From positions 124,001 to 188,000 of the forward strand of contig NZ_ANFY01000011.1 in assembly GCF_000331225.1 (NCBI RefSeq): a stretch of DNA of 64,000 nt. The letters are read 5' to 3'. Both the position numbers and the translations under genes were made by a program. The notes beneath the pieces are model-generated. The model was not told the DNA's origin and did no database searches. It worked only from the letters and a program-made list of their open reading frames with translations. The number at the start of each line of letters is the position of its first letter. Position 1 is the stretch's first letter. Source of the stretch: Sandarakinorhabdus sp. AAP62 (GTDB taxonomy: Bacteria; Pseudomonadota; Alphaproteobacteria; Sphingomonadales; Sphingomonadaceae). This document shows positions 1 through 64,000 of this stretch, piece by piece.

Positions 1-660
1 AAACCAGGGCGGCGGCACGTGCGGATCATACCAAGGCGGCTGATCGGCGGTGGGAAAGGGGATCGGCTGGCCGGTGACATTGCGCAGGATGAACGGCAGC
101 GCCGGCGACGGGGTTGCCGTCGCGGCTGCCGGTGCCGGGCCGGAGGGCAGGCCATTCTGCCAGCCCCGGACCCGTCCGGGATCGGCGGCCAGCGGCAAGC
201 CGGCCAGGCGCGGGCTGGTGAAAGCCCGCTTGGGCCAGGCGCTGGCGCCGCTGTCGTTCAAGACGGCTGCGCTGCGGCTCGCCGCATCGCCGGCAACAGC
301 GCTGGTTTCGGGCGCCGGTTCTGACAATGCGACAGGCGCGGCAGGGAGCGGACTGGCCGGCGGGGCAAGTTCGGCCGGCAGATTGGCCAGTTCCGGCACC
401 AGCACCAGCGCCCAGGCCTGCGTGATGGCGGCGGGCTCCGCTGATTCCAGTGCCTCGGGCGCGGTTTCCAGCGGGTCGGCCGCAACCGGCGGCTGCGGCC
501 CCTGTGCCGCCAGCAGACCGGCAAAGACCGGCTGCAGTGCGCCTTCATCCGGCGGCACAACTGGTGGCAAAAGCCAGTCGGCCGGCATCAGGACCGGCAG
601 GGCAACCGGCGCGGCCAGATCAAACGGCAGCGCGGTTTGCGGGCTGGGCAGGTTCAACAT
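1..660 (-). CDS. Flagellar hook-length control protein FliK-like (C-terminus outside window)
   Basis: The frame is open from the ATG at 660 to the window edge, giving at least 220 residues without the C-terminus. The visible part is very rich in Pro and Ala and low in predicted structure, as in the N-terminal half of FliK, which measures hook length and switches export specificity. No conserved motif is visible because the FliK C-terminal domain would lie beyond the edge. The call rests mainly on position: it is the last visible gene of the operon and its start overlaps the end of fliJ by 7 bases. An uncharacterised flagellar protein is the alternative. Confidence 0.6.
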   Translation of the reverse strand, partial: MLNLPSPQTALPFDLAAPVALPVLMPADWLLPPVVPPDEGALQPVFAGLLAAQGPQPPVAADPLETAPEALESAEPAAITQAWALVLVPELANLPAELAPPASPLPAAPVALSEPAPETSAVAGDAASRSAAVLNDSGASAWPKRAFTSPRLAGLPLAADPGRVRGWQNGLPSGPAPAAATATPSPALPFILRNVTGQPIPFPTADQPPWYDPHVPPPWF

Positions 661-992
661 GCATCCTCCTGTTCGGCACGGCGGGTCAGCGCGGCATCCA
701 CGGCAGCGCGGGCGGCGGCCAGCTTGCGGCTGGCTTCATCGCGGCTGCTGGCCGAACGGTCGCGGCGCAGGGCGATTTCCACGGCAATATCCTGCACCTG
801 GGCATCGATGCGGGCGCGGGCCGAGCGCACCGCGGCGCTCGCCACGCCCTCAGCCTGTCCGCCAACCAGCGCCCGCACCCGTTCCAGCAGCGCCGCATCG
901 GCGGCTGCCTGGCCTTGTGCACGCGCCAGATCGGCCAGCGCCAACCGCTCGCGGATGCGGCGCACGCGGATCAGGCGGTCGAGCGCCCTCAT
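654..992 (-). CDS. fliJ: Flagellar export chaperone FliJ-like
   Basis: A 112-residue protein that is almost entirely charged alpha-helix (Arg/Ala/Glu-rich heptads), predicted to form an antiparallel coiled coil. FliJ is the central stalk-like protein that links the FliI ATPase ring to the FlhA export gate and recycles export chaperones. FliJ homologues are poorly conserved and usually 110-150 residues, so length, composition and position carry the call. Its ATG overlaps the fliI stop by 4 bases, and its end overlaps the start of the FliK-like gene. It acts on the cytoplasmic face of the flagellar export apparatus. Confidence 0.75.
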   Translation of the reverse strand: MRALDRLIRVRRIRERLALADLARAQGQAAADAALLERVRALVGGQAEGVASAAVRSARARIDAQVQDIAVEIALRRDRSASSRDEASRKLAAARAAVDAALTRRAEQEDAC

Positions 993-2329
993 GCTGCAGA
1001 CCCCAGCCCTGAGTCATCTGCCACGATCTGCGCCAGGGTGGCGATACTGTCAGCCCAATCGGCCTGGATTGCACGATCCTGCGCCATGAAGGCCGCCAGC
1101 ACCGGCTGCAGCGCCAGGGCCAGATCCAGTTCCGCATCCTGGCCGGGGGCATAGGCACCCATCAGCACCAGATCGCGATTTTCCTCGATCAGCGCCACCA
1201 TGCGGCGGAAGCGCTGGGCGGCGCGCACATGATCTTCGCTGGCAATGTCGATCATCACCCGGCTGGCACTGCTGACCAGATCGATGGCCGGAAACTGGCC
1301 GCGCCCGGCGAGGCGCCGCGAAAGCAGCACGTGGCCATCCATCACGCCGCGCGCCGCATCCACCACCGGGTCGCTGCGATCGTCATTCTCGGCCAGCACC
1401 GTGGCGACCAGGGTGATGCTGCCGCCGCTGCGGCGATCCCCGCCGGCGCGCTCGGCCAGATCGGCCACTAGTTGCAGCGCCGAGGGCGGAAAGCCGCGTG
1501 CGCCCGTGGGTTCGCCGCGCGCCATCGCCACTTCGCGGGCGCCGTGCACCACCCGGCTCAGGCTGTCGAGAATGAGCAGCACCTGCCGGCCCTGGCTGCG
1601 GAACCATTCGGCAATGGCAAAGGCGCGTTGCGCGCCGCGCACCCGGCACAGCATCGCGTCCGACGCTGGCACTGCGATGGTGACGGTGCGCGCCCGCGCC
1701 GGGCCTGCCAGTTCGGTATCGATGAAATCGCTGATTTCGCGGCTGCGTTCGCCGATCAGCGCCATCACCACCACATCGGCCTGCGCCCAGCGGGTGATCT
1801 GGCCGAGCAGCACCGATTTGCCCACGCCTGTGCCCGCCATGATGCCGATGCGCTGGCCAATGCCAAAGCTGAGCAGCGCGTCGATCGCCCGCACCCCGGT
1901 CGCCAGCGGCTGCGTCACCCGCGCCCGCGCCTGCGGCAGCAAGGGCGGCGGCGATGGCGACACGGCAGCGCTGGCCTCGATCGGGCCCAGCCCATCGAGC
2001 GGCCGGCCAAGGCCGTCGATGACCCGGCCCAGCAGGGCTTCACCCACCGCCACGCCGTTGCCGCCCACGTCTGCCAGCACCAGTGCCCCCGGAGCGATTC
2101 CCGGCAGCGGGCTGAGGCCCATGAGCAGGGCGCGGCCATCCCGGAAGCCGATGATCTCACCGCTCAGTCCGGCCGGGCCCAGCGTGACGCGGTGGCCGAT
2201 GCCGGCGCGCACGCCGACTGCTTCCAATATATTGCCGTCAGCCGCCACCACGCAGCCGCCGCGCCGGATCGGCAGCGCCGGCACGGCCATGGCGGCGAGC
2301 TGGCGGGCAAGGCTGGCGGTCACGCTCAT
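989..2329 (-). CDS. fliI: Flagellum-specific export ATPase FliI
   Basis: A 446-residue F1-beta-like ATPase of normal FliI length that energises unfolding and export of flagellar substrates. It has an N-terminal beta-barrel region, then the Walker A loop GTGVGKS at about residue 165, the ATPase core segment with ALIGERSREI, and the Walker B strand VLLILDSLSR. The sequence FPPSALQLVADLAERAGG matches the family's substrate-specificity region. It overlaps fliH upstream and fliJ downstream by 4 bases each, so it is translated as part of the polycistronic fli operon. Confidence 0.95.
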   Translation of the reverse strand: MSVTASLARQLAAMAVPALPIRRGGCVVAADGNILEAVGVRAGIGHRVTLGPAGLSGEIIGFRDGRALLMGLSPLPGIAPGALVLADVGGNGVAVGEALLGRVIDGLGRPLDGLGPIEASAAVSPSPPPLLPQARARVTQPLATGVRAIDALLSFGIGQRIGIMAGTGVGKSVLLGQITRWAQADVVVMALIGERSREISDFIDTELAGPARARTVTIAVPASDAMLCRVRGAQRAFAIAEWFRSQGRQVLLILDSLSRVVHGAREVAMARGEPTGARGFPPSALQLVADLAERAGGDRRSGGSITLVATVLAENDDRSDPVVDAARGVMDGHVLLSRRLAGRGQFPAIDLVSSASRVMIDIASEDHVRAAQRFRRMVALIEENRDLVLMGAYAPGQDAELDLALALQPVLAAFMAQDRAIQADWADSIATLAQIVADDSGLGSAA

Positions 2330-2943
2330 GCCAGCGCCTTCACGATGCGGGCAAGCCGTTCCTCGATCCCGGCTTCGATGCGATAGTCGGGCGCGGCCAG
2401 CACGACATGCGCGGGCGGCAGGGTGGCATCGGGTGCGGTGGCAAGGCCCGGCGGCAGCTCGGGGCCGAGCAGCGCCAGCGTTTCGGGGTTGGCCATCAGG
2501 GTGGGCAGCGCGCCTTCACCAACTTCGGCCAGCGCCGCCTCCACCAGCGGGGCGAGCACGCGGCGGCCGCCGGTCAGTTCCGCCATCAGCACGGTGCGCG
2601 CCACGGCTTCCACCAGGGTGACCAGCATCGGCCGCAGGGCAGCTTCATCGATCGCGGTGGCCGCGCGGGCGGCTGCGGCGGCATTGGCCAGGGCCGCCCG
2701 CAGCGGCGCCAGTTCGGCATCGGCCGCCGCCCGGCCGGCCGCTTCGCCATCGGCGAGGCCCTGCGCGCGGCCTTCGGTGCGGGCCTCGGCCAGCAGCACC
2801 GCCACGTCCATTTCCGTGCGCGGAGGCGGCGCCTGCGTTGGCATCAGACTGCTGAGCAGGCGAGCCAGCCCCGGTGCGCCTTCACGCATTTCGGGCGAAA
2901 CGCCGGCCAGCAGCGCCGCCAGGCGGGGATCATGGGCGGTCAC
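2326..2943 (-). CDS. fliH: Flagellar assembly protein FliH-like
   Basis: The predicted product has 205 residues, Ala/Glu-rich and helical, of FliH/YscL type. FliH binds and restrains the FliI ATPase and docks it at the C-ring. The start chosen is the GTG at 2943. It overlaps the fliG stop in a GTGA tetranucleotide and has a good Shine-Dalgarno sequence (GGAGG, about 9 bases upstream). The upstream in-frame ATG at 3012 would force a 70-base overlap with fliG and has no such site. Sequence conservation is low, so assignment leans on gene order (fliG-fliH-fliI). Confidence 0.8.
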   Translation of the reverse strand: MTAHDPRLAALLAGVSPEMREGAPGLARLLSSLMPTQAPPPRTEMDVAVLLAEARTEGRAQGLADGEAAGRAAADAELAPLRAALANAAAAARAATAIDEAALRPMLVTLVEAVARTVLMAELTGGRRVLAPLVEAALAEVGEGALPTLMANPETLALLGPELPPGLATAPDATLPPAHVVLAAPDYRIEAGIEERLARIVKALA

Positions 2944-3956
2944 AACATCGCCTCCGTGGATGTGGGCAGGGTCAGGGCGCCGCTGTCCCCCAGGCGGCGT
3001 ACGGTACGGCACAATTCGCGCTGGGCGGCTTCCACCTCGGAGCGCTTCATCGGCCCGCGTTCGGCCAGTTCGTCCTGCAATTGCGACGCGGCACGCTTCG
3101 ACATGGCGCCAAAGATGAACGCCTTCAGCGGGCCATCGGCGCCCTTCATGGCAATCGCCAGCTGGCCCGGATCAACCTCGCGCAGCACAAGCTGCATGTC
3201 TTTCTGGGACAGGCCGATGAGATCGGCAAAGATGAACTGCTGGGCCTCCAGCTCGGCAGCCAGTTCGGCATTCAGCGCCATCAGCGTTTCCAGCAAGGCG
3301 CCGCGCCCGCGCGCCTTCTTGATGACCGCAGCGGTGAAATCGGTGCCGGCGAGCTGGGTATGATCGCGCCTGGTGCCGATGCCGCGCAGCTTGGTTTCGA
3401 TATCGGCTTCCAGCGCGGCCAGATCGTGAATGTTGACCGGGGTCAGCGTCGCCAGCCGGGCGGCCACATCGGGCTGCAGCGTTTCGGGCAGGGCATCGAG
3501 CGTCTGCGCGGCACGGGCTTCGGGCAGGTGCGCCAGGATCACGGCGATGGCCTGCGGATGTTCATCGGCGATCAGCTTGGCCAGCGCCGGCCCATCGACC
3601 CAATCGAGCACGGCAAAGCGCCGGCCGGCTGCGGGCGGGCCGATCTTTTCGATCATCGTCTCGGCGCGCGGCGTGCCCAGCGCCATGCCCAGCCGTTGCC
3701 GCAGCTGCCGGCCCTGGCTGTCGAGCGCCGCCACCTGCGCGGTGCGGGCCAGAAATTCGTCCAGCACATGATCGATGGCCAGCGGATCGATTTCGGCCAC
3801 CGTCAGCATGGCTTCGCCCACCTGCTGCACTTCGGCCGGGCTCATGCCGGACAGCATCTCGGCAGCCTGCGCCTCTTCCAGCACCAGCAGCAGGATGGCG
3901 CATTTCTGCGCGCCGGTTAAGGACGCGGCAGGGCTGGCGAGGTCGATGGTGCTCAT
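2940..3956 (-). CDS. fliG: Flagellar motor switch protein FliG
   Basis: A 338-residue FliG, the C-ring rotor protein that touches the stator and sets rotation direction. The middle domain carries the EHPQ motif (EHPQAIAVILAHLP, near residue 135). The C-terminal torque helix region contains DLIGLSQKDMQLVLREVD and the conserved GPMKRSEVEAAQRE segment. The N-terminal domain, which binds FliF, begins just after LTGAQKCAILLL. Its ATG overlaps the fliF stop by 4 bases. Length and all three domains are normal. Confidence 0.96.
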   Translation of the reverse strand: MSTIDLASPAASLTGAQKCAILLLVLEEAQAAEMLSGMSPAEVQQVGEAMLTVAEIDPLAIDHVLDEFLARTAQVAALDSQGRQLRQRLGMALGTPRAETMIEKIGPPAAGRRFAVLDWVDGPALAKLIADEHPQAIAVILAHLPEARAAQTLDALPETLQPDVAARLATLTPVNIHDLAALEADIETKLRGIGTRRDHTQLAGTDFTAAVIKKARGRGALLETLMALNAELAAELEAQQFIFADLIGLSQKDMQLVLREVDPGQLAIAMKGADGPLKAFIFGAMSKRAASQLQDELAERGPMKRSEVEAAQRELCRTVRRLGDSGALTLPTSTEAML

Positions 3957-5683
3957 GCCTCCGCCTCCTCGTCCGGCGGCGGCGCGGCGGCGGAGGCCGG
4001 CGCAGTCGGCGCAGTGAGATCGGCAAGCAGCATCTGCCGCGCCACTGCCATCGCGCGGTCGCGATCGCCGGTCACCAGCGTGCGCGCGATGTCGAGCTTG
4101 CCGCTGTAATCGCGCGCGGCGGCCGGGCGCAGGAGTTCACCGCCGTCGATCATGGCTTCCACGGCGGCCTTGTCGGCGGTGCCTTCGGCAAACAGGCTGG
4201 GCGCGCTGGGCGTGCCACCCCGGGACAGGGCGGCGGAGGCGGCTTCGGCCGTGGCTGTGGCGGCAGCGGCCAGTACGGTGCGGCGGCGCCACAGGAAGAA
4301 GCCTGCGCCCAGCCCCAGGATCAGCACGCCGGCCGCAGCGACGATGTAGAGGCCATAATCCTTGACGACAGGCGTTTCATACCAGGCCGCCGGCGCATCG
4401 GTTTCGCTGGCAAAGCTGCGGGTCTGCACCTCCACCAGGTCGCCGCGCGCCGCGTCAAAGCCCATGGCGCCGCGCACCAGCCGCTGGATATTGGCCAGTT
4501 CCTTCGCTCCGTCCTTCCCCAACGCCGCCGCGTCCAGCACGACTGCGACCGACAGGCGCTTCAGGCGCGGCGCACCGGCCCGGGTGACGGAGACATCCTT
4601 GCCGATCTCGTAATTGCGCGCCGCGGTTTCCGCGGTGACAGTGCCGCCCGCCGCGGCCGGCGCAGGGGCGGCCGGCGGATTGCCGGTCACCTGCGCCGCC
4701 TGCGGCACGGTGTTGGTCAGCGCGCCGGGGATGCCAGCAGCAGCGGGCGGCGTGCCATCCATGTTGCGGCTGGTCTGCTCGCTGCGCACGGTGCCGGCCG
4801 GCTGGAAGCGCTCGCTGGCGGCTTCATTCTCGCTGAAATCAACGTCGGCAGCGACTTCGGCGGTGAAGCGGCCGGGGCCGAGCATTGGGGTGAGCAATTT
4901 CACCAGCCGTTCGCGCACCAGGCCTTCCAGCCGCTGCTGATAGGCCAGATGCTGGGCATCGCCCGACACCCCGGCCGAAAGCAGCGCGCCGGATTGATCG
5001 ACCACGCTCACCCGGTCGCTGGCGAGGCCGGGCACCGATGTGGCCACCAGCCAGATCACGGCGCGCACCTGCGCTTCGGCCAGGCTGCGGCCCGGTGCCA
5101 GGGTAACGAACACGCTGGCCGACGGCGCGGCGCGATCACGGATGAACACCGAAGGCTCCGGCGTCGCCACATGCACGCGGGCAGACTTCACGCCATCGAT
5201 GGCCTCCACACTGGCGGCCAGTTCGCGCTCCAGCGCCTGCTTCAGCCGGGCAGCCTCCACCGAACGCGAGGCGCCCAGCGGCATGTCGGCCAGCGCCTGT
5301 CCGGCGGCGGCACTGGCTTTCGGCAGGCCCTGGCCGGCGAGCAGGATGCGGGCGCGGGCGGCGTCGCCAGCGGGCACTTCCACGGTGCCGCTGTCCTGAT
5401 TGATGCGATATTCGAAATTGGCGGCGGCCAGCGCGTCACTCACGGCGGCAGCATCGGCTTCGGCAAGGCCGGGATAGAGCGGCCGCCAATTGGGCTGGCG
5501 CAGCGTGAACCAGGCCAGTGCGGCCACCGCCAGCAGCGCAATCACCAGCAGCGCCGGGCGCGCCTGCTGAACGGCCGGGCTGGCCCACAGGCTGCGGGCG
5601 CGGCCGGCGATGGGCGCCAGCGCGGGCGGCACGGCCAGGCCCGATGGCGGCGGATCAGCGGGAATGGCAGCGGCCTCGCTCAT
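3953..5683 (-). CDS. fliF: Flagellar MS-ring protein FliF
   Basis: A 576-residue MS-ring subunit embedded in the inner membrane, the platform on which the rotor and export gate assemble. A first membrane segment lies at about residues 44-62 (LLVIALLAVAALAWF), followed by the YscJ-like ring-building domains with the conserved RVHVATPEPSVF and ASVFVTLAPG stretches. A second membrane segment lies near residue 455 (GLYIVAAAGVLILGLG). The C-terminal tail ends in the acidic FliG-binding stretch (PPDEEAEA). It starts 4 bases after fliE and overlaps fliG. Confidence 0.96.
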   Translation of the reverse strand: MSEAAAIPADPPPSGLAVPPALAPIAGRARSLWASPAVQQARPALLVIALLAVAALAWFTLRQPNWRPLYPGLAEADAAAVSDALAAANFEYRINQDSGTVEVPAGDAARARILLAGQGLPKASAAAGQALADMPLGASRSVEAARLKQALERELAASVEAIDGVKSARVHVATPEPSVFIRDRAAPSASVFVTLAPGRSLAEAQVRAVIWLVATSVPGLASDRVSVVDQSGALLSAGVSGDAQHLAYQQRLEGLVRERLVKLLTPMLGPGRFTAEVAADVDFSENEAASERFQPAGTVRSEQTSRNMDGTPPAAAGIPGALTNTVPQAAQVTGNPPAAPAPAAAGGTVTAETAARNYEIGKDVSVTRAGAPRLKRLSVAVVLDAAALGKDGAKELANIQRLVRGAMGFDAARGDLVEVQTRSFASETDAPAAWYETPVVKDYGLYIVAAAGVLILGLGAGFFLWRRRTVLAAAATATAEAASAALSRGGTPSAPSLFAEGTADKAAVEAMIDGGELLRPAAARDYSGKLDIARTLVTGDRDRAMAVARQMLLADLTAPTAPASAAAPPPDEEAEA

Positions 5684-5687
5684 CAGC

Positions 5688-6053
5688 TCACAGCGGCATG
5701 TTCATCACGTCCTTGTAGGCACCGACGAGGCGGTTGCGGGCCTGCAAGGTGGCTTCAAAGGCGATGGCGGCTTTCTGGCGGGCGATCATCACGCTGGCGA
5801 GATCGTGGGTCTGCCCGGTTTCATAGCTGTTGGTGGCAGCGCTGGCCTGATCCTGGATGCTGGAAACGCTGCGCAGCGCCTCGTTCAGCGCCGTGCCGAA
5901 CTGCGGCTGTTCCGGCGCAGCCGGCGCGCCGATGCCCCGAAGACCCTGATGCAGGCCCTGCGATTGGCCAAAACCCTGCAGTCCTTCGTTGCGCGCCAAT
6001 ATCTGCTGGCGCAGCTTCAGGATCGCCGAGGTATCAACCGCAGGCAGCATCAT
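5688..6053 (-). CDS. fliE: Flagellar hook-basal body complex protein FliE
   Basis: A 121-residue FliE, the adaptor between the MS ring and the periplasmic rod and one of the first exported substrates. The C-terminal half has the family signature pattern (a helix with DLASVMIARQKAAIAFEATL, then RNRLVGAYKDVMNMPL), including the conserved ending with VMNM. It overlaps the upstream sigma-54 activator gene by 4 bases and lies 4 bases ahead of fliF, so it is co-translated with both. Length is slightly above the usual 100-110 because of an extended N-terminus. Confidence 0.92.
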   Translation of the reverse strand: MMLPAVDTSAILKLRQQILARNEGLQGFGQSQGLHQGLRGIGAPAAPEQPQFGTALNEALRSVSSIQDQASAATNSYETGQTHDLASVMIARQKAAIAFEATLQARNRLVGAYKDVMNMPL

Positions 6054-7243
6054 TGCACCATGTTGGCTTCAGGCCGGCTGCCCCGCTGCGCAGCCAGCTT
6101 GTAACGCAGCGTACGTTCCGAAATGCCGAGCCGGCGGGCCGCGTCGCGGCGACTGGGGCTGGTGGCGAGCGCGCGGGCGATGCTTTCCTGTTCGGCCAGC
6201 CGCATCTGGCCGGGGAGCGGCAGACCAATGCTGGAGGGCGGCGGCGGGGTGCGCGTGTCGATCAGCAGGTGGCGGGCGCTGATATCGGGCCCGTCGCACA
6301 GCACCAGCGCGCGATCGAGCACATTGCCCAGCTCACGCACATTGCCGGGCCAGCCGTGCGCCAGCAGCCGGGCGCGGGCACAGGGCTTGAGCCACGGGAT
6401 CAGGCCGTCACCGCCCGCGCGGCCCAGCAGCCAATGGGCGGCGATGGCCAGGATATCAGCCGGGCGTGTCGCCAGCGGTGTGGTGCGCAGCGGAAACACG
6501 GCCAGCCGCCAGTAAAGATCAGCCCGGAAGCGGCCGGCAGCGACATCGGCAGCCAGATCGCGATTGCCCGCCGCGATGATGCGCACATCCACCGCCACCG
6601 GCCGGGTCGCACCCACGGCCAGCACTTCGCGTTCCTGCAAGACGCGCAGCAGCTTGGCCTGCGCAGCCAGCGGCAACTCGGCGACTTCATCAAGGAACAG
6701 GGTGCCGCCATCGGCGCTGCGGATCAGGCCTGGCGACGCCCCGACAGCACCGGTAAAGGCGCCGCGCTCGTGCCCGAACAGCGTGGCTTCCACCATCTGT
6801 TCGGCGAGCGCGGCGCAGTTCACCGCGACGAGGGGGAAATCGCGGCGGGGGGAAGAATGATGCACAAGCCGGGCCAGCCCCTCCTTGCCGGTACCGGTGG
6901 GGCCTTCGATCAGCACGCTGGTCGGGCTGGCACCAACCCGGGCGGCCAACGCCAGCAGATCGCGCGACGCCGGGTCGGCCGCCGCCGGATGCTGCGGGGC
7001 ATCAAAGGCCGCCGCCAGCGCCAGCGCCCATTCGGCATCGCCCGGGGCCACGGCAATGTGCAGCGTGTCGCCATCCAGCCGGGCGCTGCCGGCGCTGGCT
7101 TCGGTCAGCACCAGGCGGCGTGATTTAACCCCGGCACCGGGAAGCCGTTGCTGGCCAATGACAAGTTCAAGATCGGTGCGGTCCCATTCGGCAAGACCGG
7201 GGATCCAGGGCAAGGGCGACGGGACTGGGACAGGCGTGCTCAT
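6050..7243 (-). CDS. flbD: Sigma-54-dependent flagellar transcriptional activator (FlbD/FleQ-like)
   Basis: A bacterial enhancer-binding protein of about 397 residues. The AAA+ core has Walker A GPTGTGKE (about residue 114), the sigma-54 contact loop GAFTGA (about residue 161), Walker B GGTLFLDEV and the arginine-finger region. The C-terminus is a Fis-type helix-turn-helix (RRDAARRLGISERTLRYKL). The roughly 110-residue N-terminus lacks an obvious receiver phospho-acceptor, as in FlbD/FleQ-type flagellar activators. I chose the ATG at 7243. An upstream in-frame ATG (7279) would place codons across a perfect sigma-54 promoter whose predicted +1 is one base before 7243. It heads the fli operon and probably activates it, itself included. 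Confidence 0.85.
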   Translation of the reverse strand: MSTPVPVPSPLPWIPGLAEWDRTDLELVIGQQRLPGAGVKSRRLVLTEASAGSARLDGDTLHIAVAPGDAEWALALAAAFDAPQHPAAADPASRDLLALAARVGASPTSVLIEGPTGTGKEGLARLVHHSSPRRDFPLVAVNCAALAEQMVEATLFGHERGAFTGAVGASPGLIRSADGGTLFLDEVAELPLAAQAKLLRVLQEREVLAVGATRPVAVDVRIIAAGNRDLAADVAAGRFRADLYWRLAVFPLRTTPLATRPADILAIAAHWLLGRAGGDGLIPWLKPCARARLLAHGWPGNVRELGNVLDRALVLCDGPDISARHLLIDTRTPPPPSSIGLPLPGQMRLAEQESIARALATSPSRRDAARRLGISERTLRYKLAAQRGSRPEANMVQ

Positions 7244-7254
7244 GCCCATTCCAA

Positions 7255-7270
7255 AGCAAGGCGCGTGCCA
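7255..7270 (-). promoter_or_regulatory. Sigma-54 (-24/-12) promoter of the flbD-fliEFGHIJK operon
   Basis: On the minus strand the sequence reads TGGCACG-CGCC-TTGCT, an exact match to the sigma-54 consensus with GG and GC separated by 10 bases. Counting from the -12 C at 7256, transcription would begin at about 7244, one base before the ATG at 7243. The operon's own first gene encodes a sigma-54 activator, so autoregulation is expected. Confidence 0.8.
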
Positions 7271-7279
7271 ATTCGCCAT

Positions 7280-7409
7280 TATGAACGACTGTTCAGATGA
7301 CTTGTGGTTAATATTTCGTGACGCGTCAGAAAACCGACAGGCGAAGTGTCAGAAGGTCGACGCGGCGAGCGTCAGATTCTTGACGCTGTCAATTTCTTGA
7401 CGCTGCGGT
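7280..7409. promoter_or_regulatory. Upstream region of the fli operon with repeated GACGC/GTCAG words
   Basis: The 130 bases between the sigma-54 promoter and mnmA contain several copies of a short word: CTTGACGCTG occurs twice within 25 bases near 7378-7402, and GTCAG or GACGC recur at about 7322-7375. Such clustered repeats 50-150 bases upstream of a sigma-54 promoter are where an enhancer-binding protein would bind (inference). No gene fits here. Confidence 0.4.
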
Positions 7410-8609
7410 TCAGGCCGGAATCAACTGTGGATCGGCCGCAATCGTCTCCACCATGGTGCCGCCGGCCACCAGCCGATCGCCCACATAGGCGACCGCGGCC
7501 TGGCCCGGAGCCACGCCATATTGCGGCTCGGCAAAGCGCAGCCGGTCGCCCTCCAGCCAGGCGCTGGCCAGCGGTGCCATCGAGCGGACCTTGACCATCA
7601 GCGGGCCATCGACCGGGCCCAGATGATTGGCGCCCTCCAGCCGCACGGCGCTGACCGCCAGTGCCCGGCGCGGGCCGGCGATCACCCGGTTGCGGCCAGC
7701 ATCGATGCCGACGACATAGAGCGGCTCGGCCTGGCCGCCCAATTCCAGGCCGCGGCGCTGACCAACCGTGAAGCGATGGATGCCGTTGTGCCGGCCAAGC
7801 ACATGGCCGGCGGCGTCCACGATTTCGCCGGGCGCTGCCAGTTCGGGACGGATCTTCTCCACCACCGCGGCATAATCGCCGCCAGGCACGAAGCAGATAT
7901 CCTGGCTGTCGGGCTTGGCGGCGACGATCAGCCCAAAGGCTTCGGCCATTGCGCGGGTTTCGGCCTTGGCCAGGCCACCCAGCGGAAAGCGCAGATAATC
8001 CAGCTGGTTCTGGCTGGTGGTCCACAGGAAATAGCTCTGGTCCTTCGCGGGATCGGCGCCGCGATGCAGTTCGGCGCCAGCCGCGCCGCCCAGGCGCTGG
8101 ACATAATGGCCAGTCAGCAGCGCTTCTGCCCCCAGATCGCGGGCCAGGGCGATCAGATCGGTGAACTTCACCGTGCGGTTGCACTCCACGCACGGCACCG
8201 GGGTCAGGCCCTTGGCATAGGATTCGACGAAATTGTCGATCACCGCCTCGCGGAAGCGGCTTTCCATGTCGATGACATAATGGGCGATGCCCAGGCGTTC
8301 GGCGACGGCACGCGCATCGCGGATATCGGCGCCGGCACAGCAGGCGCCGGGCCGGCGCGCCGCGGCCCCCTGATCATAAAGCTGCAGGGTAATGCCCACC
8401 GCGGCGCAGCCGGCCGCCGCCGCCAGCGCCGCCACCACCGATGAATCAACCCCGCCCGACATGGCAACGGCCACGCGGCGGCCCGCCAGCGGCGCCAGCA
8501 CGGCGCGCGCACTGTCCGGCATGCGGGCCAGATCAAGGGGAAAGGCGGCAGCGTCCGTCACGGCTGCGGCAATGGGGATGCGACCGGTTGTCGTCAAGTG
8601 CCGGTGCAC
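7410..8609 (-). CDS. mnmA: tRNA 2-thiouridine(34) synthase MnmA
   Basis: A PP-loop ATPase that thiolates wobble U34 of tRNA-Lys, -Glu and -Gln. The ATP-binding motif SGGVDSS lies about 50 residues from the N-terminus. The nucleophile cysteine is in [10 protein letters not shown] and the second catalytic cysteine in [10 protein letters not shown]. The C-terminal beta-barrel is complete. The length of 399 from a GTG at 8609 is a little long. A GTG at 8561 (beginning just before FPLDL) or the ATG at 8522 are also possible, and none has a convincing ribosome-binding site. It is divergent from sciP. Confidence 0.93.
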
Positions 8610-8705
8610 GACCGGCTGCGGGTAAAGCCCGGCCGCCTGCCGCCGTCATGGTGAACATATCATCTCATTCAGCCGGCCCAAGCGGCCCGCAAGGAGGCAA
8701 GTCAA

Positions 8706-8987
8706 ATGTCGTTCATGTCTCCACCCCCGCCGGGATTTGGTAAAGATGTGTTGCCGCCGGATGACACTGTGCGTTGGGTGCCCAGCCGCAAGGCCGCCGT
8801 GCTCAATGCCATTCGCGAAGGCCGCATCAGCTTGGAAGACGCTTGCAAGCGTTGGCGCTTAAGCATTGAAGAGATTCAGCTTTGGCAGCGCGCCGTGGAC
8901 AAGGTGGGCACGCCGGGTCTGCGCGTGACCCGGGTCCAGATCTATCGTCCGCTGTTCGAATCGGATGAACAACTCCGTAAAAAATAG
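8706..8987 (+). CDS. sciP: CtrA inhibitor SciP (DUF1153 family)
   Basis: A 93-residue DUF1153 protein. The conserved core reads TVRWVPSRKAAVLNAIREG, followed by ISLEDACKRW, LSIEEIQLWQ and GLRVTRVQIYRP, a small helix-turn-helix-like fold. In Caulobacter SciP binds DNA-bound CtrA and blocks transcription of CtrA targets. A strong AAGGAGG lies 8 bases before the ATG at 8706, which favours it over the ATG at 8715. It is encoded 148 bases upstream of ctrA on the same strand, so inhibitor and target are neighbours here. The alpha-helical, DNA-binding role is inferred from the family. Confidence 0.9.
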   Translation: MSFMSPPPPGFGKDVLPPDDTVRWVPSRKAAVLNAIREGRISLEDACKRWRLSIEEIQLWQRAVDKVGTPGLRVTRVQIYRPLFESDEQLRKK

Positions 8988-9098
8988 GTGAACAGACTGA
9001 ATCGCTTGCAGAAAAATCTAAAGGGGTATTTACGGATGCTCATAAATCAGGTTAACTGTGACTGGGGTATGTGCCGGGCGAGTTGCGCCTGACGGGGC

Positions 9099-9114
9099 TT
9101 AATTGAGGGCTTAA
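9099..9114 (+). promoter_or_regulatory. TTAA-N8-TTAA element in the ctrA leader (possible CtrA-type site)
   Basis: Two TTAA half sites are separated by 8 bases, just upstream of ctrA, and a further GTTAAC half site lies at 9051-9056. The CtrA consensus has a 7-base spacer, so this is off by one. It is listed because ctrA autoregulates in relatives. Weak evidence. Confidence 0.3.
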
Positions 9115-9135
9115 TCGGAATCCGGAGAGGTACGC

Positions 9136-9840
9136 ATGCGCGTTCTTTTGATTGAAGACGATCGTGCCATGTCTCGCAGCGTTGAGCGCATGCTCGACGA
9201 AGCAAGCATCGAGCATGAAACTGCGGGCACAGGCGAACTGGCCCTGGAATATGCGCGCACCTATGAGTTCGATGTGGTCATGCTGGACCTGACCCTGCCC
9301 GACATGAGCGGGCATGAGGTGCTGCGCCAGCTGCGGCAACTGCGCATCAACACGCCGGTGCTGATCCTGTCGGGCGATGCCGAAACCACCAGCAAGGTGA
9401 CCGGCTTTGGTGCGGGCGCCGATGATTATGTCACCAAGCCTTTTGACCGTCAGGAACTGATGGCCCGCCTGCACGCGCTGGTGCGGCGCAGCCAGGGCCA
9501 TGGCCAGTCGGTCATCGTCACCGGCCCGGTGGCGGTTGACCTGGCGGCACGTTCCGTCAGCGTGGAAGGCAAGCGCGTGGCGCTGACCGGCAAGGAATAT
9601 GCGATCCTGGAAATGCTGTCGCTCCGCAAGGGGATGACGTTGACCAAGGAAATGTTCCTGACCCATCTTTATGGTGGCCGCGACGAGCCGGAACTGAAGA
9701 TCATCGACGTGTTCGTGTGCAAGCTGCGCAAGAAGCTGCACATCGCCGGCGCCCCGTCGTCGGGCTGCATCGAAACCGTCTGGGGCCGCGGCTATGCGCT
9801 GCGCGACCCGGAACCCAGTGAATATCCTGCCGTGGCCTGA
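9136..9840 (+). CDS. ctrA: Cell-cycle response regulator CtrA
   Basis: A 234-residue OmpR-type response regulator, close to full-length CtrA. The receiver has acidic pocket residues (EDD near residue 8), the phospho-acceptor Asp in [13 protein letters not shown] (Asp51) and the conserved Lys in YVTKPFD. The winged-helix C-terminal domain contains [17 protein letters not shown] and the family-typical [23 protein letters not shown]. CtrA is the master regulator of cell cycle, division and flagellar genes in alphaproteobacteria. It follows sciP on the same strand and ends at a strong terminator. The flagellar operon under probable downstream control begins 2 kb away. Confidence 0.97.
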
Positions 9841-9867
9841 TCCCAGGTCACGGCAAGGGCATCAAAA

Positions 9868-9895
9868 GGGCCGCCGGGCAACCGGCGGCCCTTTT
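9868..9895. terminator. Bidirectional rho-independent terminator (ctrA / trmJ)
   Basis: A perfect 10-base-pair GC stem (GGGCCGCCGG with CCGGCGGCCC) closes a GCAA tetraloop of GNRA type and is followed by TTTT. AAAA precedes it, so the same hairpin serves trmJ on the minus strand. It lies between the convergent ends of ctrA and trmJ. Confidence 0.9.
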
Positions 9896-9900
9896 CATTG

Positions 9901-10671
9901 TCAGGATGGCCGAGGCGGCTGCACCAGTTGGCGCGAACCCGTGTTCCGTGGCTCTGCAAGACTGCGCACGACGCCGCGCAGGAACTGCACTTCTGCGCCG
10001 GTAAATCCGGGACGCGTCAACACGTTGCGCAGCATGGAGAGTGCGGTTTCGGTCTTGCCGGGAGCGGGATTGAAAAAGCCATTGTTTGCCAGTTGCGTTT
10101 CCACTGCCGCGATCAACCCGGCCAATTCATGCTGCGCCGCCGGGCCGTCGTGATTGACCATCCAGCTTGGCGGCGGCGATTGCATGGCCGTCACCCAGGC
10201 ATAGCCCAGCACTGCCACCGCCTGTGCCAGATTGAGGCTGCCGAAATCGGGATTGCTGGGAATGGTGCAGATGGCGTGGCAATGCAGCAGATCATCGCGG
10301 ACCAACCCGGTGCGTTCCGGCCCGAACAGCAGCGCCGTCTTGCCCGGCAGCGCCTGCATTTCAGCCGTTGCACCGGCCGGTGAGGTGACACGGCGCACCA
10401 TGTCGCGCGTGGTTTGCGCGGTGCCGATGGTGAACGTGCAATCGGCAATGGCGTCGGCGAGGCTGTCGAACAGCCGCGCGCCCTCGATCACGCTATCGGC
10501 CCCGGCCGCCGACGGCCCGGCTTCGGGGTTGGGCCAGCCATCACGTGGCTGCACGAGGCGCAGTTCGGTCAGGCCGAAGTTCAGCATGGCCCGCGCCACC
10601 GCACCGATGTTCATGCCCAATTGCGGGCGCACCAGGATGATGGCGGGGGGATTGGGCGGCAGTGTCGTCAT
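9901..10671 (-). CDS. trmJ: tRNA (cytidine/uridine-2'-O-)-methyltransferase TrmJ
   Basis: A 256-residue SPOUT-class methyltransferase that 2'-O-methylates position 32 in the anticodon loop. Motif 1 is seen as LVRPQLGMNIGAVARAM (NIGA with the catalytic Arg). Motif 2 is LLFGPERTGL and motif 3 is IPSNPDFGSLNLAQAVAVLGY, together forming the knotted SAM site. It is the last gene of a minus-strand run and follows nrdR by 44 bases. Confidence 0.92.
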   Translation of the reverse strand: MTTLPPNPPAIILVRPQLGMNIGAVARAMLNFGLTELRLVQPRDGWPNPEAGPSAAGADSVIEGARLFDSLADAIADCTFTIGTAQTTRDMVRRVTSPAGATAEMQALPGKTALLFGPERTGLVRDDLLHCHAICTIPSNPDFGSLNLAQAVAVLGYAWVTAMQSPPPSWMVNHDGPAAQHELAGLIAAVETQLANNGFFNPAPGKTETALSMLRNVLTRPGFTGAEVQFLRGVVRSLAEPRNTGSRQLVQPPRPS

Positions 10672-10715
10672 GTGGTGGCCCTAGCGGCTTTGGCCCAGCT
10701 TGTCAGCGCCGCTTG

Positions 10716-11189
10716 TCAGTCGCCCTTCACGCCCTTCACCGCTTCCGACAGGCCGCCCACGAACGTCTCGAAATCCCTCGCTTCGCGGAAATCGCGATAG
10801 ACGGACGCAAAGCGGATATAGGCGACCGGATCAAGCGCCTTCAGCGCCACCATCACCATTTCGCCAACCACATCGGCTTCAATCTCGGCCTCGCCCAGCG
10901 ATTCCAGCTGGCGCACGACGCCGTTGACCAGCCGTTCGATGCGGTCCTGTTCCACCGGGCGCTTGCGGCAGGCGATCTCGATCGATCGCGCCAGCTTGTC
11001 ACGGTCGAACGGCTCGCGCTTGCCGCTCTTCTTGATCAGTGTCAGCTCGCGCAATTGCACCCGTTCAAAGGTGGTGAAGCGGCCGCCGCAGGCCGGGCAC
11101 TGCCGCCGCCGCCGGATGGCCGATCCGTCCTCGGTGGGACGGCTGTCCTTCACCTGGGTATCATCGTTGCCGCAGAAGGGACAGCGCAT
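10716..11189 (-). CDS. nrdR: Transcriptional repressor NrdR
   Basis: A 157-residue regulator of ribonucleotide reductase genes. The N-terminal zinc ribbon has CPFCG and CPACG cysteine pairs, preceded by the invariant MRCPFC start. The ATP-cone domain follows ([11 protein letters not shown]-like, then [13 protein letters not shown]). It binds ATP/dATP and represses nrd genes when dATP is high. Its ATG shares one base with the stop of the upstream small membrane-protein gene. The glyA-nrdR association is common in alphaproteobacteria. Confidence 0.96.
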
Positions 11190-11569
11190 CAGGGCCGCCG
11201 GGTAATGGTGCGCAGGAAGCCGAGGCCGGCGCCGATCAGCGTGCCCCAGAACAATCCGATGGAAGAAAAGAGCAGGCCGACAAAGAAGCCGACCGCCGCG
11301 CCGGCCAACAGGTTGCGGCCCACATCGGTGCCGGCCACCGGGCCAGCCTTGTCGAGCAGATCGTTGGCGCCCTGCTTCAATTTCTCGCCGGTCGGGTTGT
11401 CGAGCAGATCGTCCACTACCCGCCCGGCCTTGGTGAAGCCGGCATCGGCGATCTCGGCAATCTGCTTGCCCGTCTCGCTGTCGAGCGCGCGCTTGCCGGC
11501 GGCAGCAGCGTCTTCGGCCATCTGCGTCAGCCTGTCCGGCTCCGGCCTTGGCCCTTCATCCCCCTGCAT
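11189..11569 (-). CDS. Small glycine-zipper membrane protein, unknown function
   Basis: A 126-residue protein with a charged, Ala/Asp-rich helical N-terminal two-thirds and a C-terminal membrane segment ([20 protein letters not shown] and then a Gly-rich [10 protein letters not shown]). The Gly spacing suggests a glycine-zipper helix pair. I do not recognise a named family. It lies between glyA and nrdR in one transcription unit, with the nrdR start overlapping its stop by one base, so expression is coupled to one-carbon and nucleotide metabolism genes, perhaps only by position. Confidence 0.7.
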
Positions 11570-11600
11570 CCGCGCTCCCCTTTGCCAATGGCAAAGCGGA

Positions 11601-12905
11601 TCAGGCCGGATAGATTGGGAAGCGTGCGCACAGCGCCCGTACCCGCACGTTCACCGCCTTTTCCACTTCGGCGTTGCCATCATGCCCATTGGCGGCCAGC
11701 CCGTCCAGCACGTCGGCGATCATGTCGCCAATGGCCTGGAACTCGGCAATGCCAAAGCCGCGGGTGGTGCCGGCCGGCGAGCCGACGCGGATGCCGCTGG
11801 TCTTCGTCGGCGGCAGTGGATCGAAGGGCACGCCATTCTTGTTGCAGGTGATGCCGGCGCGTTCCAGTGCTTCATCGGCGTCCTTGCCGGTGATGCCCTT
11901 GGGGCTGAGATCGATCAGCGCCAGGTGGGTATCGGTGCCGCCCGCCACCACGGCACAGCCGCGCTCCACCAGCCGGGCGGCCAGCGCCTGGGCGTTGGCG
12001 ATCACGGCGCGGCAATAATCCTTGTATCCCGGTTGCAGCGCTTCGCCAAAGGCCACCGCCTTGCCGGCGATCACGTGCATCAGCGGGCCGCCCTGCAGGC
12101 CGGGGAACACGGCGCTGTTGAATTTCTTGCCCAGCTCGGCATCGCGGGACAGGATCATGCCACCCCGGGGACCGCGCAGAGTCTTGTGCGTGGTCGTCGT
12201 CACCACATCGGCGTGCGGGATCGGCGACGGATGGACGCCGGCGGCCACCAACCCGGAGAAATGCGCCATATCCACCAGCAGGCGCGCACCCACCTTGTCG
12301 GCAATGGCGCGGAACCGGGCGAAATCGATGATGCGCGGGTAAGCCGAACCACCGGCGATGATGAGCACCGGCTTGTGCTCCACCGCCAGCCGCTCAACCT
12401 CGTCATAGTCGATCAGATGATCTTCGCGGCGCACGCCATATTGGATGGCGTTGAACCATTTGCCGCTCATCGCTGCCTTGGCACCGTGGGTGAGGTGGCC
12501 ACCGGCATCGAGGCTCATGCCCAGGATGGTGTCGCCCGGCTTGGTGAGCGCCAGCATCACCGCGCCATTGGCCTGCGCCCCCGAATGCGGCTGCACGTTG
12601 GCATAGGCGGCGCCAAACAGCTCCTTGGCGCGATCGATGGCCAGTTGTTCCACGATATCAGAGGGATGGCAGCCCTGATAATAGCGTTTGCCGGGATAGC
12701 CTTCGGCATATTTGTTGGTGAACACGCTGCCTTGCGCTTCCAGCACGGCGCGGGAAACGATGTTTTCCGACGCGATCAGCTCAATCTGGTTTTGCTGACG
12801 ATCAAGCTCGGCAGCGACAGCAGCAGCAACAGCCGGATCGCTGCCGGCCAGCGGCGTCTCGAAGAAGCCGTCAGGCCGGATCTCGGTAACGGGGCGGCTG
12901 CTCAT
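11601..12905 (-). CDS. glyA: Serine hydroxymethyltransferase GlyA
   Basis: A 434-residue PLP enzyme that interconverts serine and glycine with tetrahydrofolate. The PLP lysine sits in [16 protein letters not shown]. Other family blocks are [20 protein letters not shown] and MAHFSGL. The start at 12905 has a GAGGAG site about 8 bases upstream. A longer open frame extends upstream to 13037 through rpiB and is not used. It sits 11 bases after rpiB. Confidence 0.97.
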
Positions 12906-12916
12906 CGATACTCTCC

Positions 12917-13345
12917 TCAACCGAGTTTGGCGACGCGGCCGGTGTGACGGCCGCCGCCAAAGGGCGTGCTCAGAAATTCGGCCACGCAATCGCGGGCGGT
13001 TTCGACGCCGATTATCCGGCTGCCCAGCGCGATGCAATTGGCATCATTGTGATCACGGGCAAAGCGCGCCATCAAGCCGCTGGTCACCAGCGCGCAGCGC
13101 ACCCCGGCGATGCGATTGACCGCGATCGAAATGCCGATGCCGGTGCCGCAAACGGCGATGCCCCGCTCGGCACGGCCCTGCGCCACGGCTTCGCCCAAGG
13201 CGCGGCCAAAATCGGGATAGTCCACGCTGGCTTCGCTGTCGGGACCAAGATCAAGAACCGTGTGGCCCGCCGCACGCAATTCATCGACCAGCTGCGCCTT
13301 CAGAGCGTATCCGGCATGGTCGGAAGCAAGGGCAATCGTGAGCAT
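12917..13345 (-). CDS. rpiB: Ribose-5-phosphate isomerase B
   Basis: A 142-residue RpiB/LacA-B family isomerase (ribose 5-phosphate to ribulose 5-phosphate). The opening [13 protein letters not shown] and the catalytic-cysteine loop [14 protein letters not shown] are canonical, as is the [15 protein letters not shown] block. It is the first gene of the rpiB-glyA unit. Upstream at about 13361-13376 a short hairpin (GAGAG/CTCTC arms) separates it from the VIT-family gene. Confidence 0.95.
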
Positions 13346-13384
13346 GTAGCGCGACTCCGGGAGAGTGCCCGCTCTCTAGACGCA

Positions 13385-14077
13385 TCACACCGCCGTGCCA
13401 ACCAGCCCGCCGATGCCTGCTGTCAGCGCCATCGCCAGCGCGCCCCAGAACACCACGCGCACCACTGGCTGCAGCGGCGGCGCCCCGCCAGCGCGCGCGC
13501 CGACATAACCGAGCAACGCCAGGAACAGGATCGAACCACCGCCCTGCCCGACCGCCATCATCTTCATCGGCAGCAGCACGGCGAGCAGCAGCGGCAGCGC
13601 CGCCCCCACCATGAAGGTGCCGGCCGATGCCAGTGCGGCCACCACAGGGCGGGCGGTGGTGATATCGGTGATGTTCAACTCGTCACGGGCGTGGGCGCCC
13701 AATGCATCGTGCGCCATCATCTGGCTGGCCACCTTGCCGGCAGTTTCCACATCGACGCCGCGCGACACATAGACCGCGGCGAGTTCTTCATGCTCATGCT
13801 CGGGATTGGCAGCCAATTCCGCCCGTTCACGCGCCAGATCGGCCGCTTCGGTATCGGCCTGGCTGCTGACCGAGACATACTCCCCCGCCGCCATCGACAT
13901 CGCGCCAGCCACGAGCCCGGCCACGCCCGTCACCAGCAGCGCCGGCCGATCCGCCCCTGCTGCAGCCACGCCGAGAATGAGGCTGGCCGTGGAGACAATC
14001 CCGTCGTTCGCCCCCAGCACGGCCGCCCGCAGCCAGCCGGCTCGGGCGACGAGATGGGTTTCGCGGTGGCTGCGCAT
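13385..14077 (-). CDS. VIT1/CCC1 family Fe2+/Mn2+ transporter
   Basis: A 230-residue membrane protein of the VIT family, which moves iron or manganese across membranes. It shows the N-terminal LVARAGWLRAAVLGANDGIVSTASLILGV-type first helix and the second helix AGAMSMAAGEYVSVSSQ. A cytoplasmic Glu/His-rich metal-binding loop follows (about residues 80-130, with EHEHEELAAVY). Three further hydrophobic helices complete it. The start at 14077 has a GGAGG 5 bases upstream. The in-frame extension to 14242 lacks such a site and overlaps the divergent gene's leader. Confidence 0.9.
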   Translation of the reverse strand: MRSHRETHLVARAGWLRAAVLGANDGIVSTASLILGVAAAGADRPALLVTGVAGLVAGAMSMAAGEYVSVSSQADTEAADLARERAELAANPEHEHEELAAVYVSRGVDVETAGKVASQMMAHDALGAHARDELNITDITTARPVVAALASAGTFMVGAALPLLLAVLLPMKMMAVGQGGGSILFLALLGYVGARAGGAPPLQPVVRVVFWGALAMALTAGIGGLVGTAV

Positions 14078-14256
14078 GGGTCCTCCGGCTTTATGAACTT
14101 TGGTTATCGGCCACCGCAGCCAACAGCGCAATCGCGGGCGCTGCCGGGTTGACTCGAGCACCGGGCCATTTGCCGGGTAGCGACGAGGGGCCAAAATGCG
14201 GCATGATCCCGCTGGTGCGCACGGCGCGTACGCAACAGACATGGATCGAACCCGTC

Positions 14257-14631
14257 ATGACCAACACCACCAGCCACGCCGAAATCGTGCAACGGGGATG
14301 GGAGGCCGTGGGCCGCGGCGATTGGGACACGCTGATTGCCGATTATCTGCCCGACATGCTGTTCGTGATGCCGGGCCAGACCGACATGCTGCATGGCACG
14401 GCAGCGTTTCGCGGCGCACTGGAAAACCTGGGCGCTGCCCTGCCGCCGGGCTTCGAGATCACCGGCCTGCGGCAGATTTCCGATGGCGACGAGGTCGTTT
14501 CGATCCTGCACTGGCAAAGCACGAAATGCCCGGACGGCAGCCAACTGGCCGTGCTGTTCCGCTTCGTGGGGGACAAGATCAGCGAAGAGCGCTGGTTCGT
14601 CGATACAGTGCAGTGGAAGGCCTGTTTCTAG
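14257..14631 (+). CDS. SnoaL/NTF2-like (ketosteroid-isomerase fold) protein
   Basis: A 124-residue protein with the NTF2-like pattern: an N-terminal helix (HAEIVQRGWEAVGRGDWDTL), then a hydrophobic strand (MLFVMPGQTDMLHGTAAFRG) and a beta-sheet ending in FRFVGDKISEERWFVDTVQW. Such proteins are small enzymes or binding proteins, and no substrate can be assigned. The ATG at 14257 starts the recognisable domain. In-frame starts at 14149 and 14203 exist, and none has a strong ribosome-binding site. Confidence 0.75.
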   Translation: MTNTTSHAEIVQRGWEAVGRGDWDTLIADYLPDMLFVMPGQTDMLHGTAAFRGALENLGAALPPGFEITGLRQISDGDEVVSILHWQSTKCPDGSQLAVLFRFVGDKISEERWFVDTVQWKACF

Positions 14632-14898
14632 GCTCCGCTGGAGTCGCGGCCTGGGGAATCGCCAAGGCCCAACGTCGCGCTTCCCCTGCCGCTTCAGCGC
14701 GGCTTGTCGCGGTGATCGCACAACTCGGCCGGGCTTTCACCGCTGGCGCCAGGCATGTTCATTTGGCAGCAAGGGCCCGGAGCCGGATGTGGGCACCGGC
14801 AGCGCTGGTCCGTGATCGGCCTGTCGTGAGTCAGGGTTCGGCTTGCCACCAGGGGCACCGGCAGCCACGCCGCAACCAGAGTTCAAGGGATGAAGTGT

Positions 14899-15756
14899 AT
14901 GACGATTTTGACCAGAACAGCCGGAGCCGCAGCAATGATGCTGGCCTTGGCCGCCGCAGCCCCATTGGCGGCGCAGAATCCTGCCGCCACGCCCGACGCC
15001 CCCAACACCCAGATCGTGACCGGCGAGCGCCCGCAGCCCGGCCCGGAGATCAGGGGCTATATCACCGCACGCAGCGGCGATCGCATGGCGGTGACCGCCG
15101 AGGATGGCACCAAGACCATCATCACGCTGGACGACGCGACGCAGGTGAAGGGCAAGAGCGGGCTGTTTGGCGGCAAGGGCAAGTTCGGGGTGAGCGCCCT
15201 GATGAACGGCCTGCCGGTGACGGTGAAGACCTGGGCGGCCGGCGATGCACTGGTGGCAAGTGTCGTCACCTTTCGCAGCAGCGATTTCAAGACCGCCAGC
15301 ATGATCCGCAGCGGCACGGCGCAGGGGTTCGAGGAACAGTCGGCTGCCACCGCTGCCCTGCGCGGCCGCGTTGCCGATATCGACAATTACAACATCAAGC
15401 GCACCGCGAATGTCTATTTCGACACGGCGAAATGGACGCTGTCGGATCAGGCCAAGGCCGAGCTGTGCGCGACGGCAGCCGAAGCGGAAAAGACCCCCAA
15501 TTCGCTGCTGCTGGTGGTTGGCTATACCGACAGCGTGGGCGACGAGGACTATAATCAGGAACTGAGCGAGAAGCGGGCCAGCCGGGTGTTGGCGCATCTG
15601 CAGCAGGTGTGCCGCTGGAAACAATTCCGCACCCTCACGCCCAGCGGCATGGCCGAATCCGATCCGGCTGCCGACAACAGCACGGAAGAAGGCAAGGCCC
15701 AGAACCGCCGCGTTGCTGTCAACGTGCTGGTGAGCAAGGCCGTCGACGGGCTTTGA
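14899..15756 (+). CDS. OmpA family outer-membrane/peptidoglycan-binding protein
   Basis: A 285-residue exported protein. A signal peptide (ending near PLAAQN) is followed by a repeat-poor beta-rich domain of about 130 residues and then an OmpA C-terminal peptidoglycan-binding domain (NVYFDTAKWTLSDQAKAEL, VGYTDSVGDEDYNQELSEKRA, NRRVAVNV). The Asp and Arg that bind diaminopimelate are present (TDS and SEKRA). The second ATG (14899) is preferred. AAGGGATG lies at a workable distance from it, but directly abuts the first ATG (14890). It stands alone on the plus strand, convergent with the hydratase gene. Confidence 0.9.
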   Translation: MTILTRTAGAAAMMLALAAAAPLAAQNPAATPDAPNTQIVTGERPQPGPEIRGYITARSGDRMAVTAEDGTKTIITLDDATQVKGKSGLFGGKGKFGVSALMNGLPVTVKTWAAGDALVASVVTFRSSDFKTASMIRSGTAQGFEEQSAATAALRGRVADIDNYNIKRTANVYFDTAKWTLSDQAKAELCATAAEAEKTPNSLLLVVGYTDSVGDEDYNQELSEKRASRVLAHLQQVCRWKQFRTLTPSGMAESDPAADNSTEEGKAQNRRVAVNVLVSKAVDGL

Positions 15757-15771
15757 TCGAACAGGCGCGGC

Positions 15772-16812
15772 TTATTCGAAGCTGAGATCCCCCGTTTCCG
15801 GCACTTCGAAATGCCGCGCCACATCGTCGTCGCTGATCGCCTCCAGCGTGGCCGGCTGCCACTTGGGATTGCGATCCTTGTCGATCAATTGTGCCCGAAT
15901 GCCTTCGAAGAAATCATGACCGTTCCGGATTTCGCACACCATGCGATATTCGGTGATCAGCGCCTCCTCGATCTCCAGCCCGCGTGCGGCGCGCAGGCCG
16001 GCGAGGCTGAGTTTGCAACTGATCGGGCTCATCTTGCGGATGGTGGCGGCCTGCGCCTGCGCCCAATCATCGCCGGCATCGAGGCTGGCCATGATGTCTT
16101 CCATCCGGTCATGCCCGAAATGATAATCGATGGCGTCGCGATACGCGGCCAGCGGGGCCTCGCCGGCGTCTTCGTCGAACGTCGCCAGCACCTCGGGCAG
16201 CGGTTCGTGGCTGGTGGCGAGCAGATCGCACAGCGTTGGCAGATGGGCGGACGGCACATAATGGCTGGCGATCCCGCAATAGCGCAGGTCTGCCGCCTTC
16301 AGCCGCGCCCCGGTCAATGCCAGCCAGGTCCCGATCTCGCCGGGCAGCTTCGCCAGCGCGTGGGTGCCGCCCACATCGGGGATCAGTCCGATGCCGGTTT
16401 CGGGCATGGCAAACAGCGTGCGTTCGGTGGCGATGCTGTAGGGGCCGTGGATCGAAAGGCCAACGCCGCCGCCCATGGTGATGCCGTCGATCAGCGCCAC
16501 CCACGGCTTGCCGCAGCGCGCGATGGCCTGGTTCATGCGATATTCGTCGTGGAAGAAATTCTCCCACAGCGCCCGATCCTGCCGGCCTTCGCGGCCGAGC
16601 AGCGCCACATCGCCGCCGGCGCAGAAGGCGCGATCCCCGGCGCCATCGATCACGATATGCTGCACCTGGTGCTCGCCCATCGCGTCGATCACCGCACGGT
16701 GGATGGTCACCGCCATCGGATGGTTGAGCGCATTCAGCGCCTGCGGCCGGTTGAGCGTGATCCACAGCGCATGGCCGCGCCGTTCAACAAGGACTTCGGG
16801 AGCGTGCGTCAT
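15772..16812 (-). CDS. Enoyl-CoA hydratase/isomerase family protein, probable 3-hydroxyisobutyryl-CoA hydrolase
   Basis: A 346-residue crotonase-fold protein with the longer C-terminus typical of 3-hydroxyisobutyryl-CoA hydrolase (valine catabolism). The oxyanion-hole loops are CAGGDVALL and GITMGGGVGLS. The catalytic region is PETGIGLIPDVGG, with the Glu and Asp characteristic of the hydrolase subgroup. It overlaps the upstream thioesterase gene by 4 bases. A beta-hydroxyacid dehydrogenase that could act on the product lies far away at the other end of the window. A plain enoyl-CoA hydratase is less likely because of length. Confidence 0.88.
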   Translation of the reverse strand: MTHAPEVLVERRGHALWITLNRPQALNALNHPMAVTIHRAVIDAMGEHQVQHIVIDGAGDRAFCAGGDVALLGREGRQDRALWENFFHDEYRMNQAIARCGKPWVALIDGITMGGGVGLSIHGPYSIATERTLFAMPETGIGLIPDVGGTHALAKLPGEIGTWLALTGARLKAADLRYCGIASHYVPSAHLPTLCDLLATSHEPLPEVLATFDEDAGEAPLAAYRDAIDYHFGHDRMEDIMASLDAGDDWAQAQAATIRKMSPISCKLSLAGLRAARGLEIEEALITEYRMVCEIRNGHDFFEGIRAQLIDKDRNPKWQPATLEAISDDDVARHFEVPETGDLSFE

Positions 16813-17261
16813 GCGCGGTCTACCAATTTGCTGGGGCCTTCCATGTCGATGGGGATGGCCGAGGTGGTGAGGCGGGCGATGTGGGTGCCGGCTTCATCAT
16901 AAAGGTCCGCCTCCATGAAGGCGATGCGCTTGCCGAGTTTCAGGCAGCGGCCTTCGGCGAAAAGCGGCACGCCGGCCTTGGCCGGGGCGAAGAAGCTGGT
17001 TTTCAGCTCGATGGTCGGGATGCCGATGCGCTTGCCGCTCTTGATGATGGCGGCAAAGGCCGCGGCATCGTCGAGCATGGCGACGATGATGCCGCCCTGC
17101 ACATTGCCCATCGGGTTGCGGCAGGCATCGATGGGCAGGAATTTCATCTTCACCCAGCCGGCTTCACTGTCGATTTCCAGGATTTCCTGGCCCAGGATCG
17201 CCGCCGTGGGCGGCACGAAGCGGTTCATCCGGGCTTTGAGGTCTTCATCGTTCAGGGCCAT
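16809..17261 (-). CDS. PaaI-type hotdog thioesterase
   Basis: A 150-residue hotdog-fold protein, probably hydrolysing acyl-CoA thioesters in the cytoplasm. The central helix motif reads NPMGNVQGGIIVAMLDDAAAFAA. Many PaaI proteins have HGG here, and this one has QGG. It starts at 17261 with GAGG 5 bases upstream, 8 bases after murI, and its end overlaps the crotonase-family gene, suggesting a joint role in acyl-CoA turnover. Confidence 0.85.
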   Translation of the reverse strand: MALNDEDLKARMNRFVPPTAAILGQEILEIDSEAGWVKMKFLPIDACRNPMGNVQGGIIVAMLDDAAAFAAIIKSGKRIGIPTIELKTSFFAPAKAGVPLFAEGRCLKLGKRIAFMEADLYDEAGTHIARLTTSAIPIDMEGPSKLVDRA

Positions 17262-17268
17262 GCGTGCC

Positions 17269-18030
17269 TCAGTGCTTGATGGTCAGACCATAGCGGTGCA
17301 GCGCCGGTGCCAGCGCGTCAACCTGTTCGTCATGCCGAGTGAACAGCGCCCGGCCCAGCCCATCGCCTTGCGTCCCACGTTCGCCCAGCAGATAGGCCAC
17401 ACGCCGCGCAATGCCGGGGCCGCCGTCGACAAAGCCCATATCCGGCGCTGCTGTCTGTAGCTGCGGCAGCAGCAGCGGAAAATGGGTGCAGGCCAGCACG
17501 ACCTGATCGAGGCGATCACCGCCGGGCTGGCTGGTCAGGCCGGCCAATTCGGGCGCGACATCTTCTGCCGTCACCGCCTCCCCCCGCAACCGCGCCTCGG
17601 CCAGTTCGACCAGCCGCGCCGATCCGTGCAGCAGCACCGTGCAATCGGCGGCATGATCAGCCGAAAGCCGCGCCACATAGGGTTGGCGCACCGTTGCCAT
17701 CGTGCCGAGCACGCCGATCACCCGGCTGCGGCTGGCTTCGGCCGCCGGCTTGATGGCGGGCACCGTGCCCACCACCGGCACATCCAGCACGGCGCGGGCG
17801 TGGGCCAGCGCGATGGTGGAGGCGGTGTTGCAGGCGATCACCAGCAGGTCGGGCTTCAGCCGCTCGGTCAGCCGGCCGAGCAGCGCGCACACCCGGGTGG
17901 CAACCTCCATCTCGGTCTTGGTGCCATAAGGAAAACCCGCATTATCAGCGATGTAGCTGATATCCACTGCCGGCAGGCGCGCACGCACATCATCCAGCAC
18001 CGACAAGCCACCAACGCCGGAATCAAGCAT
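17269..18030 (-). CDS. murI: Glutamate racemase MurI
   Basis: A cofactor-independent racemase that makes D-glutamate for peptidoglycan. The catalytic cysteines are in VIACNTAST and VLACTHFPLLLP. The first conserved strand and loop are LDSGVGGLSVL and YIADNAGFPYG. From the ATG at 18030 the product has 253 residues but starts right at the first strand, lacking the 3-6 residues that normally precede DSGVGG. An in-frame ATC at 18045 would restore them and sits 5 bases after a perfect Shine-Dalgarno sequence. The gene leads the murI-thioesterase-hydrolase run. Confidence 0.93.
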   Translation of the reverse strand: MLDSGVGGLSVLDDVRARLPAVDISYIADNAGFPYGTKTEMEVATRVCALLGRLTERLKPDLLVIACNTASTIALAHARAVLDVPVVGTVPAIKPAAEASRSRVIGVLGTMATVRQPYVARLSADHAADCTVLLHGSARLVELAEARLRGEAVTAEDVAPELAGLTSQPGGDRLDQVVLACTHFPLLLPQLQTAAPDMGFVDGGPGIARRVAYLLGERGTQGDGLGRALFTRHDEQVDALAPALHRYGLTIKH

Positions 18031-18050
18031 CAGGATGTGAGTGATCGTCG

Positions 18051-18057
18051 CCTCCCC
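18051..18057 (-). promoter_or_regulatory. Strong ribosome-binding site suggesting an ATC start for murI
   Basis: On the minus strand GGGGAGG lies here. It is 20 bases from the first ATG (18030), too far for normal use, but 5 bases from an in-frame ATC (18045-18043) that would give ITHIL before MLDSGVGG. Confidence 0.55.
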
Positions 18058-18252
18058 AAAGTCGTTCGCGGTGCGTCCTCCGCCTCATGTCATGGCAGGC
18101 GGCAAAAGGCAAAGCGCCGCCAGGAATCATCCTCAACAAGAAATGAAACGGGTTCTCAGCCCCTGCATTTTCCCGCGATGTGGCCGTGAACAGCAGTAGC
18201 CGGGGTTCAGCACGACCGCCGGCTGCTGGGTGGACGACGAAGGACCAGACAG

Positions 18253-19101
18253 ATGTTCAGGCATGTCATCATTGGCGCAGTCGCCGCCTTCGGGCTGGCC
18301 AACGCGGCCAACGCGACGGTGGAAATTTCCACCACGGCCCGCGGCGTGTTCAGCAACGTGCGAGTTGTCGGGCAATCCGCCTTTCTCGTGGGCCCAAACG
18401 CCATCGTCACCGGCCGAACCTCGCCCGGCTATTCGCTCAACAACAGCGTGCCGAGCTTGGCGGCGATCGTGGGGCTGGGGAATCAGAATCTCGTGACCGC
18501 CACCCTCTCCCTCAACAGCGGCGCCATCGCGACGGCGGCCAGCGCCAATGGCACCACACCAGCCAACACGACATCGGGCAGTGCCAGTTCCGAGATCAAC
18601 AATCTCGCCATCAGCCTGTTCACCATCGGCGGCGCGATCCCCAACGTCCTCAGCCTCACGGCCGACCAGGTGCAATCGGTCACCACCGTCACCAAGGCAG
18701 GCCTGGTCACCACCAACACCGGCCAGTCGCTGTTCGACAATCTGGCGCTCAGCATCAATGGCAGCAACGTGTTCAGCACGGGCAGCAACGCGCAAACCGC
18801 CGTCAACTTCGTCGCCTATGATCAGGGCGGCTTGAAAGTAACACTGAATCAACAGTTTGCCAGCAACTTTGGCGACACCCGCACGCTGATCACCAATGCG
18901 ATCGGCATCAGTTTCTCAAATTATCTGCTCGACGGCCGCAGCCTGTCGGGCACCATCACGGTGGGCCAGTCGCTTTCGGAATTCATCGACAGCGCCGGCG
19001 ATCCGGTGCCCGAACCGGCGGGTTGGGCCCAGATGCTGGCCGGCTTTGCCATGGCGGGCAGCGCGGCGCGGCGCAAGCGGCGGCGGCACCGCAGGGCTTG
19101 A
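18253..19101 (+). CDS. PEPxxWA-CTERM sorting domain protein, exported
   Basis: A 282-residue exported protein. It has a signal peptide (MFRHVIIGAVAAFGLANAANA), a Thr/Ser/Asn-rich beta-structured body of about 225 residues, and a C-terminal PEP-CTERM signal (PEPAGWAQMLAGFAMAGSAARRKRR): the PEP motif, a membrane helix and an arginine cluster. Proteins of this type are cleaved by an exosortase and released or attached at the surface, often with exopolysaccharide. No exosortase gene is in the window. The body resembles choice-of-anchor families but I cannot name it. A GGA site lies 8 bases upstream of the ATG. Confidence 0.87.
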   Translation: MFRHVIIGAVAAFGLANAANATVEISTTARGVFSNVRVVGQSAFLVGPNAIVTGRTSPGYSLNNSVPSLAAIVGLGNQNLVTATLSLNSGAIATAASANGTTPANTTSGSASSEINNLAISLFTIGGAIPNVLSLTADQVQSVTTVTKAGLVTTNTGQSLFDNLALSINGSNVFSTGSNAQTAVNFVAYDQGGLKVTLNQQFASNFGDTRTLITNAIGISFSNYLLDGRSLSGTITVGQSLSEFIDSAGDPVPEPAGWAQMLAGFAMAGSAARRKRRRHRRA

Positions 19102-19134
19102 CCTGCCGGCACCGCCTGCTTCTATGCAGGCGGC

Positions 19135-20019
19135 ATGGCCGATCCGGTTTCTTCCCCCACTGCCGAAACCTGGCCGCCGCCGCTGCCTGATGCCAGCGGC
19201 TTCGTCGCGCCGCCGGTGCCGGGCCTTGGCGGCGCGCTGGGCGGCTTTGCCGGCGCCTGCGCACGTGATCCGGCCGGCGCGCTGCGCGTGATTGCCCGAT
19301 CGCTGTGGCTGCTGGCCATCGCTGCCGTGTGCGTGCCAGCCCACAGCCTGCACCGCCGGCTGGGTATCCCCTCCCCCTGGGCCCGTCGCTTCCTTGGCTG
19401 GTCCGCCCGCGCCTGCGGCATCAGCGTCCGCAGCATCGGCCAGCCAGTCAGTCGCAACGTCTTCTACATCGCCAATCACCTGAGCTGGACCGACGCGCTC
19501 ATCCTTGGTGGGCAAACCGGCACCGTGTTCGTGGCGCAGGACGGTATCGCCATATGGCCTGGCCTCGCCTTCATCTGCCGGCTGAACGACACCATCTTCG
19601 TCAACCGCAGTGACCGCATGGGCGTGCCGGCGCAGATCGCCGCCATGCGCACGCAATTCATGCGCCACAGCCGCATCGCCATGTTCCCCGAAGCCACCTG
19701 CAGCGACGGCCGCCGCCTGCTGCCATTCAAGGCGCCGCTGTTTGCCATGCTGATCCCGCCGCCGCCGGGTGCCACGCTGCAGCCGGTCGTCATCGACTGC
19801 GACGAAGCCGGGCGCAACCTGGCCTGGGTCGGCATGGAAACCGGTGCGGCCAATGCCTGGCGCCTGCTGTCACGCCCTGGCACCTGGGAAGTCCGCGTGC
19901 ATTTCCTGGAACCCTTCAGCCCCGCCGACCTGCCCGACCGCAAGGCGCTTTCCGCCCGGGCCCGCACGGCCATCGCCGCGAAACTGTCGGAAACCTTGGG
20001 CGGGCGGGCGGTGGCGTGA
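19135..20019 (+). CDS. 1-acyl-sn-glycerol-3-phosphate acyltransferase (PlsC family)
   Basis: A 294-residue membrane-bound acyltransferase that makes phosphatidic acid or a related lipid (ornithine-lipid or sphingolipid-type acylation is possible). It has a membrane segment near residues 57-75, the catalytic HX4D motif in NHLSWTDALI and the substrate-binding block FPEATCSDGRRLLPFKAPLF in place of the usual FPEGT. It lies 33 bases after the PEP-CTERM gene on the same strand and 60 bases before an MFS gene. Confidence 0.87.
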   Translation: MADPVSSPTAETWPPPLPDASGFVAPPVPGLGGALGGFAGACARDPAGALRVIARSLWLLAIAAVCVPAHSLHRRLGIPSPWARRFLGWSARACGISVRSIGQPVSRNVFYIANHLSWTDALILGGQTGTVFVAQDGIAIWPGLAFICRLNDTIFVNRSDRMGVPAQIAAMRTQFMRHSRIAMFPEATCSDGRRLLPFKAPLFAMLIPPPPGATLQPVVIDCDEAGRNLAWVGMETGAANAWRLLSRPGTWEVRVHFLEPFSPADLPDRKALSARARTAIAAKLSETLGGRAVA

Positions 20020-20079
20020 GGCCGCCGGCTGGACAAGACCGAACAATCGCCTAAACCCAATCCAGCGGGGGCGAGTGGC

Positions 20080-21405
20080 ATGATCGATCATACGACTGGC
20101 AATGCTGACCCCGCCTTGCCCGATCGCGTGATGAAGAAGGCGCAGCTGCGGCTGCTGCCGTTCCTGCTGATCGCCTATCTCATCGCCATCGTCGATCGCA
20201 TCAACATCAGCTTTGCCGCCGAAACGATGAATCGCGATCTGGGCTTCACGGCCACGGTCTACGGCTTTGCCGGTGGCATTTTCTTTGTGAGCTACGCCTT
20301 GCTGGAAGTGCCGTCGAACATGGCGATGATGCGGTTCGGCACGCGCGTTTGGGTCACACGGATCATGATCAGCTGGGGGATCTTGTCGGCCGCGCAGATG
20401 TTCGTGACGACGCCGATGCACTTCTACATCCTGCGCTTCCTGCTTGGTGCCGCCGAAGCCGGCTTCTTCCCGGCCATCCTCTACTATGCCAGCATCTGGT
20501 TTCCGGCCCAATGGCGTGGCCGGGTGGTGAGCCGCTTCTATGTGGCACAGCCAATCACATCGATCGTGATGGGGCTGGTATCGCCGCCGATCCTGGGCCT
20601 GGATGGCGCAATGGGCCTGCATGGCTGGCAATGGCTGTTCCTGATCGAAGGCGGGCCGGCGCTGCTGATGGGGCTGATCATCTTCCGCTATCTGCCGGAT
20701 TCGCCCGACAAGGTCGGCTGGCTCGCGGACGACGAACGCCGCTGGCTGACCGGCGCGCTGGCCGCCGATGCTGCCGCCACCAACGGCAGCGCCCATGAAA
20801 GCCTGTTCAAGGCGATTACCGACCGACGGGTGCTCACAGCCGGCTTCGTCTGGCTGTTCTACGTCGGTACGGTCAACGCCTATTATAATTCCATGCCGAC
20901 GATCATCGCCGCCAAAACCGGCATGGATATCAGCAGCATCGGCAATCTCACCGTTGCTGGCGGGGTGATCGGGGTGATCATGCTGCTCAGCCTGGGCTGG
21001 CACAGTGATCGCCGGCAGGAACGTTACTGGCACATGATCGTGCCGTGGACGCTTGTTGCCGCCGCCTTTGCCCTGCTCGCGCTGGCGACATCAGCGACGC
21101 CGGCCATCATCGCGGTCGTGCTGATCTTTGCGCTGTGGCTGCCGTCGCAGCCGGTCTTCTTTGCAGCACTGTCGGAAACGCTGCACGAACGCTATCGCGC
21201 GGTTGGCATTGCGGCGGTGAACACCATGGGCCAGTTCGGGTCGTTCTTCAGCACCAGCGCGCTGGGGGTCTCCCGCGATGCCACCGGCAGCTATGATTCG
21301 GGACTGGCGGCCATCGCTGCCTGCATCGTGATCGGGATCGTCCTGCTCAACATGTTGCGGCGACAAGCGAAGGCCGAAATCGGGCCGGCGGCGGGCAAAG
21401 GCTGA
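20080..21405 (+). CDS. MFS transporter, anion:cation symporter (ACS) type
   Basis: A 441-residue carrier with 12 predicted membrane helices. The signature after helix 1, YLIAIVDRINISFA, and the helix 2-3 loop RFGTRVWVTRIM are typical of the ACS subfamily (phthalate, glucarate and tartrate-type organic acid permeases). The helix 4 motif FLLGAAEAGFFPAILYYASIWFP is also characteristic. The substrate is unknown. A GGGGGCGAG site lies 6 bases before the ATG. The last codons and the stop fall inside a palindromic repeat copy. Confidence 0.9.
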   Translation: MIDHTTGNADPALPDRVMKKAQLRLLPFLLIAYLIAIVDRINISFAAETMNRDLGFTATVYGFAGGIFFVSYALLEVPSNMAMMRFGTRVWVTRIMISWGILSAAQMFVTTPMHFYILRFLLGAAEAGFFPAILYYASIWFPAQWRGRVVSRFYVAQPITSIVMGLVSPPILGLDGAMGLHGWQWLFLIEGGPALLMGLIIFRYLPDSPDKVGWLADDERRWLTGALAADAAATNGSAHESLFKAITDRRVLTAGFVWLFYVGTVNAYYNSMPTIIAAKTGMDISSIGNLTVAGGVIGVIMLLSLGWHSDRRQERYWHMIVPWTLVAAAFALLALATSATPAIIAVVLIFALWLPSQPVFFAALSETLHERYRAVGIAAVNTMGQFGSFFSTSALGVSRDATGSYDSGLAAIAACIVIGIVLLNMLRRQAKAEIGPAAGKG

Positions 21406-21418
21406 GCCCCTGCACCCC
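21391..21418 (+). repeat. Partial copy of the GCAGGG palindromic repeat, spanning the MFS stop codon
   Basis: GGCTGAGCCCCTGCACC matches the copy at 59914-59930, with an imperfect left arm (GCGGGCAAA in place of GCGGGCAGG). The TGA at 21403-21405 in this repeat ends the MFS gene. Confidence 0.65.
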
Positions 21419-21558
21419 CTTGTGATGGGGCGGTCCGCCATGAGCGGCCGACGGCAGTTGCCTTCTGCCGTTGGAGGCGTAAGCTCGCACCAGCCCCAGC
21501 GACCTCAGGGCGGCGTGTCGCGCAGCGTGCTTCCACCATGATCCAGGGGGACGATCAG

Positions 21559-22278
21559 ATGAATTCAGCAATCCGCGTGGCCGCGCCGCTCCTGGCTGGC
21601 CTGATGGCCCTGGCCGCAACCGGCCAACCCGCCGCAGACGCCGTGCCAAATGTCGTGCCGGCCGCCAAGCCCGGCCTCGCGACTCCACCGGAAGGCTGGG
21701 CCTATCTGCCCGAACTCGCGGTGCTGGGCCCGGCCGACATCTATCGAATCGTGCAGCGCCAGAACGGCGAAGGTGGCCCCAGAACCCGGATGCATGTGCA
21801 TAGCAAAAAGAATGCCGGTATCCTTACCCGCGATGTCGATGTGCCGCTGACGGCAGCGACGCAGCTGCAATGGCGCTGGAAGATCGACCAGATCCCGTCG
21901 AAACTGCCGGAAACGGCCGCAGCCAACCACGACTATTTCAGTATCGCCGTGAAGTTCGAGAACGGCAAGGATCTCACCTACATGTGGAGTTCCAGCCTCG
22001 ACAAGGAGTTCGGCTTCGATTGCCCGCTGCCCGGCTGGACCGGGCGCGAATATCATGTCGTCGTCCGTTCCGGCGGCGGCGATGTGGGCAAATGGCTGGC
22101 CGAAAGCCGCAATATCGCTGCCGACTATGCCAAACATGTCGGCCCGGAACAGCCCGGCCGTATCGTGCAGGTGTGGTTCATCGCCAACACCATCATCCAG
22201 CAGGGTGAGGCGACGGCGCATTTTGGCGACATCGTGCTCACCCCCGGAAACGCGGGCAAGAAGCTGGCCGTGTTCTGA
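21559..22278 (+). CDS. DUF3047 family exported protein
   Basis: A 239-residue protein with a signal peptide (about residues 1-27) and a beta-sandwich body matching DUF3047. Conserved stretches include LQWRWKIDQIPSK, a tract with DYFSIAVKFENGKDLTYMWSS, and the end GEATAHFGDIVLTPG. The function of the family is unknown, but the fold suggests ligand or carbohydrate binding in the periplasm. The ATG at 21559 follows GGGGGA. A seven-residue extension starting at 21538 is less likely. It stands alone. Confidence 0.8.
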   Translation: MNSAIRVAAPLLAGLMALAATGQPAADAVPNVVPAAKPGLATPPEGWAYLPELAVLGPADIYRIVQRQNGEGGPRTRMHVHSKKNAGILTRDVDVPLTAATQLQWRWKIDQIPSKLPETAAANHDYFSIAVKFENGKDLTYMWSSSLDKEFGFDCPLPGWTGREYHVVVRSGGGDVGKWLAESRNIAADYAKHVGPEQPGRIVQVWFIANTIIQQGEATAHFGDIVLTPGNAGKKLAVF

Positions 22279-22330
22279 ATTTCCCAAAACAACAAGCCTC
22301 ACTGGCCCGGCTGACCGCCCGAAAACCAAT

Positions 22331-22365
22331 GGGTGCAGGGTCTGCGACCCTGCCCGCCGGAGGCT
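22331..22365 (+). repeat. GCAGGG palindromic repeat, copy 1 (full unit)
   Basis: The unit has perfect 8-base arms (GCAGGGTC and GACCCTGC, 22335-22353) around a 3-base loop, preceded by GGGT and followed by CCGCCGGAGGC. A conserved GCCCGAAAACCAAT flank lies at 22317-22330. It is oriented as at 55842 and 61026 and lies between convergent genes. Confidence 0.85.
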
Positions 22366-22377
22366 TTACTTTCACCC

Positions 22378-23316
22378 TTAATCCGGCAGCGCCGCCACAA
22401 AGGCCTGCACGACCTTGGCCGAATTGACCGAGGCCAGGTGCGCGAATGTCTCTTCGACATTCTTGTGCCGGTCGGCTCCCGCCAGATCGGAGATGCTGCG
22501 GAACACGATGGCCGGCACCATGTTGCTGTAGGCGACCTGCATGACCGCGGCGCTTTCCATGTCGAGCACGCGGGCGGACCAGGCCTTTTGCAGATAGAGG
22601 CGGAATTCCCTGTTGTCGGCGAAGACGCCGGCGGTCACGCCAGTGCCGCCGACGTCGAGGCGGGGTGGGCGCTGCAGGCAGAGCTGCGATTCAGCCCGCA
22701 TCTGCGCTGATTTCGGCACGCAGCGTTCCAGTGTCATGCCCTGCACCACGCTGCGGGCGAGTGTGAGCAGGCCGGGATCGACGGGGATGCGAAACAGGCG
22801 CCGGGGCGGGGTGGCGGCGTTGGTCACCATTGTGCCGCGTGGGAAGATGAAGAACCAGTTGGCCGGCGCGCCGTCCAGCGCCAGCGGTGGCGGGGCCCAA
22901 CCCCCATTGGCTCCCTTTCCGGCTTTGCGGGCAAAGGCGGATTCCAGATACTGGCCCCAATCGGCCGGCACCACCACGTCGCCCACGCCAAGCTGCGGAT
23001 CAACGCCGCCGGCGATGCCGGAAAACACGATGCGGCTGACGGTGAAACGATCCAGCACCAGCTGCGTGTTCATCGCGGCGTTGACCACGCTGACGCCGCT
23101 CTGCATCAGGATCACGGGCTTTCCGGCAAAGCGGCCGGTGAGGAAGATGCGGCCATTGATGGCATGTTCCTTCGGATCGGCGATCAGCGGCACCAGCGCG
23201 TCCCACTCCGGCTTGAAGGCGGTCATCACCACGGTGCGCGGGGTGTCGTCGAGTTTTTGCGCCTGGGCAGGCAGAGCCAGCAGCGCAAGCAGGGCAGCAA
23301 GGATCAGGCGAATCAT
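22378..23316 (-). CDS. Exported nucleosidase of the MTA/SAH nucleosidase (PNP/UDP phosphorylase) family
   Basis: A 312-residue protein with a signal peptide (cleavage after LPAQAQ). The body is a PNP_UDP_1 fold. It contains the nucleoside-binding DMESAAVMQVAY and the catalytic Asp segment RSISDLAGADRHKN, matching the catalytic Glu and Asp regions of MTA/SAH nucleosidase, plus a GIAGGVDPQLGVGDVVVP block. It should cleave purine nucleosides (MTA, SAH or adenosine-like) in the periplasm. Its ATG overlaps the stop of the purine permease gene by 4 bases, so released base could be imported by that carrier (inference). The exact substrate is unknown. Confidence 0.85.
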   Translation of the reverse strand: MIRLILAALLALLALPAQAQKLDDTPRTVVMTAFKPEWDALVPLIADPKEHAINGRIFLTGRFAGKPVILMQSGVSVVNAAMNTQLVLDRFTVSRIVFSGIAGGVDPQLGVGDVVVPADWGQYLESAFARKAGKGANGGWAPPPLALDGAPANWFFIFPRGTMVTNAATPPRRLFRIPVDPGLLTLARSVVQGMTLERCVPKSAQMRAESQLCLQRPPRLDVGGTGVTAGVFADNREFRLYLQKAWSARVLDMESAAVMQVAYSNMVPAIVFRSISDLAGADRHKNVEETFAHLASVNSAKVVQAFVAALPD

Positions 23317-24671
23317 GCAGCAGACATCCAGACAAAACGGGCGACGAACAGCGCACCGAGGGTGAAGAGGAACCAGTCCTTGGCTGAAGCCTGCCCGCGC
23401 CCCAATTTGAGCAGGGCATGAGCGACGAGCCCAAAGGCGAGGCCATTGGCGATGGAGAAGGTAAGCGGGATCAGGATGACGGTGAGAAAGGCCGGGATCG
23501 CGGTGAGGGCATCATCCCAGTCCACTTCCGCCAGCGGTGCCAGCATCAAAGCGCCGACCACGATCAGCGCCGGAGCGGCAGCGGCGAGCGGTACCAGCCC
23601 GGCATAGGGCGCGACCAGCATGGCAGCGAGGAACAGCAGCCCGGTAACCAGCGCGGTGAGCCCGGTGCGCCCGCCCGCCTGCACGCCAGCCGCGCTTTCG
23701 ACATAGGATGTGACCGTGCTGGTGCCCGCGACCGCGCCTGCCATCGCCGCCACGGCATCGACGGTGAGAATGCGATTGAGGCCCGGGATGTTGCCCGCCG
23801 CGTCCATCAGCTTCGCGCGCTTGGTGACAGCGACCAGCGTGCCGACATTGTCGAACAGATCGACGAACAGGAACACGAACAATATCTCGATCAGGCCCAG
23901 GCCCTGCTGGCCGGACAGGCCGAAGACGCCGGCGAAATCGAGCTTGAACGCCGTATCGGCAATGGCGGTCAGGCTATAGGGCTGGGTCGAGGCCGACACC
24001 TGGCCGGTCAGCGCCGCGACGATGCTGGTGGCGACGATGCCGATCAGGATTGCCGCCCGCACTTTCCACGCCGACAGCACGGCAATGATGGCCAGCCCCA
24101 GCAGCGCCAGTGCCGGGCCCGGTGCCGTGAGATCGCCGAGCGCCACGAAGGTCGCCGGATTGGCCACCACCAGCCCGGCCTCCTTCAGGCCGATGAAGCC
24201 GAGGAACAGGCCGATGCCGCCCGCCACCGCCGCCAGCAGGCTGGGCGGCATCACCGCGATGATCAGCTGGCGCGCGCCGGTCAGCGTGAGCACCAGGAAG
24301 GCGACGCCCGACAGGAACACGCAGGCCAGCGCCACCGGCCACGGCACGCCCATCTGCAGCACGACGGTGAAGGTGAAATAGGCGTTGATGCCCATGCCGG
24401 GCGCCAGCGCGATCGGCACATTGGCAAACAGGCCCATCAGGATCGAGCCAATGGCCGCCGCCAGGCAGGTCGCCGCCGCCACCGCCGCCACCGGCATCCC
24501 GGCCTGGCCCAGGATCACCGGATTGACGAGGATGATATAGGCCATTGTCAGGAAAGTGGTGGCCCCGGCCAGCGTCTCGGTGCGGGCCGTGGTGCCACGC
24601 TCCGCCAGCTTGAACTGACGGGCGAGCCAGCCGGTATCGCCGCCTGCATCCGGCGCTGAATCGCTTGTCAT
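23313..24671 (-). CDS. NCS2 family purine permease (AzgA/PbuG-type)
   Basis: A 452-residue inner-membrane carrier with 12-14 predicted helices. The N-terminal signature TETLAGATTFLTMAYIILVNP and the substrate-site segments GMGINAYFTFTVV and GTSTVTSYVESAAGVQAGGRTGLTA identify the AzgA branch that takes up adenine, guanine and hypoxanthine. The start at 24671 has AGGAGG 6 bases upstream. The in-frame ATG at 24719 does not. It is the first gene of a two-gene unit with a secreted nucleosidase. Confidence 0.92.
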   Translation of the reverse strand: MTSDSAPDAGGDTGWLARQFKLAERGTTARTETLAGATTFLTMAYIILVNPVILGQAGMPVAAVAAATCLAAAIGSILMGLFANVPIALAPGMGINAYFTFTVVLQMGVPWPVALACVFLSGVAFLVLTLTGARQLIIAVMPPSLLAAVAGGIGLFLGFIGLKEAGLVVANPATFVALGDLTAPGPALALLGLAIIAVLSAWKVRAAILIGIVATSIVAALTGQVSASTQPYSLTAIADTAFKLDFAGVFGLSGQQGLGLIEILFVFLFVDLFDNVGTLVAVTKRAKLMDAAGNIPGLNRILTVDAVAAMAGAVAGTSTVTSYVESAAGVQAGGRTGLTALVTGLLFLAAMLVAPYAGLVPLAAAAPALIVVGALMLAPLAEVDWDDALTAIPAFLTVILIPLTFSIANGLAFGLVAHALLKLGRGQASAKDWFLFTLGALFVARFVWMSAA

Positions 24672-24740
24672 CCTGCCTCCTGCTGGCGGCCTCACTGCAC
24701 GAAATGGCGAAGAAGGCAAAGCCGGCGATGGCAGCGCACT

Positions 24741-25565
24741 TCATTCGGCCAGTTGTGGCGATGGCACGCGTCGGGAGGGTGGCTTGCCTTGCTCCCAGCC
24801 CAGCCAGCCAGCCAATGCGCCAGCGAGCAGGCCGCCGCCCAGGGTGACTGCGGCGGGCAGCGTGCCAAAGGCGGCCAGGAAGCGGTTGAAACCGGGAATG
24901 GCATCGGGAACATAAACAACCAGCGCTTGCACCGCGAGGAAGAACACGGCGACCAACCATGGCTTCCCATGCTTGCGGTCGCTGGCATAGACCAGCAGGG
25001 CAAAGGCGATGCACATCGCGTCCGGGACTGCAACACTGTCCCCAAACTGTTGCAGGGGCGTGCGGTTGGCGAAATCCGGCCAATTGAACAAGTTGCCGGT
25101 GGCGCGGCTGGCCGGTGATTCAAACAGGATCAGCGGCGTCGCCAGCAAATAGGCGCCGTGCAGTCTGGCATTGCGGCGATGCTTGATGGCGAGATGGAAC
25201 AGCGTGAGATAGCCAAGGATCGCCACGAAAGTGATGATGCCGATGGCGGGTTCGAAAACCATCTTGCCCTGATCACCGGCGGCATAGCGGGTCGCCGTGA
25301 GATTGACGATGGCGACCAGGCCCATGATCAGCAGCGGGAACAGCAGGAAACTCGCCTTGCCCACCTGCTTGTGCAGCGCGTTGCGGCGTTGCTGGATGGA
25401 CCAGGTCTGCACGGCAAGCAGGCTGAGCCAGATCATCGCCGAGATGGCATGAACATGGAACGGCAGCGGCACCCGGTCGATCTTGCCGAAATAGGTTGGC
25501 CAGAAGCCGACGAAGGTGACGAGCACCATGAATGCCAGATACGGCAGTCCCCAACGAAACAGCAT
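24741..25565 (-). CDS. Conserved multi-pass membrane protein, unknown function
   Basis: A 274-residue protein with about eight predicted membrane helices and no recognised domain. Notable features are histidines near helix ends (FHVHAIS, LFHLAIKHRR, RLHGAYLLATPL), which are compatible with a haem- or quinone-type membrane protein, but this is only a suggestion. The C-terminus ends in a short charged tail. The ATG at 25565 has GGGGGGAA upstream. It follows no obvious operon partner. The NCS2 gene starts 69 bases downstream on the same strand. Confidence 0.75.
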   Translation of the reverse strand: MLFRWGLPYLAFMVLVTFVGFWPTYFGKIDRVPLPFHVHAISAMIWLSLLAVQTWSIQQRRNALHKQVGKASFLLFPLLIMGLVAIVNLTATRYAAGDQGKMVFEPAIGIITFVAILGYLTLFHLAIKHRRNARLHGAYLLATPLILFESPASRATGNLFNWPDFANRTPLQQFGDSVAVPDAMCIAFALLVYASDRKHGKPWLVAVFFLAVQALVVYVPDAIPGFNRFLAAFGTLPAAVTLGGGLLAGALAGWLGWEQGKPPSRRVPSPQLAE

Positions 25566-25665
25566 GTTTCCCCCCCTGCCTGTTCCATTTGAATGATGCG
25601 GTACGCCGCACCTGATGACAAGGGCAGAGGGTGACAGCGACCCTGCAGCGGGCTAATCCACCATC

Positions 25666-26661
25666 ATGACTCATGCCGCCTTCCCCGCCGCCCGCCTGCG
25701 CCGCACCCGAATGACCGCCTGGAGCCGCGATCTGCACCGCGAAACGTCGCTCAGCCCGGCCAATCTGATCTGGCCGCTGTTCCCCACCGAAGGCCATGAC
25801 CAGGAGGTGCCGGTGGGCACCATGCCCGGCGTGTCGCGCCTGTCGGTCGACCGGCTGGCCAAGGCCGCGAAGGAAGCTGCAAGCCTGGGCATTCCGGCAG
25901 TGGCGCTGTTCCCGCACACCTCGGCCGATCGCCGCAGCGAGGATGCCAGGGAAGCGCTTAACCCCGATAACCTCATCTGCCGGGCCATCCGCGCCATCAA
26001 GGATGCGGCGCCGGAAGTGGGCGTGCTCACCGATGTGGCGCTCGATCTTTACACCAGCCATGGCCACGATGGCCTGTTGAGCGACGCCGGCGAGATCTTG
26101 AACGACGCCACGGTGGAGATGCTGGTTGGCCAGTCGTTGAACCAGGCCCGCGCCGGCTGCGATATCATCGCCCCGTCCGACATGATGGATGGCCGCGTCG
26201 CCGCCATCCGTGCCGGGCTGGAGGCTGACGGGTTCCACAACACCCAGATCATGGCCTATTCGGCCAAATATGCCTCGGCCTTCTATGGCCCCTATCGCGA
26301 TGCGGTGGGCAGCGGCGGCGTGCTGAAGGGCGACAAGAAGACCTATCAGATGGACCCGGCCAATGCCCGCGAAGCGCTGCGCGAAGTGGCGCTGGACATT
26401 GCCGAGGGCGCGGATTCCGTGATGGTGAAGCCGGGGATGCCCTATCTCGACATCATCCGGGCCATCCGCGACGCCTTCGACGTGCCGGTGTTCGCCTACC
26501 AGGTGTCGGGCGAATATGCGATGCTGGAAGCCGCCATCGCCGCCGGCGTGCTCGATCGCAACAAGGGCGTGCTGGAAGCGCTGATGAGCTTCCGGCGGGC
26601 GGGCTGCAACGGCGTGCTGACCTATCACGCGCCGTTGGCGGCGCGGCTGCTGGGGGCGTGA
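25666..26661 (+). CDS. hemB: Delta-aminolevulinic acid dehydratase (porphobilinogen synthase) HemB
   Basis: A 331-residue enzyme that condenses two aminolevulinate molecules to porphobilinogen in haem synthesis. The two active-site lysines are in MAYSAKYASAFYGPYRDA and VMVKPGMPYLD. The metal-binding region TDVALDLYTSHGHDGLL lacks the zinc-type cysteine triad and has the Asp-rich form of magnesium/potassium-dependent bacterial enzymes. Length is normal. Confidence 0.97.
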   Translation: MTHAAFPAARLRRTRMTAWSRDLHRETSLSPANLIWPLFPTEGHDQEVPVGTMPGVSRLSVDRLAKAAKEAASLGIPAVALFPHTSADRRSEDAREALNPDNLICRAIRAIKDAAPEVGVLTDVALDLYTSHGHDGLLSDAGEILNDATVEMLVGQSLNQARAGCDIIAPSDMMDGRVAAIRAGLEADGFHNTQIMAYSAKYASAFYGPYRDAVGSGGVLKGDKKTYQMDPANAREALREVALDIAEGADSVMVKPGMPYLDIIRAIRDAFDVPVFAYQVSGEYAMLEAAIAAGVLDRNKGVLEALMSFRRAGCNGVLTYHAPLAARLLGA

Positions 26662-26696
26662 ACTCAGGCCGGCGCGCCGGCTGCGGGAGAGGGAAG

Positions 26697-28379
26697 ATGG
26701 CCGCATTGCGCCGGATGATGGCCCTGCTGATCGCACTGGCGCTGAATGGCCCGGCACTGGCTGCCCGCCCTGCCGATCTGTTGTTCATCGGTGGCCCTGT
26801 CATCACGGCGGACGCCGGCAACCGGATTGCAAACGGTGTAGCGGTGGAGGGCAATCGCATCGTCGCGGTGGGCGACGTGGCGGCGTGGCGCGGGCCGAAG
26901 ACCAGGGTGATCAACCTGAAGGGCCGGGCGCTGCTGCCAGGCTTCATCGATTCCCACAGCCACGTGTCGGGCATGGCCAATGTCGAGGCCAATTACATCA
27001 ATATCCAGGCGCCGCCGCTGGCCAACGGGCAGGCCATCATCGCCCGCCTGAAGGCGGCGCAGGCCAGCCGGCCCAAGGGGGCATGGCTGATCGGCCAGGG
27101 CACCTACAACCAGATCATGCCGACTCGGGCGGAACTGGATGCGGCCTTTCCCGACACGCCGGTCGATCTGCAATGGAGCGTGCACGACCATCTGATCAAC
27201 CACGCCGCGGCCGTGGCGCTGGGCATGGGCCGGGATTTTCCCGATCCGCCGGCCGGCAGCACCGGGCGCTATGAGCGCACCGCCGATGGCGAGGTGATGA
27301 TCAGCCGCGATGCACCGATCAAGGTGCCGCTGCCAACGCTGACAGAAGCGCAACTGAAGCAGGGCGTGCAGGCCATATTGCGCGATTTCTACCTGCAGCG
27401 CGGTGTCACCACCGTGTCCGACATGTCGGAGCCGGCGGCCTACAAGGCCTATGACGAGTTGCGGGCCGAAGGCCGCCTGCCCACCCGCGTGCGCCTGAAT
27501 TACCTGCTGCGCACGCCCGCCGAGCTTGACCGCCTGATCGCCAGCGGCCTTGCCACCGGCCGCGGCGATGACTGGCTGCGCACCGGCGCGGTGAAGTTCA
27601 TCCAGGACGGGGTATGGGGCACGACGGCTGCCGTCTATCGCCCGTTCTGGGAGGGTTCGGCGACCAGCTTCGTGCCCAACAACCGGGGCGGCACCAGTTT
27701 TGACCAGCCGACGCTCTCGGCGCTGGTGCTGAAGGCGCGGCAGGCCGGCTGGCAGGTGCAGATCCACGCCAACGGTGATCGCGCGCAGGACTAGGTGCTG
27801 ACCGCCTATGAGGCTGCAAACGCCGCCGTGCCCGCCGCTGATGCGCGCTGGCGCATCGAACATTTCGGGCATTTCCTGGTGCGCGACCCAGCGCGAACCC
27901 CCGAACGGCTGGCGCGCCTGCGCCGGCTTGGCGGCATCCCCTCGCCGCAGATCGCCTTCCTGTGGCGGTTGACCGACACCAACATCCGGGAACCCGACGT
28001 CGATTTCTTCGCCCTGCACACCCTGATCGACGCCGGCTTTCACCCCGCCGGCGGTGTGGACACGATCGGAACCCAGAATTTCGCCACCTATCCGATGTTC
28101 TCCATCCAGCGCGCCGTGCACCGCGACAGCAAGTTCGGCAGCATCGTCCAGCCGGGCCAGGCGATCAGCGTGATCGAGGCCATCAGGATGTTCACCATCT
28201 GGGCGGCCGAGGCCAATTTCCTCGAAAGGGATTTCGGCAGCATCGAGGTCGGCAAGATTGCCGATCTGGTGGTGCTGGGCGCCGATCCCCGCGCGGTGCC
28301 GGCCAGCCAGCTTGCCGCCATCCCGGTCGACATGACGATCCTAGACGGCAAGCTTGCCTTTGAACGGCGCCGGCCATAG
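26697..28379 (+). pseudogene. Amidohydrolase family 3 (YtcJ-like), interrupted by an in-frame amber codon
   Basis: One continuous reading frame encodes an exported metal-dependent amidohydrolase of about 560 residues, broken by a TAG at 27792-27794. The first part (365 residues) has a signal peptide, the metal motif LPGFIDSHSHVSG, the carboxylated-lysine region RTGAVKFIQDGVWG and then QIHANGDRAQD just before the stop. The second part (194 residues after the stop) continues with IEHFGHFLV and ends with the C-terminal beta-sandwich (GSIEVGKIADLVVLGADP). An intact relative lies at 61061-62704. Aligned to it, TAG replaces a Ser (TCG would need one change). It is either a recent pseudogene or a sequencing error. 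GGGAGAGGGAAG precedes the ATG. Confidence 0.8.
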
Positions 28380-28546
28380 CGGCTTGCGGCGACAGGTCGG
28401 CGTGGTAACATGCCGGCCTCTTTCGGAGTGGATATGCGCGAGATTGTTCCTGGCTGCTGACCGATAGCTGCACCGCAGCTGTTGGTTCGCCACGCCTCAC
28501 CGGCAGCGGTGCGGCGCCCTGCAGATTTTGCAGAAGAGCCAGAGAC

Positions 28547-28801
28547 ATGGATATTTCGCGCAACGAACAGCGCATACTGCACCTGCTGGCGCAAGGCGGC
28601 AGCATTCACCATCGCCGGGAAAACGGCCATATCGTCGACGTCAAATGCTTCACCCGTGATGGCGCCTGCCTGGCCGGGATGAGCCTCGATCTGTTCGCCC
28701 GGCTGAAACGGCGTGGTTACATCGAGTCAAAGGGCGGCGCACCCTACCGCATCTCCAGGCTGGGACTGGCGCTGGTCAGAAGCCAGCTCGACAATCGTTA
28801 G
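28547..28801 (+). CDS. YjhX family (UPF0386) putative toxin
   Basis: An 84-residue protein aligned over its full length with the YjhX family. Conserved points are MDISRNEQRILHLLAQGGSIHH at the start, a central VKCFTRDGACLAGMSL, and the C-terminal PYRISRLGLALVRSQLDNR (family ending NNVRAQPDNR). E. coli YjhX is reported to inhibit topoisomerase I and to be paired with YjhQ, a GNAT-type antitoxin. Here a GNAT gene lies just 61 bases away but in convergent orientation. The family is often chromosomal in alphaproteobacteria, and toxicity is not shown. No clear promoter is visible in the 167 bases upstream. Confidence 0.82.
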   Translation: MDISRNEQRILHLLAQGGSIHHRRENGHIVDVKCFTRDGACLAGMSLDLFARLKRRGYIESKGGAPYRISRLGLALVRSQLDNR

Positions 28802-28861
28802 ACGTCAGGCCCCGGTGCGACCCAATGCCGGACCGGGGCCATCGGCGGCGAAGCGACCTCA

Positions 28862-29338
28862 TCACAGCGGCCGGCGCCAGGCCCAGACCTCGCCATCCTC
28901 TGGATCTACGACCGTACCGGCAGTGACAAAACCATTGCGGCGCAGCACAACAGCAGAGGCGTTATCCGGCAACAGCGTGTGAGCGATGACAGTGCAGGCT
29001 CCATTGGCGGCAGCGATAGCCACCAGATCGCGCGCCATCGCGGTTGCGATCCCACGCCCTTCCACCAGCGGGAAGCTGCCATAGGCGATTTCCACCGTGC
29101 CTTCGGGATCCGGCGGCGCCTTGAAGCCACACAGGCCCACCATGGCGCCACTGCTGTCCAATGCCCACCAATCCGCCCACGGCGGCGGCCGCGGCGTCGC
29201 GCCCATGATGGCCATGATGGCGTCCAGCGTGGTCAGGCCAATCTCGGCTGAAGGATAGAAATCCTCCACGCCGCGCAGCAGCGCCGGCGGCGGATTGGCA
29301 AGATCGGCCGGGCTGGCCGGAATCAGCCGCACCACCAT
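28862..29338 (-). CDS. GNAT family N-acetyltransferase
   Basis: A 158-residue GNAT protein. The acetyl-CoA loop reads VEGRGIATAMARDLVA (the Q/RxxGxG/A pattern). Motif B is seen at VIAHTLLPDNASAVVLRRNGFV. The N-terminal region is Pro/Ala-rich and does not name a substrate. It follows the intradiol dioxygenase gene by 9 bases on the same strand, so it probably belongs to that transcript, and it is convergent with the YjhX-like gene. Confidence 0.85.
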   Translation of the reverse strand: MVVRLIPASPADLANPPPALLRGVEDFYPSAEIGLTTLDAIMAIMGATPRPPPWADWWALDSSGAMVGLCGFKAPPDPEGTVEIAYGSFPLVEGRGIATAMARDLVAIAAANGACTVIAHTLLPDNASAVVLRRNGFVTAGTVVDPEDGEVWAWRRPL

Positions 29339-29347
29339 GGCCGGGGC

Positions 29348-30004
29348 TCAGCCGTCGATCAGGATGATGTCGAAGCCCAGCCTCTCCACACCATCGGCGC
29401 GCTTGCCCAGCGACTGGCCGAAAATGGCTGGCGGGAATTGGCCCCCCACGGGCTGATTCAGGTCCTGCGCCAGCGTGCGATCCTGGCCCAGCAAAGGATC
29501 GCCGGCGAAATACATCTGGGTAATCAGGCGGTTGATGTCGCCATCGACAAGATAGTGCAGATGCTTTGCCCGCCATGTGGAACCCGCCTTGTAAGCCCCG
29601 GGTTCAACGGTGAGAAATCGGTACGCGCCATCCTTGTCGGCCACCAGCCTGGCAAAGCCATCGAAATTGGGATCAAGCGGCGGCGCAGCATCATCGCTCT
29701 TGTGGGCGTATCGGCCCACGGAATTGGCCTGCCACATCTCGATGCGGGCCCCGGGGACCGGCTGGCCGTTGCGGCCCATGACACGGCCGGACACCTCGAT
29801 GATCTTGCCAATGGCGCGGCCATCGCGACCGGCAATGCGGGTGAGATCCGCATCGCTGTCGGCCGGCTGCTGCACCGGATAGAAGGGACCGATCTGCATC
29901 GGGCGTGTCGGGCGCCGCGATTGTGCCAGGGCCGAACCAGCCAGCCCACCGCCCGCCACCAACAAACCTGCCTGCCCCAAAAGACGCCGCCTCGTGATGT
30001 CCAT
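29348..30004 (-). CDS. Exported intradiol ring-cleavage dioxygenase
   Basis: A 218-residue protein with a twin-arginine-like signal (TRRRLLGQAGLLVAGG, cleavage after ALA). The mature part is a protocatechuate 3,4-dioxygenase-type beta-sandwich. All four Fe(III) ligands are recognisable: Tyr in VGRYAHK, Tyr in EPGAYKAG, and the His pair in AKHLHYL. The entry GPFYPVQQ is also conserved. It would cleave a catechol-type aromatic outside the cytoplasm. The ATG at 30004 follows GGAGGAAG. The longer open frame upstream to 30286 is discarded because it overlaps the divergent argC. Confidence 0.88.
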   Translation of the reverse strand: MDITRRRLLGQAGLLVAGGGLAGSALAQSRRPTRPMQIGPFYPVQQPADSDADLTRIAGRDGRAIGKIIEVSGRVMGRNGQPVPGARIEMWQANSVGRYAHKSDDAAPPLDPNFDGFARLVADKDGAYRFLTVEPGAYKAGSTWRAKHLHYLVDGDINRLITQMYFAGDPLLGQDRTLAQDLNQPVGGQFPPAIFGQSLGKRADGVERLGFDIILIDG

Positions 30005-30108
30005 CTGATCTTCCTCCCCCGTTATTGGTACAAGGCTGCTCTTGCCACGGCACCGCGTCAAGCACCCCACAGCTTGCGCCGCCCGGCCACTGGGCGTAAC
30101 CGACGCAC

Positions 30109-31146
30109 ATGACGGAACGGCTGCGCATCGCGGTATTGGGGGCTTCGGGCTATACCGGGGCTGATCTGGTGCGACTGGCGCTGACCCATCCCCGCATCGA
30201 GATTGCGGCGCTGGCCGCCAATGCCAAGGCCGGGCAGACGATGGCGCAGATCTGGCCGCATTTCGCGATGTACCCGGCGCTGCCAACGCTGGTGAAGGCC
30301 GATGCCATTGATTTCAGCGCGATCGACGCGGTGTTTGGCTGCCTGCCGCATGCCGCCTCGGCGGAACTGCTCTCCACCATCACGGGGTCGCGCATCATCG
30401 ATCTTTCGGCCGATTTCCGGCTGAAGGATGCTGGCACCTATGCGCACTGGTATGGCGGCGCCCATCCGGCGCCCGGGCTGCTGCCGGAAGCGGTCTACGG
30501 CCTGACCGAATTTGCGCGCGAGGCGCTGCCCGGCGCGCGGATTGCCGCCTGCCCCGGCTGCTATCCCACCGCCGTATTGCTGGCGCTGCTGCCGCTGGTG
30601 AAGAGCCACGCGATTTCGGCCGACAAGATCACCGTCAACGCCCTGTCCGGCGTGTCCGGCGCCGGGCGCAGCCTGAAGGAAGCGAACCTTTTTGGTGAGA
30701 TGGCAGAGGCCGTGCACCCTTATGGGATCGGCCATCACCGCCACATGCCGGAGATGGAGCAGGAATTGTCGCGGCGCGCTGGCCGGCCGGTGACGATCAG
30801 CTTCACGCCGCACCTGATTCCGATGAATCGCGGCGAACTGGTGACCTGCATCGTCGAAACTGCACACGGGCCCGACTATCTGCGCGAAGTGCTGGCTGAT
30901 GCCTACACCGACGAACCCTTTGTGCATCTGCTGCCGGCTGGCGTCGCGCCCGCCACCCGCATGGTGCGCGGATCGAACCATGTCGTGCTGAACGTCTTTG
31001 CCGATCGCGTGCCGGGTCGCGCCATCGTCATTGCCGCCATCGACAATCTGGTGAAGGGCTCATCCGGCCAGGCCATCCAGAATTTCAACCTGATGTTCGG
31101 CCTGCCCGAAACCATGGGGCTGGAACAGGCCCCCCTCTTCCCGTGA
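30109..31146 (+). CDS. argC: N-acetyl-gamma-glutamyl-phosphate reductase ArgC
   Basis: A 345-residue NADP-dependent reductase of arginine biosynthesis. The N-terminal Rossmann motif is AVLGASGYTGADLVRL. The catalytic cysteine lies in AACPGCYPTAVLL (about residue 148). The conserved HRHMPEMEQELS block and the C-terminal GSNHVVLNVF follow. Its stop overlaps the downstream GNAT start (ATGA), and the three-gene run argC-GNAT-gamma carbonic anhydrase is coupled. Confidence 0.96.
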   Translation: MTERLRIAVLGASGYTGADLVRLALTHPRIEIAALAANAKAGQTMAQIWPHFAMYPALPTLVKADAIDFSAIDAVFGCLPHAASAELLSTITGSRIIDLSADFRLKDAGTYAHWYGGAHPAPGLLPEAVYGLTEFAREALPGARIAACPGCYPTAVLLALLPLVKSHAISADKITVNALSGVSGAGRSLKEANLFGEMAEAVHPYGIGHHRHMPEMEQELSRRAGRPVTISFTPHLIPMNRGELVTCIVETAHGPDYLREVLADAYTDEPFVHLLPAGVAPATRMVRGSNHVVLNVFADRVPGRAIVIAAIDNLVKGSSGQAIQNFNLMFGLPETMGLEQAPLFP

Positions 31147-31667
31147 TCGAAACAGCGCGCCTGCTGCTGCGGCCGTGGCGCGATGCCGACCGCGCCCCGT
31201 TTGCGGCAATGGGAGCCGACGCCCAGGTGATGGCGCATTTTCCGGCGCTGCTCAGCCGGGCCGAAAGTGATGCCGGCGTTGACCGCCAGATGGCCCTGCA
31301 AACCGAGCTTGGCCATTGTTTCTGGGCGCTGGAACGGCGCGACACGGCCGAATTCATTGGCTTCTGCGGCCTCATCCCGGTGCGGTTTGCCTGCCCGGTC
31401 GAAGGCGAGATCGAGATTGGCTGGCGGCTGGCGCGGGAACATTGGGGCCAGGGGCTGGCGCGCGAGGCGGCACAGGCCAGCCTTGATTGGGGCTTCGCAA
31501 GCGGCATCACGCGCATCGTCAGCTTCACCGTGCCAGGCAACCGCCGCAGCTGGGGGTTGATGGAGCGACTGGGCCTCAGGCGCCGGGCCGATCTGGATTT
31601 CGATCATCCGCGCATCGCCGCGGGCAGCCCGCTCAGGCGCCACATCGTCTATGAGGCGCTGCGGTGA
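31143..31667 (+). CDS. RimJ/RimL-type GNAT N-acetyltransferase
   Basis: A 174-residue acetyltransferase starting TARLLLRPWRDADRAPFAAM, typical of the RimJ/RimL group that acetylates protein or small-molecule amines. The acetyl-CoA motif is REHWGQGLAREAAQASLDWGF, and the C-terminal NRRSWGLMERLGLRRRADLDF is also typical. It overlaps argC and the next gene by 4 bases each. A role in amino acid metabolism cannot be inferred from position alone. Confidence 0.88.
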   Translation: MIETARLLLRPWRDADRAPFAAMGADAQVMAHFPALLSRAESDAGVDRQMALQTELGHCFWALERRDTAEFIGFCGLIPVRFACPVEGEIEIGWRLAREHWGQGLAREAAQASLDWGFASGITRIVSFTVPGNRRSWGLMERLGLRRRADLDFDHPRIAAGSPLRRHIVYEALR

Positions 31668-32179
31668 GCATTCACCCATTTGGTTCGGATTGGCCGCAGA
31701 TTGCCGATGATGTGTTCATCGCCGCCGGCGCCCGGATCATCGGCAAGGTGCGCATCGGCGCCGGCAGTTCGATCTGGTTCAACTGCGTGCTGCGCGGCGA
31801 TGTCGGGCGGATCACAGTGGGGCAGCGCAGCAATCTGCAGGATGGCACCATCGTCCATATCTCGGGCGGCCGCCACGACACGGAGATTGGCGATGATGTG
31901 CTGATCGGCCATGGCTGCATCATCCACGGCTGCCGCATCGAAAATCACGGCTTCATCGGCATGGGCGCTGTCGTGCTCGATGGCGCTGTGGTGGAAACCG
32001 ACGCCATGCTCGCTGCCGGCGCGCTGTTGACACCGGGCAAGGTGGTGAAATCGGGCGAATTGTGGGCCGGGCGGCCGGCGACGTTGCTGCGGATGCTGAA
32101 GCCCGAGGAAATCGCCGGCAACCGGGCAGGCGCGACAGGCTATGCCGCGCTCGCCCAGCGTTATCGCCGCGCCGAATAG
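31664..32179 (+). CDS. Gamma carbonic anhydrase family protein
   Basis: A 171-residue left-handed beta-helix protein made of hexapeptide repeats. The three metal-binding histidines of the gamma class appear in IVHISGG, LIGHG and IIHGC. It may hydrate CO2, although many short homologues lack proven activity. The ending WAGRPATLLRML is the usual family tail. Its GTG start overlaps the GNAT stop. It ends 3 bases before the convergent holin gene stop. Confidence 0.9.
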   Translation: MSIHPFGSDWPQIADDVFIAAGARIIGKVRIGAGSSIWFNCVLRGDVGRITVGQRSNLQDGTIVHISGGRHDTEIGDDVLIGHGCIIHGCRIENHGFIGMGAVVLDGAVVETDAMLAAGALLTPGKVVKSGELWAGRPATLLRMLKPEEIAGNRAGATGYAALAQRYRRAE

Positions 32180-32182
32180 GGC

Positions 32183-32596
32183 TTATTTGTCAACGCCCTT
32201 GACCTTGCCCCATTGGCGGGCGGCCGTGTAGCCAAGATAGCCGGTGCCGAACAGCGCATAGAGCGGTTCGGGCAGGCCGCCGAGATAACGGTTCATGCCG
32301 GTGGCGATATCCTGCGCCATCTGCGGCTGCACGGCGGCAATGACACCCATCGGGATCGACCACAGCAGCAGCGCATACATCACGTAGAGGAAGCTCGGGC
32401 GGGCGCGGCTGGTCCACGGGTCGTTGCTGCCGGCTTCGGCCACGATGGCGGAAAGTTGGGTGGAGAGCAGATCGAGTTCCTGGCTGTTCTGCAGCTTCAG
32501 AAGCTCGATCTTGGCGGCATCGCGGGCCTTGGGATCAGGAATGATCTTGTCGAGCAGGCCGGCAACCGGGGCAATCAGCGCATTGAGAACGGACAT
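32183..32596 (-). CDS. Holin-like membrane protein (GTA-type three-helix holin family)
   Basis: A 137-residue protein resembling the gene-transfer-agent release holins. An N-terminal amphipathic part (LDKIIPDPKARDAAKIELLKLQ) and the motif IVAEAGSNDPWTSRARP precede two or three hydrophobic segments (SFLYVMYALLLWSIPMGVIA and ALFGTGYLGYTAARQW). Holins make membrane holes for lysis and release. No other phage or GTA gene is seen in the window, so it is an orphan here. It lies between gamma carbonic anhydrase (convergent) and tRNA-Pro. Confidence 0.75.
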   Translation of the reverse strand: MSVLNALIAPVAGLLDKIIPDPKARDAAKIELLKLQNSQELDLLSTQLSAIVAEAGSNDPWTSRARPSFLYVMYALLLWSIPMGVIAAVQPQMAQDIATGMNRYLGGLPEPLYALFGTGYLGYTAARQWGKVKGVDK

Positions 32597-32677
32597 TGAA
32601 CAGCCTTTCTGGTGACAGAGAGGCCGACTTTATAACCAAATGGGATAGTGTAGGACAGACGCAGGATTGCGCGCCGC

Positions 32678-32701
32678 CTCTCCCCCCAAGGGGAGAGGTG
32701 C
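32678..32701. repeat. Short CCTCTCCCC hairpin repeat
   Basis: CCTCTCCCC and GGGGAGAGG form a 9-base perfect inverted repeat with a short C/A loop, between the holin gene and tRNA-Pro. The word is a frequent intergenic palindrome in proteobacteria. It has no T tract, so a terminator role is doubtful. Confidence 0.55.
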
Positions 32702-32727
32702 AGGATTGACTGAATGTCCGAGAAAAA

Positions 32728-32804
32728 TGGTCGGAGCGACAGGATTCGAACCTGCGACCTCCAGACCCCCAGTCTGATGCGCTACCAGGCTGCGCTACGC
32801 TCCG
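32728..32804 (-). tRNA. tRNA-Pro (anticodon GGG)
   Basis: The minus strand folds as a full cloverleaf. The acceptor stem pairs CGGAGCG with CGCTCCG (7 pairs). The D-arm is GTAGCGCAGCCTGGTAGCGC, the anticodon stem TCAGA/TCTGG holds the loop CTGGGGG (anticodon GGG), and the T-arm carries GGTTCGAATCC. The discriminator base A is followed by an encoded CCA and then TTTTT, which may help termination. Confidence 0.95.
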
Positions 32805-32860
32805 AGCCGATGCGGGGCTTAGGGGCTAATCCGGCGCGATGCAACCCCCTCTCTCGCCGC

Positions 32861-34222
32861 TCAGGCCGCGTTTTCCAGCCCATATTGCTTGAGCAGATCA
32901 TAGAGCGTGGGCCGGCTCACCCCCAGGAACTTGGCGGCGGTGCTGACATTGCCATCGGCGCGCAGCATCGCCCGGCGAATGGCCTGGCGATCGGCATTCT
33001 CGCGCGCAACCTTCAAGGTGAGCGCGGCTTCGTCGCCACTGTTGACCAGATCAAGATCGGTCGCGGTAAGCCGGCTGCCTTCCGCCATGATGACCGCGCG
33101 CTTCATGCGGTTTTCCAGTTCGCGCACATTGCCCGGCCACGGCCAATCCGAGATGGCGGCGATGGCATCCGGGGTAAGCCCTTTGAAATCGCGGCCATTC
33201 TCACGCGCAAAACGGGTGAGGAAATATTGCGCCAGCAACACGGCGTCACCCGGCCGCTCCTTCAGGCCAGGGATGCGCACCACGATTTCGGCCAGCCGGT
33301 AAAACAGATCCTCGCGGAAGCGGCCGGCGGCAATCATCGCATCCAGATCCTGATGGGTGGCGCACACGATCCGCACATCCACCGGGATGGACCTGCGTCC
33401 GCCGACCCGTTCGATCACCCGTTCCTGCAGGAAGCGCAGCAATTTCACCTGCAGCGGCAGCGGGATATCGCCGACTTCATCGAGGAACAAGGTGCCGCCT
33501 TCGGCCATCTCGATCTTGCCGGGCTGGGTTTTCACCGCGCCGGTGAAGGCGCCTTTTTCATAGCCGAACAGTTCGGATTCGAGCAGATTTTCCGGAATCG
33601 CCGCGCAGTTGATGGCGACAAAGGCCGCATCTGCCCGCGCCGAGGCATTGTGCAGCCCCTTGGCGAGCAGTTCCTTGCCGGTGCCCGAGGCACCCAGGAG
33701 CATCACCGACACATTGGCCGTAGCGACCCGTTCGACCATGCGGGCCACCTTGATCATCTCAGGCGCGGCCGTGACGATGCCGCCCAGCACCTTGTCCCCG
33801 CCGTTGCCGGCTTCAGCAAGGCGGCGATTCTCCGCTTCAAGGCTGGCCACGTGATAAGCGCGGCGCACGATCAGGCCGAGTTCGTCGATGTCGACCGGCT
33901 TGTGATAGAAATCAAAGGCCCCCATGGCGATGGCGCGCCGCGCGCTGTCGCGCGCACCATGCCCGGAAGCGACGATCACCTTGGTGTTGGGCCGCGTCGC
34001 CAATATGGCTTCCAGTGTGGCAAAGCCTTCGGTCACGCCATCGGGATCAGGCGGCAGGCCCAGATCGAGCGTCACTACCGCCGGCTGGTGCGTGCGCAAC
34101 GCTTCCAGCGCGGTCTCGCGATCGCCGGCGAGGATCACCTCATGATCCTCGTAGCTCCACTTCAACTGGCGCTGCAGGCCGGTATCGTCTTCCACAACCA
34201 GCAGCTTTGGCTTCTCACTCAC
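32861..34222 (-). CDS. prsR: PEP-CTERM-box response regulator PrsR (sigma-54 activator)
   Basis: A 453-residue NtrC-type regulator. The receiver begins LLVVEDDTGLQRQLKWSYEDHEV and has the phospho-acceptor in VVTLDLGLPPDPDGVTEG, a subgroup signature of PrsR. The AAA+ domain has GASGTGKELLAKG and GAFTGA, and the C-terminal Fis-like HTH is VSTAAKFLGVSRPTLYDLLK. In PEP-CTERM systems it activates sigma-54 promoters of exported PEP-CTERM proteins. It lies 9 bases after its kinase gene and close to the tRNA-Pro. Confidence 0.92.
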   Translation of the reverse strand: MSEKPKLLVVEDDTGLQRQLKWSYEDHEVILAGDRETALEALRTHQPAVVTLDLGLPPDPDGVTEGFATLEAILATRPNTKVIVASGHGARDSARRAIAMGAFDFYHKPVDIDELGLIVRRAYHVASLEAENRRLAEAGNGGDKVLGGIVTAAPEMIKVARMVERVATANVSVMLLGASGTGKELLAKGLHNASARADAAFVAINCAAIPENLLESELFGYEKGAFTGAVKTQPGKIEMAEGGTLFLDEVGDIPLPLQVKLLRFLQERVIERVGGRRSIPVDVRIVCATHQDLDAMIAAGRFREDLFYRLAEIVVRIPGLKERPGDAVLLAQYFLTRFARENGRDFKGLTPDAIAAISDWPWPGNVRELENRMKRAVIMAEGSRLTATDLDLVNSGDEAALTLKVARENADRQAIRRAMLRADGNVSTAAKFLGVSRPTLYDLLKQYGLENAA

Positions 34223-34231
34223 GCCAGACCC

Positions 34232-36355
34232 TCACTTTTGTCCCCCTTGCACCAGCAGCGCGGGCTCCCCGGCTGCGACCCCGCCGGCGCCAGTTCCGGC
34301 AAGCGGCAGGGTGATGCTGAAGCTTGTGCCTTCGCCTTCACGGCTGGCCACGTCAAGCCGGCCGCCGTGCGCGCGGGCAATCTCGCGCGCTTCATAGGCG
34401 CCGATGCCGAAGCCGCCCGGCTTGGTTGATGTGAACGGCTGGAACAATTCCTGCCGGATGAAGCGGGCCGACATGCCCTGGCCGCGATCGGAAAGGGTGA
34501 CCACCAGGTCATTGCCTGCCACCGCCACGTCAAACCGGATCGGCGCGCCGGCCGGGGAGGCATCGATGGCATTTTGCAGCAGATGTGCGAACATCTGTTC
34601 CAGCCGGGCCGCATCGCCGGAGACCATGGCCTGATCCGCCTTCAGGCCGAGATTGAGGCTCAGGGCGGGCCAGGCTCCGGCGCGGGACTTGACCAGCAGG
34701 CCCAGCAGGCTGGCCACGGGCACGGGCGCATCGGCGGCCGGCATCCCGGTGGCGCGCTGCGACAACCACGACAGCAGGGCGTTCATCTTGCCCACCGATT
34801 CCTTCAGCGTTGCCACCATGTCGGCGCGGAATTCCGGATTATCGGCATGGCGTTCGGCATTGCGGGCCAGCAGGCTGAGCTGGCTGACCAGATTCTTGAT
34901 ATCATGCAGGATGAAGGCAAAGCGGCGGTTGAACTCCTCGAACCGGCGCGCTTCATCCAGCGCGGACTGGCCGCGGCTTTCGGCGACATAGCTGCCCACC
35001 TGCCGGCCCAGTGTTTTCAGCAGTTCCTCGTCTTCCCAGCCCAGCCGGCGCGGCACCAGGCTGCGGCCGATCAGCAGCACACCGGCCAGCGCATCGCGGT
35101 TGAAGGCCGGCAGCACCAGCCAATAGCGGCGGTCTGCCGCCAGCCAGGTCGGCAGTTCCGGCGCATCGGGCAGCTCGCCATCGCGCACCATTTCAAGATC
35201 GAGCAGCCGATCCTGCCGCAGCCAGTCCACCAGCGGACTATCCATGGCCAGCACTTCGGGTGGGCGATCGGCCATCTGCCAGGTTGCACCGGGGCTCAGC
35301 CGGTCATCGTCGGGCACCAGCAGCCAGCCGCCGCGCGCTTCCAGCACGCTGGCCACGGCCTGCACCACGCGTTCGGGCAGGCCCTGTGCATCCCCCGGCG
35401 CCGAGACAGTGGCGATGAAGCGCAGCCATTCACTACGGTAATCGTAACGATATCGGTAGAAATTGCGCGCGATCGCCACCCGCAGCCAGGCCCGGAAACG
35501 ATCAGACACCAGCACCACCGCGCCCAGCATGATGGTGGCAAACATGAAGCTGACCTGCAGCAGCGTGCCCCAGTTGCCCCCCATCAGCTTGAGCGCATAG
35601 GCCAGCAGCGACATGGCGATCAGGTAGAAACCGACCCCGGAAAAGGCCACGGTCTGGAAGGCGACATTGCGCGACACCCGCGCACCGGTCACCCAGGCGT
35701 CGCGGGTGGCAAACAGGAACAGCAGCACCAGCAGCGCATTCACGGCGCCACGGATATTGTAGAGATCAATCGAGGCCGGCGGCAGCAGGAACGCCAGCGT
35801 GTAGAAATTGAGATCATAGAGGAACAGGCCAGCAAGGCCGATGGCGAGCAGGCGGATGCCCGAAAGCTGGCCACTGCGCGAGGCAATGTAGAGATTGTGG
35901 CTGAGCACCAGCCCGGTGACCGACACCGCGATGCGGATCACCAGAAACAGGCTGGCCGCCACATCGCCCTTGCCGATCAGCGCGCCCTGGCCGGCCCCGG
36001 CGACATCGATGAAGAATTGCAGGGTGAGCACAAACCCGAGAATGCCGCCCACCCAGAAGGATGAACGCCCTTCGCCCTCGCCGCCCAGCCAGGTTGGCCG
36101 CAGCAGGTAGAGCAGCACGCTGATCCACACCCCCACCTTCACGGTTTGCAGCCGCGAGATCCAGGGTTGCAGGCTCTGATCGATCAGGATGCTGGCGACA
36201 AAGCTGGCGGCCCACAGCGCGGTGACCAGCGCCGCGCCGCCCAGCCACAGATTGAGGCCGCGGCGCTGTTTGGTGAGTGCAGCGACGAACAGGCCGAGAT
36301 AGGCGATCAGCGCCAGCAAATGGCTGAGCAGTCCGACTTCGGTGAGCGCGATCAT
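34232..36355 (-). CDS. prsK: PEP-CTERM system membrane histidine kinase PrsK
   Basis: A 707-residue sensor kinase. The N-terminal half has about eight membrane helices (residues 5-290). A GAF-like domain follows (about 310-470). The phospho-acceptor histidine is in RFAFILHDIKNLVSQ (HDIKN). The ATP-binding domain has GGFGIGAYEAREIARAHGG. This architecture is PrsK, whose partner is the adjacent PrsR. The start at 36355 has GGAG 8 bases upstream. The in-frame extension to 36493 has none. The signal sensed is unknown. Confidence 0.92.
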   Translation of the reverse strand: MIALTEVGLLSHLLALIAYLGLFVAALTKQRRGLNLWLGGAALVTALWAASFVASILIDQSLQPWISRLQTVKVGVWISVLLYLLRPTWLGGEGEGRSSFWVGGILGFVLTLQFFIDVAGAGQGALIGKGDVAASLFLVIRIAVSVTGLVLSHNLYIASRSGQLSGIRLLAIGLAGLFLYDLNFYTLAFLLPPASIDLYNIRGAVNALLVLLFLFATRDAWVTGARVSRNVAFQTVAFSGVGFYLIAMSLLAYALKLMGGNWGTLLQVSFMFATIMLGAVVLVSDRFRAWLRVAIARNFYRYRYDYRSEWLRFIATVSAPGDAQGLPERVVQAVASVLEARGGWLLVPDDDRLSPGATWQMADRPPEVLAMDSPLVDWLRQDRLLDLEMVRDGELPDAPELPTWLAADRRYWLVLPAFNRDALAGVLLIGRSLVPRRLGWEDEELLKTLGRQVGSYVAESRGQSALDEARRFEEFNRRFAFILHDIKNLVSQLSLLARNAERHADNPEFRADMVATLKESVGKMNALLSWLSQRATGMPAADAPVPVASLLGLLVKSRAGAWPALSLNLGLKADQAMVSGDAARLEQMFAHLLQNAIDASPAGAPIRFDVAVAGNDLVVTLSDRGQGMSARFIRQELFQPFTSTKPGGFGIGAYEAREIARAHGGRLDVASREGEGTSFSITLPLAGTGAGGVAAGEPALLVQGGQK

Positions 36356-36506
36356 GGTGGCGCTCCGTGCGAACGGGTCTCTACTCTCGTCACTGCCATC
36401 TGTCCCTGCACCGGCATGACGGCAACCTATCGCCACGCGCGCCAAAGCGCCACCCCGTCCGGCAGCGCTGATCATTGCAACAGCTGTGATCATCTATCTT
36501 GTAATA

Positions 36507-36518
36507 AGCATGCATGCT
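36507..36518. promoter_or_regulatory. Perfect 12-base palindrome upstream of marR-emrAB
   Basis: AGCATGCATGCT is a perfect palindrome ending 11 bases before the marR start codon, within an AT-rich stretch. MarR-type repressors bind palindromes at their own promoters, so it is a candidate autoregulatory operator (inference). Confidence 0.45.
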
Positions 36519-36529
36519 AAATTCGGACC

Positions 36530-37012
36530 ATGAACTCGCTTGCCGCCACAGTGGAACCGGCCATCGCGCCCTTTGCCTCGCCTGACACGATCGGCGTGCT
36601 GGTGTCTGACGTGACCCGGCTGCTGCGCCGGCGGTTCGATGCCCGGGCCCGCTCCATCGGCGTGTCGCGCGCGCAATGGCGGGTGCTGATCGCACTGGCC
36701 CGGGCGGAAGGCATCAACCAGGCTGGTCTGGCCGAGCGGCTGGACGTGGAAACCATCACGGTGGGCCGCATGGTCGACCGGCTGGAAGAGGCCGGGCTGG
36801 TGGAACGCCGGGCCGATCCCGCCGATCGCCGGGCCTGGCGGCTGTTCCTCACCCCGCGGGCGCATCCGATTCTGGCTGAGCTGCAGGCGGTGGCGGTGGA
36901 TGTCCGCGCCGAAATGCTGGCGGGTTTGAGCGCTGCCGAAGAAGCGGCGCTGCAAGGCCTGCTGCAGCGCCTGCGCGGCAACCTGGATGGTCGCGAAGGA
37001 TCGGCGACATGA
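36530..37012 (+). CDS. MarR family transcriptional regulator
   Basis: A 160-residue winged-helix repressor. The HTH region reads INQAGLAERLDVETITVGRMVDRLEEAGLV, and the wing is ERRADPADRRAWRLFLTPR. It precedes emrA and emrB and overlaps emrA by 4 bases, so it most likely represses this efflux operon and is released by a toxic ligand. A perfect palindrome lies just upstream of its start. Confidence 0.9.
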   Translation: MNSLAATVEPAIAPFASPDTIGVLVSDVTRLLRRRFDARARSIGVSRAQWRVLIALARAEGINQAGLAERLDVETITVGRMVDRLEEAGLVERRADPADRRAWRLFLTPRAHPILAELQAVAVDVRAEMLAGLSAAEEAALQGLLQRLRGNLDGREGSAT

Positions 37013-38040
37013 ACCAGCGCATCGATCCGCCAGTGGCGAGCACAACATCTTCCTCTCGCTGGCGCAGCCGCGTGGCGATGCTTTCGGTGCCGTTGCTGGT
37101 GGCGGCAGCCGGGCTGTGGCTGTGGCTTTCCGGATTGGGCCAGGTGACGACCGACAACGCCTATGTGCGGGTCGACAAGCTGGCGATTTCCAGTGACATC
37201 ACCAGCCGGGTGCGGCGGGTGTTCGTGGCGGAAAATCAACCAGTGAAGCGCGGGCAGGTGGTGATCGAGCTGGTCGATACGCCGTTCCGCATCGCGCTGG
37301 CCCAGGCCGAAGCCCGGCTGGCCGATGCGCGCCGCCAGGTGCGGGGACTGCGCAATGATACTGGTGGCAGTGCCGCCGATGTCGCCGCCAAGCGCGAGGC
37401 GCTGGATTATGCGCTCACCGAGATGGAGCGCCAGCAGACCTTGCTGGATCGCGGCTTTGCCACCCGTGCCCGGCTGCAACAGGCACAATATGCCGTGGCC
37501 AATGCCCGTGCCGAACTGAACCGTGCCCTGTCTGACGACGCCGCCGCCCGCACTGCCGCCAATGGCGTGCAGGACGTGGAGCAGCACCCGCTGGTGATGA
37601 CCGCCGCTGCGGTGCGCGACAAGGCGGCGTTTGAACTGGCGCGCACCAAGCTGATCTCGCCCGCCAACGGCATCGCCACCCAGACCAGCCGGGTGCTGCC
37701 GGGCCAGGTGATGGTGCAGGGTGTGGCCGCCTTCAGCGTGATGGTGACCGACAGCGCCTATGTCGAAGCCAATTTCAAGGAAACCGAGCTGAAGGACATG
37801 CGGGTGGGCCAGCGTGCCGAGGTGCAGCTGGATGCCTTCCCCGATCATGTGCTGCGCGGCCATGTGGAATCGATCGGTGTCGGCACCGGCAGCGAATTTT
37901 CGGTGCTGCCGGCACAGAATGCCACCGGCAACTGGGTGAAGGTGGTGCAGCGCGTGCCGGTGCGCATCAAGCTGGACGGCAAGCCATCGGTGCCCTTGAT
38001 CGCCGGGCTTTCGGCCGAAGTGAAGGTGATCACCAGGTGA
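37009..38040 (+). CDS. emrA: HlyD/EmrA-type membrane fusion protein
   Basis: A 343-residue periplasmic adaptor. One membrane anchor (about residues 25-43) is followed by the biotinyl-lipoyl-like strand with TDNAYVRVDKLAISSDI. Then come a long coiled-coil hairpin (about 95-170), the second lipoyl half with ARTKLISPANGIATQTSRVLPGQ and a beta-barrel (YVEANFKETELKDMRVGQ). It bridges the inner-membrane pump EmrB to an outer-membrane channel encoded elsewhere. It is coupled to marR and emrB. Confidence 0.92.
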   Translation: MNQRIDPPVASTTSSSRWRSRVAMLSVPLLVAAAGLWLWLSGLGQVTTDNAYVRVDKLAISSDITSRVRRVFVAENQPVKRGQVVIELVDTPFRIALAQAEARLADARRQVRGLRNDTGGSAADVAAKREALDYALTEMERQQTLLDRGFATRARLQQAQYAVANARAELNRALSDDAAARTAANGVQDVEQHPLVMTAAAVRDKAAFELARTKLISPANGIATQTSRVLPGQVMVQGVAAFSVMVTDSAYVEANFKETELKDMRVGQRAEVQLDAFPDHVLRGHVESIGVGTGSEFSVLPAQNATGNWVKVVQRVPVRIKLDGKPSVPLIAGLSAEVKVITR

Positions 38041-39581
38041 GCAGCGCTGCCCCGGTTGTGGCGCCTGCATCCGGAGCCTCGCCCGTCACCGTCACGCTGG
38101 TGGTGATGCTGGGCAGCTTCATGACCATCCTCGATTCCACCATCGCCAACGTGGCGCTGCCGCACATGCAGCCCAGCCTGAACGCGGCGGCCGACAGCAT
38201 CACCTGGGTGCTGACCAGCTATATCGTCGCCACCGCCATCGCCACACCGCTCACCGGCTGGCTTTCGGCGCGCATCGGCCGGCGCACCCTGTTTCTGTGG
38301 AGCGTGGCAGCCTTCACCGCCGCCTCGGTGCTGTGCGGCGTCGCCACCAGCCTGGAAGAGATGGTGCTGTTCCGCATGATCCAGGGGGCGGCCGGCGCCT
38401 TCATCGCGCCACTGGGCCAGGCCTATCTGCTGGATGTCTGGCCGCCGGAAAAACACGGGCCGGCAATGGCCTGGTGGGGGGTTGGCATCATGGTCGGGCC
38501 AATCCTGGGCCCGGTGATCGGCGGCTGGCTCACCGACAGTTTCGATTGGCGCTGGGTGTTCCTGATCAACCTGCCGTTCGGCATCATGTGCCTGACCTGG
38601 GCCGCTGCGGTGCTGCCGGAGCCCCGGCTTGAACAACGGCGCTTCGACATGACCGGCTTTGCCCTGCTCGCCGTTGGCATGGCGGCGCTGCAACTGGGGC
38701 TGGATCGCGGCCAGCAACTGGACTGGCTGGAAAGCTGGGAAGTGCGGGCCGAATTCGGCATCGCCATCGCCGGCCTGTGGGCCTTTGGCGTGCATGCGCT
38801 GGCCACGCCCGGCGGCATCGTCGATCGCGAACTGCTCACCGATCGCAACGCGCTCACCGGCATGGTGTTCATCACGCTGGTGGGCTTCCTGCTGGTGGCC
38901 ACCACCGCGCTGCTGCCAACGATGCTGCAAACGCTCTATGGCTATCCCGTGGTATCGGCAGGCGCGCTGATGATGCCGCGCGGCATCGGCATGATGATGG
39001 CGATGATGGCCGCCGGGCAACTGGTCGGGCGTGGCATTGATCCGCGCGTGATGCTGGCCGCCGGCTTCACCATCACCGGTGCGGCCCTGTGGGGCATGAG
39101 CCTGTTCTCCCCGGTGCAAGGCGCTTCGCTGTTCGTGATCACCGGGTTTTTCCAGGGCGCCGGCCTTGGCCTGATCTTCGTGCCATTGAACACGATGGCC
39201 TTTGCCAGCCTGCCGATGCGGCTGCGCGCTGACGCATCGGCCATTTACATGCTGCTGCGGAACATCGGCGGTTCGATCGGGATCAGCCTGGCGGTCGCCC
39301 TGCTGGAACGCCAGACCCAGACCGCGCACGCCGATCTGGGCGGCGGCATCACCCCGTTCAACCTGCCCTGGGCCGATCCGGCCACCCTGGCTGCAGCCGG
39401 TGCCGGCAGCGTGGTCGCCATGCTGGATGGCGCGGTGAACAAGCAGGCCCTGATGATTGCCTATATCGATGTCTATCGAGCGATGGCGTTCATGGCGCTT
39501 GCCATGCTGCCACTGCTGCTGGTGTTGCGCCGGCCGCGGCGGCCCGCGTCAAAGGCCGATGTGGTGCATCTGCCCGAGTGA
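38037..39581 (+). CDS. emrB: DHA2-family multidrug efflux pump EmrB
   Basis: A 514-residue proton antiporter with 14 predicted membrane helices. Family motifs include FMTILDSTIANVALPHM in helix 1, WVLTSYIVATAIATPLTGWL and helix 5 MVGPILGPVIGGWLTD. The start is a GTG at 38037 that overlaps the emrA stop in a GTGA. With EmrA it should form a tripartite pump exporting hydrophobic toxins. No outer-membrane component is encoded nearby. Confidence 0.93.
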   Translation: MSSAAPVVAPASGASPVTVTLVVMLGSFMTILDSTIANVALPHMQPSLNAAADSITWVLTSYIVATAIATPLTGWLSARIGRRTLFLWSVAAFTAASVLCGVATSLEEMVLFRMIQGAAGAFIAPLGQAYLLDVWPPEKHGPAMAWWGVGIMVGPILGPVIGGWLTDSFDWRWVFLINLPFGIMCLTWAAAVLPEPRLEQRRFDMTGFALLAVGMAALQLGLDRGQQLDWLESWEVRAEFGIAIAGLWAFGVHALATPGGIVDRELLTDRNALTGMVFITLVGFLLVATTALLPTMLQTLYGYPVVSAGALMMPRGIGMMMAMMAAGQLVGRGIDPRVMLAAGFTITGAALWGMSLFSPVQGASLFVITGFFQGAGLGLIFVPLNTMAFASLPMRLRADASAIYMLLRNIGGSIGISLAVALLERQTQTAHADLGGGITPFNLPWADPATLAAAGAGSVVAMLDGAVNKQALMIAYIDVYRAMAFMALAMLPLLLVLRRPRRPASKADVVHLPE

Positions 39582-39585
39582 CCAC

Positions 39586-39957
39586 TCAGACCGGCGGCGG
39601 CGTGAGCCCCACCAGTTTCATCACCACTACCTGCACCAGCATCACCACCAGCCACCACAGGCAGGCCCGGCCAATGCGGCCCCAACGCTGCCCGGCCATC
39701 AGCAGCGAGGCGGCCAGCGCCGGCACCACAAAGCCCACCCAGATCACCCAGGCGGTGGCGATGGTCATCACCCACGGCGGTGCGCGTGGCGGCGCCAGGA
39801 TCAGCGCGCCGGCCAATATGGCGCACAGCCAGGCCGTGGCCAGCAGCGCCACCAGCCAGCCGGTGATGCCCTTGGGCCGATCGACGAACTGGGCGATGAG
39901 CAGTCCCATCAGGGTCGCCAGCGCAATCGGAACGGCATTGATGACGATATAGATCAT
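39586..39957 (-). CDS. Small four-helix membrane protein, unknown function
   Basis: A 123-residue hydrophobic protein with four predicted membrane helices covering nearly the whole length (IVINAVPIALATLMGLLIA; GWLVALLATAWLCAILAGALI; TIATAWVIWVGFVVPALAASL; ACLWWLVVMLVQVVVMKLV). I do not recognise a family. It is convergent with emrB (5 bases apart) and divergent from the epimerase gene. The start at 39957 lacks a clear ribosome-binding site. A start at 39987 would add ten polar residues. Confidence 0.65.
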   Translation of the reverse strand: MIYIVINAVPIALATLMGLLIAQFVDRPKGITGWLVALLATAWLCAILAGALILAPPRAPPWVMTIATAWVIWVGFVVPALAASLLMAGQRWGRIGRACLWWLVVMLVQVVVMKLVGLTPPPV

Positions 39958-40019
39958 TGCGCCAGCTTGCCGGCTTTCGCGCCCCATGCAAGGGGGAGCC
40001 GACTTCAGGAGGACATGAA

Positions 40020-40466
40020 ATGAGCGACCTTCCCCCCCTGCTTCTGGGCCGATTGAACCATGTCGGCATCGCCTGCGTGTCGATTGACGACACCGTGGCC
40101 ATGTATGGCCGGCTGTTTGGCGCGACCGTTTCGAAGGCCGCGTTTGATCTGCCAGCCCAGGGCGTGCGCGTCGCCTTCATCGATGTCGCCAACAGCCAGC
40201 TGGAACTGATCGAGCCGCTGGGCGACGACAGCCCCATCCACGGCTTCCTGAAGAAGAACCCCAGTGGCGGGCAGCATCATGTGTGTTTCGAAGTGAAGGA
40301 CATCATTGCCGCGCGCGATGCAATGCGGGCACGGGGGGCCACCGTGCTGGGCACCGGCGAGCCGCGCATGGGCGCGCACGGGGTGCCGGTAATCTTCGTG
40401 CACCCGCGCGATACGGGCGGCGTGCTGGTGGAACTGATGCAGGAGCCCCCGGAAGGGCATCACTGA
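40020..40466 (+). CDS. mce: Methylmalonyl-CoA epimerase
   Basis: A 148-residue VOC-fold enzyme that interconverts the R and S forms of methylmalonyl-CoA in propionate and valine degradation. It has the opening LGRLNHVGIACVSIDDTVAMY with a metal-binding His, a second site in GQHHVCFEVKDI, and Glu in VLVELMQ. AGGAGG lies 9 bases upstream of the ATG at 40020, which excludes a longer frame from 39957. Confidence 0.92.
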   Translation: MSDLPPLLLGRLNHVGIACVSIDDTVAMYGRLFGATVSKAAFDLPAQGVRVAFIDVANSQLELIEPLGDDSPIHGFLKKNPSGGQHHVCFEVKDIIAARDAMRARGATVLGTGEPRMGAHGVPVIFVHPRDTGGVLVELMQEPPEGHH

Positions 40467-40485
40467 GTCCAGTTGCAACTGAAAA

Positions 40486-40557
40486 CCCGCTCATGCTGAG
40501 CTTGTCGAGGCACGCACGAACTGTGGTGCCTGCCTCGACAAGCGCGGCACGAGCGGG
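40486..40557. repeat. Long imperfect inverted repeat (CCCGCTCATGCTGAGCTTGTCGAGG family)
   Basis: Arms of 29 bases at 40486-40514 and 40529-40557 match at 24 positions around a 14-base loop. The words GCTTGTCGAGG and CCCGCTC are a palindromic repeat type that I recall as frequent between sphingomonad genes. It sits between the convergent epimerase and DUF883-like genes. Confidence 0.75.
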
Positions 40558-40593
40558 GCTGTAATTGTCGGCAACGGGCCGAAGCCCGCTCAC

Positions 40594-40944
40594 TCAGTCC
40601 TTCTTGCGGCCGCTCAGCAGCCAGCCAACCACGAAGCCCAGCGCAATGCCGGCCCCCAGCGCGGCCAGCGGCTGTTCCTGCACCGTGGTGCGCACCTTGG
40701 CAGTGCCTTCTTCAGCCACCTTCTGGGCGCGCTCCCTGACTTCGCGGGCCTTTTCCGGCGCCGCGTCGGCGAGTTCCTTGGCCTTGGCGGCGGCCTTGTC
40801 ATAAGCGGCGTTGGCGGCATCTTTGGCCTTGCCAATGGCCTTGTCGGCCTGATCCTTCAGATCGACCTTCAGCTTTTCCAGCTTGCTGGCCGCGGTTTCG
40901 GCGGCATCGGTCACGGTCGGCAGGGTTTCGGGCGTATCGGTCAT
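40594..40944 (-). CDS. DUF883/ElaB-YqjD-like membrane-anchored helical protein
   Basis: A 116-residue protein. A long Ala/Lys/Glu-rich amphipathic helix (about residues 15-85) is followed by a single C-terminal membrane helix (PLAALGAGIALGFVVGWLL) and the tail SGRKKD. This layout is that of ElaB/YqjD proteins, which tether inactive ribosomes to the inner membrane in stationary-phase E. coli. Homology is loose, so function is only suggested. AAAGGA precedes the ATG at 40944. The ribosome-rescue factor gene arfB lies next to it on the same strand, 84 bases upstream. Confidence 0.75.
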   Translation of the reverse strand: MTDTPETLPTVTDAAETAASKLEKLKVDLKDQADKAIGKAKDAANAAYDKAAAKAKELADAAPEKAREVRERAQKVAEEGTAKVRTTVQEQPLAALGAGIALGFVVGWLLSGRKKD

Positions 40945-41027
40945 GGTCGCGTCCTTTCGGGGAATCCGGTCTTCATCAGAGATAATGTGCCTGTGGCAGA
41001 ATTTCGAGTCCGTATTGACCACATAAC

Positions 41028-41435
41028 TCACTCGTCCGTGCGAACCCGGCCTCGGCCTGCCTTGACGCCAGACCGGCTGGTCTTGGCATCCAGCCGGCGC
41101 TGCCTTGATCCCAGGGTCGGCCGCGTTGCCCGGCGCTTGATCGGCCGGATACAGGCCTGCGCCACAAGTTCGGCCAGCCGCGCCCGCGCATCGGCCCGGT
41201 TCTGCACCTGATCGCGGAAGCGGTTGGCGCTGATGATGATGACGCCGTCGCCCGTGGCACGCCGGCCGGCCAGCTTCAGCAGCCGTTCCTTCACCTCGTC
41301 GGGCAGGCTGGGCGATGCCACCACGTCGAACCGCAACTGCACCGCCGAGGAGACCTTGTTGACGTTCTGGCCGCCCGGCCCGCTGGAGCGGACAAACGAT
41401 TCAATCAGTTCGTCTTCGGGAATGGAAATGGCCAT
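41028..41435 (-). CDS. arfB: Alternative ribosome-rescue factor ArfB (YaeJ)
   Basis: A 135-residue peptidyl-tRNA hydrolase of the release-factor fold. It carries the catalytic GGQ in SSGPGGQNVNKVSSAVQLRFDV and a basic C-terminal tail (KTSRSGVKAGRGR) that enters the empty mRNA channel of stalled ribosomes. Length and both functional parts are complete. Divergent from the GST gene. Confidence 0.94.
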   Translation of the reverse strand: MAISIPEDELIESFVRSSGPGGQNVNKVSSAVQLRFDVVASPSLPDEVKERLLKLAGRRATGDGVIIISANRFRDQVQNRADARARLAELVAQACIRPIKRRATRPTLGSRQRRLDAKTSRSGVKAGRGRVRTDE

Positions 41436-41482
41436 GATGTGCCATACCGAATCAGCATCATGCGAACAATTGGGGGAACAAA

Positions 41483-42115
41483 ATGATCATCGTTCATCAT
41501 CTCAACAACAGCCGCTCGCAGCGTATCCTGTGGCTGCTGGAGGAACTGGGCACGCCCTATGAAATCAAGCATTACAGCCGCGATGCCGTGACCAATCTCG
41601 CCCCACCGGATCTGAAGGCCGTGCACCCGCTCGGCAAGAGCCCGGTGATCGAGGCGGATGGCAAGATCATCTTTGAAAGCGGCGCCATCACCGACTGGAT
41701 CATCCGCAAGCACGGTGGCGGCCGCCTGATGCCGGCGCCGGGAACCGATGCGCACGAGGATTATCTGATGTGGCTGCATTTCGCCGAAGGTTCGGCGATG
41801 ACGCCCTTCCTGCTCGCACTCTACACCGCCCGCCTGGGCGAGGCCGCAGCACCGCTGGCGCCGCGCATCCAGGAACAGATTGGTGCGCATGTGGCCTATT
41901 TCAGCCAGTGCCTGGGGGATAACGACTGGCTGGTGAACAACGCGCTTTCCGGCGCGGACATCATGATGAGCTTCATCGCCGAAATCGCCACCATGCAGGG
42001 GCTGGGGGCCCATTTCCCCAATGTCGCGGCCTATGCCAGGCGCCTGCAGGCACGCCCGGCGTGGATCAAGGCCGCCGAGCAGACCGAGCCTTACAATTTC
42101 CGCATTCCGGCCTGA
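41483..42115 (+). CDS. Glutathione S-transferase
   Basis: A 210-residue GST. The thioredoxin-like N-terminal domain is VHHLNNSRSQRILWLLEELGTPYEI, with Ser in the catalytic position and the gamma-glutamyl-binding ESGAI motif (FESGAITDWIIRK). An all-helical C-terminal domain follows. It is close to the bacterial GstB group. GGGGGAACAAA precedes the ATG. Substrate unknown. Confidence 0.92.
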   Translation: MIIVHHLNNSRSQRILWLLEELGTPYEIKHYSRDAVTNLAPPDLKAVHPLGKSPVIEADGKIIFESGAITDWIIRKHGGGRLMPAPGTDAHEDYLMWLHFAEGSAMTPFLLALYTARLGEAAAPLAPRIQEQIGAHVAYFSQCLGDNDWLVNNALSGADIMMSFIAEIATMQGLGAHFPNVAAYARRLQARPAWIKAAEQTEPYNFRIPA

Positions 42116-42981
42116 CGCGAGGCCAGCAGATTGAATGCCAGGCCGCTGATGATCAGCGCGGCGGCCAGCAGTTTCCACGGCGGCAGGGCTTCACCCAGCC
42201 AGATCGCCGTGGAGGCCATGCCGAACACCGGGACCAGCAGCGACGTGGGCGCGACGCTGGTTGCCGGGTAGCGGGCGAGCAGCCAGCCCCAGGCGCCATA
42301 GCCGAACAATGTGTTGCCCACCGCCTGCCACGCCACCGCCAGCCAGATCGCCGGCGTGGTGGAACGCAGCGCCGTTTCAATCGCCGGCCAGCCCTCGAAC
42401 CACAGCGCCAGGCCGGCGAGCGGCGGCACGGCGAACAATGACGACCAGGTGATGAAGCCGAGCATGTCCACCTTGCCGGCGGCGCGCTGGGCCATGTTGC
42501 CGAGCGACCAGCCAAAGGATGCGCCCAGCACGAGGGCGATGCCGGTGGCGGTCACTTCGCCTCCCGTCTGGCCGGCGATCACCGCGACGCCGCCCAGGGC
42601 CAGCGCCAGCGCGGCATATTGCAGGGGCTTCAATCGCTCGTTGCCGCCCACCATCGCCATGCCGATGGTGAACACCACCTGGCTCTGCATCAGCAGGCTG
42701 GCGAGGCCGGCGGCGATATGGCCGTTGATGGCAATGAACAAGAGGCCGAACTGGCCGACACCGATGGCCAGCCCATAGAAGGCCAGGATGCGCCACGACA
42801 CGGCCGGACGGCGCACGAAGAAGATCAGCGGGAACACCACGACGGTAAAGCGCAGCGCCGCAAACAGCAGCGGCGGCAAGCTCTGCAGGGTGGCACCGAT
42901 CACGGCAAAGTTGCTGCCCCACACCGTTACCACGGCCAGCGCCAGCAACAGGGCGCGGGGTGTCAATGCCGCGGCGTTCAT
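42091..42981 (-). CDS. EamA/DMT-family transporter
   Basis: A 296-residue protein with ten membrane helices in two EamA repeats. It begins ALAVVTVWGSNFAVIGATLQ, the typical first helix of RhaT/EamA exporters, and has AWQAVGNTLFGYGAWGWLLARYP in the second repeat. It probably exports an amino acid or metabolite. Its ATG at 42981 overlaps the stop of the Bcr/CflA gene. An upstream in-frame extension is rejected for overlapping that gene. Its end overlaps that of the convergent GST gene by 25 bases. Confidence 0.88.
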   Translation of the reverse strand: MNAAALTPRALLLALAVVTVWGSNFAVIGATLQSLPPLLFAALRFTVVVFPLIFFVRRPAVSWRILAFYGLAIGVGQFGLLFIAINGHIAAGLASLLMQSQVVFTIGMAMVGGNERLKPLQYAALALALGGVAVIAGQTGGEVTATGIALVLGASFGWSLGNMAQRAAGKVDMLGFITWSSLFAVPPLAGLALWFEGWPAIETALRSTTPAIWLAVAWQAVGNTLFGYGAWGWLLARYPATSVAPTSLLVPVFGMASTAIWLGEALPPWKLLAAALIISGLAFNLLASRQAGMRKL

Positions 42982-44171
42982 CGCGGTTTGGCGAGCAGGT
43001 GAAAGGCCGTGGCGGCCACCAGCAGCGCCACCGCCACGTTCAGCGCCAAGGGCCGCGCCGTGCCATCGTGCAACGCCGCCGCCAGCGCAGAAGCCAGCGC
43101 GCCGACACCGAAATTCACGCCGCCCATCAGCCCGGAAATCGCCCCGGCGCGCAGCGGATCGACATTCAGCGCCCCGGCCGAAGCGTTGGCCGCGATCAGG
43201 CCGTTGGATGACAGCGCCACAAACAGGATCGGCATGAAGATCAACAGCGGCGCATCGGCCTGCGTCGCCAGCCACAGCGCCAGCCCGGCCATGGCGGCAC
43301 CAAGGGTGGCCCAGGCCAGAATCGCGTCGGGCGATCGGTGCCTCAGCAAGGCGCGGTTGATCTGGCTCGAACCCACGATGCCCACCGCGATGGCGGCGAA
43401 CACCAGCCCGAACTGGCCTTCGGAAAATCCCCAGACATTGACCACCAGATCCGGCGATGCCGCGATATAGCTGAACAGTGTCGCCCCATTGGCCGCACCC
43501 ACCAGCAGATAGCCGATCAGCCGGCGATGGCCGAGCAGACGGGCATAGGTGCTCAGTACATCATTCCCGCGCGCCGCCTGGGCGGTGGCGGCAGAGCGGC
43601 TTTCCTCCAGCCGCCAGGCGACGGCACCGGCCACGGCAACGCCGACCGCGACAAAGGCATAAAACACCGCGTGCCAGCCTGCCGCCATGGCGATCCAGCC
43701 GCCAATGGTGGGCGCCAGCAGCGGCGCAATCGCCAGCACCAGCATCAACAGGCTGAAAATGCGGGCAGAATCGCGGTGGTCATAACGATCGCGCACAATG
43801 GCACGGCAGGTGACCATGGCAGCACAGCAGCCCAGCGCCTGGAAGAAGCGCCCTGCGACCAGCGCTTCGATATTGGGCGCCAACGCACAGAACAGGCTGG
43901 CCACGACATAGACCGCGCAGCCAATCAGAACCGTCGGCCGCCGGCCGATCCGGTCACTGAGCGGCCCAAAGAACAGCTGGCCAATCGCCATGCCGACGAA
44001 GAAGGTTGACAGGGTGAGCTGCACCGCGGCCGCCGACGTGCCATAATCGCGCGCAATCGCCGGCAGCGTGGGCAGATAAAGATCGATGGTGACCGCACCA
44101 AAGCCGGTGAGTGACCCCAGCAACAGGATCTCGCCCAGGCTGGGCTGACGGGAGGCAGACGGGGCGTGCAC
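42978..44171 (-). CDS. Bcr/CflA-type multidrug efflux MFS transporter
   Basis: A 397-residue 12-helix drug:H+ antiporter (DHA1). Family stretches are TIDLYLPTLPAIARDYGTS, the motif A loop GPLSDRIGRRPTVLIG, and LAIAPLLAPTIGGWI. It is coupled by a 4-base overlap to the EamA gene, so the two carriers form a small export unit. Substrate unknown. Confidence 0.92.
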   Translation of the reverse strand: MHAPSASRQPSLGEILLLGSLTGFGAVTIDLYLPTLPAIARDYGTSAAAVQLTLSTFFVGMAIGQLFFGPLSDRIGRRPTVLIGCAVYVVASLFCALAPNIEALVAGRFFQALGCCAAMVTCRAIVRDRYDHRDSARIFSLLMLVLAIAPLLAPTIGGWIAMAAGWHAVFYAFVAVGVAVAGAVAWRLEESRSAATAQAARGNDVLSTYARLLGHRRLIGYLLVGAANGATLFSYIAASPDLVVNVWGFSEGQFGLVFAAIAVGIVGSSQINRALLRHRSPDAILAWATLGAAMAGLALWLATQADAPLLIFMPILFVALSSNGLIAANASAGALNVDPLRAGAISGLMGGVNFGVGALASALAAALHDGTARPLALNVAVALLVAATAFHLLAKPR

Positions 44172-44215
44172 GGCGCAGCGTGTAGGGGCTCAACGCGCGG
44201 CGGTCGAGGGGAAGT

Positions 44216-44983
44216 TCAACCGCCCCTGCAGCCGCGCCAGTGCGCCGCACGCGCTTCGGCCCAGGCGGCGGCCCCGTCGCTGATGCCGGTCAGCCGCAGC
44301 CGGAAATCGCGGTAGCCATCATGATTGGGGATGGGCAGGCGCGCTTCGAGGATGTGGCCGGCAATGGCATCCATCACCAATGAGCCGGACTTGCCGCCCA
44401 GCGCCGGGCCATGCAGCTGAAACACCAGCGCCGGCTTTCCCATCCAGTGCGTTTCCGCCAAGAAGCGACCGTCGAGCGCGCCGAGGTCGGTCAGCGTTGG
44501 CCCTTGCGGCCCAATCAGCAGCAGCGGCAGGCCGATGCGGAAATCCGCGCGCCGGTCGGGTCGGTTGGCGAGCCACAGGGTGAGGCTGGCGAAATCGAAA
44601 TCATAAAGATGCCAGGGCCGCGTGCCGACGGGCGTGACCAGTTTCAATTCGCCCTCGGGCAAGGCGGCACGGGCCGTGAGCTGGCCGCTGCCATCCTCAC
44701 GGAACCACGCAAAGGCCTGTTGCCCGCCATCGCGGCGCAGCTGCCCACCCACCAGTTCGCTGGCCTGCCCGGTGGCGGGATCGATCCGCGCCGTGACCAG
44801 CGCCGCCTGCGTGCAGCGCGCTTGCGCCTTCATCACCGCCAACTGGCCGGCGGCTGGCACGTGCACATGCACCGCTTCGGCCAGGCTGCCATCGCCGTTG
44901 CTGCGGCTGTAGTGCCAGGTGCGGCCCACCTGCCCGGCCGCCGGAGTGGCCAGCAGCAGAGCCAGGGCCGCAGCGCGGATCAC
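44216..44983 (-). CDS. Exported protein of unknown function coupled to dxs
   Basis: A 255-residue protein with a cleavable signal peptide ([17 protein letters not shown]). The body shows repeated short beta-strand patterns, a [11 protein letters not shown] opening and a [14 protein letters not shown] segment. No domain is recognised and no catalytic motif is visible. Its ATG overlaps the dxs stop by 4 bases, so it is co-translated with isoprenoid synthesis, although a periplasmic protein need not share that role. Confidence 0.75.
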
Positions 44984-46923
44984 GCCCGCGCGGTGCCTCC
45001 AAGATCATTGGCGTCGACAGCGTTGACGCTATTGTGGCGCAGCGCGTCGAGTACGCTGCGCACGATGGCGGCGGCATCCAGCCCGGCTTCGGCATATTGC
45101 TTGGCCGGATTATCATGATCCTGGTAGAGATCGGGCAGGCGCAGCGTGCGCACCTTCAGGCCTGCATCGGTCAGGCCTTCGTCACTGGCCAGGGTCAGCA
45201 CATGGCTGCCAAAGCCGCCGATGGCGCCTTCCTCGATGGTGATCAGCACCTCGTGGGTGGCGGCCAGCTTGCGGATCAGCGCCATGTCGAGCGGCTTGGC
45301 AAAGCGCATGTCGGCGACCGTGGTGGAAAGGCCCTTGGCGTCGAGGGTGTCGGCGGCGGCCAGCGCTTCGGCGAGGCGGGTGCCGAGCGACAGGATGGCA
45401 ACCTTGCTGCCCTGCCGCACGATGCGGCCCTTGCCGATTTCAAGGCGGGTGCGGCTTTCCGGAATGGCGACGCCGGTGCCCTCACCACGCGGATAACGCA
45501 GCGCAATCGGGCCGTCGTCATACAGGGCGGCGGTGTGCACCATGTCGGCCAGTTCGGCCTCGTCGGCCGCGGCCATCACCACCATGTTGGGCAGGGTGGC
45601 AAGGTAGGTGACATCGAAAGAGCCGGCATGGGTGGCGCCATCGGCACCGACAAGCCCAGCACGATCAATGGCAAAGCGCACGGGGAGATTCTGCAGCGCC
45701 ACATCGTGCACCACCTGGTCATAAGCGCGCTGCAGGAAGGTGGAATAGATGGCGCAGAACGGCCGCATGCCCTGCGCGGCGAGGCCAGCAGCGAAGGTGA
45801 CGGCGTGCTGTTCGGCGATGCCGACATCGAAGCTGCGTTCCGGGAAGGCCTTGGCAAAACGGTCCACGCCCGTGCCCGACGGCATGGCGGCGGTGATGGC
45901 GACGATGTTGGGATCGCGCCTGGCTTCTTCGATCAGCATGTCGCCAAAGACGTTCTGATAGGCCGGTGCCTTGGGCTGCGGCTTGTGCTGGGTGCCCGAC
46001 ACCACGTCGAACTTCACCACGCCATGATATTTGTCAGCCGAAGCTTCGGCCGGGGCATAGCCCTTGCCCTTCTGCGTGACGACATGGATCAGCATCGGGC
46101 CTTCGGCGGCATCGCGGACATTCTCGAGCACCGGCAGCAGATGATCGAGATTATGGCCATCGATCGGGCCGACATAATAGAAGCCCAGTTCCTCGAACAG
46201 CGTGCCACCCCCCTGGGCGAAACCGCGGGCATATTCATCGATGCGCGCGGCCGCCTTCTGCAACGGCGGCGGCAGCACCTTGCCGGAAACCTGCTTCAGA
46301 TATTCACGCAGTTCCAGGAACTTGCGGCCGGACAACAGGCGCGACAGATACGACGACAGCGCCCCCACCGGCGGCGCGATCGACATATCGTTGTCGTTCA
46401 GGATGACCACGAGCCGGTTGCCGGCCTCGCGGGCATTGTTCATCGCCTCATAGGCCATGCCGGCCGACATGGCGCCATCGCCGATCACCGCGATGCCCTT
46501 GCCCGGCTTGTTCATCATCTTGTTGGCGACGGCAAAACCCAGCGCCGCCGAGATCGAGGTGCTGCTGTGCGCAGCGCCGAACGGATCATATTCGCTCTCG
46601 CTGCGCTTGGTGAAGCCGCTCAGGCCGCCACCCTGGCGCAGGGTACGGATCCGGCTGCGGCGGCCGGTGATGATCTTGTGCGGATAGGCCTGGTGGCCCA
46701 CGTCCCACACCAGCTTGTCGTCCGGCGTGTTGAACACATAGTGGAGCGCGACAGTCAGCTCGACCACGCCAAGGCCGGCACCAAGATGGCCACCCGTCAC
46801 CGAAACGGCGTGGATCATCTCCTGACGCAATTCATCTGCCAGCTGCCGCAACTGCCCAGGTTCCAGCCGGCGCAGATCCGCCGGGATGTTGACCTGGTCG
46901 AGAAGCGGGGTTTCAAGCGTCAT
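44980..46923 (-). CDS. dxs: 1-deoxy-D-xylulose-5-phosphate synthase
   Basis: A 647-residue thiamine-diphosphate enzyme for the first step of the MEP isoprenoid pathway. The cofactor motif [17 protein letters not shown] (GDG-N25-N type) is followed by the DXS block [18 protein letters not shown] and the transketolase-type [19 protein letters not shown]. The C-terminal domain is complete. Length is normal. It starts 122 bases downstream of the zur stop and leads the unit with the exported protein. Confidence 0.97.
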
Positions 46924-46981
46924 ATGAACGGCTCGCAGTGGCTGAATCTTAAGGGATTGCCCTTAGCGATTATGGCAGGGC

Positions 46982-47013
46982 CTGTCACCCGGACTGTCTG
47001 CCCCGGATGACAG
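46982..47013. other. Imperfect hairpin between zur and dxs
   Basis: CTGTCACCCGG (46982-46992) pairs with CCGGATGACAG (47003-47013) at 10 of 11 positions around a 10-base loop. It may mark the end of the zur transcript, but no T tract follows. The remaining intergenic bases show no gene. Confidence 0.4.
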
Positions 47014-47045
47014 ATTCGTTGCCGCAGCACGGCATGTGCCTGATT

Positions 47046-47513
47046 TCACGCACAGTTGGCGCAGATGCCGCGCACTTCGATCACCGGGCGCACCGGGGTG
47101 AAGCCCGCTGCCATCGCGGCGCTGCGCACATCACCGGTAATGCGATCATCATCGACGTGAGTCGCCCGGCCACAACGATCGCAAACCAGGAAGATGCAAT
47201 CATGTGGGCAATCGGGGTGGGCATTGGCGATGAAGGCGTTGGCGCTCTCCACGCGGCTGGCCACGTTGTTGGCCACAAACAGATCGAGAATACGGTAAAC
47301 GCTGTTGGCGGCGATGCGCCGGCCCGACGCGGCCGACACGGCGTCGGTCACATCATAGGCCGAGACCGGCCGGTCGAAATCGGCCAGCGCCTGAAACACC
47401 GTGGAGCGCAGCGGCGTCCATTGTTCGCCAACGCTGACAAGGCGGTTTCTTGCGGCGGCAGCAAGATCTGCCCGGCTGTAATGCTGGCCGTGAACATGAG
47501 CGGTGTGAGCCAT
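47046..47513 (-). CDS. zur: Zinc uptake regulator Zur (Fur family)
   Basis: A 155-residue Fur-family repressor. The winged helix includes WTPLRSTVFQALADFDRPVSAYDVT and NSVYRILDLFVANNVASRVES. The zinc sites are seen as HPDCPHDCIFLVCDRCG and the C-terminal CANC. The N-terminal HVHGQHYSR is also His-rich. It is more Zur- than Fur-like because it keeps the structural cysteine pairs and sits beside merC. The start is either 47513 or 47522. It is the second gene after merC, 56 bases downstream of it. Confidence 0.87.
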   Translation of the reverse strand: MAHTAHVHGQHYSRADLAAAARNRLVSVGEQWTPLRSTVFQALADFDRPVSAYDVTDAVSAASGRRIAANSVYRILDLFVANNVASRVESANAFIANAHPDCPHDCIFLVCDRCGRATHVDDDRITGDVRSAAMAAGFTPVRPVIEVRGICANCA

Positions 47514-47569
47514 GGCGATCATATTGAACTTTGTGCGCGACGGTGCAAGCGCCTGAGCAAGGGCAGCGT

Positions 47570-47938
47570 TCAGGCGGTGCGCAGCGCCTTCATGTTCTGC
47601 CAGTGCGCGAACGCCAGCAGCGACACGCCCACCATCGACGCCAGCATTTCGGACACGTCGCCATGCACCACCAGCAAGGATGCCGCCATTACCACCAACC
47701 CGGCCGCACCAAGCAGACCGATTGGCAAGCGCCCATGCCGACGCCAGCCGCGCCACAAGGCCACCGCCGCCAGCGGCATGGCCATCACCAGACCCACCAC
47801 ATGGACACGGTGATCAAGCCAGTCACCGGAGAGGGCGAACAGGCTGAGCAGGACGAACCCGGCCATGCAATGCAGCAGGCACAGGCCGGACAGACCGATG
47901 GCGATTCGATCAAGCAGGCTGGCGGGAGGTTCCGACAT
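47570..47938 (-). CDS. MerC domain membrane protein
   Basis: A 122-residue protein with four predicted membrane helices and the MerC-like first helix IGLSGLCLLHCMAGFVLLSLF, with a CxxHC metal-type motif. MerC proteins carry mercury or related soft metals. In this position beside zur a role in zinc homeostasis is more likely (inference). A Zur-box-like palindrome overlaps its promoter, 7 bases upstream of the ATG, and no ribosome-binding site is seen, hinting at a leaderless transcript. Confidence 0.82.
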   Translation of the reverse strand: MSEPPASLLDRIAIGLSGLCLLHCMAGFVLLSLFALSGDWLDHRVHVVGLVMAMPLAAVALWRGWRRHGRLPIGLLGAAGLVVMAASLLVVHGDVSEMLASMVGVSLLAFAHWQNMKALRTA

Positions 47939-47944
47939 GGTTGC

Positions 47945-47963
47945 GATGTAACATTATCACATC
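47945..47963 (-). promoter_or_regulatory. Zur-box-like palindrome over the merC -10 region
   Basis: On the minus strand GATGTGATAATGTTACATC is an inverted repeat with GATGT/ACATC arms. It resembles the GTTATANTATAAC-type alphaproteobacterial Zur box (GTGATAATGTTAC core). It contains GATAAT as a -10-like element about 16 bases before the merC ATG. Confidence 0.55.
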
Positions 47964-48001
47964 CTGTCCGCAAGCCGATTCATGCCGGAATGCAAGGTGT
48001 C

Positions 48002-48052
48002 GAAAATTCTTTACATGACCAGCCGAATCAGGCACCAATGTAAAAGATTTTC
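48002..48052. repeat. 15-base inverted repeat pair (TTTACAT/ATGTAAA) upstream of the membrane protein/XRE pair
   Basis: GAAAATTCTTTACAT (48002-48016) and ATGTAAAAGATTTTC (48038-48052) are reverse complements at 13 of 15 positions with a 21-base spacer. They are AT-rich against a GC-rich background and end 14 bases before the ATG at 48067. It is a plausible operator for the HTH protein encoded 450 bases downstream. Confidence 0.6.
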
Positions 48053-48066
48053 AACATAGGGAGTCG

Positions 48067-48507
48067 ATGATGACAATCGCCTGGTCAAGCATGTCGGTAC
48101 GGGAGAAATCCGCCTGGGCAATGGGAACCCTCATGGTCGCCATGGCGGTCTGGTATTTTGGCCGGCTGGGCGTTTCCGCCTGGCTGCCCGGCCATTCGCT
48201 GCCGATGGGGGATCTGGTGGCCTATCTGTTCCTCACCATAACCGGCAGCATCGTGGTGCAGGTCCTGCTGGCCATTGCCAACCGCGGCGAAGCCGGCGCG
48301 GCACCCGATGAGCGGGAAAATGCGGCATCGGCGCGTGCTGTCGCCTGGGCGGGCCATGTGCTGACAGCGGTGATCGCCGGCGCGTTGCTGTGGTTCATGG
48401 CCCACCGCGACGGGATGATGCTGTTCCACTCGCTGTTTGCCGGCCTGCTGGCCAGCCAGACCGTGGTGCACTGGGGCACTGCCTGGCTGTTGCGGCGCGG
48501 TTTCTGA
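48067..48507 (+). CDS. Four-helix membrane protein paired with an XRE regulator
   Basis: A 146-residue protein with four predicted membrane helices (about residues 17-35, 50-70, 90-110 and 120-138) and an acidic cytoplasmic loop (EAGAAPDERENAASARA) between helices 2 and 3. No family is recognised, although similar two-gene units with small HTH proteins are common in proteobacteria. AGGGAG precedes the ATG. The HTH gene follows by 6 bases. A long inverted repeat lies immediately upstream. Confidence 0.75.
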   Translation: MMTIAWSSMSVREKSAWAMGTLMVAMAVWYFGRLGVSAWLPGHSLPMGDLVAYLFLTITGSIVVQVLLAIANRGEAGAAPDERENAASARAVAWAGHVLTAVIAGALLWFMAHRDGMMLFHSLFAGLLASQTVVHWGTAWLLRRGF

Positions 48508-48513
48508 CCGGCC

Positions 48514-48729
48514 ATGCCGCCGCCCCCCCCGATCAGCAACCGTGTGCGCGAGCTGCGCGAGGCCCAGGGCAATATCAGCCAGGCCGCGCTTGGTGATGCC
48601 ATCGGTGTCACTCGCCACACCATCATCGCCATCGAACAGGGAAAATATTCGCCCAGCCTGGAAAGCGCCTTTCGCATTGCCCGCTTCTTTCAGGTCGGCG
48701 TGGAGGATGTGTTCAGCTGGCACGGTTGA
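48514..48729 (+). CDS. XRE-family transcriptional regulator (small, YozG-like)
   Basis: A 71-residue protein that is almost only a helix-turn-helix: NRVRELREAQGNISQAALGDAIGVTRHTIIAIEQGKYSPSLE-type sequence, with the recognition helix TRHTIIAIEQG, followed by the short dimer helix AFRIARFFQVGVEDVF. It is co-transcribed with the four-helix membrane protein and is likely to regulate that unit through the upstream inverted repeat (inference). Confidence 0.88.
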   Translation: MPPPPPISNRVRELREAQGNISQAALGDAIGVTRHTIIAIEQGKYSPSLESAFRIARFFQVGVEDVFSWHG

Positions 48730-48794
48730 GGGCCCGGCATTGCCTTGCCGTCACCGTCCACCTAGGGTCCAATTCTCGCTGGAGACCTTGACCG

Positions 48795-50393
48795 ATGCGC
48801 ACCCTTGCCGCCCTGTTCCTGCTTTCTGCCGCCAGCCCGGCACTCGCTTCCCCCGATCTGGCCATGGTGGCCCGCATCACCGATGAAGCCATGAACCGCG
48901 GCGAAGTGGTGGAGACGGCGGCCTGGCTGAGCGACCGCATCGGCCCACGGCTGACAAACTCCCCCGGCATGCGGGTCGCCGAACGTTGGACGCAGGACAG
49001 GTTCAAGGCCTGGGGCCTCAGCAATGTGCGCACCGAAAGCTTTGATTTCGGCCGCGGCTGGTCGGTCGAGCGGGCCAGTGTGGTGATGCAATCGCCCCGC
49101 CTGATGCGCATGCGCACCTTGCCCGTGGCCTGGACACCGGCCACGCCGGCCGGCGGCATCACCGCGCCGGTGGTAGTGGCCCCGATGAGCAAGCCCGGCC
49201 ATTTTGCCGAATGGGCCGGCAAGCTGAAGAGCAAGATCGTGGCCGTCAGCCTCCCGCGCCCGCCAGCCGACGCCACCAAGCCGGCCTTCAAGCGACTGGA
49301 CGACAAGGCGATCGGCGAGCTGGACGAATATCAGCAGCCGGTGACCGCTCCGGATGATGGCGAAGGCTGGTTCAAATATCTGCAGTTCGGCAAGCAGCTC
49401 GATGAATTCCTCGCCAGGGAAGGCGCCGTGGGCTGGGTGCGCATGAGCTACCGCGACAATGGCCTGCTGCACGGTGAAGGCTATCAGCACCGTGACACGC
49501 CCAAGCTGCCCGGCCTTGAGCTGACGGCCGAGGATTATCGCCGGCTGGCACGGCTGGCCAAGCAGGGCGAAGTCGTGCTGACAATCGATTCGCAGGTGAA
49601 GTTCGACGACAGCGATACCAATGGTTACAATGTGTTGGCTGATATCCCCGGCAGCGACGCCAAGGCCGGTTACGTGATGGCCGGCGCCCATCTCGACAGC
49701 TGGGTGGCGGCCGATGGCGCGGCAGACAATGGCGCCGGTTCCGCCGTGGTGATGGAAGCCGCCCGCATCCTCGCCGCCCTGAAGGTGAAGCCCAAGCGCA
49801 CCATCCGCTTTGCGCTGTGGTCGGGCGAGGAACAGGGGCTTTATGGCTCGTCCAACTATATCGAGCGTCACCTTGCCAGCCGGCCGGCCAACCCGGATCC
49901 GGTGAAGGCCCGGCTTTCCTATGACTTCCGGATGAACCAGTATCCGATTGAAAAGAAAGCCGATTACAACCTGATGGCAGCCTATTTCAACATGGACAAC
50001 GGCGGCGGCAAGCTGCGCGGCATCCACGCTGAAGGCAATTTCGCCGCCGTGCCGATCCTGCAGGAGTGGCTGTCACCCTTTGCCAGCATGGGGGCCAGCA
50101 CCGTGGTTGCCAGCCCGACCGGCGGCACCGATCATGAATTCATGGCCGCGATGGGTCTGCCGGCCTTCCAGTTCATCCAGGACCCGCTGGATTATGAAAC
50201 CACCGTGCACCACAGCAGTGTCGACACCTTCGATCACCTGCGCCCGGCTGACCTGCGCCAGGCCAGCGTGATCCTGGCGTCGCTATTGTGGGAAGCCGCC
50301 AATGCCGACAAGCCGCTGCCCGCCAAGCCCTTGCCGACCAAGCCGAAAATGACCGATCCCTTCCGTTATGAGGATCCGGACAAGAAGGATTGA
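48795..50393 (+). CDS. Exported M28-family zinc aminopeptidase
   Basis: A 532-residue protein with a signal peptide (cleavage near ALASP). The M28 catalytic domain has the two-zinc ligands in sequence order: His and Asp in MAGAHLDSWVAADGA, Asp in ADNGAGSAV, Glu-Glu in WSGEEQGLYGSSNY, Asp in YFNMDNGGG and His near the end (VHHSSVDTFDHL). A protease-associated-like insert (about 120-240) precedes it. It probably degrades peptides in the periplasm. It is monocistronic. Confidence 0.9.
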   Translation: MRTLAALFLLSAASPALASPDLAMVARITDEAMNRGEVVETAAWLSDRIGPRLTNSPGMRVAERWTQDRFKAWGLSNVRTESFDFGRGWSVERASVVMQSPRLMRMRTLPVAWTPATPAGGITAPVVVAPMSKPGHFAEWAGKLKSKIVAVSLPRPPADATKPAFKRLDDKAIGELDEYQQPVTAPDDGEGWFKYLQFGKQLDEFLAREGAVGWVRMSYRDNGLLHGEGYQHRDTPKLPGLELTAEDYRRLARLAKQGEVVLTIDSQVKFDDSDTNGYNVLADIPGSDAKAGYVMAGAHLDSWVAADGAADNGAGSAVVMEAARILAALKVKPKRTIRFALWSGEEQGLYGSSNYIERHLASRPANPDPVKARLSYDFRMNQYPIEKKADYNLMAAYFNMDNGGGKLRGIHAEGNFAAVPILQEWLSPFASMGASTVVASPTGGTDHEFMAAMGLPAFQFIQDPLDYETTVHHSSVDTFDHLRPADLRQASVILASLLWEAANADKPLPAKPLPTKPKMTDPFRYEDPDKKD

Positions 50394-50445
50394 TGCGACA
50401 GCGCGCAGGCTTGGCCAGCCGCATGGGAAGGATTAGGGAGGCGCC

Positions 50446-51483
50446 ATGACCACCCTCGTTGCTTCCCCCGGCACAGTCGACAGCCAGGCCGCTGCGCGAC
50501 CGCACGCCATCGCCGTGTGGCTGTTGGGCGTGGCGGCGCTGGTGTTCGTGATGGTGGTGGTCGGCGGCATCACGCGGCTGACCGAAAGTGGCCTGTCGAT
50601 CACGCGCTGGGATGTGGTTTCCGGCACGCTGCCGCCGCTCGCCGATGCCGAATGGCAGCGCCAGTTCGATCTCTATCGCCAGTCCAGCCAATACAAGCTG
50701 ATGAACACCGGCATGAGCCTCGCCGCCTTCAAGGGCATTTTCTTCTGGGAATATGTGCACCGGCTGTTGGGCCGCCTGATCGGGCTGGCCTTTGCGCTGC
50801 CGCTGGCGTGGTTCTGGCTTCGCCGGCAGATCCCGGCCGGCTACAAGCCGCGGTTGCTGGCGCTGTTTGCGCTGGGTGGGCTGCAGGGCGCCATCGGCTG
50901 GTGGATGGTTGCCTCTGGCCTGGTTGACCGCACCGAAGTGGCACCCGAACGACTCGCCGTGCATTTGAGCAACGCGCTGATCATCATGGCCGGCTGCATC
51001 TGGACCGCGCTCGATCTGATCGACGGCGACAGGGCCAGACACGACCGCCCACGCACCTGGGTCTGGCCGGTGACGCTGCTGCTGTCGGTGCAGATCGTCT
51101 GGGGCGCCTTCACCGCGGGCCTGCGCGCCGGCCATGCCAGTGACAGCTGGCCGCTTATGCTCGGCGCGATGGTGCCGCCCGGCATATTGGGCAGCGCCCG
51201 CGATGCCATCGCCGATCCGGTGAGCGTGCAGTTCCTGCACCGCAGCCTCGCCTATGTGGTTGCGACGGCCGTTCTGATCGCTGCCTGGCGGCTGTGGCGC
51301 GCTGGCGCCGGCATGCGCGCGCTGGCCTTGGGCTGCCTGGTGCTGCTGCAATTCCTGCTCGGCGTGCTGGTCATCATCAATCATGTGCCGATCCCGCTGG
51401 GCGTTGCCCATCAGGGCGTGGCGGCCCTGCTGGTCGCTGCCACCGTGTGGGCCGCGCACTGGAGCCAGAGACGCAAGGCATGA
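50446..51483 (+). CDS. ctaA: Heme A synthase (CtaA/COX15)
   Basis: A 345-residue eight-helix membrane enzyme that oxidises haem O to haem A for cytochrome c oxidase. Haem-ligand histidines lie in the conserved WEYVHRLLGRLIGLAF, LHRSLAYVVATAVL and INHVPIPLGVAHQGVAALL. The first-helix GGITRLTESGLSI is the alphaproteobacterial/mitochondrial COX15 signature. It overlaps the DUF2237 gene by 4 bases. Confidence 0.95.
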   Translation: MTTLVASPGTVDSQAAARPHAIAVWLLGVAALVFVMVVVGGITRLTESGLSITRWDVVSGTLPPLADAEWQRQFDLYRQSSQYKLMNTGMSLAAFKGIFFWEYVHRLLGRLIGLAFALPLAWFWLRRQIPAGYKPRLLALFALGGLQGAIGWWMVASGLVDRTEVAPERLAVHLSNALIIMAGCIWTALDLIDGDRARHDRPRTWVWPVTLLLSVQIVWGAFTAGLRAGHASDSWPLMLGAMVPPGILGSARDAIADPVSVQFLHRSLAYVVATAVLIAAWRLWRAGAGMRALALGCLVLLQFLLGVLVIINHVPIPLGVAHQGVAALLVAATVWAAHWSQRRKA

Positions 51484-51839
51484 CCGCAAGGAATGTTCTG
51501 GGCGGCCCATTGGTCCCCTGCTCGATGGAGCCGCTCACCGGCTGGTATCGCGACGGCTGCTGCAACACTGATGCGGCCGATACCGGCCTGCACACGGTGT
51601 GCGCCGTGATGACCGAGGAGTTCCTCGCCTTCAGCAAATCCGTGGGCAATGATCTGTCCACGCCACGGCCGGAGTTTGGCTTTCCCGGCCTCAATCCAGG
51701 CGACCGCTGGTGCCTGTGCGCTGGCCGCTGGGAGGAAGCGCGTGTCGCCGGCTTTGCACCGGAAGTGGTGCTGGAAGCGACACACACCAAGACTCTGGAG
51801 GTGACCATGCTCGGGCATTTGCAGGCATATAGAGTGTGA
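51480..51839 (+). CDS. DUF2237 family protein
   Basis: A 119-residue cytoplasmic protein that matches DUF2237. It opens RNVLGGPLVPCSMEPLTGWYRDGCCNT and has the conserved HTVCAVMTEEFLAFSKSVGNDLSTPRPEFGFPGL-type core with WCLCAGRW. Several conserved cysteines suggest metal binding or redox. The function of the family is unknown. Its ATG overlaps the ctaA stop and its stop overlaps the NUDIX GTG, so it is co-translated with both. Confidence 0.9.
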   Translation: MTARNVLGGPLVPCSMEPLTGWYRDGCCNTDAADTGLHTVCAVMTEEFLAFSKSVGNDLSTPRPEFGFPGLNPGDRWCLCAGRWEEARVAGFAPEVVLEATHTKTLEVTMLGHLQAYRV

Positions 51840-52267
51840 TCACCCCGTGGGACGGCGCCGATTTCGCCGGGGCCAAACTGGCGGCGCTGGTTGACGGCCA
51901 CATCCTCACCTACCGCCGCGACATGAAGCCCGGCATCCCCTGGCCCGGCCTGATCGACCTGCCCGGCGGCGGGCGGGAAGGCAATGAAAGCCCTGGCGCC
52001 TGCGTGCTCAGGGAATTGCACGAGGAATTCGGCCTGCACCTGCCCGAATCCCGGCTCTGGTGGGCTCGCCCCTTTCCGTCCCTGCATCCGGTCGGCGGCA
52101 TCGGCTGGTTCCTCGCCGCCGCGATCACCCGGCGCGAAGTGGAGTCGATCCGCTTCGGCAATGAAGGCCATTCCCCGCAACTGCTTGGGGTTGATGATTT
52201 TCTGGCTGCGCATGACGCGATCGGGCCCCTGCAACAGCGCCTGCGCCTGGTGCTGGAGACGTCGTAA
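51836..52267 (+). CDS. NUDIX hydrolase
   Basis: A 143-residue NUDIX protein starting at a GTG that overlaps the previous stop. The NUDIX box reads GGGREGNESPGACVLRELHEEFGL, matching GX5EX7REUXEEXGU. It hydrolyses a nucleoside diphosphate linked to another moiety, and the substrate cannot be told. It is the last gene of the ctaA-DUF2237-NUDIX run and is followed by two short inverted repeats (52276-52289 and 52298-52313) that may end the transcript. Confidence 0.9.
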   Translation: MITPWDGADFAGAKLAALVDGHILTYRRDMKPGIPWPGLIDLPGGGREGNESPGACVLRELHEEFGLHLPESRLWWARPFPSLHPVGGIGWFLAAAITRREVESIRFGNEGHSPQLLGVDDFLAAHDAIGPLQQRLRLVLETS

Positions 52268-52314
52268 AAGAGCGCGGTATCATAATACCACATGCCAAAA
52301 ACCCCGGTTTTTCC

Positions 52315-52343
52315 TTGACCTGCGCGGGTGTTTCATCGATACG
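52315..52343 (+). promoter_or_regulatory. Predicted sigma-70-type promoter of rplM-rpsI
   Basis: TTGACC (52315-52320) and GATACG (52338-52343) are separated by 17 bases, 62 bases upstream of the rplM ATG. The -35 is near consensus, and the -10 is weak. It sits in the only gap before the ribosomal protein genes. Confidence 0.45.
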
Positions 52344-52405
52344 CCGCATCGACGCCGGGGCCAAAACCTCGGCCGTTTCGCATTTTGAAGAATGGAATCA
52401 ACGCC

Positions 52406-52882
52406 ATGCTCACCCGGACCACCGCCTCGGCCAAACCGGCCGAAGTCGAAAAGAAGTGGCTGCTGATCGATGCCGAAGGCCTCGTCGTTGGCCGTCTTGC
52501 TTCGATCATCGCCAACCGCCTGCGCGGCAAGCACAAGGCCAATTACACCCCGCACGTCGATTGCGGTGACAACGTGATTGTCATCAACGCCGACAAGGTG
52601 CGCTTCACCGGCAAGAAGACGACCGACAAGGTTTACTATCGCCACACCGGTCACCCCGGCGGCATCAAGGAAACCACCCCGGCCAAGATCCTGGAAGGTC
52701 GCTATCCGGAACGCGTGCTGATCAAGGCCGTGGAACGCATGGTGCCGCGCGGCCCGCTGGGTCGCGATCAGATGCGCAACCTGCGCGTGTTCGGCGGCGC
52801 CGAGCATCCGCACGCCGCGCAGTCGCCGGAAGTGCTCGACGTCAAGTCGATGAACCGCAAAAACACCACGCTTGCTGGTTGA
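52406..52882 (+). CDS. rplM: 50S ribosomal protein L13
   Basis: A 158-residue L13. The signature region includes [21 protein letters not shown] near the start, [20 protein letters not shown] and [18 protein letters not shown] at the C-terminal side. The ATG at 52406 is the family start, and the frame upstream to 52328 is untranslated leader. It precedes rpsI by 10 bases, the usual L13-S9 pair. Confidence 0.97.
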
Positions 52883-52892
52883 GGGATAAGAA

Positions 52893-53402
52893 ATGTCTGA
52901 CAATCGCCAGTCCCTGTCTGATCTCGGCACCATGGATGCCGAAGGCCCCGTCAACACCGCCCACACTGGTGGCGGCGGCCCGCCCGCCCCGCTGCGGGAG
53001 CAGGAAATCGATGCGCAGGGCCGCGCCTATGCCACCGGCAAGCGCAAGAACGCCATCGCCCGCGTGTGGCTGAAGCCCGGCACCGGCAAGATCACGGTCA
53101 ATGGCCGCGATCAGACCGTGTATTTCGCGCGTCCGTCGCTGCGCCTGGTGATCAACCAGCCGTTCGACGTCGCCGAACGCCGTGACCAGTATGACGTGGT
53201 CTGCACCGTGGTTGGTGGTGGCCTTTCGGGCCAGGCCGGCGCCGTGAAGCACGGCATCGCCCAGGCGCTGACCAAGTATGAGCCCGTGCTGCGCACCCCG
53301 GTGAAGCAGGCCGGATTCCTGACCCGCGACCCGCGCGTTGTCGAACGCAAGAAGTACGGCAAGGCCAAGGCCCGCCGCAGCTTCCAGTTCAGCAAGCGCT
53401 GA
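52893..53402 (+). CDS. rpsI: 30S ribosomal protein S9
   Basis: A 169-residue S9. The core begins [29 protein letters not shown] and ends with the invariant [11 protein letters not shown], whose last Lys/Arg touch P-site tRNA. An N-terminal extension of about 45 residues rich in Gly, Pro and Asp precedes the core, as in many sphingomonad S9 proteins. GAGGGATAAG lies just upstream of the ATG. A strong terminator follows 24 bases after the stop. Confidence 0.96.
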
Positions 53403-53426
53403 TCCGGAGAGCCGGTTCAAGATCAA

Positions 53427-53455
53427 CGCCGGGGCAGCGATGCCCCGGCGTTTTT
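53427..53455 (+). terminator. Rho-independent terminator after rplM-rpsI
   Basis: A perfect 10-base-pair stem (CGCCGGGGCA with TGCCCCGGCG) closes a GCGA tetraloop (GNRA) and is followed by TTTTT. It resembles the ctrA terminator in stem length and loop type. Confidence 0.92.
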
Positions 53456-53535
53456 CGTTACACCAACTTTTGCTTGGGGGCGGCCAATCGGCGCTGGCCT
53501 TCCCCTCTGGCGCGCAGGCTGTCAAAAGGCCGATC

Positions 53536-55626
53536 ATGATTCGCAGCCTTCTCTCCTTCGTCCTTGCCCTGCTGGCCCTGCCGGCCCTGGCGGCTCCGGT
53601 CAGTGACCAGCCGCACACGCGGGTCGAACTGATCGCGCAGAGCAGCGCGCCCGCGCCTGGCAAGCCGTTGCAGCTCGGCATCGTGCTCACGCCCAAGGCC
53701 GGCTGGCACACCTATTGGCTGAACCCCGGCGATGCCGGCGCGCCGACGCGGGCCGAATGGCGGCTGCCAGCCGGTGTGAGTGCGCCACCGGAACTGCAAT
53801 ATCCGGTGCCGGGCACGCTGGTCGTGTCGGGGCTGATGAACCATGTCTATGAAAAGCGGAACATCCTCCTGACCGAGCTGGCGGTGCCCGCGGGTGTCGC
53901 GCCGGGCAGCGCCTTCCCGATTGAAGTGCAGGTCGATTGGCTGGTGTGCAGCCACGAACAATGCGTGCCGGAACAGGCCACGCTCTCGCTGCCGCTGGTG
54001 GTGGGTGACGGGGTCGACGATGCCACCATGGCGCCGCAGATCGCCGAAGGCCGCGCTGCGCTGCCGCGCCCGCTGGCCGCCACCGCCACCTGGGCGAAAG
54101 CCGGCACCCGCTTCGTGCTGAGCGTGCCGATGGCGGGCCTCGACAAGGTGCGCAAGGCCTGGTTCTTCTCCACCGGCGATGCCGTGATCACCCACGTGAC
54201 GCCGCAGCAGGTGACCATCGCCGGCGACGCCCTGCGCATCGAGACGGACGCCGGCACCCCAGGCCCCGAAGGCGAGGTGACCGGCGTGCTGCGCGTCGAG
54301 ATGGAAGGCGAGGCGCCGATGGGCTTTGCCATCACCGCCAAGGAAGGCAGCGTGCCTGGCCCCGGTGCCGCGCTGGCCGCCACCGGCGTCAGCGATGATG
54401 CGGCGGGTGGCGGCGACGGCCCCGGCTTGCCCCTGATCCTCTTGGGCGCGGTGCTGGGCGGCCTCATCCTCAACGTCATGCCCTGCGTGTTCCCGATCCT
54501 GTCGCTGAAGGCGCTGGCGCTGGCCAAGGGCAATGTCGATGCCCGCGAAGCCCGCGCCGAAGCGCTGGCCTACACGGCGGGCGTCGTGCTGGTCGTCACC
54601 GCGCTGGGCGGCCTGGTGCTGGCGCTGCGCGCCGCCGGTTCACAGGTCGGCTGGGCCTTCCAGTTGCAGGATCCGCGCGTGATCGCTTTCCTGCTGCTGC
54701 TCGTCACCGGCATTGCGCTCAATCTCGCCGGCCTGTTCGAGATCACGCTGACCACCGGCAACCTCGGGCAGGACAAGGCCCGTTCCGGCGGCGCGTCGGG
54801 CGCCTTCTTCACCGGCGCGCTCGCCGCCTTCGTCGCCACCCCCTGCACCGGGCCGTTCATGGCCGGCGCGCTGGGCGCGGCGCTGGTGCTGCCCACGGTG
54901 CAGGCGCTCTCCGTCTTCGCCGGGCTGGGCCTCGGCCTCGCCCTGCCCTTCCTGTTGATCGGCTTCAGCCCCGCCCTGCGCCGCCGCCTGCCCAAGCCCG
55001 GTGCGTGGATGGTCCGCCTGCGCGCCATCCTGTCCGTCCCGATGTTCCTGACCGCGCTGGCGCTGGCCTGGGTGCTGGGGCAACAGGTCGGCGTCAACGG
55101 CATGGCGCTCGGCCTGGCCGGTACGCTGGTGTTTGGCCTGTTCCTGTGGTGGCTGGGCAGCCGCCAGCATGGCGGCAAGAGCCTCGCCATCCCCGGCATT
55201 GCCAGCCTCGCCACCATCGTCGCCGCCGTGCTGCTGGTGCCCACCGCTGCCCCCGAAGGCGCCGCGAAAGCCACCACCACTGCCGCCAGCGAACTGAACG
55301 CGGTGAAATTCACCCCCGCCGCGCTCGCCGAATTGCGCAGCGCCAACAAGCCGGTGTTCCTCTACATGACCGCCGACTGGTGCCTGACCTGCAAGGTCAA
55401 CGAGAAAGGCGCCATGGCCGATCCGGCCGTCGCCGAGGCCTTCAAGGCCAAGGGCATCACCGTGATGGAAGGCGACTGGACCCGTAACGATCCCACTATC
55501 TCGGCCTGGCTGGCCGAACATAAGCGCGCCGGCGTGCCGGTCTATGTCTATTACGACCCGGCCGGCGGCGAGACGGAACTGCCGCAGATTTTGACGGTGG
55601 ACGCGCTGACGGCGTTGAAGGTTTAA
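53536..55626 (+). CDS. Cytochrome c biogenesis/thiol:disulfide interchange protein, DsbD-like
   Basis: A 696-residue membrane protein that passes electrons from the cytoplasm to periplasmic thiols. After a signal peptide (ending ALAAP) there is a periplasmic domain of about 280 residues with the cysteine motif LVCSHEQCVPEQA. Then come eight or nine membrane helices of the DsbD transporter family, with cysteines in NVMPCVFPILSLKALALAK and ATPCTGPFMAG. A C-terminal thioredoxin-like domain carries MTADWCLTCKVNEKG. All three cysteine pairs are present. The N-terminal module matches the ScsB/DsbC-fused type. The ATG at 53536 starts the signal peptide. Confidence 0.9.
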   Translation: MIRSLLSFVLALLALPALAAPVSDQPHTRVELIAQSSAPAPGKPLQLGIVLTPKAGWHTYWLNPGDAGAPTRAEWRLPAGVSAPPELQYPVPGTLVVSGLMNHVYEKRNILLTELAVPAGVAPGSAFPIEVQVDWLVCSHEQCVPEQATLSLPLVVGDGVDDATMAPQIAEGRAALPRPLAATATWAKAGTRFVLSVPMAGLDKVRKAWFFSTGDAVITHVTPQQVTIAGDALRIETDAGTPGPEGEVTGVLRVEMEGEAPMGFAITAKEGSVPGPGAALAATGVSDDAAGGGDGPGLPLILLGAVLGGLILNVMPCVFPILSLKALALAKGNVDAREARAEALAYTAGVVLVVTALGGLVLALRAAGSQVGWAFQLQDPRVIAFLLLLVTGIALNLAGLFEITLTTGNLGQDKARSGGASGAFFTGALAAFVATPCTGPFMAGALGAALVLPTVQALSVFAGLGLGLALPFLLIGFSPALRRRLPKPGAWMVRLRAILSVPMFLTALALAWVLGQQVGVNGMALGLAGTLVFGLFLWWLGSRQHGGKSLAIPGIASLATIVAAVLLVPTAAPEGAAKATTTAASELNAVKFTPAALAELRSANKPVFLYMTADWCLTCKVNEKGAMADPAVAEAFKAKGITVMEGDWTRNDPTISAWLAEHKRAGVPVYVYYDPAGGETELPQILTVDALTALKV

Positions 55627-55641
55627 GGCCAACAGAAGAAT

Positions 55642-55875
55642 GCCTCCGGCGGGCAGGGACGCAGTCCCTGCACCCGTTTGATTTTGGACAGCCCTTTTCC
55701 AAGCGTGAGCGTCATGCTGGCGCAGGCCGAGATCCATGGCGCTGCGTGGACGATGATATCTTCGCATGACGGCAAGGTGGATGCTGGCCTGCGCCAGCAT
55801 GACGGGCGCATTGTGAGGCAGGGCCGCCCGAAAACGAAAGTGGGTGCAGGGGCTCAGCCCCTGCCCGCCGGAGGC
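55642..55875. repeat. Composite palindromic repeat cluster 1 (REPIN/MITE-like)
   Basis: A symmetric unit: a reverse GCAGGG palindrome (55642-55675), then GTCATGCTGGCGCAGGCC (55711-55728), a 48-base central part, the inverted copy GGCCTGCGCCAGCATGAC (55786-55803), and a forward GCAGGG palindrome (55842-55875). The inner arms share 18 bases exactly. The same order and similar spacing occur at 60849-61060. No open frame of interest is inside. Confidence 0.85.
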
Positions 55876-55888
55876 CCCTTCTTTTTCC

Positions 55889-57031
55889 TCAGGCCAGTGA
55901 CAGCACAACCGACACCGGCCGGTGGTCGCTGGTTTCCGGCACTTTCTTCGGCCGCAGGGCGTTCACGCGTTCATGGATGGCGTGTTCCACCAGGCCGGCG
56001 CCGCTGCGGATGCGCGGGAACTGGTCTTTCGCCACCAGCCGCTGGGTGAACATGATGTGATCGAGCAGCAGGTGCGGATCGCGGGTGGGGTCCACCGGGT
56101 CCTTGCCGGAGAGTTTGTAGCTCCAGCGCAGCCCGGCCCCTGTCCCGCTGGCGGGCGCGCCATAATCGAACAGGGCGTGATTGAGGAAGCGTTCGGCCTC
56201 GAAGATGCTGCCCTGCAGATTGCCGATCAGATCGAAATAGAGATGCTTGCGTTCGAACACCTCGCGGCCCGGCCCGTCATTGAGATCGCCCATCAGCATC
56301 ACCGCCGGTGCTGCATCCTGGGCGAAGCGGGCGTCGACATATTTGCGGATATTCTCGGCTTCGGTGGCGAGCTTGATGCGGTCGTTCATCACCTCCCGCA
56401 GGAAGGGATCGGCAAATTCGCTGCTTGTGTCGTCGGTCCACACGTCTTTCGGGTTGGTGCGGTTGAGCTTTGAGCGCAGGTGCGCGCCGATGAGCTCCAC
56501 CCGCGCGCCACCGATCGTCGCCACCAGCACCTGCGGCTGGCGGACGTGGCCCCACGTGCCGGCCTTGCGCTCCGCCCAGTAGAACAGGCCCCATTTGCCG
56601 TCGCTGCGCGCCTGATCGGCGGCATCGGTATATTGGCTGGCGGCAAAGCGGCGCCAGATCTTCGGGTCCTGCAGTTCGGCGCCCAGATTGTGCCCGGCCT
56701 TGACCAGGAACCAGATCCACTGGCTGCCCGACAGCACATTATCTGGATAGCCATACAGGCCGCACAGCGCCTTGCGCGGATTGTGCGGCAGCGCTGCCAG
56801 CGCCGCATCGGTGCCGGGGATGGTGGGCACCACATAGGGCACGTGCAGCGTCGCCGCCCATTGCCGCAGCAGCGGCAGATCGGGCGTCGCCTCGGTGATG
56901 CACAGGATGTCCGGGTCCATCTGCGCAATCTGTTCGCGGATGAAGGGCAGCCGCGCCGCATCCTTGCCGCCCGGCGCGATCGCGTCGTGCATGTGCTTGA
57001 TGTTCCAGCTGCTGATCTTGAACTGCGCCAT
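55889..57031 (-). CDS. Endonuclease/exonuclease/phosphatase family protein
   Basis: A 380-residue protein of the EEP superfamily (DNase I/AP endonuclease fold). It begins FKISSWNIKHMHDAI (catalytic Asn), continues DILCITEATPDLPLL (metal-binding Glu), and has MLMGDLNDGPG and the final SDHRPVSVVLSLA (catalytic Asp-His). The substrate may be nucleic acid or a phosphoester. The ATG at 57031 is used because the upstream frame to 57211 overlaps the SRAP gene. No signal peptide is seen. Confidence 0.87.
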   Translation of the reverse strand: MAQFKISSWNIKHMHDAIAPGGKDAARLPFIREQIAQMDPDILCITEATPDLPLLRQWAATLHVPYVVPTIPGTDAALAALPHNPRKALCGLYGYPDNVLSGSQWIWFLVKAGHNLGAELQDPKIWRRFAASQYTDAADQARSDGKWGLFYWAERKAGTWGHVRQPQVLVATIGGARVELIGAHLRSKLNRTNPKDVWTDDTSSEFADPFLREVMNDRIKLATEAENIRKYVDARFAQDAAPAVMLMGDLNDGPGREVFERKHLYFDLIGNLQGSIFEAERFLNHALFDYGAPASGTGAGLRWSYKLSGKDPVDPTRDPHLLLDHIMFTQRLVAKDQFPRIRSGAGLVEHAIHERVNALRPKKVPETSDHRPVSVVLSLA

Positions 57032-57132
57032 GGCCGCAACATCCCCGGTTACGGCAGGCCGGTTGGCGCTGCCGCTGGTGCGACCCATGGACGAATTGTG
57101 CGCCGTTCGCGGGTGGGGTGGCAAGAGGCTGT

Positions 57133-57795
57133 TCAGGCCTCCCCCGCAAAACCCAGCATGCGCAGGGCGCCATCGGGCAGCGGGCGTTGCAGGGCGGCGG
57201 CTTTGGCCCAATCGGCGGTGAGCCAGCGCCGCTGATCATCGGGCGTGGTCAGGATCACCGGCATCGCCTTGGGATGATGCGGGGCGACATCGGCGTTGGG
57301 CTCGCAGGTGAGGAAGCCGAAGACGGTGAGGGTCACTTCGCCTTCGGCCCTTTTGCGCACCCCGGTCCAGCGGGTGGCGAGGCCGGCGAAGCAGGTGAGG
57401 CTGTCATCGGTGGGCGCGAACCACAACGGCTGGAAGCCCGTATCTGTCTTCACATGCTCCGCAAACGAGGTGAACGGCACCAGGCAGCGATATTGTGGCG
57501 CCAGCCATCGGCGCCAGTGCGGGCTGGCGGTGTTGCGGATATTGGTGATGCCGCGATCCACCGTCTTGCCTTCCAGGGCAAAGGCCGGGCTGGGCATGCC
57601 CCAGCGGGCGAGGCTGAGCGTGGGGCCGGGGGCTTCACCGCGGGCCAGGCCGATGATCGGCGCTTCGGCATCGGGATAAAGGCCGCTCAGCACTGGCAGA
57701 TTGCCCAGCCGATCGTGCACCGCGCCCAGGTCCAGCGCGCGGGCGAGATCGCGCAGGGCCTGCTGGCCCTTGGTGAGCGCATAGAGATTGCACAT
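57133..57795 (-). CDS. SOS response-associated peptidase (SRAP/HMCES-YedK family)
   Basis: A 220-residue SRAP protein that forms a covalent thiazolidine link with abasic sites in single-stranded DNA. The catalytic Cys is residue 2 (MCNLYALT), revealed after Met removal, which fixes the start at 57795. The active-site Asn is in ITNIRNTASPHW, the Glu in PFTSFAEH and the His in HHPKAMPVILT. The usual FYEW is replaced by FTSFAEH. AGGAAAGGG precedes the ATG. It lies downstream of two tandem hairpins. Confidence 0.92.
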   Translation of the reverse strand: MCNLYALTKGQQALRDLARALDLGAVHDRLGNLPVLSGLYPDAEAPIIGLARGEAPGPTLSLARWGMPSPAFALEGKTVDRGITNIRNTASPHWRRWLAPQYRCLVPFTSFAEHVKTDTGFQPLWFAPTDDSLTCFAGLATRWTGVRKRAEGEVTLTVFGFLTCEPNADVAPHHPKAMPVILTTPDDQRRWLTADWAKAAALQRPLPDGALRMLGFAGEA

Positions 57796-57847
57796 GGCCA
57801 GCCCTTTCCTGCGCCCATCAAGCGCGGCGGGCGGGTATTGGCAAGTG

Positions 57848-57929
57848 GCCCTGCGGCCCGGCGGAAACATTCGCCGGGCCGCAGGGTGCAAGCGCCTGAA
57901 GCGGGCGGCTTCCGGTCCGCCGGCTTCAG
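57848..57929. ncRNA. Two tandem hairpins upstream of the SRAP gene (candidate structured RNA or DNA)
   Basis: Hairpin A has perfect 15-base arms, CCCTGCGGCCCGGCG (57848-57862) and its complement (57871-57885), around the 8-base loop GAAACATT. Hairpin B has 14-base arms matching at 13 positions (57894-57907 and 57916-57929), also with an 8-base loop, 8 bases from A. Neither is followed by a T tract. They lie between a small membrane protein gene and the SRAP gene, both on the minus strand. Whether they act as RNA or DNA is not known. Confidence 0.5.
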
Positions 57930-57987
57930 GGCCTTGGTGGCTGCCGCATGCAGGGGCGCGGGGCAGCCACCAATCGAGGTGGATGGC

Positions 57988-58269
57988 TCAGAGCGGGGGC
58001 GGCACCAGGCTCCACATCCACAAGAAGGTGGCCAGTATGCCGATCACCCCGAGGCCAAGGCGGCGGGCAATGCGGTCACTGCCCGGCGGCGGCGGCGGCC
58101 CCAGGCCAAGCGCCACACCGCTGTTGGTGACGGGCGCATCCAGCGGCGAGCGCGGACGCACGGAAAACACCAGATCGGACCGTTTCACAGCGGGTTTTGG
58201 TGGCGCATCCGAGCGCGGGCGCGCCGCAGCCAATGAACCACCCTGCCCCGAAGCCCAATCCCTCGCCAC
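57988..58269 (-). CDS. Hypothetical single-pass membrane protein
   Basis: A 93-residue predicted protein beginning at a GTG with GAGG 8 bases upstream. A low-complexity Ala/Pro/Arg-rich part (residues 1-65, with PPPPPG) is followed by one membrane helix (LGLGVIGILATFLWMWSLV) and the end PPPL. No family is recognised. It is followed by the tandem hairpins and the SRAP gene. Coding is supported mainly by the start site and the clean membrane segment. Confidence 0.5.
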   Translation of the reverse strand: MARDWASGQGGSLAAARPRSDAPPKPAVKRSDLVFSVRPRSPLDAPVTNSGVALGLGPPPPPGSDRIARRLGLGVIGILATFLWMWSLVPPPL

Positions 58270-58355
58270 GCCGACACCTCAACCCTTGCTCACAGGGCAG
58301 AATGTGCCACACCGGCCCGCCGCCAGCGCGGCAGACCGGGTCCATCATGGCGGTA

Positions 58356-59828
58356 TCAGCGGCGGTTACCAAACCAGATTGGCGGTAACCGCTGCGCCCA
58401 CGGGGCCGCTGCTTCGAGCTGGAATGCCAGATCCAACAACCGCGCATCATCGCCGCGCCGCCCGGCAAAATGCATGCCCAAGGGCAGCCCGTTGGTGGCA
58501 GTCATGATCGGCACGCTCATCGCGGCGGCACCAGCCATGTTCTGCACTGGTGTGTAGGCCACCAGCCGCATCATGTCGGCCACCACATCGGCGGGCGGGC
58601 GGCTGTGCGACAAAGTGCCGATCGGCACGGCATGGCGGCTCAGCACCGGTGTAAGCAGCACATCATAATCGCGGAAACTGGCATCATAGGCCGCGCGATA
58701 GGCCAGCAGCCGGCCGATCAGGGCCTGGAAATCGGCGGGCGACAAGGCGGCACCCTGCGCCGCCAGGTGGCGGGTGAGCGGTTCCAGCTGGGCGACGCCA
58801 TCGGACCCCAGCGCCTTGCTGACGAACGCGACCGACTGCGCCGCACTGAACGCCCAGAAACTGAGGAAATCCCGGCCGAAATCCGCCGCGTTGAACGGCC
58901 AGCGGGCATCGGAAACCGTGTGCCCCATGCCGGAAAGCAGCGTGCGGGTGCGGGCAATGCCGGCCAGCACTTCCTGATCTGGCTGGCTGCCATCGGCGGT
59001 GACGGTAATCACTCCGATCCGCAGGCGCTCTCCCACCGGGCCAGCCAGGCGCGGCACCGCAGCGCCCAGCCCGTCGGCCCCGGGGCCCTGCAGCGCCGCC
59101 ATGGTGAGCGCCGCATCGCGCACGGACCGGGTGAGCACATGATCCACCGCGATCTCGCCGGGATCATCCGCCGTCTTCTGCCCCGCCATGCGGCCCCGAC
59201 TGGGCTTGAAACCGAACAGGCCGCAGAGCGCCGCCGGAATGCGGATCGAGCCGCCGCCATCATTGGCGTGGGCAATCGGCACCACGCCGGCCGCGACCGC
59301 CGCCGCACTGCCGCCCGACGAGCCGCCCGGCGAGAAATCCGGATTCCACGGGTTGCGGGTGGCGCCGTGGCTTAACGGCTCGGTCACGCACATCAGGCCG
59401 AATTCCGGCGTCGCCGTCTTGCCCAGCGGCAGGGTGTTCATCTGGGCAAAGGCATCGACAAAACGTTCGTTGACGGTCGCCGGTGGTGCTTTCTCAAACG
59501 CCCGGCTGCCGTTGCGGGTCGGCCAGCCCTTGTAGTCGTTCAAGTCCTTGATGAAGGTGGGTATGACCGGCTTGCGGTCATCCGCGGGCAGCGCACTGAT
59601 CGCCCGCGGCCGATCGATCAGGGTGGCAAAATTCAGCTTCGCCTGCGCCGCCTCGGCCCACTCCAGCGCCGCCAGCACCGTTTCGCGCGCACTCACCTCC
59701 CCACTGCGGATGCGCGCGGCGAGGCCCATGGCATCATCAGGCGCAGCCGCGGCCGTACGCGCCGGCAAGGCGGTCGCTGCCACGGCGCCGGCCAGCAAAT
59801 GCCGGCGGTTCAGGGTGAAATCGGCCAT
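58356..59828 (-). CDS. Exported amidase (amidase-signature family)
   Basis: A 490-residue amidase with a twin-arginine-like signal (LNRRHLLAGAVAATALPAR). The Ser-cisSer-Lys triad is visible: Lys in VIPTFIKDLNDYKG, then GGSSGGSAAAVAAG with the cis-Ser and the nucleophile in the following DGGGSIRIPAALCGLFGFKPSRGR. It hydrolyses an amide bond outside the cytoplasm. Substrate unknown (the nearest functional classes are aryl-acylamidase or 6-aminohexanoate-dimer-like enzymes). It is monocistronic. Confidence 0.9.
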   Translation of the reverse strand: MADFTLNRRHLLAGAVAATALPARTAAAAPDDAMGLAARIRSGEVSARETVLAALEWAEAAQAKLNFATLIDRPRAISALPADDRKPVIPTFIKDLNDYKGWPTRNGSRAFEKAPPATVNERFVDAFAQMNTLPLGKTATPEFGLMCVTEPLSHGATRNPWNPDFSPGGSSGGSAAAVAAGVVPIAHANDGGGSIRIPAALCGLFGFKPSRGRMAGQKTADDPGEIAVDHVLTRSVRDAALTMAALQGPGADGLGAAVPRLAGPVGERLRIGVITVTADGSQPDQEVLAGIARTRTLLSGMGHTVSDARWPFNAADFGRDFLSFWAFSAAQSVAFVSKALGSDGVAQLEPLTRHLAAQGAALSPADFQALIGRLLAYRAAYDASFRDYDVLLTPVLSRHAVPIGTLSHSRPPADVVADMMRLVAYTPVQNMAGAAAMSVPIMTATNGLPLGMHFAGRRGDDARLLDLAFQLEAAAPWAQRLPPIWFGNRR

Positions 59829-59897
59829 GGCTGTGCTTCCCTTGTCGTTTCACCAAGGTTGGCATGGGAGCGATGGGCGGGGAAGAGGAAAGAAGGA

Positions 59898-59990
59898 GCC
59901 TCCGGCGGGCAGGGGCTGAGCCCCTGCACCGGCTTTCGTTGCCGTGCGCGAATGGCCGGAGGGCAGAGGCCACGCCCCTGCCCGCCTGCG
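59898..59990. repeat. GCAGGG palindromic repeat with a degenerate second copy
   Basis: A full reverse unit (59898-59930, GCCTCCGGCGGGCAGGGGC-TGA-GCCCCTGCACC) is followed by a weaker copy at about 59954-59988 that has lost much of one arm. They occupy the gap between the amidase and PEP-CTERM genes. Confidence 0.75.
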
Positions 59991-60001
59991 ATCAGTTCAG
60001 A

Positions 60002-60655
60002 TCAGGCCGAAACGGTCTGGCGACGGCGGCGTGCGGCAGCGCCGACAAGGCCGAAGCCGGCGATCAGCATCGCCCAGCTCGACGGTTCAGGGACGACGCC
60101 CGAAGTGCCGATGGTCAGCCCAGACCAGTTCTCTGTCCGGTTGGTGGTCAGGGTCAGGCTGGTGAAATTGCCGGTGAACTGAATCACGCCATGGGCTTCG
60201 CCAGCACTGATCGTGTTGCCGTTGATGGTGAAAACACCATTGCCCCAGAATCCCTGGCCCTGATCGATCAGGGTGAAGGGCGCGCCGAAGGTCCAGCTGG
60301 TCTGGATGTTGGGTCGGCCCAAGCTGATGATGGCGATGTAGGGATTGCGCACCGCCTTGGAGAAATTGATGGTGTGCACCACACCATCGCCCGACGGCGC
60401 GACGAAATCATTGTTGCCGGGCAGGTTGGACAGCGCGTCATAGGCCGCCCAGGGATTGCCGCCGGTACGCCAGTAATCGGTTCCGCCGGAAACCTGGAAG
60501 GTGTCGAACGGGCCGTTCATGGTGACCGTGGCACCGGCGATCGTGCCGGTGGCAGTGCCGCCGGCGACGCTGGTCCAGTCGGTCCATTGAATTGCGGCAC
60601 TGGCTGATGTGGACATCAACGCGGCCACGGCGACGGCAATAACCCCACTGCGCAT
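60002..60655 (-). CDS. PEPxxWA-CTERM sorting domain protein, exported
   Basis: A 217-residue exported protein. A signal peptide (cleaved after TSASAA) is followed by a beta-rich body (about 150 residues, with WTDWTSVAGGTATGTIAG) and the PEP-CTERM signal PEPSSWAMLIAGFGLVGAAA followed by RRRR. It is a candidate client of an exosortase encoded elsewhere and of the PrsK/PrsR pair. A GTG at 60658 precedes the ATG at 60655, and the ATG is preferred because GAAGGGGG lies at normal distance. Confidence 0.88.
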   Translation of the reverse strand: MRSGVIAVAVAALMSTSASAAIQWTDWTSVAGGTATGTIAGATVTMNGPFDTFQVSGGTDYWRTGGNPWAAYDALSNLPGNNDFVAPSGDGVVHTINFSKAVRNPYIAIISLGRPNIQTSWTFGAPFTLIDQGQGFWGNGVFTINGNTISAGEAHGVIQFTGNFTSLTLTTNRTENWSGLTIGTSGVVPEPSSWAMLIAGFGLVGAAARRRRQTVSA

Positions 60656-60715
60656 CACAAACCCCCTTCAAAAAGCCACCAATCGGCAACTACAGGCGAC
60701 TCGCACACCCGATCG

Positions 60716-60737
60716 AAGAAAGTTAACGCTTTCTTAG
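60716..60737 (-). promoter_or_regulatory. Inverted repeat overlapping a CtrA-like box (PEP-CTERM gene promoter)
   Basis: AAGAAAG and CTTTCTT are perfect 7-base arms around a 6-base spacer (60716-60735). Read on the gene's strand, CTAA-GAAAGCG-TTAAC (from 60737 to 60722) differs by one base from TTAA-N7-TTAAC, the CtrA consensus. It lies about 70 bases upstream of the ATG. Confidence 0.4.
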
Positions 60738-60848
60738 GAAATTATGCAAGATTGAATCAGCGCGCTGCGGGTAGAGAGGTCGGCAGTGCAGAAAGGCGGG
60801 AGCAAGGGAGGAAATTGCCTCCGTCCCGGATCAAGTCCGGGATGACGT

Positions 60849-61060
60849 GGGCAGGGTCGCAGACCCTGCACCCGTTCGATTCAGTCTGGGCTCGCCGGCA
60901 ACAGTCTGGCCATGCTGGCGCAGGCCAGCATCCATCGCGCCGCAACTGGTATCCATGCCACAGTGGATGCTGGCCTGCGCCAGCATGACGAAGGCATTTT
61001 GGAGAAGAGCGGCCCGAAATCCAACGGGTGCAGGGTCTGCGACCCAGTCCGCCAGAGGCT
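60849..61060. repeat. Composite palindromic repeat cluster 2 (REPIN/MITE-like)
   Basis: Same layout as at 55642-55875: a reverse GCAGGG palindrome (60849-60873), CATGCTGGCGCAGGCCAGCA (60911-60930), its inverted copy (GGATGCTGGCCTGCGCCAGCATGAC, about 60965-60989), and a forward GCAGGG palindrome with a damaged right arm (61026-61060). The spacers between outer and inner arms are 37-38 bases, versus 35 and 38 in the other copy. Confidence 0.85.
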
Positions 61061-62704
61061 CTACTTCCGCTTGAACACTTGACGGCCCGCCAGCCAGGTT
61101 GCCGTCACCTTGATCTTCCACAGATCGCCTTCAGGCGCGGTGAAGGGATCGCGTTCCAGGGTGATGAAATCGGCATATTTGCCCGGTTCCAGCGTGCCGA
61201 CCTTGGTTTCATTGTGGCCAGCACGAGCCGCCCAGGTGGTGAAGCCGGCGAAGGCATCGACAAGGCTGACCTTTTCCCACGGGCGCCAGCCGCCAGCCGG
61301 CAAGCCGTCGCGCGATTGGCGGGTGACGGCGGCGTGCAGGCCGAACATCGGATCGGGCGGTTCGACCGGAAAATCGCTGCCGAAGGCGAGTTCGGCGCCG
61401 CTCTTCTTGATCTGCTGCCACGCATAGGCGCCCTTGAGCCGCGCTTCGCCGACGCGGGCTTCGGCCATGCCCTTGTCAGACGTGGCGTGGGTGGGCTGCA
61501 TGGAAGCGATGACCTTGAGATCGGCAAAGCGCCCGAGATCGGCCATGTCGACAATCTGGGCATGTTCGTTGCGGTGGCGGCGGGCCAGGCGCTCGGCCAG
61601 CGGCACGGCGGCATAGGCATCCATGGTCGAGCGGTTGGCCTGGTCACCGATGGCATGGGTGTTGACCTGGAAGCCTTCGCGGCTGGCTTCGGTGACAAAG
61701 GTCTTGAGCTTGTCGGCCGGGGTGATTTCCAGTCCGCGCGTATTCGGCATATCGGCATAAGGCGCGATCAGATAGGCGCCGCGGCTGCCGAGCGCGCCAT
61801 CGGAAACCAGCTTCATCGACTGCATGGCCACCAGGTCGCCGTGGCTCCACGGGATCGGGCCACCCGGCGCGATCGCCTTGCGGTTATCGGGTCCGCCAGC
61901 CATCGCATAGATGCGCGCCGTCAGCTTGCCGGCCTTGGCGAAGCGGACGTAGCGATCCCAGGTGGGCTTGTCCATGCCGGCATCATGCGCGCCGGTCAGG
62001 CCGACCTCGGCCATGGTTTCCAGCGACTTTTCCAGCACCAGGTCGAGCCGCTGCTCGTCATCTTGCGGAATGACGCGGGTGATCAGCGCCATCGCCTTGT
62101 CCACGAACACGCCGGTGGGGTTGCCGGCGGCATCGCGGATGATCTCGCCGCCATCGGGCGCCTTGGTATCCTTGGTGATGCCGGCGGCTTTCAAGGCGGC
62201 GCTGTTGGCCCAGCCGGCGTGGCCATCGACGCGGGCAAACCACGCCGGACGATCACCGGTGACGGCATCCAGCTCGGCAGCGGTGGGAAAGCGGTTGATC
62301 AATTTGCCATCGGCGTACCAGCGTTCCTGGTTCCAGCCGCGGCCCATGATCCAGCCAGCCGCCGGAATGCCGGCCTTGATCCGGCCCAGCGCTTCGGGGA
62401 TGGAGGCGGTGTCGCGCAGATCGACCACCAGTTTCAGCTCGCCCAGCCGCATCACATGGCCGTGCGCATCGATCAGGCCCGGCCACAGCGTGGCGCCGGC
62501 CATGTCCACCTTTGCACCGGCGGGCAGCGCGGCACCAGCCTTCAGCGTCGCTTTCACCTTGCCGGCATCATCCACCACCAGCGTTTGAAAGCGCTGCAGT
62601 TCGCCCTTGCTGTCGAGCGTGTAGCCATTGGCGTTGGTGTAGAGCGTATCGGCCAGCGCTGGCGCGGCAGTGGCCAGCAGTGCGGCAAGGATCAGTTTCT
62701 TCAT
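61061..62704 (-). CDS. Exported amidohydrolase family 3 protein (YtcJ-like)
   Basis: A 547-residue exported metal-dependent hydrolase. A signal peptide (ending PALAD) is followed by the first metal site LWPGLIDAHGHVM, the catalytic core with SMKLVSDGALGSRGAYL, the second histidine site QVNTHAIGDQANRS, then HRNEHAQIVD, LAFGSDFPVEPPDP and the C-terminal sandwich KVGTLEPGKYADFITLERDP. It is an intact relative of the interrupted gene at 26697-28379. The start at 62704 has GGGGAAAA upstream. Substrate unknown. Confidence 0.9.
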   Translation of the reverse strand: MKKLILAALLATAAPALADTLYTNANGYTLDSKGELQRFQTLVVDDAGKVKATLKAGAALPAGAKVDMAGATLWPGLIDAHGHVMRLGELKLVVDLRDTASIPEALGRIKAGIPAAGWIMGRGWNQERWYADGKLINRFPTAAELDAVTGDRPAWFARVDGHAGWANSAALKAAGITKDTKAPDGGEIIRDAAGNPTGVFVDKAMALITRVIPQDDEQRLDLVLEKSLETMAEVGLTGAHDAGMDKPTWDRYVRFAKAGKLTARIYAMAGGPDNRKAIAPGGPIPWSHGDLVAMQSMKLVSDGALGSRGAYLIAPYADMPNTRGLEITPADKLKTFVTEASREGFQVNTHAIGDQANRSTMDAYAAVPLAERLARRHRNEHAQIVDMADLGRFADLKVIASMQPTHATSDKGMAEARVGEARLKGAYAWQQIKKSGAELAFGSDFPVEPPDPMFGLHAAVTRQSRDGLPAGGWRPWEKVSLVDAFAGFTTWAARAGHNETKVGTLEPGKYADFITLERDPFTAPEGDLWKIKVTATWLAGRQVFKRK

Positions 62705-62723
62705 TTCGGGTTTTCCCCTGTTT

Positions 62724-63251
62724 TCAAAGGTCTCTGGCCATGAACACCCAGTGCGGGAACATGATTTCCGGCACTTCCACTTCCGGATAGGCCGAAATGC
62801 GCGCGAATCCCAGCCGCTCATAAAGGCCAATCGCCGTTGCCAGCGTGGGCGAGGTATCAAGGAACATGGTGCGATAGCCAAAGCCGCGCGCATCAGCGAT
62901 CAACCGCTCCGCCAGCGCGCGGCCCAGCCCCTGGCCCTTGGCAGCATCGCGCACATAGACGCGCTTCATCTCGCACACGCCGTCGCGCACCCGCCGCACA
63001 CCGCCCATGCCGATGGGCTGGCCCTGCTGTTCGAGGATATGGAAGCAGCTTTCGGGCGGGCCGGGGCCGAGCGTTTTGGGGAGAACAGCCGGCAGATAGG
63101 CGCGGATGTCACCGCCGGGGAAAATGTCGGCCAGTGGGACGCCAAAGCGTGCGGCGACGCCTTCGAACACGAAGCGCAAATATTCTTCGTTGAGGTCGAT
63201 CAGCAGGGCTTCATCATCCGGCAGGCGGGCCGGGCGATAGTAGACGCTCAT
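62724..63251 (-). CDS. GNAT family N-acetyltransferase
   Basis: A 175-residue GNAT protein. The acetyl-CoA-binding motif is VRDAAKGQGLGRALAERLIADA, followed by TMFLDTSPTLATAIGLYERLGFARI. The N-terminal part (MSVYYRPARLPDDEALLIDLNEEYLRF) is ordinary. The start at 63251 overlaps the stop of the dehydrogenase gene by 4 bases, so the two are translated together. Substrate unknown. Confidence 0.88.
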   Translation of the reverse strand: MSVYYRPARLPDDEALLIDLNEEYLRFVFEGVAARFGVPLADIFPGGDIRAYLPAVLPKTLGPGPPESCFHILEQQGQPIGMGGVRRVRDGVCEMKRVYVRDAAKGQGLGRALAERLIADARGFGYRTMFLDTSPTLATAIGLYERLGFARISAYPEVEVPEIMFPHWVFMARDL

Positions 63252-64000
63252 TTCACCAACCGCCGGATCAGGCTGCTGGTGTCGTTGCGGTTGCCGCCAA
63301 GCGCCTGCACGTCGGCATAGAATTGATCGACCAGCGCGCCCATCGGCAGCGGCACGCCCAGCCGGCGGGCTTCGTCCAGCGCGAGGCCCAGATCCTTGCG
63401 CATCCAGTCCACCGCGAAACCGAAATCGAACTGGCCGCGCGTCATGGTGCGGGCGCGATTGTCCATCTGCCAGCTTTGCGCGGCGCCCTTGGAGATCACG
63501 TCCACCACCGCATCCATGTCCAGCCCGGCCTTCATGCCCAGCGCCAGGCCTTCGGAAAGCCCCTGCAATATGCCGGCGATGCACAGCTGGTTGACCATCT
63601 TGGTGAGCTGGCCACTGCCCGCCGGGCCCATGTGGCCGATGCGCTGGGCATATGCGCTCATCACCGGTTCGGCCGCCGCAAATGCCGCCTCCGTGCCGCC
63701 CACCATGATGGTGAGCTTGCCATTTTCCGCCCCGGCCTGGCCGCCAGAAACCGGCGCATCCACCACGTGCAGGCCGTGCGCGTCGCCCTCACTGGCCAGC
63801 CGGCGGGCGATCGCGGCGGAAACCGTGGTGTGATCGATGAACAGCGTGCCCGGCGCCATGGCGGCAAAGGCGCCATCTGGGCCCAGCGTCACCGCCTCCA
63901 GATCAGCATCGGCCCCCACGCAGGCGATCACCACATCGGCGCCGTCTGCCGCCGCCGCCGGCGTTGGCGCGGCGCGGCCACCATGGGCAGCCACCCAGGC
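63248..64000 (-). CDS. Beta-hydroxyacid dehydrogenase, 3-hydroxyisobutyrate dehydrogenase-like (N-terminus outside window)
   Basis: The frame is open to the window edge and the visible 250 residues lack the N-terminal GxGxxG NAD(P)-binding strand. The substrate-binding DAPVSGGQAGAENGKLTIMVGG and the catalytic lysine in GSGQLTKMVNQLCIAGILQG identify the 3-hydroxyisobutyrate/2-hydroxy-3-oxopropionate reductase family. The C-terminal helical domain has SWQMDNRARTMTRGQFDFGFAVDWMRKDLGLAL. The exact acid is not determined. It is translationally coupled to a GNAT gene. Confidence 0.88.
   Translation of the reverse strand, partial: AWVAAHGGRAAPTPAAAADGADVVIACVGADADLEAVTLGPDGAFAAMAPGTLFIDHTTVSAAIARRLASEGDAHGLHVVDAPVSGGQAGAENGKLTIMVGGTEAAFAAAEPVMSAYAQRIGHMGPAGSGQLTKMVNQLCIAGILQGLSEGLALGMKAGLDMDAVVDVISKGAAQSWQMDNRARTMTRGQFDFGFAVDWMRKDLGLALDEARRLGVPLPMGALVDQFYADVQALGGNRNDTSSLIRRLVK

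Follow-up and report, generated by a model that had tools for sequence, protein, structure and literature searches.

An AUC codon behind a strong Shine-Dalgarno sequence as the probable start of the glutamate racemase gene murI in a Sandarakinorhabdus clade

In a clade of the genus Sandarakinorhabdus, murI, the glutamate racemase gene, is very probably translated from an AUC codon, located at position 18045 of the window (the whole 64,000-nucleotide stretch of DNA analyzed here), on which a strong Shine-Dalgarno (SD) sequence would place fMet-tRNA. On the minus strand, positions 18057 to 18028 read GGGGAGG CGACG ATC ACT CAC ATC CTG ATG, and the frame continues after this inner ATG with CTT-GAT-TCC-GGC. 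The GGGGAGG motif (18057-18051) lies 5 nt from the in-frame ATC (18045-18043) and 20 nt from the first ATG (18030-18028), and a frame scan of the window revealed no ATG, GTG or TTG in the murI frame between a TGA at 18087-18085 and 18030. A preliminary description of this DNA had proposed, from these two spacings and from the gain of the peptide ITHIL, that murI starts at ATC. Spacings and peptide are both as claimed, and the proposal itself is now backed by the start column in relatives, the single clade carrying ATC, the SD energies, the codon pattern and an invariant leucine residue, Leu5. The features concerned are the following.

17269 to 18045, minus strand: murI (glutamate racemase), 258 aa when read from ATC, stop included
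18043 to 18045, minus strand: candidate start codon ATC
18051 to 18057, minus strand: Shine-Dalgarno sequence GGGGAGG, 5 nt before ATC
18031 to 18042, minus strand: codons ACT CAC ATC CTG (T-H-I-L), added by the ATC start
18028 to 18030, minus strand: inner ATG coding for Met6, the first canonical start in the frame, considered internal to the protein
18085 to 18087, minus strand: in-frame TGA, upstream bound of the murI frame
18253 to 19101, plus strand: divergent PEP-CTERM gene, with a relative beside murI in all six ATC genomes

Comparison establishes that the frame is conserved, that the start column is shared, that the ATC genomes form a single clade and that the SD is strong, and we infer that ribosomes initiate at ATC 18045. 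The N-terminus of MurI could be read in 23 of the 24 genomes of the genus, the exception being G012, which gave no match. At the column of position 18045, ATC is found in six genomes (G000, G004, G006, G020, G010 and G021) and ATG in six sisters (G001, G017, G019, G014, G018 and G007). In these sisters, the next five codons are GCG, one for His, Arg or Gln, one for Val or Ile, one for Leu, and ATG. In the remaining 11 genomes, an ATG stands elsewhere, 4 to 11 codons before the residue preceding the catalytic Asp. According to the preliminary description, an ATG at this position in relatives would betray a sequence error in the window. Such an ATG does exist, in the six sister genomes, and is the strongest argument for placing the murI start at this column; its interpretation as a sign of error did not hold. 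Sequencing error as the source of ATC was ruled out, as the codon is common to six genomes, and since these form one core-gene clade the change is an inherited one. The inner ATG (18030) is found in all 12 close relatives, whether they carry ATC or ATG, and is thus an internal Met codon in the ATG group.

Three of the ATC genomes (G000, G006 and G021) contain no canonical codon between the upstream stop and the inner ATG, and in them no in-frame canonical start fits the conserved protein. In the limnophila group (G004, G020 and G010), one in-frame ATG occurs 4 codons ahead of ATC, without an apparent SD. It is improbable that this upstream ATG (ATG GAG GCG GCC ATC) is the start in these three genomes, which would mean that the ATC start is not common to all six: although in frame, it overlaps the SD itself, no purine-rich SD is visible by eye before it, and G000, G006 and G021 lack it while having the same GGAGG-N5-ATC.

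In the wider family, a canonical codon was present within 24 codons at 26 of 26 loci (L028-L053). Of 60 further family stretches, 58 were readable, and in 56 a canonical codon stood at least 4 codons before the residue preceding the catalytic Asp. The two exceptions belong to another genus, G052 (L217) and G134 (L190), and have a murI CTG codon which overlaps an out-of-frame TGA and follows GAAGGAG; judging from these sequences, murI seems to start at CTG there, making theirs the second lineage whose murI has a non-canonical start. Another murI, at L213 (G131), has ATC where its genus-mate G050 (L052) has GTG, and an in-frame ATG 10 codons further upstream. As for G012, which is listed as 99% complete, a profile search at E 0.001 returned no MurI match, and the genome contains an aminotransferase match, under the TIGR01121 cut-off, which might supply D-Glu. 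Matches to D-amino-acid aminotransferase, another route to D-Glu, were obtained in 24 of 24 genomes, none of them above cut-off.

In a DNA tree of rpoB, secA and infC (7563 columns, 14 genomes; without infC of G020 and with only part of rpoB in G017 and G022), the six ATC genomes form one branch with support of 99/98, recovered in 100% of 200 bootstrap trees. When four murI-region genes were combined with these core genes, this branch was supported at 97/97. The ATC genomes are not resolved as one clade in the tree of the murI-region genes nor in that of the MurI protein; both trees imply two changes, and a single change occurs in 10% and 28% of their bootstrap trees, respectively. By parsimony, the direction AUG to AUC is the simplest, the core-gene tree leaving the base fork of the 12 genomes unordered. 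The most likely history would be that an AUG start with a weak SD gave way once, in the ancestor of six species, to an AUC start with a strong SD.

The SD sequences differ in strength between the two groups. Pairing energies were computed for the 20 bases before each start against the general anti-SD sequence, which we take to be the one used here and which was adopted since two patterns for the 16S tail found no match. The duplex before the start lies between -10.2 and -12.7 kcal/mol across the six ATC genomes (-12.5 in the window) and between -1.7 and -5.8 kcal/mol across their six ATG sisters. In a sample of 69 genes sharing an ATG, whose starts are mechanical calls and not curated ones, the quartiles were -8.0, -6.1 and -3.3 kcal/mol, and a single gene (1/69) reached -12.5. 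RNA structure over the start, folded for four genomes, did not differ from shuffled sequences (z of 0.37, 0.04, 1.41 and -0.81), and no sigma-70-like promoter was found in 17900-18400.

Codon comparison within the ATC genomes indicates that the coding pattern begins after the ATC column. Codons +1 to +4 are ACT, ACG, ACC or TCT, then CAC or CAT, then ATC or GTT, then CTG, TTG or CTC, that is, with synonymous or conservative changes only. Upstream of the column, codon -1 is ACG, GCC, GCG or ATC and, being this variable, is free, while codons -3 and -2 (GAG GCG) are constant, third positions included, which fits an SD and not a coding sequence. GGAGG-N5-ATC is kept in 6 of 6 ATC genomes while the codons just upstream diverge, which speaks against a chance arrangement. 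The invariance of ATC itself is weak evidence, since ATC accounts for 1002 of the 1180 Ile codons in the sampled genes.

The protein encoded in the window scores 165.7 bits against TIGR00067, above the cut-off of 146.65, and is the only glutamate racemase match in its genome (G000); it remains under the cut-offs of NF002034 (218.9 of 408) and NF002035 (118.2 of 328). In an alignment of 43 proteins (the window and 42 loci, including five of the six ATC genomes), D8 S9 G10, C72 N73 T74 and C186 T187 H188 are invariant, the Asp of DSG and the Cys motifs CNT and CTH presumably having catalytic roles. Leu5, coded before the inner ATG, is likewise invariant. It had been suggested that the ATC start restores the first beta-strand needed by MurI proteins, and the AlphaFold2 model (pLDDT 96.2) agrees: the first strand spans residues 3-8, of which residues 3-5 (His, Ile and Leu) lie ahead of the inner ATG. 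The top PDB match of this model is E. coli MurI (2jfn), with a TM score of 0.92 by query length and E 5.7e-25. Across 23 solved MurI sequences, the position equivalent to Asp8, taken from alignment ranges with gaps assumed absent, is at least residue 7 (minimum in 1b73, 2jfx and 8udi), and it is residue 6 in the genus members G022 and G008. Were translation to begin at 18030, the catalytic Asp would be residue 3.

Initiation at this inner ATG, which would yield a 253-aa protein (MLDSGVGG...) and reduce the upstream conservation to that of a leader, is very unlikely. It is the first canonical start codon of the frame and the choice of a mechanical ORF listing, but in none of the six ATC genomes is it preceded by strong SD pairing (window, -0.5 kcal/mol; range, -0.5 to -4.1), the codons upstream evolve as coding ones and hold Leu5 and half of strand 1, and the same ATG is internal in six sisters with an ATG five codons earlier.

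A 21-codon small ORF, out of frame with murI, occupies 18088-18023 (minus strand), overlapping the murI start and ending just past the inner ATG. It was considered as a conserved upstream small ORF and rejected, its start being present in five of the six ATC genomes and absent in G021, and its peptides differing. Hardly credible at all is a dual use of starts, with the enzyme made from AUC and a minor, shorter product from AUG 18030: although the inner ATG is common to all 12 close relatives and the small ORF could feed reinitiation, the inner Met is kept in ATG-start genomes as well, the small ORF lacks its start in G021 and varies in peptide by species, and the short form would be deprived of half of strand 1.

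The gene neighborhood also distinguishes the two groups. In the window and in 5 of 5 compared stretches of ATC genomes, murI has a divergent PEP-CTERM neighbor, which adjoins a plsC-like gene except in G021, in which no plsC-like gene was found in the stretch. In five of the six ATG genomes, murI adjoins the plsC-like gene and the PEP-CTERM gene is missing there; the sixth, G001, has a PEP-CTERM gene, 41% identical. The 5' leaders of the ATC and ATG groups align poorly. Since neighbor and leaders both differ between the groups, the changes in SD, leader and start codon fall on the same portion of the tree. Among the loci compared (L068-L073), G006 (L069) carries two PEP-CTERM copies in tandem beside murI.

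The rarity of this arrangement was assessed on 344 genes common to sequences of G000 (609 kb) and G004 (572 kb). In these we sought a shared ATC, ATT, ATA, CTG or ACG that precedes the first canonical codon, follows a strong SD and is separated from that codon by conserved residues. Only 2 of the 344 genes, murI and C3:314771, passed the strict filter and only murI was judged convincing, in what is a rarity check and not a blind test, its thresholds having been set with murI known. C3:314771, with ATC, was judged to be leader DNA, as a signal peptide recognized by eye starts at a later ATG and the upstream codons are devoid of synonymous change. infC (ATA, -7.4) fell just short of the strict SD limit. 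In a smaller scan of 121 genes, murI was the sole match.

The genus appears to possess a second gene of this kind. Of the 23 genomes in which infC was matched, 22 have ATA at the conserved column and G008 has ATC, preceded by an AGGA-type SD (L081-L103). From this pattern infC seems to start at ATA or ATC, the ATA start being deduced, since an ATG stands some codons later; in G000 (L087, C3 about 511590, minus strand), this ATG lies several codons after ATA. Few such starts are known, as gene calling usually ignores start codons other than AUG, GUG and UUG. One of them is that of E. coli pcnB, a chromosomal gene which, according to Binns and Masters, is reportedly limited by its AUU start. As far as the available accounts go, pcnB thus resembles murI as a chromosomal gene with an AUH start; it is called nonessential in the accessible part of PMC9410913, whereas murI serves cell-wall synthesis.

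Like murI, infC (AUU or AUA) combines a conserved AUH start with an SD. However, the start of infC is linked to the autoregulation exerted by IF3, which in E. coli discriminates against the AUU start of its own gene (PMC9410913, from the accessible text), whereas murI encodes a biosynthetic enzyme. In S. aureus, an AUA start of infC was detected by initiation profiling, and two further genes, cvfC1 (AUU) and ccpN (AUA), have conserved starts behind extended SDs; the output of their reporters was about 10% of that with AUG in poor medium and, for ccpN, up to 30% in rich medium (PMC13009471, available portion). Similarly to murI, cvfC1 and ccpN associate a conserved non-canonical start with a strong extended SD. 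cvfC1 encodes a small protein that may contain a zinc finger and ccpN a transcriptional repressor, and their initiation was profiled (PMC13009471, same portion), while in murI the codon is AUC and the start is known from comparison alone. With respect to the AUH-start class, characterized by a start and a strong SD conserved in a clade, both elements are kept in 6 of 6 genomes.

Among 61,358 ancestral AUG starts, Belinky et al. 2017 observed switches to GUG, UUG, CUG (2) and AUU (1) (PMC5622118, accessible sections); the term AUC is absent from the text of that study. According to the same sections, SDs are stronger in genes starting with GUG or UUG, the difference in SD conservation is not significant in alphaproteobacteria and the direction of individual switches could not be settled (PMC5622118). 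These switches resemble that of murI in the pairing of a weaker start with a stronger SD. No report of a non-canonical murI start was found among the matches listed from open-licence full texts.

Regarding the mechanism, GGGGAGG at its 5-nt spacing would set the initiator fMet-tRNA on AUC, the strong SD most likely making up for the weak codon pairing. The initiating residue would accordingly be fMet instead of Ile, and the product fMet-Thr-His-Ile-Leu-Met-Leu-Asp-Ser-Gly, with the first beta-strand intact. By analogy with reporters of other genes (PMC13009471, available portion), it is plausible that the AUC start limits the racemase level, with an output below that of AUG; some or all of the codon's weakness may be compensated by the strong SD.

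An AUC start would correct the N-terminus of a cell-wall enzyme. It would also provide a paired natural experiment, in which one start column combines AUG with a weak SD in one group and, in the sister clade, AUC with a strong SD, and hence a case for testing compensation between start codon and SD (see Belinky et al., PMC5622118). By analogy with infC, IF3 may modulate murI output, and murI and infC, both of which seem to start at AUH codons, may both respond to this factor. A joint IF3-dependent control of murI and infC, acquired in one ancestor through a new 5' region (PEP-CTERM neighbor, leader and SD) together with the start codon, is conceivable though rather doubtful. If true, the supply of D-glutamate for peptidoglycan would follow IF3 per ribosome, coupling wall synthesis to translation capacity.
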